Of a DNA stretch of 20,191 nt, positions 1 to 20,191 are shown piece after piece (position 1 is the first letter of the stretch; every line of letters begins with the position of its first letter). The stretch is from a virus. The position numbers and the translations under genes are program-made. The notes beneath the pieces are model-generated. The model did not search any database. It was not told the origin of the DNA and saw only the letters and a program-made list of their open reading frames with translations. The DNA lies in IMG/VR virus record IMGVR_UViG_3300034812_000008, positions 1 to 20,191 of that record; one strand, 5' to 3'.

Positions 1-1215
1 TACTGTCCCACGCTCATTGCATAGGTTGTTAAGTAAGTGTCTTACCTTATTAGATGAAAGACCGAGTACGTTATAACCTTTGGGATCAAAGTTTGAATTG
101 TTATCAACAGCACCGTCAATCGCTCGGATAGCGTGATCTACGAGTGGATTCATTTCACGTTTTTGCTTCTTTAATCGAGAGTCTAGCACAGATTCGCAAT
201 AGTTGCAATCCCAACAATCAAATCGACACGTTTTGATCTTCTCTCGCCAGATATTTATAGGGGCATCAGGCATGTCCACATCTTCCATGTACTCCTCAAA
301 GTGAGGGAACATCAGAGGACTCAAAGGATCTTGCCATCTTTCAATGAGATCCATTGATTCTTTCAGTCTCATAGCATCTTCTCTACCATGTAACTTGAAT
401 ACATCAATGCCAAGATCCAAGAACTCTTGCCAGTCCTTCTTCCAAGGTGGAATGTTTGCTGCTTTCAGTTCATGTGCAGCATCATATGCATCCCATCGTT
501 GACATGAGACACGACTGATCTGACTATTAAAATACTGAGGTTCGCTTCCTGTTCTTGTACTGTTGTACTGATAATGCTCTGGCATGATAGGGCAACCACC
601 CCAACAATGCTCATTTGCAAGCAATGATAGTTTGATTGGATTACCCTTTTCTTCACAATATTTCTTTGCATCCATGATGCGTAGCAACAGATCTCTATCT
701 CTCATTACATCCCTGTCAAGGTTTATATAATGAAAACCTGCACTCGCAAGCGATACAATCTCATTAGGTTTAGTTACCTCTCGTAAGATCGTATTCTTAA
801 TCTCTAGTTCTGGAAACTCTTTCTGGATTTGTCCAGTCATGATCCATGATGTATGAGGTATCGTTGCACACCTCACACCATTGTCATATAGAAACTTAAA
901 GTTCTTGATGAACTCATCTAAGTTTCTCTGATCTGGTCTAACCCATATATTATTAAAGGTTGCTGATAAAGGAATACCAGTCTTTTCCGACACATATAAT
1001 GCGTTCTGTGCTGACCCCTGAGCATCAGCATTGGTACGAAAAACATCCCCCATAGCATCTTGCATGAATGGGGGCATTCGTGTTGTAAAATATAAGTCGT
1101 ATATTACATGTCCGTTGCGTAACAGGAATGGAATAAACTCCTCTTCAAGAAACTCAGGACTCAGTTTCGGGTTTATCGGAAGACTGAAGACGTTCTTGGA
1201 GGTTGTTGTGTGCAT
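1..1215 (-). CDS. U32-peptidase/UbiV-like protein with cysteine cluster (3' end outside window)
   Basis: An open frame runs from an ATG at 1215 through the window edge: 405 codons and no stop. The chosen start gives a protein beginning MHTTTSKNVF; an AGGAG lies about 12 nt upstream. It overlaps the preceding gene by 62 nt. Two features point to the U32 peptidase/UbiU-UbiV (COG0826) group: a segment 'GIDVFKLHGR' at residues 269-278, resembling that family's 'G.d..KI.GR' motif, and an 'NEHCWGGCP' segment (C204, C208) resembling its conserved cysteine region. C238 and a C-terminal cluster C330, C334, C337 and C340 add further possible Fe-S or zinc ligands. Known members act in collagen or peptide cleavage, in tRNA modification, or in O2-independent ubiquinone hydroxylation with a 4Fe-4S cluster. 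Which activity applies here cannot be read from the sequence. The assignment rests on motif memory rather than alignment. The reading frame itself is secure. Confidence 0.6.
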   Translation of the reverse strand, partial: MHTTTSKNVFSLPINPKLSPEFLEEEFIPFLLRNGHVIYDLYFTTRMPPFMQDAMGDVFRTNADAQGSAQNALYVSEKTGIPLSATFNNIWVRPDQRNLDEFIKNFKFLYDNGVRCATIPHTSWIMTGQIQKEFPELEIKNTILREVTKPNEIVSLASAGFHYINLDRDVMRDRDLLLRIMDAKKYCEEKGNPIKLSLLANEHCWGGCPIMPEHYQYNSTRTGSEPQYFNSQISRVSCQRWDAYDAAHELKAANIPPWKKDWQEFLDLGIDVFKLHGREDAMRLKESMDLIERWQDPLSPLMFPHFEEYMEDVDMPDAPINIWREKIKTCRFDCWDCNYCESVLDSRLKKQKREMNPLVDHAIRAIDGAVDNNSNFDPKGYNVLGLSSNKVRHLLNNLCNERGTV

Positions 1216-2056
1216 AATCAGAGAGAACTCCTGCTGTATCAAATAGTTGAGGTGGTTTACCTTCCATCATTTTATCGACTCTATCTTCTGCTGCTGCCTT
1301 GATACCGCCCACTGAGCGATTAACAGCAGTAGAATAAGTCATTGCGAGATCTAGACATGCTGCCTGATCTTCTGGGTTCATTTGTAAGATAGATTCTAAG
1401 TTACCTGCTTGAACTCTACCAGTAGTCAATAAGTCAATAGCAGACTGTTTACCCATACGAGCAATCCAGTACTTATGCTCTTCAACTTCCTCTAGTGCTT
1501 TGTCCTCTAGAATGTTTGTGATCTCTACAGGATCTTCAGTTCCTGCTTTCTCCTTAATGATATTAAAGAGACCATCGAGTTCTTCTTTACATTGCTTGAT
1601 CTTGTTAATCCAGATCTGCCTGTCAAGATACAACAACTCTAGTTCATATTGCTTATCTTGTTTCTCAAACTCATCCCTTAGCGGGTCATTCATGTCATGT
1701 TTAACCCTAGCAATGTCATTCATACATCGCTTGAGTTGAATAGTACTTTTAGATAGAGAGTTAGTCCTACCTTGGATCTCCATCATTGCCTGTCTGATCT
1801 GCCTGTAAGGTGTGACCTGACTGTTAACAACGTAATACTTGTTTTGGAACTCGGTCTGACCAAAGTGTTGTTGCTCAGACCATGCCATTAACTTCTCGGA
1901 AGTTTGGTCTGTATGCCAAGGGTCAATATCTTCAAGTTCTTTTAATACATCTGCGACTCTATAGTCGCCATAATCAGAACTTGATTCCGCCTGAGTAGTC
2001 GAAAGGTTCTTTTCGTTCGATGTTTCCTGTTTCTTCATTGGTTGTGCATCTGCCAT
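1154..2056 (-). CDS. Hypothetical coiled-coil-rich protein, 300 aa
   Basis: I do not recognise the function. The protein is soluble and strongly charged, without signal peptide or membrane segments. Residues ~90-200 are rich in Lys, Glu, Gln and Leu and look helical or coiled-coil. The C-terminal third ('GRVQAGNLESIL', 'DLAMTYSTAVNRS') also looks helical. The start chosen is the ATG at 2056 (MADAQPMKKQ). The frame can be extended two codons to a TTG at 2062, and a further ATG lies at 2038; none has a clear Shine-Dalgarno. It overlaps the upstream 255-aa gene by 83 nt, unusually long even for a phage, and its own 3' end is overlapped by the U32-like gene. Position after the fibre genes makes a structural or assembly role possible, but that is inference only. 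Confidence 0.8.
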   Translation of the reverse strand: MADAQPMKKQETSNEKNLSTTQAESSSDYGDYRVADVLKELEDIDPWHTDQTSEKLMAWSEQQHFGQTEFQNKYYVVNSQVTPYRQIRQAMMEIQGRTNSLSKSTIQLKRCMNDIARVKHDMNDPLRDEFEKQDKQYELELLYLDRQIWINKIKQCKEELDGLFNIIKEKAGTEDPVEITNILEDKALEEVEEHKYWIARMGKQSAIDLLTTGRVQAGNLESILQMNPEDQAACLDLAMTYSTAVNRSVGGIKAAAEDRVDKMMEGKPPQLFDTAGVLSDYAHNNLQERLQSSDKPETES

Positions 2057-2741
2057 ATTCAAGACATTGTTTATTAGACATTGCTTCAGAGAAATAATCT
2101 TCTAAAACAACATTCAGTTCACGAACATTAGTACATCCAGTAATAATATGGATCATCTTTTGTTCAGCGACTGCTAGGTCATAGAGTTTAGTTGAGAACT
2201 CAGACTGTTTGTCAACTATTTTAGTTGCAAACTGCAAAGTTGTCAAGTCCCTGACCTCTGCTAACTTATGTATAAGTTTTGTCTCGAAGTCATTATCAGC
2301 AATATATGCGGTTGCCTCACATAACTGATCTGTCCATGTTTCTTGTTCAAGTGTAGAGAAGTCAGTCTTAAGGACGTTGAGTCTATGCTCAAAGATCTCC
2401 TGTACACTCATAGTCATAACCTTTTTCATAAAAGGTATAACATACTCGGAGAATGTAGTATCTGCAATAACTTCTTTCTCTTTATTTGTAGTTCCTTCCT
2501 CGTTTACACCATATGCTGATTTTTCATGTCTGATTTCTCCCCAGTACTTTCCTCCTAAGACTCCTTCTTTACTAGGGAATCTAAGATATGTGATGTTCTG
2601 TGGGATATATTTGTAAAACTCATCTGCAAGATGATATACCTCTAGACCTAGGTGAGTACCAACTTGGATACCCCACTCGCCCACCTTTGGGAATTTCTCA
2701 ACATCAATTACGATGATGTCATTTAAGTTTGTGCTGCTCAT
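1974..2741 (-). CDS. Hypothetical protein, 255 aa, coupled to upstream fibre gene
   Basis: The function is not recognised. The N-terminal half has mixed character with aromatic and hydrophobic stretches (VGEWGIQVGTHLGLEVYHLA). Residues ~100-230 are a long, probably helical region containing 'LCEATAYIADNDFETKLIHKL'. No signal peptide, transmembrane segment or enzyme motif is visible. Its ATG overlaps the stop of the 461-aa fibre gene by one base (TAATG), which indicates translational coupling. Being coupled to a fibre gene makes a fibre-assembly or attachment role conceivable, as with T4 gp38 or gp57A next to their fibre genes, but no sequence similarity supports this. Its last 83 nt are shared with the next gene in another frame. 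Confidence 0.8.
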   Translation of the reverse strand: MSSTNLNDIIVIDVEKFPKVGEWGIQVGTHLGLEVYHLADEFYKYIPQNITYLRFPSKEGVLGGKYWGEIRHEKSAYGVNEEGTTNKEKEVIADTTFSEYVIPFMKKVMTMSVQEIFEHRLNVLKTDFSTLEQETWTDQLCEATAYIADNDFETKLIHKLAEVRDLTTLQFATKIVDKQSEFSTKLYDLAVAEQKMIHIITGCTNVRELNVVLEDYFSEAMSNKQCLEYGRCTTNEETGNIERKEPFDYSGGIKF

Positions 2742-4126
2742 TAGTAGTTAGGGATGTTAGTACCGTAGTCGTAGTTGCCCTGTCCAGATACAGAACTGGA
2801 AGAAGAGCAGTGTGCGGAAGACATGCCACCATGTCCTGTTGGTGGTGAACTACCACCTAAGTTGTTGTAACTATCACTATTATAGTTCACTTTGAATGTG
2901 TTATTGTTCTGTGCACCATTATAGTTACCTAAGCAATAACCTTTTCTCATACCCATTTCAAAGTTTTCCTCACCCATGTTACCGAAGTTAAGACCTCTGA
3001 CTTGAATACCAGTAAGGTCACTACACTTCTGGTTTCCGTTCTGGTTGTTGTTTCCTGTACCAACGTACATATGTCCTAACATAGTAGGAAGAATCTTTTT
3101 CCAACCATCACCACCTGGCCCATGTTCCCATGATACCCAAGATTCAGTCTTGAAGAACTGACCTCTTCTAGTACCACCTCTCTTGACCCAACCATAGAGT
3201 CTACCATGTCCACCCCAAGTAGGGTCATCGCCACCATCATCATAGTTTGGTGGGAAACCTGAGGTTCTCATAGTTTCAGTCTTCAAGTTGAACACGTCAG
3301 TTCTTGAGTTACCACCACCATATAGGTAAGAGTATCCACCTGCAAACACATGATCTTGGTGAGATCCCATTGAACCTCTGTTCACCGTCATGTTCCACTG
3401 TGATTGATGTGCTACACCAGTCTCAGTTGACATTGACATTGCATTAGTATAGTTTGAAGAACCTCTATATGTGTTCTCCATAGAGTGAAAGAAGTGCCTA
3501 GTATCATGCCATGATCCTGACATGTAAGCACCTGATCTGTCTAAAATATCTCCTAAGTTTGTTGATGTATCTGTAGAGTGTACCGTTCTGTTTACGTTTC
3601 TCCAAGGAGAACCATTTTGGTATCCACCACCAACATATCCATGTGTCCAAATTCTTGCTGTTGACCACCCTGTATCGTTTTCTCCATCAAATGACCAATA
3701 TGCGTTAGTTCCGTCTGATCTTAATAATGCTCCAACTGTATATGATGCTGAATATCTGTTTGTGGACTGATCAGGGATTCCACCACCACCTGCACCTGCA
3801 ATCGGACCCCATTGAACTGCACCTGCATCTGAATCATATGAGTATCCTTCAAAAGTTCTATCTGTACTATTATATCTGAATAGTCCTTCTACTGGTGAGC
3901 CAGGTCTTTGTGCTGTAGTTCCTGTAGGAACTTTGATAGCATCTGTACCTGCAATATCTAAGGTATAACTAGGTGATGCATCATTAATACCGATTCTATT
4001 GTTTGTAGAATCAACATACAGAGTACCAGAGTCAAAGTTAAAGTTTCCAGACGCCTCCAGTTGGAACTCAGCGGTTCCTGCTCCCCCTGTTAGGGATACA
4101 ACTTTATCAACATTTAACTGAGACAT
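2741..4126 (-). CDS. Tail fibre/adhesin, 461 aa, with GTTAQRP module and Gly/Asn-rich C-terminus
   Basis: The N-terminus (MSQLNVDKVV) leads to a short trimer-like segment, 'TNNRIGINDASPSYTLDIAGT' (residues ~41-61), typical of phage fibre shafts. The shared module follows at residues ~65-95 (VPTGTTAQRPGSP then G.FRYNST). A Gly linker precedes residues ~120-461, which are rich in Gly, Asn, Ser, Tyr and Trp and read like beta-propeller (kelch-like) segments, e.g. 'YLYGGGNSRTDVFNLKTETM'. The last ~30 residues are low-complexity Ser/Gly/Tyr. The protein probably sits at the distal tail and contacts the host surface; this is inferred from composition and context. A late promoter sits 24 nt upstream of the ATG, and an AAGGAG (4139-4144) lies 12 nt before it. 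The next gene starts within its stop codon. Confidence 0.82.
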   Translation of the reverse strand: MSQLNVDKVVSLTGGAGTAEFQLEASGNFNFDSGTLYVDSTNNRIGINDASPSYTLDIAGTDAIKVPTGTTAQRPGSPVEGLFRYNSTDRTFEGYSYDSDAGAVQWGPIAGAGGGGIPDQSTNRYSASYTVGALLRSDGTNAYWSFDGENDTGWSTARIWTHGYVGGGYQNGSPWRNVNRTVHSTDTSTNLGDILDRSGAYMSGSWHDTRHFFHSMENTYRGSSNYTNAMSMSTETGVAHQSQWNMTVNRGSMGSHQDHVFAGGYSYLYGGGNSRTDVFNLKTETMRTSGFPPNYDDGGDDPTWGGHGRLYGWVKRGGTRRGQFFKTESWVSWEHGPGGDGWKKILPTMLGHMYVGTGNNNQNGNQKCSDLTGIQVRGLNFGNMGEENFEMGMRKGYCLGNYNGAQNNNTFKVNYNSDSYNNLGGSSPPTGHGGMSSAHCSSSSSVSGQGNYDYGTNIPNY

Positions 4127-4149
4127 GTGTAGTTTTTACTCCTTCGTAT

Positions 4150-4157
4150 TATTTATG
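4150..4157 (-). promoter_or_regulatory. Late promoter, CATAAATA
   Basis: CATAAATA on the minus strand matches the T4 late -10 element TATAAATA in seven of eight positions. It overlaps the stop codon of the 369-aa gene (GCATAA). Expected transcription starts near 4143, followed by an AAGGAG and the ATG at 4126. The same motif recurs at other fibre-gene junctions here. Confidence 0.7.
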
Positions 4158-5262
4158 CAGGTCGAACAAGTACACAACCTCTCTTAAGGTATGTATCCTC
4201 GTTTCCACTGTCTTGGTCTGAGTGAATAACAACGTGCATATCATCTGAGTATGATGTGCCAAGATCAACGGTGAACCATGCATCACCATTAAATACGTTT
4301 GGTCCAGTACCACCAGAGTTATCTCCTGGCTGTACTGTAAAGTTTCTCACATATTCTGAGGTAAAACCAGATCCAGATCTAGAGAAACATGTGTATCTGT
4401 TACCCATGAAACCACCTGGGTTGTTACCTGCTTGGACGTGAGTTGGTTGCATTCCTGCTACTGATGGGCATGAGTTACCATCATTGTTAGAGATAGCAGT
4501 ATAATATGTGAAAATGTGCTGACCGTCTCCTGCACCTGCGTTATCACGCATGATCGTTAGACCATCACCAACTCCTGATGAAATATTTAGGAAGTTGCGT
4601 CCATTAACACCATCGTTAGAGTAATAAGTGTAGAGATTGAATCTCATCTTCACATAACGATATTGTATACCCCTATTACTAAAGGTTGCATATCTGTAAT
4701 CAGAACCACCTACGTTTCTGTAATAACCCCATGTAGAGTTAGATGTAAAGTTACCCGTAGGAGTTGTGTCTCCCGTATCATTCAAGTTCTGTCCTGTCAA
4801 TGATGATGCATTACTAAAGAATACAGATCCACCACCACCCCAGTTACCTATAAGAAGATAATAAGGATGACTATTAATAGGAACAAAATAGCGTCTAGTA
4901 GTACCATCTAAGTTCAAGTAATAGTTACCATCTGAAGCAACACCTGCGTCCATAAGTTCTTGAACACTAGATGCTGCTGTAGCAGGGGTTGCACCATTGT
5001 TACCACCTGAGGATGCTTTGATTACTTGTGTCCATGCACTACCATTCCAAACTTCTACTTGAAGTTCTTCTGTATTGAATCTTATCATGCCTACAGAGGG
5101 ACTTGAGGGTCTTTGTGCTGTAGTTCCTGAGGGTAACTTAAAATTATTCAGAGCAGTTGCTAAACATGTACCTGCAACAACCAACGACTCTCCATCATCG
5201 AAGTTAATCTCGAAGTTATTCATCGAGGATGCGTGTAGCGTGTTAACGTTTAAGGTACTCAT
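4153..5262 (-). CDS. Tail fibre/adhesin, 369 aa, with GTTAQRP module and fibrinogen-like C-terminal domain
   Basis: MSTLNVNTLH opens a short N-terminal anchor. The shared module follows at residues ~43-75 (LPSGTTAQRPSSP then GMIRFNTEELQVEVW). After a short linker, residues ~95-369 begin 'ASSVQELMDAGVASDGNYYL'. This resembles the entry to fibrinogen-like domains ('CKEI..SG...DG.Y.I'); the end of the domain is rich in Asp, Gly and aromatic residues. These features suggest a C-terminal receptor-binding lectin-like head on a small fibre. The fold is inferred from sequence feel and was not aligned. The ATG at 5262 lies 3 nt after the upstream stop, with no good Shine-Dalgarno. A late promoter is embedded in the 3' end of the preceding gene. 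Confidence 0.82.
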   Translation of the reverse strand: MSTLNVNTLHASSMNNFEINFDDGESLVVAGTCLATALNNFKLPSGTTAQRPSSPSVGMIRFNTEELQVEVWNGSAWTQVIKASSGGNNGATPATAASSVQELMDAGVASDGNYYLNLDGTTRRYFVPINSHPYYLLIGNWGGGGSVFFSNASSLTGQNLNDTGDTTPTGNFTSNSTWGYYRNVGGSDYRYATFSNRGIQYRYVKMRFNLYTYYSNDGVNGRNFLNISSGVGDGLTIMRDNAGAGDGQHIFTYYTAISNNDGNSCPSVAGMQPTHVQAGNNPGGFMGNRYTCFSRSGSGFTSEYVRNFTVQPGDNSGGTGPNVFNGDAWFTVDLGTSYSDDMHVVIHSDQDSGNEDTYLKRGCVLVRPA

Positions 5263-5265
5263 GTC

Positions 5266-6297
5266 TTATGCGTAGAAGAATAACCAGTACATATGATTCT
5301 GGGAGCCAGGATTATTTATCCCCCAACTACCAGACCAGTTAGGTTCTGGGAAGTTTTGGTTTGAGTAGTTGTTACCTGTCTGTCCTACCCAAGCATGGTG
5401 TTCAACGTTACATCCATTTGATGAACAACCAAGTGCGTTAATCATACTAAAAGTATAGTTTTCGCAGTTTGCAGGTGAAACATGCCAAGTATTATTTGGA
5501 TTAAGTTCACCTGCACTGCTACCTCTGTATCTATTATCTGATGCCTGTGCAGATCCTTTTAAAAACTGCATCCCGCTAATCTGTGTACCACCGATATTAC
5601 TATGGTTGTTCAGAGAGATGTAATCACGGAACATATTATACATGTTACCACCTCTAGAGGTAAAGCAACCATTAATGTATCCAACATCTGTTGATGTATC
5701 ATAAGGTGTACCAGATGTAGCAAACCCTTGCATAATCAACACATCATTTGCTGACCATCCTCTATAATGGTTTGACTTGAAGTCAGATCCCATTGCATTC
5801 CTTGCACTACCAGTAGTTGATGTAGTTGTCCAGTTACCATACCAGTGATCCGAACCACCTGTGTACCTACCATGTGAAGTATCATCTGTGATAGATGCAA
5901 CCATCACCCAATACTTATTATTACTATCTTTATATGCGTAAACTTCCTCAGTGTTTGAACCATCAAACCTAATATACCAATATCCAGATCCAGGGTCATT
6001 ACTTGATAAGTTTGCCATTGAAGTAAATGGTGCATTAGATGTACCATTCTCTCCAACATATTGAATCCAAGAACTACCACTATAAACTTCTACTGCCTGA
6101 TCAGTTGTATTATATCTGATATATCCTGCCTGTGGACTACTTGGTCTTTGTCCAGTTGTACCTGTAGGTAGACGCAAAGCACCAGTACCATCATGATATA
6201 CATTACCGTCAATCTGTAACGTATGACCTGCAGGAACAGTTATTTGATTCAGTGATGCAGGTATGCCACCTAGACTACCGACAGTTAAGTTGCTCAT
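5266..6297 (-). CDS. Tail fibre/adhesin, 343 aa, with GTTGQRP module and lectin-like C-terminal domain
   Basis: Residues 1-40 (MSNLTVGSLG...) are a short anchor. Residues ~41-75 hold the shared module (LRLPTGTTGQRPSSP then GYIRYNTTDQAVEVY). The rest contains 'GSGYWYIRFDGSN', 'NKYWVMVASITDD', and a Gly/Ser/Asn/aromatic-rich stretch to the C-terminus, a pattern shared with other marine phage fibres whose heads resemble fibrinogen or C-type lectin domains. It is probably a host-recognition fibre. It shares the module closely with the 369-aa neighbour (both have '(T/A)(G/A)QRPSSP'), so the two are probably paralogues with divergent heads. A late promoter precedes the gene. Confidence 0.82.
   Translation of the reverse strand: MSNLTVGSLGGIPASLNQITVPAGHTLQIDGNVYHDGTGALRLPTGTTGQRPSSPQAGYIRYNTTDQAVEVYSGSSWIQYVGENGTSNAPFTSMANLSSNDPGSGYWYIRFDGSNTEEVYAYKDSNNKYWVMVASITDDTSHGRYTGGSDHWYGNWTTTSTTGSARNAMGSDFKSNHYRGWSANDVLIMQGFATSGTPYDTSTDVGYINGCFTSRGGNMYNMFRDYISLNNHSNIGGTQISGMQFLKGSAQASDNRYRGSSAGELNPNNTWHVSPANCENYTFSMINALGCSSNGCNVEHHAWVGQTGNNYSNQNFPEPNWSGSWGINNPGSQNHMYWLFFYA
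5313..5320 (-). promoter_or_regulatory. Late promoter, GATAAATA, inside the 3' end of the preceding fibre gene
   Basis: GATAAATA followed by AT matches the T4 late -10 element in seven of eight positions. It lies about 50 nt upstream of the ATG at 5262, still within coding sequence of the 343-aa fibre, so chance occurrence is more possible than for the intergenic copies. Each neighbouring large fibre gene has such a site, which supports it. Confidence 0.5.
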
Positions 6298-6316
6298 TCT
6301 ATTAAGCGTTTTCTTC

Positions 6317-6324
6317 TATTTATT
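6317..6324 (-). promoter_or_regulatory. Late promoter, AATAAATA
   Basis: AATAAATA overlaps the stop codon of the 2OG oxygenase gene (CAATAA) and lies 19 nt upstream of the ATG at 6297. It matches the T4 late -10 consensus in seven of eight positions, and the spacing to the start codon resembles the other copies in this window. Confidence 0.65.
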
Positions 6325-6943
6325 GACCTGGGGTTGGATACTCCTCTACCCATGCAGTAACAATGTACTTATCTTTATTTAGGGGAGGATTACCTCTGTG
6401 TGTCCATGCCCAGTCACAAGGGAAGATAACAAACTTACCTGCCTTAGGAGTGATCCTGCAATGTTGATATAAGAATTCTGTTTCACCACCTTCAAACCCA
6501 TCGTTCAGATAGATCATAGTTGCTAACTTACGATATGGTGCAGAGGGTGTTGCTTCATAGTGCCATGCATGATAACCCTGTCCTGGCTCTGTCTTTTGAA
6601 GTTTTGCCATAGTGTGTTGAAACCTACGTCCAGTTAAGATGTCATACTTCAGCACATACTCTCGTAGTGCTTGGTCAGTAACATAGTTCCAACGTTGAAA
6701 GACTGAGCGTGATAGATTATCATGAAAGTACTCTACTGGTAACTCATGCATAAAGATTTGAGAATCAGCAGCACCTTTCTCTGCGTGTCTCTTGATAGTC
6801 AAACCATTATCTGCAATGTAGTGATAATAGTCAATGATCTGTTGACAATCTAGATTTGTTTCAAACTCACTAATAAAGTTCTTGTGATGTGTTACCTTTG
6901 TGATTACTGGTTCGCCACCCATCTGGGAAGCAAAAGGACTCAT
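6320..6943 (-). CDS. 2OG-Fe(II) oxygenase (prolyl-4-hydroxylase-like), 207 aa
   Basis: The protein has the C-terminal jelly-roll core of 2-oxoglutarate/Fe(II) dioxygenases. The candidate iron ligands are H128 and E130 in 'WHYEA' and H182 in 'WTHRG'. K192 in 'DKYIVTAWV' is the likely 2-oxoglutarate-binding basic residue. 'YLNDGFEGGETEF' (residues 145-157) is the conserved linking segment. The acidic ligand is Glu rather than the more usual Asp (HxD). The family hydroxylates protein or small-molecule substrates using O2 and 2-oxoglutarate; the substrate here is unknown. The start at 6943 (MSPFASQMGG) is chosen because it forms a TAATG overlap with the stop of the zinc-ribbon ORF. An in-frame ATG at 6949 is also possible. 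Similar oxygenases are common next to fibre genes in cyanomyoviruses. Confidence 0.9.
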   Translation of the reverse strand: MSPFASQMGGEPVITKVTHHKNFISEFETNLDCQQIIDYYHYIADNGLTIKRHAEKGAADSQIFMHELPVEYFHDNLSRSVFQRWNYVTDQALREYVLKYDILTGRRFQHTMAKLQKTEPGQGYHAWHYEATPSAPYRKLATMIYLNDGFEGGETEFLYQHCRITPKAGKFVIFPCDWAWTHRGNPPLNKDKYIVTAWVEEYPTPGQ

Positions 6944-7083
6944 TACCATTTATTGATAGGGCAGTGGAATATTGGAAAGCGTGCCTTTACTGCAAGTACA
7001 CAGTTACATTTAGTACAGATACCAATAGGCGATTTGTACTCACACTTATCGCATATTCTAATCCTATTTTGATATAATGTCAA
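6943..7083 (-). CDS. Small cysteine-rich zinc-ribbon-like protein, ~46 aa, non-ATG start
   Basis: An open frame ends in a TAA that overlaps the oxygenase ATG (TAATG). It encodes 'CDKCEYKSPIGICTKCNC', then a Lys/Ala stretch, then 'FHCPINKW'. The paired CxxC motifs plus a C-terminal HCP form a plausible zinc-binding knuckle. I recall short proteins of this pattern, ending in 'HCP...W', from cyanophages. There is no ATG. The listed start is the TTG at 7083, with GGGGA about 10 nt upstream. The frame stays open upstream to 7128 and that part also reads like protein (LIVEDGDVPDL), so a TTG at 7122 or a non-standard start near 7110 is possible. Its role is unknown; nucleic-acid or protein binding is only a guess. 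Confidence 0.6.
   Translation of the reverse strand: MTLYQNRIRICDKCEYKSPIGICTKCNCVLAVKARFPIFHCPINKW
7055..7083 (-). promoter_or_regulatory. Candidate sigma70-type promoter, TTGACA-N17-TAGAAT
   Basis: TTGACA (7083-7078), a 17-nt spacer and TAGAAT (7060-7055) match the bacterial housekeeping promoter with one mismatch in the -10. Transcription would start near 7048, inside the zinc-ribbon ORF, and would serve the 2OG oxygenase. Because the TTG may also be that ORF's start codon, part of the match could be coincidental. Confidence 0.4.
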
Positions 7084-7086
7084 GTC

Positions 7087-7098
7087 GGGGACGTCCCC
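7087..7098. repeat. Perfect 12-bp palindrome GGGGACGTCCCC
   Basis: A G/C-rich perfect palindrome lies in an otherwise AT-rich junction between the 89-aa fibre-like gene and the zinc-ribbon ORF. It sits 3 bp upstream of the candidate -35 element. Outer bases extend it imperfectly (AAG on one side, CTT on the other). It could be a protein-binding site, or a short RNA hairpin with an ACGT loop. Confidence 0.6.
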
Positions 7099-7109
7099 AT
7101 CTTCTACTA

Positions 7110-7379
7110 TTAACCTGCCCAAATTCCGTTATTGAATACTTCTAATCTAGAACTGGCAGTATTGAATCTGATCTGCCCATTCACATATCCTCTGTTGGGT
7201 GCTTTATTAATTGCTGCATCAGCAAACTGCTGAGGTGTACCATGAGGTAATGGTAACGCACTCTGTGATCCTGTAACTCTTAACTCTGCTCCACCTTTAA
7301 ATGCAAAGTCACTATCATGATCTAATGTGACTCTAAAATTAGGTGTCAATCCTTGTAAGTTCTGTACTCGTACTTTCAT
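7110..7379 (-). CDS. Short fibre-like protein, 89 aa, ending right after the RFNT module
   Basis: MKVRVQNLQGL opens the protein. Its second half is a diverged form of the fibre module: 'LPLPHGTPQQF' at ~43-52, then 'GQIRFNTASSRLEVFNNGIWAG' at 68-89, where it stops. It therefore has the motif but no receptor-binding head, unlike its larger relatives. It may be an adaptor, a fibre cap, or the remnant of a longer fibre. The start at 7379 is chosen over an in-frame ATG four codons upstream because it forms an ATGA overlap with the stop of the 141-aa gene. Confidence 0.75.
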   Translation of the reverse strand: MKVRVQNLQGLTPNFRVTLDHDSDFAFKGGAELRVTGSQSALPLPHGTPQQFADAAINKAPNRGYVNGQIRFNTASSRLEVFNNGIWAG

Positions 7380-7801
7380 CGTACACTCCAACTAGCACCT
7401 GACTCCACTGTGACAGTGAAACCACTATTAATTGTGATAGGACCTGCACTCATTCCGTTGGTGAACTTAGGATCACCACCGTTAGCAGTTGGTCCAACTG
7501 TAAGATTCTCTGCGATTACATTATTGTTCGTTCTAATAATACTATCAGTTCCTAAACTTGGTCCACCACCTGCAACAGGAGTCCAACCTGCACTACCTGT
7601 ACCATCATCTGCTTTGTAGATCTCTGCAGAGTCAAGGTCAGTATTGAATCTCAGTGTACCAACTGAAACACCAGTAGGTCTTTGTGCCTGAGTACCTGCA
7701 GGGATTCTTAAAACTGAGTTAGTGTTTAAGAAACTTAAAGTTGTAATAATTGCTTGGGTACTAGTGGCAATCTGATTACCACTAACTCTTGAAATTGCCA
7801 T
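7376..7801 (-). CDS. Short tail fibre protein, 141 aa, with GTQAQRP module
   Basis: The N-terminus (MAISRVSGNQIATSTQ) leads to the shared module at residues ~32-62 (RIPAGTQAQRPTGVS, then GTLRFNTDLDSAEIY). A Gly-rich linker follows. The C-terminus is 'ITINSGFTVTVESGASWSVR', a short beta-type ending that I associate with the tips of phage fibres or with attachment points between fibre subunits. It lies 4 nt after the 1322-aa structural gene and overlaps the 89-aa gene by ATGA, so the three are probably one late transcriptional and translational unit. Confidence 0.8.
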   Translation of the reverse strand: MAISRVSGNQIATSTQAIITTLSFLNTNSVLRIPAGTQAQRPTGVSVGTLRFNTDLDSAEIYKADDGTGSAGWTPVAGGGPSLGTDSIIRTNNNVIAENLTVGPTANGGDPKFTNGMSAGPITINSGFTVTVESGASWSVR

Positions 7802-7805
7802 GGGA

Positions 7806-10800
7806 TTAGATAGGTAGTTCTAAGATGTGAACAGTGTCTGATGCAAGTGGAGCATCACCAGAGGAGAATACAACGTTAGCACCGTTAGCATCAACTGTAT
7901 AGTTAGTTCCTGCGATCTGTGCTACACCATTAAGGAACACTAGAAGTGAATCATCAGAGTGTTTGATGCCTCCACCATATGTAGTTACAGCAAACGTTAG
8001 AGTTGTACCGTCTCCAGTATATGTTTTAGTGATATACTTATCAGCACCAACACCACCTCTACCAGTAACAACGAGGTCACCATCAACTTTAGCATTGCCT
8101 AGAATCCCAACTCGGAATCCAGATACCGCAGCAGTACCAATACCAATATGTTGAGTGTTATTAAAAGTATCAATATTGATCTCACCAGTATCTGTGAGAC
8201 CAAACTCTTTCCACACTCCACCGTAATAAATCCAACCAAGAGATTTCCCAGGTGTCCAGTTAATATTATAAACAAGGTCACCGTCAGCAGGTGTATCGTA
8301 GTTGGTGATATTAGAGAAGTCGGGTTGACCATTTGCTAATGAAGGTGCTAGTAAGGTTTGCTTAATAACAGTACCATCTTGGTTGTAGTAAGAAATCTTT
8401 CTTGCTTGGATGTTATTCGTAAAGGTTGATAGACCTTGGAATGTAACAGGACCTGCGAAGATAGATTCTAACTGGTTAGATGCACCACCAAGTACAGTGA
8501 GTTTGTCGGTAAGAACCAACTCAGAGAATGTCTGAATCGTAGTGTTCTCTTCACCAACAACGTTCAACTGAGCGATGTCTTCGTTTGTGATCTGACCTGT
8601 AACAGGGTTGATAACTTGGTTACCAATAAACAGGTCACCGTTAGAGTTAAGTCCAGAGTAGAATGAAACTCCTCCTTCCTCTTTGATTGACTGAGAGAAC
8701 CTAATCTGTTCTTGAGTTAGAGTCTCTACCTGTGTTTGCGGGAACGCTGTACTATAGTTTCCAGGTCCGAAACCAAGGTATTCAAATGTGTGATTACCTG
8801 ATCTGAGGATTGAGTGACGTCTGAACTCGACGTTGATCGGAGCAACAGTTCCATCGTTGTTCTCTCTGATTTTGATCTTTCTGGTCTCCTCATCGCCAGC
8901 TCGTGCAGTAAGTTGCACATTAGAGAGTTTCTCGTTGTTAGAGTCATAGTTAGGTGTAGTACCAGGTTGAGTCCAACCTGTATCAGTTAAGAGGAACTGA
9001 ATGCCTTCTTTCGTGATAGATCTCTTGGGATCCTTTGCAGGAGTTGGGTTTGCACCATCAGTAGCATTAACGAGACCAATAGTAACGTTATCAGCAACTG
9101 AGACTGCAGCAAGAGGATCAGCAACAGGGTTGTCTCTGTCAAACGTAGGATATACTTCGTTGACGTTTTGTGAGAACTTCCTGTCGTTAAAGTTTGCTGT
9201 AGTAGGTGAAATAGATCCGCAAAGTAATGTCAGATAATAGATACCATCATTCACACCTCTTTCAAATGCTTGAACAACTTCGATATCATAGATGTAGAAA
9301 CACTTCTGTAAGTTGAAGGTCGTAGTGTCACTATTCAGAGGTTGTAATACGAAACCAGAGATAGGATCTCTAGGTAGAGGGTTAGACTTATCCTTATCAA
9401 TGACATATCTTACACGATAAGTTCTATCCTGCAAGTCACGAGGGTCAGGGATTCTCTTAAGGAAAGTACTTGGAGTAAAGTTTACGTTATTATATTGCGT
9501 ATTTGTAGATAAAGTTTGATAGATTTCGGAGTTTGCCGATACATTTAGATACCAACCACCAACTGAACCTGCTACACCATTGATAGTATAAGTTGCACTA
9601 TCATATTGGATCGGGGATCCTGCTACACCTGCTGCCAGACCAGATACACTAGGTCCGTAAGGTGAAATGCTTGCTGATTGAACAGTTGCAACAGTTGCAC
9701 CGTTTGCAACTAGGAGACAGTTGATCTTGTCTGCGATAGCAGTATTACCTGTGCCATCTTGACGTGCACCAACGGTGAAACCCTGCACTCTAGTTGTAGG
9801 AGGTGACGCTTCAGTCGTATATCCATACAGATATAGTCTAGTTCCTGGGGTTCCACCTTGACCCGCAAGCGATGCATTAACGACCTTAGTCCTTTGAATA
9901 TCGATGTTAACCCAGTTAACAGAAGTTTCCTCGCCAAAGATTATATTACCTGCTGAGATGTTTCCAGTAAGAGTGCTGCTGAGTGTGATAGCACCAGTGT
10001 TAGTATTGACAGTTCCAACAGTTGTACCTGCAGGAATGTTAGTTCCTGTTACAACCATACCTTGAATGATACCTAGAGCATCACCAACTTTTGCAGATGC
10101 CAACGTAATAGTATTAGTACCGTTAGAACCAGATGCAATCGTAGAGATAACATTCAATGCTTTAGGTGGAATGACGTGAGTCAATGCACCTGCTTTGTCC
10201 TTCGAGAATGCTTTTGCTTTGAATCCTGCTGATCTAAGAGCAGTGTTACCAAAGTTAGAGTTAGAGTTGGTGATTGACATGTCACCACCGCTTAGTGCAG
10301 TGAAGTGTCCTTGATATCCCACAGCGAACACCGACACCGCTTGGATGAAGGAATCGTTACTACACTTAATGTGTTCGTGACCCCATCCTTTTCTATACTC
10401 AGCGAAACCATCTAAGTGTGCACCGTCTCCTGCAGTTGCAACATCATAGTTTCCAGTTGATTGATTATACCTAACAAACGCTCTATCATCTTTTTGGAGT
10501 GACAGTCCAGTGAACTGTGCCACAACCATTGATTTGAAACCAGTTGCTTTTGAACCGTTGGCGTGCATACCATTCATACCCCACACACTTCTAAGTGACA
10601 GGTTGAATGCGTAAGGTGATGCAGAGTCAACAGTATCAATCTCAGTTTTTACTGTGATGTTTGATCCGACTGCGTTTCCTGTTGGTTCTCCTTGCATTTG
10701 GTAAGTAAAGACGTTACCGCTTGCGGATGTGACCGTGAAACTTCCGTTATAAAGTCCTGCATCAACTTCGGATTGCGGTCCAGTTGATCCAGTAACACCA

Positions 10801-11774
10801 CTAACGTTGATGTTAACACCAACGGAAAATCCGTGATCCCTGGGATTATCAAACTCGTCAACAGTGACAGCCGTTGCTGTCTGTCCATTTCTTGTGATCT
10901 GTAAGACTCTGTATTCATCGGAGATAGGTCCAACGATTCTATTTTCTTCGACCCTTGGTTGAATCTGGTCAGCAGCAGGATCGCCAGAGGTATCGGGAAT
11001 CGTTGCGAATGCTTTCGATACCTTCTGATAATAAATCTCTAGGTCAGTTCTTTCAAGGATGTTAGGAACAGCAGAGTAATCTGTGTTTGGAACTGTACCG
11101 TCAGTAATAAGTTTGGAGAGAGGGTTGAGACCGTCAGCAAACTCAAAACAAGTTAATCTATGGTGTGAGAACTTAGGTGCAAGTGTCTCTACGCTATCAG
11201 GTTTGAAGTATACACCTTCTTCAGCACCGTCGAAGAAAGAGAATTGCCAGAAATAAGTACCACCAGTAACTTTGAAGATTGCTGTTCTTGGAGGAACTTG
11301 ATCTTCTGTGTTAATGCCTTTTGCAGCATAAGTTGTAGGGTATGGAACATATTTTGGAATGATCTTTGTACGACGGAGGTCAGTACCAACGAGGGAACAA
11401 CCTCTAGGTACGATGATACCACCTTCAACAGAGTTATACTTGTATAACACGTTGTTAGGTGAGGTTAAATCAAGGTTTGAGTTAGCATCAATCGGTGCTA
11501 CGTTTGTGTATAGCACATCCCCTGGTCTATTGTCTACAATATATTCAGCAGGATAGAGCATGATACTGAAAGCATCAAACTCGTCATTACTTAAACCAAC
11601 TCTATATGAAAATCTTGCTACTTCTAGGAATGCTCTTTGAATCGATTTAAACGGACGCAAAGCAGAGTTACCTCTGTTATCGATAGCATCTGATGCGTCG
11701 AAATCGTCAGGGTTGACATATATGATACGTCCAGTTCTGGACGTAATAATATTCTTTAGTCTAGTTAGAGACAT
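7806..11774 (-). CDS. Large virion structural/tail fibre protein, 1322 aa
   Basis: This is the largest gene in the window. The N-terminal ~90 residues contain 'GNSALRPFKSIQRAFLEVAR' and 'IMLYPAEYIVDNRPG', a signature I recall from large structural proteins of T4-like cyanophages. Residues ~100-550 are beta-rich with possible beta-helix character ('GGIIVPRGCSLVGTDLRRTKI'). Residues ~544-612 form a separate motif rich in Thr/Ile/Gly (MVVTGTNIPAGTTVGTV). The last ~65 residues ('KTYTGDGTTLTFAVT' to 'DTVHILELPI') form a compact terminal domain also seen at the ends of other phage fibres. No enzyme motif is visible. It is probably a long fibre or tail-sheath-proximal appendage; the exact location in the virion is unknown. 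A late promoter lies upstream. Confidence 0.85.
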   Translation of the reverse strand: MSLTRLKNIITSRTGRIIYVNPDDFDASDAIDNRGNSALRPFKSIQRAFLEVARFSYRVGLSNDEFDAFSIMLYPAEYIVDNRPGDVLYTNVAPIDANSNLDLTSPNNVLYKYNSVEGGIIVPRGCSLVGTDLRRTKIIPKYVPYPTTYAAKGINTEDQVPPRTAIFKVTGGTYFWQFSFFDGAEEGVYFKPDSVETLAPKFSHHRLTCFEFADGLNPLSKLITDGTVPNTDYSAVPNILERTDLEIYYQKVSKAFATIPDTSGDPAADQIQPRVEENRIVGPISDEYRVLQITRNGQTATAVTVDEFDNPRDHGFSVGVNINVSGVTGSTGPQSEVDAGLYNGSFTVTSASGNVFTYQMQGEPTGNAVGSNITVKTEIDTVDSASPYAFNLSLRSVWGMNGMHANGSKATGFKSMVVAQFTGLSLQKDDRAFVRYNQSTGNYDVATAGDGAHLDGFAEYRKGWGHEHIKCSNDSFIQAVSVFAVGYQGHFTALSGGDMSITNSNSNFGNTALRSAGFKAKAFSKDKAGALTHVIPPKALNVISTIASGSNGTNTITLASAKVGDALGIIQGMVVTGTNIPAGTTVGTVNTNTGAITLSSTLTGNISAGNIIFGEETSVNWVNIDIQRTKVVNASLAGQGGTPGTRLYLYGYTTEASPPTTRVQGFTVGARQDGTGNTAIADKINCLLVANGATVATVQSASISPYGPSVSGLAAGVAGSPIQYDSATYTINGVAGSVGGWYLNVSANSEIYQTLSTNTQYNNVNFTPSTFLKRIPDPRDLQDRTYRVRYVIDKDKSNPLPRDPISGFVLQPLNSDTTTFNLQKCFYIYDIEVVQAFERGVNDGIYYLTLLCGSISPTTANFNDRKFSQNVNEVYPTFDRDNPVADPLAAVSVADNVTIGLVNATDGANPTPAKDPKRSITKEGIQFLLTDTGWTQPGTTPNYDSNNEKLSNVQLTARAGDEETRKIKIRENNDGTVAPINVEFRRHSILRSGNHTFEYLGFGPGNYSTAFPQTQVETLTQEQIRFSQSIKEEGGVSFYSGLNSNGDLFIGNQVINPVTGQITNEDIAQLNVVGEENTTIQTFSELVLTDKLTVLGGASNQLESIFAGPVTFQGLSTFTNNIQARKISYYNQDGTVIKQTLLAPSLANGQPDFSNITNYDTPADGDLVYNINWTPGKSLGWIYYGGVWKEFGLTDTGEINIDTFNNTQHIGIGTAAVSGFRVGILGNAKVDGDLVVTGRGGVGADKYITKTYTGDGTTLTFAVTTYGGGIKHSDDSLLVFLNGVAQIAGTNYTVDANGANVVFSSGDAPLASDTVHILELPI

Positions 11775-11794
11775 TTCCTATTACTGCTTTTGAT

Positions 11795-11802
11795 TATTTA
11801 TT
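11795..11802 (-). promoter_or_regulatory. Late promoter, AATAAATA
   Basis: AATAAATA followed by AT lies in the 33-nt gap before the 1322-aa gene, 20 nt upstream of its ATG. It matches the T4 late -10 element in seven of eight positions. Confidence 0.7.
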
Positions 11803-11807
11803 GGGGT

Positions 11808-13295
11808 TTAACTTCCACCGCCAGAACCAGAAGTTCCAGTAGTTTGAGCATAAGCACGAGTTGTGAATCCAGTAGAACTGTCTTCAAAACCGACTAGAGT
11901 GAATGAACAATCTGCGTCATTGTTCTCAACGACCAGTCTTTGCCCTGGTCCAATAACAAGAGATTTGATCTCTTCTGTAGTGTTCGCAGTGATAGCATTG
12001 TCCTTACGGATATAATGCTTAGTCTCTACTGTTGCACCCGAAGAAGTAACAGAAGAAACTGTTACAGTAGAACGAGCACCAGTTGATAACTTGGGATTAT
12101 CTAAGAAAGTATCCGAACCTGCAATGTTTGCAGAACCCTCTCCAAGAACAACATACAGAGCAGTGCCTGTATAGTCACGAACATAACCGTAAGGACCTGC
12201 AGTCTGACTAGTAACAGTATAAGTTACACCGTTATATGTAAAGGTATCTGAGTTGTCTACCCATGTTCCAGAAACATTGTAAACGTAAACAGAGTCATAA
12301 GAATATGAACTTGATGTATTGATAATTCTGTCTGATCCCCCATAGTTTGAGTTAGCAGCAGTTCCAGTTGTTCCTTCATAAAAGTACAGAGATGCGGGTA
12401 GACTAGTGTTTGCAGTGAGATCATACTGAACGTATGCACCACTAGAACCTGCAGTTCCGTTAGTAGTCTTACCAGTAGTGTATTCAGTACCATCATCAGT
12501 GTTACCTGCAGTCCCGTCAGGACCCCACTCACCATTCACAACTTCAGAGAGTTTGAATACCAAACCACTCATACTTGAGTCGGATACATCAAAACGATAG
12601 GTTCTATCTCCTAAAACACTTAATGAAGTTCCAAGATACAAATCTTCAGTTCCACCAGAGGTGGTAAAAGTGAACTCGTTTGCAGCAGTACCAACACCAC
12701 CAGATGAGATAGTACCAGTTGCACCACCAGATGCAGTGATAGAATCACCATCAGTAAACTCAGTTCCAGAACCGTTCAAGGTAGAGGGACCGATATAAAG
12801 AGTTGAACCACCAGAACCAGATGCTACAGCAAAAATGGTTGCAACAGATGTGTTACCACCTGATCCTTTTGAAATAGTATTACCAACTGCGAAAGTACCA
12901 GTTACAGATTCAACTGCAACCGATCTAATTGCTTTGCTTTTCACTGCAATCGAAGTGAAAGGAGGAATATAAAATGATTCAAACACTGCTGACTTTTCTC
13001 CATCAGCAGATGTTAATGCTTGATTAACGTTAAGACCTTGATCAGCACCAACTGCCGTACCTAAGTTAAACCTATAACCAGTGAACACGTCACCAGTGTG
13101 TAATTTGTAAGTTGAAGCATCCAGAACTACATGTTGATCGTAGTCTTTTACAGCAACATCATAAGTGGTGTTTGATCCACCTTGTGCAGTCACAGACAAA
13201 ACCGTACTTGCAGACGCATCGATAGGTGCTTTGTAGAGCACCGTATTGGTAGTCGCACCTGGTTTTGCTGAGGCAAGTAATCCTTGTTTAGACAT
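11808..13295 (-). CDS. Tail fibre-like structural protein, 495 aa
   Basis: The protein is beta-rich and Gly/Ser/Thr-rich, with no signal peptide or enzymatic motif. The N-terminal ~120 residues ('MSKQGLLASAKPGATTNTVLY', then 'YDVAVKDYDQHVVLDASTYKL' and 'FYIPPFTSIAVKSKA') look like a conserved globular domain. I recall such N-termini in cyanophage structural proteins. Residues ~130-215 are an insertion of low-complexity Gly/Ser/Thr. The region ~345-470 holds a second beta domain, 'IKSLVIGPGQRLVVENNDADC'. The C-terminus is Gly/Ser (TGTSGSGGGS). It starts 6 nt after the stop of the 441-aa gene, so the two are probably co-transcribed from the late promoter at 14655-14662. Confidence 0.82.
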   Translation of the reverse strand: MSKQGLLASAKPGATTNTVLYKAPIDASASTVLSVTAQGGSNTTYDVAVKDYDQHVVLDASTYKLHTGDVFTGYRFNLGTAVGADQGLNVNQALTSADGEKSAVFESFYIPPFTSIAVKSKAIRSVAVESVTGTFAVGNTISKGSGGNTSVATIFAVASGSGGSTLYIGPSTLNGSGTEFTDGDSITASGGATGTISSGGVGTAANEFTFTTSGGTEDLYLGTSLSVLGDRTYRFDVSDSSMSGLVFKLSEVVNGEWGPDGTAGNTDDGTEYTTGKTTNGTAGSSGAYVQYDLTANTSLPASLYFYEGTTGTAANSNYGGSDRIINTSSSYSYDSVYVYNVSGTWVDNSDTFTYNGVTYTVTSQTAGPYGYVRDYTGTALYVVLGEGSANIAGSDTFLDNPKLSTGARSTVTVSSVTSSGATVETKHYIRKDNAITANTTEEIKSLVIGPGQRLVVENNDADCSFTLVGFEDSSTGFTTRAYAQTTGTSGSGGGS

Positions 13296-13301
13296 TGTTT
13301 A

Positions 13302-14627
13302 TTAGAATCCAGAGTAAAAGAATTGTTGTTGTCTTGTTAACCCAGTGAGGTTGTTTGCTCCGATACCTGCACCGAATGTAACGTCATCAACAGTAACGTT
13401 TTCAGTAGATAGGAGTGTGGCATCAGCGTCAGGGAACTTAATCACTCTCGGACCTGTAATACCTTCAGCAGACAGTGTAATCTGTCCACTAACATTTCCA
13501 GTTGATTTAACTACTGGATTGTTCAAACTCTTGTTAAAGAGTTCTGCTGCAGACTTCTCAGTAATGAGCATGTTATATGTGTCTGCACCTCTATTTAGAC
13601 TGTCCGTGTTTGGGAATCTAAAAACTTCGCTTGTTGATGTGTTTACGTTAGCAAGGTTAAACGAAACCTTCTTAGTTGTATCAGTATTGTCCGTAAAGAT
13701 TGCGTTCTCATAACTCTTGTTAGAGAGTGTTTGAGTTGTAGTTGTACCAACAAACGTTAATGATAAATCAGGAACAGTAAGGATCCTGTTTGCAGTTAGA
13801 GCAGACGTATTAAAGATAGCATAGTTAGTTGCTGTCTCAGCGTTTGCTGCCAACTTCAGATCTACAATAGTTTTATTAAGTGTAGTCTGTTCTGATTTTG
13901 TATCAAGTAAAGTAGATGCAGTTGCAGTAGGTTCTGCAGTAGTTGTTACTGTACCTGCGTCAGGTAAGAAGTAAGAACGTCTTGCACCTGATGTAGTTGG
14001 CCAGTTGATTTGGAAGATTGCTTCCTCTGTACCATCTACAAGAACAAAGTTGTCTTCATCAATAAGAAGTGTTTTATTCGTCAGTGTTTGTTGAGTATCA
14101 GCACCAACAACAGTAGTTCCGTTACCAGAAGTAATAGCAGGGAGAGTGAAGATACGAGTGTTAGTACCAGTACCAACGTTACTAACTTCAAATCTTGCCT
14201 TTGGACCTTGAGCATCTTCTAAGATGAAGGTCTGGTCAGAGATAAGGAAGTTACCCGTAACTTTTACAGCACCCGTACCTTTCGGTGCGAGCACAATATC
14301 AGTATTGTTTGCGACATCATCAACCGCAGTAATGTACAGAGATGTACTACTGTTTCCATTATCAATTCGAGTACAGTAAAATCCACCATCACCGAAGGCA
14401 ATGCCGAGTTGATCGTATGCATTCTGATACAATCCACTGTCTCTATCTAAGTCAAAACATAATCCAGGGGATGCTTTAGTTCCCTGTGCCAGTCCCTTAA
14501 ATAACTGATTTATCTTTGCTTTTCTGTTTGGAATCAAGGGATCCGACACCACCACAGGAAGAATCGCTTCTCCAGACAGGTTAGCGTCCGATATAGTCTC
14601 CAGTTGTGAAATCTTTCTGGTTCCCAC
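13302..14627 (-). CDS. Tail fibre protein with internal repeats, 441 aa, GTG start
   Basis: The N-terminal domain (~1-130) opens 'GTRKISQLETISDANLSGEA' and carries 'FDLDRDSGLYQ', both typical of phage fibre or baseplate-connected proteins. From ~145 to ~400 there are degenerate repeats of about 52-67 residues. Each has an 'F..lP/FP' strand and an '(T/S)L.NK' turn; the NK pairs are at 184, 251, 303 and 365. Such repeats usually build elongated trimeric shafts. The C-terminus is 'LTGLTRQQQFFYSGF'. The start at 14627 is GTG with no clear Shine-Dalgarno. A well-placed late promoter 28 nt upstream and the lack of an in-frame ATG nearby favour it. It heads the large structural block. Confidence 0.85.
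   Translation of the reverse strand: MGTRKISQLETISDANLSGEAILPVVVSDPLIPNRKAKINQLFKGLAQGTKASPGLCFDLDRDSGLYQNAYDQLGIAFGDGGFYCTRIDNGNSSTSLYITAVDDVANNTDIVLAPKGTGAVKVTGNFLISDQTFILEDAQGPKARFEVSNVGTGTNTRIFTLPAITSGNGTTVVGADTQQTLTNKTLLIDEDNFVLVDGTEEAIFQINWPTTSGARRSYFLPDAGTVTTTAEPTATASTLLDTKSEQTTLNKTIVDLKLAANAETATNYAIFNTSALTANRILTVPDLSLTFVGTTTTQTLSNKSYENAIFTDNTDTTKKVSFNLANVNTSTSEVFRFPNTDSLNRGADTYNMLITEKSAAELFNKSLNNPVVKSTGNVSGQITLSAEGITGPRVIKFPDADATLLSTENVTVDDVTFGAGIGANNLTGLTRQQQFFYSGF
13422..14180 (-). repeat. Degenerate protein-level tandem repeats in the fibre shaft
   Basis: Four repeat units in the 441-aa protein carry NK dipeptides at residues 184, 251, 303 and 365. Each is preceded by an aromatic-Leu/Phe-Pro strand at about 162, 221, 285 and 339, with a final one at 399. 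The repeats are visible only in protein, not as DNA repeats. Confidence 0.55.
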
Positions 14628-14654
14628 GAATAATCACACTATTTGATACAGTTT

Positions 14655-14662
14655 TATTTATA
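14655..14662 (-). promoter_or_regulatory. Late promoter, TATAAATA (exact T4 consensus)
   Basis: TATAAATA lies in the 42-nt gap between the 220-aa and 441-aa genes, 28 nt upstream of the GTG start. It is the full T4 late -10 consensus recognised by the gp55 sigma factor, and the best copy in the window. Confidence 0.8.
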
Positions 14663-14669
14663 AAGGTTA

Positions 14670-15332
14670 TTAAAGGTCTGATTCTTTAACCTCTTCTTCA
14701 GTTCGATATGCCCACTCTTCCGTATGTCCGACAGACCACCACTTAGGTAGAGTTTCTACAGCATAATTCTGTGTACATACCTTAAAGTCAGGTCGTTTGA
14801 GGTTATCATTATCAACCAAACTATTATCAAAGAACTGACATCTATTGTTAGGTTGTGCAGCAAACTGTCCGTTGTCTAGTGCAATGACATTGAATGTCTT
14901 ATGCTCTGGATCATGCTCCGAGAAGTTTGTATCTAATACAGAGAAGTCAGGATGTGCAGTATCAATCGTAAACTCATACTCACCTGGGTGCATTTTCTTG
15001 TCTTTACCATAGAAAGAACATCTACCTAGGATAGGTTTTTCTACCACAGTAATATTATAGTCAAAACAATCCCAGAGTTCTAATACATCAAGGGGTAACT
15101 GATCATCCCAGTCAATATCCTCTTTCCATACAAATGCACTGAGTGGCAACTTATCGAAGAGTGCACCATAATCAGTAAGCAATGTCTCAAAATATAATGC
15201 TTTTGCTTGAATAGAACGAACAGAGATCCAGATTCCTGGGGTAAGTTCTCCATGTCCCTTTTCAAGATCATAAAGATATTCTTTCTTCACCCAGACTTTT
15301 CTAGGTGGTAGAGGATGAACTAGGTATGCCAT
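14670..15332 (-). CDS. Conserved-looking hypothetical protein, 220 aa
   Basis: The protein is acidic and rich in Trp, Tyr and Phe: 'HPLPPRKVWVKKEYLYD' near the N-terminus, then 'GELTPGIWISVRSIQAKALYF', and 'KWWSVGHTEEWAYRTEE' near the C-terminus. There is no membrane segment or known catalytic motif. I recall similar proteins in T4-like cyanophages near tail genes, but no function. Its ATG overlaps the stop of the 115-aa gene (TAATG), so the two are probably translated together. The placement before the fibre block suggests a late, possibly virion-associated protein, but this is only context. Confidence 0.85.
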   Translation of the reverse strand: MAYLVHPLPPRKVWVKKEYLYDLEKGHGELTPGIWISVRSIQAKALYFETLLTDYGALFDKLPLSAFVWKEDIDWDDQLPLDVLELWDCFDYNITVVEKPILGRCSFYGKDKKMHPGEYEFTIDTAHPDFSVLDTNFSEHDPEHKTFNVIALDNGQFAAQPNNRCQFFDNSLVDNDNLKRPDFKVCTQNYAVETLPKWWSVGHTEEWAYRTEEEVKESDL

Positions 15333-15679
15333 TAAGAATAATAAGATTCAACTACAACCCCCTCTTCAAATGTAACCATGCACCGAGGGGTTGGTGCGTA
15401 GTGAACTCCCCATTTTGCAGGATAGAGTTCTAACTGTTTAGATAGTAGATAAGGTGCTACCTTTCCATGATTGGTGCTTTTTGCAACTTTAATACAATCA
15501 GCATCTTCAAAGACATAGGTTCCAGAATAATCAATATTCCAGAGTTTACCTTTTGGGTCGATGTAATATTGACTCATGAATCCCTCAAGATCCTGAGTTC
15601 GTAACTCTCGATTCCAGAATCCTGGACCGAGGTCAAACTGTGAGTATATTATATCATAGATTCCCATAGGTGTCAGCAT
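15332..15679 (-). CDS. Hypothetical protein, 115 aa (111 aa if the second ATG is used)
   Basis: The function is unknown. 'MGIYDIIYSQFDLGPGFWNREL' is followed by 'YYIDPKGKLWNIDYSGTY', giving a compact, aromatic-rich alpha/beta protein. The second ATG, at 15667, gives a start (MGIYD) like those of related-looking cyanophage proteins I recall. It would also leave room for a leader if the TAAATAAT box at 15684-15691 is a late promoter. The first ATG, at 15679, is listed as the outer limit. Neither has a Shine-Dalgarno. The gene lies 13 nt downstream of the tRNA and is coupled by TAATG to the 220-aa gene. Confidence 0.8.
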   Translation of the reverse strand: MLTPMGIYDIIYSQFDLGPGFWNRELRTQDLEGFMSQYYIDPKGKLWNIDYSGTYVFEDADCIKVAKSTNHGKVAPYLLSKQLELYPAKWGVHYAPTPRCMVTFEEGVVVESYYS

Positions 15680-15683
15680 TTTG

Positions 15684-15691
15684 ATTATTTA
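15684..15691 (-). promoter_or_regulatory. Weak late-promoter-like box, TAAATAAT
   Basis: CTAAATAAT lies between the tRNA and the 115-aa gene. It shares TAAATAAT with the other late sites but lacks the full NATAAATA. If used, transcription would start near 15677, favouring the ATG at 15667. Confidence 0.3.
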
Positions 15692-15692
15692 G

Positions 15693-15775
15693 TAGGAGTG
15701 GGGGGACTTGAACCCCCACGACTCAAGGTCAACAGATTTTAAGTCTGGTGCGTCTACCGATTCCGCCACACTCCC
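15693..15775 (-). tRNA. trnL: tRNA-Leu(UAA)
   Basis: The minus strand folds as a class II tRNA of about 83 nt. The acceptor stem is GGGAGTG paired with CACTCCT (G1-U72 wobble), and the discriminator is A. The D-arm contains GGCGGAATCGGTAGACGC. The anticodon loop is CTTAAAA with anticodon TAA at 15739-15741. The T-arm is GGGGG-TTCAAGT-CCCCC. A short variable arm (TTGACCTTGAGTCGT) fits a leucine tRNA. The 27-43 pair is a C-U mismatch. CCA is not encoded. Host cyanobacterial tRNA-Leu(UAA) genes usually carry a group I intron in the anticodon; this copy does not. It would supply UUA decoding, a codon favoured by AT-rich phages. Confidence 0.95.
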
Positions 15776-15885
15776 AGTTTTTTCTTCAATGCTTGCAACC
15801 TTTTCTTGGCAGCACGAAGTGCCTGAGGTTTAAGATGCCTCTTTTGCTCCTTCTTTGAATGGTGCTGCCAGTTTGGTAGTTTCAT
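15754..15885 (-). CDS. Small basic protein, 43 aa, running into the tRNA
   Basis: The ATG at 15885 forms an ATGA overlap with the preceding gene. The product begins MKLPNWQHHSKKEQ and continues 'RHLKPQALRAAKKRLQALKKK', strongly Lys/Arg-rich and probably one amphipathic helix. The last codons (GVWRNR) and the TAG stop are read from the 5' part of the tRNA-Leu gene, a 22-nt overlap. Too small for a known domain; nucleic-acid binding is a possibility from charge alone. The coupled start and protein-like codons make it credible. Confidence 0.65.
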   Translation of the reverse strand: MKLPNWQHHSKKEQKRHLKPQALRAAKKRLQALKKKLGVWRNR

Positions 15886-16124
15886 AAGTTTGTAACCAGT
15901 TCGTAGGTTCCCTCATAATCGACAAAAATTATTTTGTTAAAATCCCTGAGTTTTTGAAGAAGAAATGAACACTGTTCATCAGGGGTTTTACTTTTAGTGA
16001 TAGTACGCAATTCCCTCATAAAAACTCTATCTCTCAATAAATGTTGACGTTTGAATCGAAGAACGTTTTTTCTGTGAACATATCTTTTCAGTATGTTATT
16101 GAAATTAGACTCCTGTTTAGTCAT
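15882..16124 (-). CDS. Hypothetical basic protein, 80 aa
   Basis: The function is unknown. The N-terminal ~45 residues are very basic and helical (ILKRYVHRKNVLRFKRQHLL). The C-terminal part is more mixed (DFNKIIFVDYEGTYEL). There is no membrane or signal segment. The start at 16124 (MTKQESNFNN) is chosen because its ATG overlaps the metallopeptidase stop as ATGA; an in-frame ATG nine codons upstream is less likely. It is coupled in turn to the 43-aa gene. Confidence 0.75.
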   Translation of the reverse strand: MTKQESNFNNILKRYVHRKNVLRFKRQHLLRDRVFMRELRTITKSKTPDEQCSFLLQKLRDFNKIIFVDYEGTYELVTNL

Positions 16125-16804
16125 TTGATGTACCCATTTTCTTCTAACCATTGACGAGTCAAAGGAGTAGGTTCATAATCAGACCACATTGTACCACGAG
16201 CACAAGACTCAAGTGCTCTCTGAGTCATACCTCCAGTTTTTCCTGCCCAAGTTGCTTCTTTTTCCCAAGGAATAGCGTGAGGCATATCTTTGTATGCACT
16301 CTTTGCCATATCTTGCCAGATCTGAGGAACATCTTCCTCTGGTTTGATAATAGCAATCATGTTATTCTCGATAGTACCTGCCATACAATCTTGAGCAGCG
16401 TGCCATCCTTCATGACGCATTACACTCATCAGAACATGAGGACGACGCACAAATGTTCTGTTCAAAAAGAAGTTGTTACTCACAGTATGATAGACACCAC
16501 GATGTCCAACTGGGAAATACTTTTCATCAGCAAGGTAAACTTCCACACCAATCTTCTTGAGAGCAATCATCATGTAATCAAACTCATCTTTCACCACATC
16601 CCAATGAGACATTGGAAATGCATTCTTAAGATCGAGAGATGAGTTAATCCTCTCAACATCATCAGTACATTCTTTAAGAAGCATACATCCCATGGAATGA
16701 TTACTATAGTAGTCCTCATTTTTAATAGGATCTGCCATCACTGGTGCCATACCATGCGCCATTCCAAACATCAGTCCAGAAAGAATTACATTACGGAGTT
16801 TCAT
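16121..16804 (-). CDS. Exported HEGWH zinc-metallopeptidase-like protein, 227 aa
   Basis: The N-terminus has a Sec-type signal: MKLR, a hydrophobic stretch 'NVILSGLMFGMAHGMAP', and a likely cleavage site after VMA (residue 24). The mature part carries HEGWH at 131-135, the HExxH zinc-binding and catalytic motif. E181 or E183 in 'WEKEATWAG' could be a third ligand, as in gluzincins. Four cysteines (40, 46, 140, 201) could form two disulfides outside the cytoplasm. The expected site of action is the periplasm or cell envelope, or the virion. The substrate is unknown; wall or surface-protein cleavage at lysis or superinfection exclusion are both possible. The gene sits inside the chain of coupled small genes rather than with fibres. 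I recall HExxH proteins like this from cyanomyoviruses. Confidence 0.8.
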   Translation of the reverse strand: MKLRNVILSGLMFGMAHGMAPVMADPIKNEDYYSNHSMGCMLLKECTDDVERINSSLDLKNAFPMSHWDVVKDEFDYMMIALKKIGVEVYLADEKYFPVGHRGVYHTVSNNFFLNRTFVRRPHVLMSVMRHEGWHAAQDCMAGTIENNMIAIIKPEEDVPQIWQDMAKSAYKDMPHAIPWEKEATWAGKTGGMTQRALESCARGTMWSDYEPTPLTRQWLEENGYIK

Positions 16805-16946
16805 ATGTAGGGTGGTGAAACATACAGTATTCGTTGAAGGTGATTTTCATCTCCTTATTGGTCAGTTTACAATGTTTTGCTGCTTTTGGCAAGTTCCATT
16901 TAGCATGAAATAACATTTCCATTGCATGTCTAGTCTCAGGTCTCAT
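16791..16946 (-). CDS. Small hypothetical protein, 51 aa
   Basis: The sequence begins MRPETRHAMEMLFHAKWNL and continues 'KAAKHCKLTNKEMKITFNEY'. The two helices around the turn 'PKAAKHCKLTNKEM' resemble a helix-turn-helix, as in small DNA-binding proteins, but it is too short to be sure. I recall similar short proteins in cyanophages. Its start overlaps the zinc-ribbon stop as ATGA and its end overlaps the metallopeptidase start by 14 nt. Both overlaps support translation. Confidence 0.7.
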   Translation of the reverse strand: MRPETRHAMEMLFHAKWNLPKAAKHCKLTNKEMKITFNEYCMFHHPTYETP

Positions 16947-17101
16947 TTCTTATCAGCGATTCTTAGTTGATGATAAACAAGTACAAATGCGTCACATCGA
17001 GGGCAACTTAGATTGGTTTCAATCTCATATTCATAACCCTCTGGGGTATCATTATCTCCACCCCAAATAAGATTTGGAAATCCGCATGACCAACAGTTCA
17101 T
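16943..17101 (-). CDS. Zinc-ribbon protein, 52 aa (CxxC...CxxC)
   Basis: 'MNCWSCGF' (C3, C6) and 'LSCPRCDAF' (C33, C36) form two CxxC knuckles 26 residues apart, the classic spacing for a one-zinc ribbon. The 'WGGDNDTPEGYEYEIETNL' loop lies between them. The C-terminus (VYHQLRIADKK) is mildly basic. The role could be binding nucleic acid or modulating a host protein such as RNA polymerase; neither is demonstrated. The ATG overlaps the stop of the 27-aa peptide as ATGA, and its own stop overlaps the next start the same way. Confidence 0.75.
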   Translation of the reverse strand: MNCWSCGFPNLIWGGDNDTPEGYEYEIETNLSCPRCDAFVLVYHQLRIADKK

Positions 17102-17181
17102 TTCTTAAACACTCCCAACTTTGCAAGAATGTATACTCCCAGAACTGTCCAGAATACGATTTCCAATCCTATGTTATTCAC
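17098..17181 (-). CDS. 27-aa single-span membrane peptide, GTG start
   Basis: The GTG at 17181 follows a GGAGG with 6-nt spacing, the best ribosome site in the cassette. The peptide is M-NNIGLE, a ~15-residue hydrophobic span 'IVFWTVLGVYILAKLGV', then FKK. The positive tail suggests an N-out, C-in inner-membrane microprotein. The start overlaps the end of the 72-aa gene by 8 nt, and the stop overlaps the zinc-ribbon start as ATGA. Possible roles include lysis control or host membrane modulation; none can be assigned from sequence. Confidence 0.65.
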   Translation of the reverse strand: MNNIGLEIVFWTVLGVYILAKLGVFKK

Positions 17182-17392
17182 TCTGTGCCTCCATAAATGA
17201 TTTTTTAAACTCTTCTACCTGATTTTGAATCTCTTCTGGAACAGGTGGAACTTCATTGACAGGAACTAGCATAGCAGACTTCCCGTCAGGACGGGTGACT
17301 TTCCAACACACATGTTGTTGATCACACAGATCCAAAATAAAGTCAAAATGATCCTCTGCTTGTCGCAGAGTAATTCCAATAGGTCCAATCAT
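17174..17392 (-). CDS. Hypothetical protein, 72 aa
   Basis: The function is unknown. It begins MIGPIGITLRQAEDHFDFIL. A central 'CDQQHVCWKVTRPDGKSAMLVP' could be a beta hairpin with two cysteines (C23, C29). An acidic helical tail follows (EEIQNQVEEFKKSFMEAQ). The start at 17392 is chosen over an ATG five codons upstream because it forms an ATGA overlap with the preceding gene. Confidence 0.75.
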   Translation of the reverse strand: MIGPIGITLRQAEDHFDFILDLCDQQHVCWKVTRPDGKSAMLVPVNEVPPVPEEIQNQVEEFKKSFMEAQSE

Positions 17393-17586
17393 ACTTCTGC
17401 AAAACAATAAGTGATCATGTCTGGGTCAAGTTCATCTTGAATAGCACTGACGACTTCAACGAAACCTTCAGCACCTTCTTTGTTCCACATCCAATCGACT
17501 ACACGATCGTGCCCCTCGTTGTCCAAGAGTTTTACAGATCGCTTAGAAAAGTCAATAAAGACGTGTTGTAGGTAGGTGTTGTTCAT
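17389..17586 (-). CDS. Hypothetical protein, 65 aa, first gene after a sigma70 promoter
   Basis: The function is unknown. It begins MNNTYLQHVFIDFSKRSVKL and is a small, mixed-charge protein. The ATG at 17586 is preceded by AGGAG four bases upstream, and the promoter start site lies ~13 nt before it. A frame extension up to 17643 would read through the promoter and is rejected. It is the first of eight overlapping genes. Confidence 0.8.
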   Translation of the reverse strand: MNNTYLQHVFIDFSKRSVKLLDNEGHDRVVDWMWNKEGAEGFVEVVSAIQDELDPDMITYCFAEV

Positions 17587-17605
17587 AAATCTCCTGTACC
17601 TATGT

Positions 17606-17634
17606 AGTATAGCAGACCACCCTGTGCCTGTCAA
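17606..17634 (-). promoter_or_regulatory. Near-consensus sigma70 promoter, TTGACA-N17-TATACT
   Basis: The -35 TTGACA (17634-17629) is exact, the spacer is the optimal 17 nt, and the -10 TATACT (17611-17606) has one mismatch. The start should be near 17599, followed by AGGAG and the ATG at 17586. The stop of the 54-aa gene lies inside the -35. This resembles the early promoters of T4-like cyanophages, which use host sigma70-type RNA polymerase. Confidence 0.85.
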
Positions 17635-17795
17635 GGTCCCCAATAATCTTCTTCGGGGATACCCAAATACTTATACACTGCAACGTGTAGTTCCCAATAA
17701 CGAAGATACCAATCGGGAATCAATCCATACATCGGAAGTTCATGATAATCATCCTCATTTTGAATGAGCATTTTAGTCAAGGTTTCTTTATCCAT
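17631..17795 (-). CDS. Hypothetical protein, 54 aa, just after the hub gene
   Basis: The sequence runs MDKETLTKMLIQNEDDYHEL, then 'PDWYLRYWELHVAVYKYLGI', ending 'EEDYWGP'. It is rich in Tyr, Trp and acidic residues and is probably mostly helical. No motif is recognised. The ATG at 17795 follows the hub stop by 3 nt, so it is probably translated with the hub on the late transcript. Its stop codon is part of the -35 of the following promoter. No clear Shine-Dalgarno is seen. Confidence 0.7.
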   Translation of the reverse strand: MDKETLTKMLIQNEDDYHELPMYGLIPDWYLRYWELHVAVYKYLGIPEEDYWGP

Positions 17796-17798
17796 AAA

Positions 17799-20191
17799 TT
17801 AATTCAAGAAGATAGTCTTAGCAGTCAGTTTCATGACTCCACCTGCTGTCAGTGACATGGCACCCTTAGTAGCAGTGACGCTTACAGCACCCTTCAGAGC
17901 AGTCATATTGATAACTCCTTTGACCACGTTCACATTGTGTGCACCCTCTAGAACTTGTTGATTATATCCTGTTAGACCACAAGTCATTGATACAGGACCA
18001 GTAGGATTCAACAATTTATTATATGGGTAAGGAATAGTCTTGGATGGGTTTTGTGTAGTTGTAATATTACCATGGCAAAGAGTATAGATCCCTGGTGCAG
18101 CAACCATAGATGTTGCTTCTGTATTGATCATTTGATTCAAGACAGGAGTTAAGATATTGATAACACTATTACCTGTAGCAATAATCTCATTACCAGTCAT
18201 CTTCTGAACTTTGTATGAGTTTTCAAAGGTAGATCCAGTAAACTTCATGTTTGGTGCACCGAATCCAAATTCTGCTGCCTGTAATTCCATCTTAGCACCT
18301 GCAGTTTTGATATCTACATCAGATGCAAATGTAATTTGGTGCTTCTGAATCTTCTCACTCTTCTTCTTACCGTTTCTATCTACTGTCTTAGGTGCACCTT
18401 CAGCAGCAAAGAAGAATCCACCACCAACTTCAATGTGGCAATCACCAGTAACTTTCAAACGATAGTCACCTTCAACGTTTACCACCTTATCACCATCAAC
18501 AGTAGCACAGTCATCACCCATAACATCTACAGTGTGATTACCTGCGTATGCAGAGTGATCAGCAACTAAGTTACCTGTGTCATCTTTACTACCGCCCCTG
18601 TTTGCTTTTTTATATTCTTCTGTTTTTTTCGCCAGTTCTTCGTCAGAAATATCGGGATTTTGGGATTTTACTTGTTTTTTATAAGTCCACTCTGCAAAAG
18701 TATTGTTATTAATATTATAAGAAGAGTGAGTCGTTCCACTAGGTTCTTTGACAACGTGTGCCTGACGACCTGGGGTTCCTACATGATGATCATATCCACC
18801 ATCAACAAATGTTTTTGCTACTTGTAAATATGGATCTGCTTTTGTGAAGATTTGATCTAAAACACCGTTTGCTGCTTCTGATCCTCCACCACTTGAGTTA
18901 CAACTTCCTCTATTACTGCCTCGAATTTTGTTGATTGCTTCTAGTTCTTCATCACTACAGTTTGTGACACCGAATAGTGGGAAGTATCCATGATTATCTT
19001 TACCACCATCAGGTTTTCTATCACAACCACCACCAATAAACTTAACAAACAGAGCAAGTAAACCTGCAAGACCAGAAAGTCCATTTTGGAACATGTCAGA
19101 TCCACCATCAAAGATGCCAGTTCCTTTTTCCCAACTGCTGATGATCTCATCAACACCTGCAACCGCACTAGTTGCTGATTTTACTGTGTTGATAACACTC
19201 TTAAGTTGATCAAGAACTTTCTGTACAGAGCAAACAATACTATCAATAGTATCTTGAACACCCTGTACTACCATTTGTGCTTTGCTGATAGCACCGCTAA
19301 GTAAACTTTCAATACCACTCTGAATAGCGGAAACAGGGTCTTGAATAAAGTTAGTGATTTCACTATCAAAAATACAGAGAGATGACAAAATCTGAGTCAC
19401 TGCCTGTGTAATAACTTCCATTTGTGCAAACGGAACCCCTGGTGCTAATTTACTAAAATCCAGTGCACCACCAACTTTTTCAGCAAGTTGTGATGTTGCT
19501 TCTCTAATTGCAGAGACGATTTGAGAGAAGATAGCACCTAGGAAGTTTTGTAGTTTTGCTGTAAGTTTTTCAATAGTTACAACTTTACCAGATACAATGT
19601 CAATAAAGTTACCATCTTCTGTTGCAACAAGTGTACCTGCAGTATCTGCAACGTCTTCAATAAGATAGTTTAACTTAGATTCCACAGACTTCCATGGACC
19701 ACCTACACCATTAGCAGTAGCGATTGGTTTACTAGGAGATCTTGGTTTTGCAGTGTTACCTGCACTTCCTGGGAGGTGTACACCTACATTATTAGGTGAT
19801 CCTGGACCTGCAGGTTCTGGAGATACCTCACTTCCAGGGAGTTTGACAGCATTTGATCCAGAAGCATTTTCTTTATTATTAATATCAATACTATTAGGAT
19901 CTGCAGTTCTTCTAAGTGCAGGATTCACCGTGCCTGGACTTCCATCCTCCATGTTTTCACCTGTAAGGGTGAAGTTATGTTTTTTACTCTTTCCTTTCTG
20001 AATGCGTAAAACACCGATAACAATCGGCATTTGAGCAGATTCTCCATCCATGAAGAATCCCATAACAATGGCACCAGGCTGCAGTTGTCCTGCACTTTCA
20101 CCTTGTCCATCGTTACCTGCTTGACATGCGTGTTGTAATACTGTTGCCCATGGTAAATTATCAGTAGGTAGGTCAGCAACTGTACCTCCTC
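17799..20191 (-). CDS. gp5: Baseplate hub subunit/tail spike, gp5-like (5' end outside window), 796 visible aa
   Basis: The frame is open through the window edge, with codons from 20189. The first ~65 visible residues ('NLPWATVLQHACQAG', 'QLQPGAIVMGFFMDG', 'MPIVIGVLR') fit the OB-fold of T4 gp5. A Pro/Gly-rich linker follows. Residues ~170-370 are a long helical region ('SQIVSAIREATSQLAEKVGG', 'VLDQLKSVINTVKSATSA'). Residues ~549-590 have octapeptide V.G repeats (VDVMGDD, VNVEGDY, LKVTGDC), the hallmark of the gp5 beta-helix needle. The last ~48 residues have a nine-residue 'GA...TA.K' repeat. No lysozyme catalytic segment is seen between the OB-fold and the needle, where T4 gp5 has it. As the central tail hub, it pierces the outer membrane. 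It appears to be followed by late and early small genes. Confidence 0.85.
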   Translation of the reverse strand, partial: GGTVADLPTDNLPWATVLQHACQAGNDGQGESAGQLQPGAIVMGFFMDGESAQMPIVIGVLRIQKGKSKKHNFTLTGENMEDGSPGTVNPALRRTADPNSIDINNKENASGSNAVKLPGSEVSPEPAGPGSPNNVGVHLPGSAGNTAKPRSPSKPIATANGVGGPWKSVESKLNYLIEDVADTAGTLVATEDGNFIDIVSGKVVTIEKLTAKLQNFLGAIFSQIVSAIREATSQLAEKVGGALDFSKLAPGVPFAQMEVITQAVTQILSSLCIFDSEITNFIQDPVSAIQSGIESLLSGAISKAQMVVQGVQDTIDSIVCSVQKVLDQLKSVINTVKSATSAVAGVDEIISSWEKGTGIFDGGSDMFQNGLSGLAGLLALFVKFIGGGCDRKPDGGKDNHGYFPLFGVTNCSDEELEAINKIRGSNRGSCNSSGGGSEAANGVLDQIFTKADPYLQVAKTFVDGGYDHHVGTPGRQAHVVKEPSGTTHSSYNINNNTFAEWTYKKQVKSQNPDISDEELAKKTEEYKKANRGGSKDDTGNLVADHSAYAGNHTVDVMGDDCATVDGDKVVNVEGDYRLKVTGDCHIEVGGGFFFAAEGAPKTVDRNGKKKSEKIQKHQITFASDVDIKTAGAKMELQAAEFGFGAPNMKFTGSTFENSYKVQKMTGNEIIATGNSVINILTPVLNQMINTEATSMVAAPGIYTLCHGNITTTQNPSKTIPYPYNKLLNPTGPVSMTCGLTGYNQQVLEGAHNVNVVKGVINMTALKGAVSVTATKGAMSLTAGGVMKLTAKTIFLN
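17802..17945 (-). repeat. Nine-residue C-terminal repeat of the hub protein
   Basis: Residues 749-796 read as GAHNVNVVK, GVINMTALK, GAVSVTATK and GAMSLTAGG followed by a terminal strand. This is a second, different beta-type repeat at the expected tip of the needle. Confidence 0.6.
18420..18545 (-). repeat. gp5-type octapeptide repeat region (protein level)
   Basis: About five copies of an eight-residue unit with a V.G core occur in tandem: VDVMGDD, ATVDGDK, VNVEGDY, LKVTGDC and IEVGGG. In T4 gp5 this VxGxxxxx octad forms the triple-stranded beta-helix of the cell-puncturing needle. Confidence 0.7.

Follow-up and report, generated by a model that had tools for sequence, protein, structure and literature searches.

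What is an island of small genes, headed by a sigma70-type promoter, doing between the baseplate hub gene and the next virion gene of a cyanomyovirus? We analyzed a 20,191-nt stretch of viral DNA (IMG/VR record IMGVR_UViG_3300034812_000008), referred to below as the window, in which all island genes lie on the minus strand. The best explanation as a whole, which we consider probable, is that the island is a copy of the gp5 hot-spot built as a self-contained transcription cassette whose products would be directed at the host.

Layout of the gp5 island and its relatives

The island occupies positions 14670-17795, directly beside gp5, and its other flank is the virion gene at 13302-14627 on the minus strand (Table 1). 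The gp5 frame stays open to the window end, and the gene runs off the window. The sequence-only reading had described a 54-aa gene, a sigma70 site, eight overlapping small genes and then a tRNA between the hub and the virion gene; this arrangement was confirmed. The same reading ended the island at the tRNA, but two further genes (115 and 220 aa) belong to it, and its border is a late-type promoter. Neighboring genes of the chain overlap by 4 nt (65/72, 27/52, 52/51, 227/80 and 80/43 aa), 8 nt (72/27 aa) or 14 nt (51/227 aa), and the end of the 43-aa ORF lies inside the tRNA gene (22-nt overlap). The dN values are lower than dS for the 54-, 65-, 72-, 27-, 52-, 51-, 227- and 43-aa genes, and seven of the eight overlapping small genes, all but the 80-aa ORF, look protein-coding.

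Table 1. Features of the gp5 island and its flanks, in order of the minus strand (positions in the window)
Feature	Position	Strand	Details
gp5 baseplate hub and tail lysozyme, upstream flank	17799..20063	-	phrog_694 E 6.8e-285
54-aa gene between gp5 and promoter	17631..17795	-	phrog_20241 E 1.7e-26
sigma70-type promoter	17606..17634	-	-35 TTGACA 17634-17629, 17-nt spacer, -10 TATACT 17611-17606
65-aa first head gene, DUF7294 / phrog_662 / T4-GC 341 or 29	17389..17586	-	PF23966 E 2.8e-28; phrog_662 E 3.9e-31
72-aa second head gene, predicted Phd/YefM fold, phrog_375 / T4-GC 342	17174..17392	-	phrog_375 E 9.7e-35
27-aa hydrophobic single-span-like peptide, GTG start	17098..17181	-	phrog_36745 E 1.3e-16
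52-aa zinc-ribbon-like protein, two CxxC pairs	16943..17101	-	CxxC pairs kept in 5/5 sequences
51-aa protein, phrog_1308/1920, T4-GC 160	16791..16946	-	E 2.1e-28
227-aa protein, phrog_591 / T4-GC 945	16121..16804	-	signal-peptide-like start, HEGWH and PWExEA motifs, four invariant Cys
80-aa basic ORF	15882..16124	-	K+R 17, D+E 9
43-aa very basic protein, phrog_3309	15754..15885	-	E 2.9e-16; K+R 15/43
tRNA-Leu(UAA)	15692..15775	-	ARAGORN; Rfam RF00005, 58.8 bits
115-aa gene, island member, phrog_1615 / T4-GC 755	15332..15679	-	E 6.8e-49
220-aa gene, last of island, phrog_3704 'ferredoxin' / T4-GC 171	14670..15332	-	E 1.6e-105
T4-type late promoter TATAAATA, downstream border of the island	14655..14662	-	35 bp before virion gene
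441-aa virion structural protein, phrog_692 / T4-GC 344, downstream flank	13302..14627	-	E 2e-226

A comparison among related cyanomyoviruses, proposed together with the sequence-only reading, yielded 48 non-redundant islands of 1277-6985 nt, in which the cargo is variable and the gp5 and virion-gene flanks are fixed and syntenic. A tRNA is present in 37 of the 48 islands, the 51-aa gene in 33, the 115-aa gene in 20 and the 220-aa gene in 16. The P-RSM1 island (NC_021071, L002; 97.1% DNA identity over 88% of the query) has the same gene order and promoter but is without the 54-aa gene, which finds no match at the same place, and the 80-aa gene. P-HM2 follows the same island plan and keeps the promoter.

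A hot-spot 'near gp5 with tRNAs' was already named in cyanomyoviruses by Sullivan et al. 2010 (PMC3037559), and it agrees with our island in place, in its tRNAs and in its variable small hypothetical genes. The gp5-side island is thus this cyanomyovirus's copy of a published variable hot-spot. In the passages of that paper that we consulted, neither the conserved sigma70 promoter at the gp5 stop nor the constant head genes nor the late-promoter border is described. Passages of PMC2984593, PMC6414667, PMC9964418, PMC5931967, PMC5082946, PMC7238727 and PMC6722890 likewise mention neither the promoter nor the late border at this island. The hyperplastic region g15-g18 of cyanomyoviruses, as related in PMC2984593, holds 4-14 genes, some of them with functions in carbon metabolism or related to plastoquinone (Millard et al. 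2009); like the gp5 island, it places variable genes within the structural module, but at a different site.

The position between the hub and fibre-type genes is the one argument for regarding the small proteins as accessory virion or assembly factors, a role in keeping with their setting amid structural genes. We give this reading very little credence: island content differs widely between phages with conserved flanks, the 227-aa gene also occurs elsewhere, including near psbA/psbD in three other phages, and the island proteins of the window have no virion-family match in profile searches (Pfam, PHROGs, NCBIfam).

Promoters at the two borders

The island sigma70 site matches the consensus at 11 of 12 positions and has a TG before the -10 element, its spacer ending in TGC; the TGA stop of the 54-aa gene falls within the -35 element. 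Among 57 non-redundant upstream regions, each preceding the 65-aa head gene, 50 contain a match of at least 10/12 (shuffles 1.2%), 46 of these 50 with the TG, and the remaining 7 score below 10/12. The hexamers are kept across relatives while the spacers diverge. At the other border, the late motif NATAAATA is found 32-37 bp upstream of the virion gene in all 48 non-redundant islands and elsewhere within the island in only 10 of them; before gp5 it is found in only 9 of 17 named phages. Simple counts in the window region are at chance level, both for promoter-like sites (16 observed versus 14.1 expected in 14000-19000) and for ATAAATA (6 versus 4.46 expected, with 29 of 100 shuffles reaching 6); therefore, the whole case depends on conserved position. 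The earlier claim of an early-type promoter thus holds for the sequence and for its position in relatives, and its use we infer.

In a tally across 20 phage genomes, exact sigma70 sites numbered 148 on the strand of the 65-aa gene versus 5 on the opposite strand, and the reversed-pattern control gave 14. Of the other 8 exact sites in P-RSM1, some precede gp43, gp55, an hli gene or tRNA-Arg, and the rest fall inside gp47 or within the small-gene block. Of 47 island promoters, 40 carry a GTA element after the -10 hexamer. At 20 other strong sites, from S-SSM4 and S-RIM8, GGTA was seen twice, and widening the stretch slightly gave GTA or GTT at 7; the element is island-biased. A second promoter-like site in the window (15676-15648) overlaps the initial codons of the 115-aa gene, and L003 and L030 have lost its -35 element; it was judged a chance match in coding sequence.

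Alternatively, the island could simply belong to the late operon and be transcribed by read-through from gp5, the sigma70 match then being a relic or a coding coincidence. It shares the strand of gp5, the 54-aa gene begins 3 nt past the gp5 stop, and we found no convincing terminator that would set the island apart from gp5, the 2 terminator-like minus-strand sites in 14000-19000 both lying inside coding sequence. Yet the -35, -10 and TG elements are conserved beside a diverging spacer, and a late promoter behind every island would be needless for a simple read-through operon. We regard this explanation as improbable, and late-only expression of the island appears less likely given the conserved promoter. 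The 54-aa gene itself more likely belongs to the gp5 transcript than to that of the island, since it lies upstream of the sigma70 promoter. Judged by its conserved sigma70 site at the head, conserved late motif behind and variable content, the island is a predicted exchangeable cassette, headed by a host-type promoter and followed by a late restart.

Head genes and cargo

The head of the cassette is formed by the 65- and 72-aa genes; the 65-aa DUF7294 gene has matches in 282 phage records. The 72-aa protein (model pLDDT 89.9) is predicted to have a Phd/YefM fold, albeit with weak E-values: 49 of the 50 PDB matches listed are antitoxin-type entries (probability up to 1.00, best E 8.9e-3), and in structural comparison with listed fold families the best Z was 6.1, with none reaching 8. 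It resembles Phd/YefM antitoxins in predicted fold and in its N-terminal DNA-binding-type domain, but differs in its short C-terminal part, in a marginal Pfam match (PF02604 in 2 of 17 family members, best E 0.0084) and in having no recognized toxin partner. Profile searches of the neighbors scanned recognized no toxin gene beside it, the adjoining 65-aa gene being DUF7294, and the family profile found nothing credible among PDB sequences.

Phd/YefM proteins usually autoregulate, and the 72-aa gene lies just behind the promoter. The protein might thus act mainly as the cassette's own repressor, shutting the sigma70 promoter after the first minutes, and not against a toxin. The conserved GTA element would suit such a role, as would the spacer inverted repeats of Syn9-type promoters (L132, L138), which were reached by none of 200 shuffles. 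However, an inverted repeat at p <=0.05 occurs in only 3 of 47 promoters, approximately the chance level, and not in this window, and P-HM2 keeps the promoter without an annotated Phd-like gene beside it. We therefore consider repression as the main role unlikely; autoregulation through an operator palindrome is not supported as a general feature.

The 227-aa protein has matches in 366 phage records. Its HEGWH and PWExEA motifs are invariant in one set of 9 sequences and in another of 53, although the invariance among the 53 is partly built in, because most of them were fetched using patterns that include HEGW or HAAQDC. The protein appears to possess an HExxH motif and a third Glu ligand as in zincins; which Glu serves as the ligand is a guess. 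Foldseek gave no structural match for the model at E <=0.001 (best 0.078), the best Z was 6.5, to IrrE over 89 residues, and the family profile found nothing credible among PDB sequences. Host origin was considered and set aside: a scan of bacteria and archaea with two short patterns, which could miss distant host homologues, returned 3 relatives, one on a P-TIM40-like phage contig and two on MAG contigs (L118, L120).

Among the smaller genes, the 27-aa gene shows 0 nonsynonymous changes in 62.3 sites against relative L032, and dN 0.20 and dS 2.3 against P-TIM40; for the 54-aa gene against S-SM1 the values are 0.15 and 1.06. The 52-aa protein has a weak match to a Pfam zinc-ribbon (E 0.018). 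Relatives of the 80-aa ORF are confined to near-identical contigs; its match to DpdD (PADLOC E 0.00045, 61 of 773 profile positions) was attributed to chance, with no support from Pfam, PHROGs or NCBIfam.

A proposed transcription cassette

In the mechanism that we propose, host RNA polymerase with the housekeeping sigma factor would initiate from the gp5-side sigma70 promoter and, early or middle in infection, transcribe the overlapping small genes together with tRNA-Leu before late transcription sets in. Auxiliary genes of P-HM2 are described in the text of PMC5082946 as middle rather than early, which counts against a strictly early expression. Run-through from gp5 may transcribe the region a second time late in infection, and the phage late sigma factor gp55 would restart at TATAAATA ahead of the next virion gene. 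We propose that this restart allows cargo to be exchanged without disturbing the virion genes.

The island products most likely act on the host. The host manipulation suggested by the sequence-only reading stands in part: the Phd/YefM fold, the signal-peptide-like HExxH protein, the tRNA and the neighborhood of the 227-aa gene in other phages fit it, as predicted rather than established functions. The Phd/YefM-fold protein may be an antitoxin-like orphan or else a DNA-binding regulator. The HExxH protein may work as a zinc peptidase after export to the periplasm or thylakoid lumen, and tRNA-Leu as a codon supplement.

More tentatively, and with considerable doubt, it can be speculated that an early-expression socket, into which genes can be plugged, is widespread within the late structural block of marine cyanomyoviruses. 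It would combine a host-type promoter at the gp5 stop codon with a constant head of DUF7294 and the orphan Phd-like protein, serving either to neutralize the toxin-antitoxin defence of the host or to gate the cassette. The cargo behind the head would be exchangeable and host-directed, one item being an exported peptidase with targets among envelope or thylakoid-lumen proteins, and a late promoter would insulate the virion genes.

The analysis gives a hot-spot so far described only loosely a precise and testable layout, with a fixed promoter in, a fixed late promoter out and free cargo between them. This layout provides a rule for picking candidate host-takeover genes from hundreds of cyanophage genomes, and it marks as first targets DUF7294 and the Phd-like protein, both small, widespread and uncharacterized, and the widespread HExxH protein.

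Extent of the gp5 island and coding status of its genes

The window is a 20.2-kb cyanomyovirus record whose closest relative is Prochlorococcus phage P-RSM1: a 3.4-kb query matched it at 97.1% across 88% of the query length, in a search that may omit records very near the window. All genes discussed are carried by the minus strand. In transcription order, the gp5 hub gene is followed by the 54-aa gene (genes are named by product length), a sigma70-like promoter, the 65-, 72-, 27-, 52-, 51-, 227-, 80- and 43-aa genes, tRNA-Leu(UAA), the 115- and 220-aa genes, the T4-type late promoter motif TATAAATA, and the gene of a 441-aa virion protein. The small-gene overlaps described in the sequence-only reading were borne out, and its run of small genes into the tRNA is real, but it ended the island too early, as the island extends ~1 kb further.

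In comparisons with diverged relatives, the 54-, 65-, 72-, 27-, 52-, 51-, 227- and 43-aa genes all show dN lower than dS, the smallest contrast being that of the 227-aa gene (dN 0.25, dS 0.73). The 27-aa peptide shows no nonsynonymous changes in 62.3 sites against locus L032, and dN 0.20 and dS 2.3 against P-TIM40. The sole relative of the 80-aa ORF is near-identical, so that it offers no such contrast; neither the 54-aa nor the 80-aa gene was found in the P-RSM1 island. The 3' end of the 43-aa ORF overlaps the tRNA-Leu gene by 22 nt, as it does in three other loci (L003, L006, L032), and its final eight residues are identical in all four sequences compared, perhaps due to tRNA constraint. RNase P cleavage at this tRNA would remove the end of the 43-aa message.

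Positions of features in the window and in related phages
Feature	Source	Position	Strand
gp5	window	17799-20063	minus
GTA element past the -10	window	17597-17605	
52-aa gene	window	16943-17101	minus
43-aa ORF/tRNA-Leu overlap	window	15754-15775	minus
220-aa gene	window	14670-15332	minus
Late-type motif TATAAATA	window	14662-14655	minus
441-aa virion protein gene	window	13302-14627	minus
52-aa gene	P-RSM1 (L002)	5105-5263	
227-aa family, gp219	Syn9 (L022)	8489-9142	
227-aa family	P-TIM40 (L008)	5640-6329	
227-aa family	S-MbCM6 (L327)	8432-9103	

Borders and head genes

Both flanks are present in 123 loci, which reduce to 48 islands when no two may have more than half of their 12-mers in common (1277-6985 nt each, 187,092 nt in total). 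Comparison among these cyanomyoviruses, a check proposed in the sequence-only reading, revealed variable cargo between the flanks. The late motif NATAAATA lies 32-37 bp upstream of the virion gene start, as placed by protein match, in 48/48 islands, ten of which carry an extra copy elsewhere. The whole window has six copies, each on the minus strand, which does not exceed chance (4.46 expected); the evidence is therefore its fixed place. The motif also turned up ahead of gp5 in 9 of 17 named phages. Locus L119 comes from a 188,235-base contig of a Nonlabens xiamenensis assembly (NZ_RMVE01000006.1) that looks like a contaminating cyanomyovirus genome, because the stretch fetched from it is 98.9% identical to cyanophage P-TIM40 over 8.8 kb.

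The 65- and 72-aa head gene families were both matched in 48/48 loci, a largely circular count, since most loci were fetched via these families. The window's own 72-aa protein as a query matched 46/48 loci, and a gp5-only fetch of 14 loci gave both head genes in all 12 that were long enough, but these are fairly close relatives. The second gene matches phrog_375 in P-TIM40 (1.7e-7) and S-SZBM1 (2.1e-8). P-HM2, whose record gives no family, follows the same plan: gp5 and a single gene come ahead of TTTACA-17-TATACT (with TG), behind which lie T4-GC 29, acyl carrier protein, endonuclease V and CpeT, and then TATAAATA 36 bp upstream of a YadA-type gene; a Phd-like gene is absent from the annotation of this island. 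In P-SSM2, the T4-GC 29 gene instead sits among tail-fibre genes, and its best promoter site scores 8/12.

The 72-aa model (pLDDT 89.9, pTM 0.56) retrieved antitoxin-type entries, mostly Phd and YefM, in 49 of the 50 PDB matches listed (probability up to 1.00, best E 8.9e-3, best Z 6.1), and PF02604 matches 2 of 17 family members (best E 0.0084). No toxin gene was recognised among the scanned neighbours. The literature offers a parallel in cyanophage S-CREM1: its authors propose that the YefM-, TacA- and MazE-like antitoxins of this phage counter host toxin-antitoxin defence (PMC9964418).

Conservation of the sigma70-type promoter

Promoter-like sites in 14000-19000 occur at chance level (16 versus 14.1 expected), hence the promoter was tested by conservation. 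The 65-aa family is encoded in 175 loci, 174 of them with 110 nt upstream, and 57 were left at <85% ungapped identity. The best match to TTGACA-N16-18-TATAAT scored 12/12 in 4 loci, 11 in 43, 10 in 3, 9 in 3, 8 in 2, 7 in 1 and 6 in 1, whereas 1.2% of dinucleotide shuffles reached ≥10. TG precedes the -10 in 46 of the 50 promoters scoring ≥10. The seven low scorers are L005, L009, L010, L015, L019, L021 and L177; for L015 (ACG-2014d) the automated scan misplaced the start codon, and the actual site scores 9/12. Where gp5 directly adjoins the 65-aa gene, the -35 begins a few bases past the stop of gp5. The 54-aa gene of the window has its stop codon inside the -35, and its slot ahead of the promoter is held by other genes in P-SSM7, Syn30 and P-HM2.

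Across 20 phage genomes, exact sigma70 sites number 148 on the 65-aa gene strand versus 5 on the other, with 14 matches to a reversed-pattern control; in eight of these genomes the island promoter itself matches exactly. The remaining eight exact sites of P-RSM1 are found upstream of gp43, gp55, an hli gene and tRNA-Arg, within gp47, and in a small-gene block at ~10-21 kb. Of 47 island promoters, 40 retain a GTA element a few bases past the -10; such an element seldom follows 20 other strong sigma70 sites (GGTA in 2). Inverted repeats fill the -35/-10 spacer in Syn9 (L132; ACACCCT/AGGGTGT), L138 (ACACCGC/GCGGTGT) and L140; between Syn9 and L138 the inner bases change yet remain complementary, and this type of repeat is a possible operator.

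Cargo and the proposed role of the island

The window families recur unevenly in the 48 islands: 51-aa in 33, 115-aa in 20, 220-aa in 16, 54-aa and 43-aa in 11 each, 27-aa in 9, 227-aa in 8, 52-aa in 3 and 80-aa in 1. A tRNA is present in 37 islands and tRNA-Leu in 35. Named-phage cargo at the same place includes 2OG-Fe(II) oxygenases, endonuclease V, glutaredoxin, CpeT and a PsbN-like protein (E 0.00074, below the Pfam cut-off).

Some annotations deserve caution. Two CxxC pairs are retained in the 52-aa protein, which looks like a small zinc ribbon, yet RefSeq names it 'protease' in P-RSM1, perhaps because of a profile match spanning 22 residues (phrog_2816). The 220-aa family (T4-GC 171) is purM (phosphoribosylaminoimidazole synthetase) in GenBank and ferredoxin in RefSeq; both names look doubtful, since Pfam and NCBIfam searches gave no match.

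Judged by eye, the 227-aa protein begins like a signal peptide. HEGWH, PWExEA and four Cys are invariant in both family alignments, an invariance partly built into the larger one, which was mostly fetched with patterns containing HEGW or HAAQDC. Zincin resemblance of the model (pLDDT 84.0) is weak. Sixteen of 20 genomes carry the family: four within the island, seven at most two genes upstream of gp5, three near psbA/psbD (Syn9, P-TIM40 and S-MbCM6, ≤0.9 kb from either gene) and two elsewhere. A thylakoid-lumen substrate for this HExxH protein is a candidate to test. Genes common to the gp5 island and other phages' photosynthesis-gene islands speak for host-directed rather than virion roles.

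The region 'near gp5 with tRNAs' is one of four hot-spots of Synechococcus-phage genes in Sullivan et al. 2010, who also predicted sigma70 and late promoters genome-wide (PMC3037559); thus the place and variability of the island were already known. No description of the fixed sigma70-to-late-promoter layout was found in the portions of cyanophage literature searched, though one may exist elsewhere, and the architecture is clearer here than in the descriptions found. At the sequence level, a conserved host-type promoter, coupled genes under purifying selection, a conserved late-promoter motif behind the island, variable cargo and recurring head genes are established. According to PMC2984593, unmodified host polymerase probably drives early genes from sigma70-like sites, while P-HM2 auxiliary metabolic genes belong to the middle cluster (PMC5082946); island transcription may be early or middle. 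In the proposed mechanism, host polymerase would transcribe the island before the late phase, late transcription would run through it, the virion genes would be insulated from it, and its products would act on the host.
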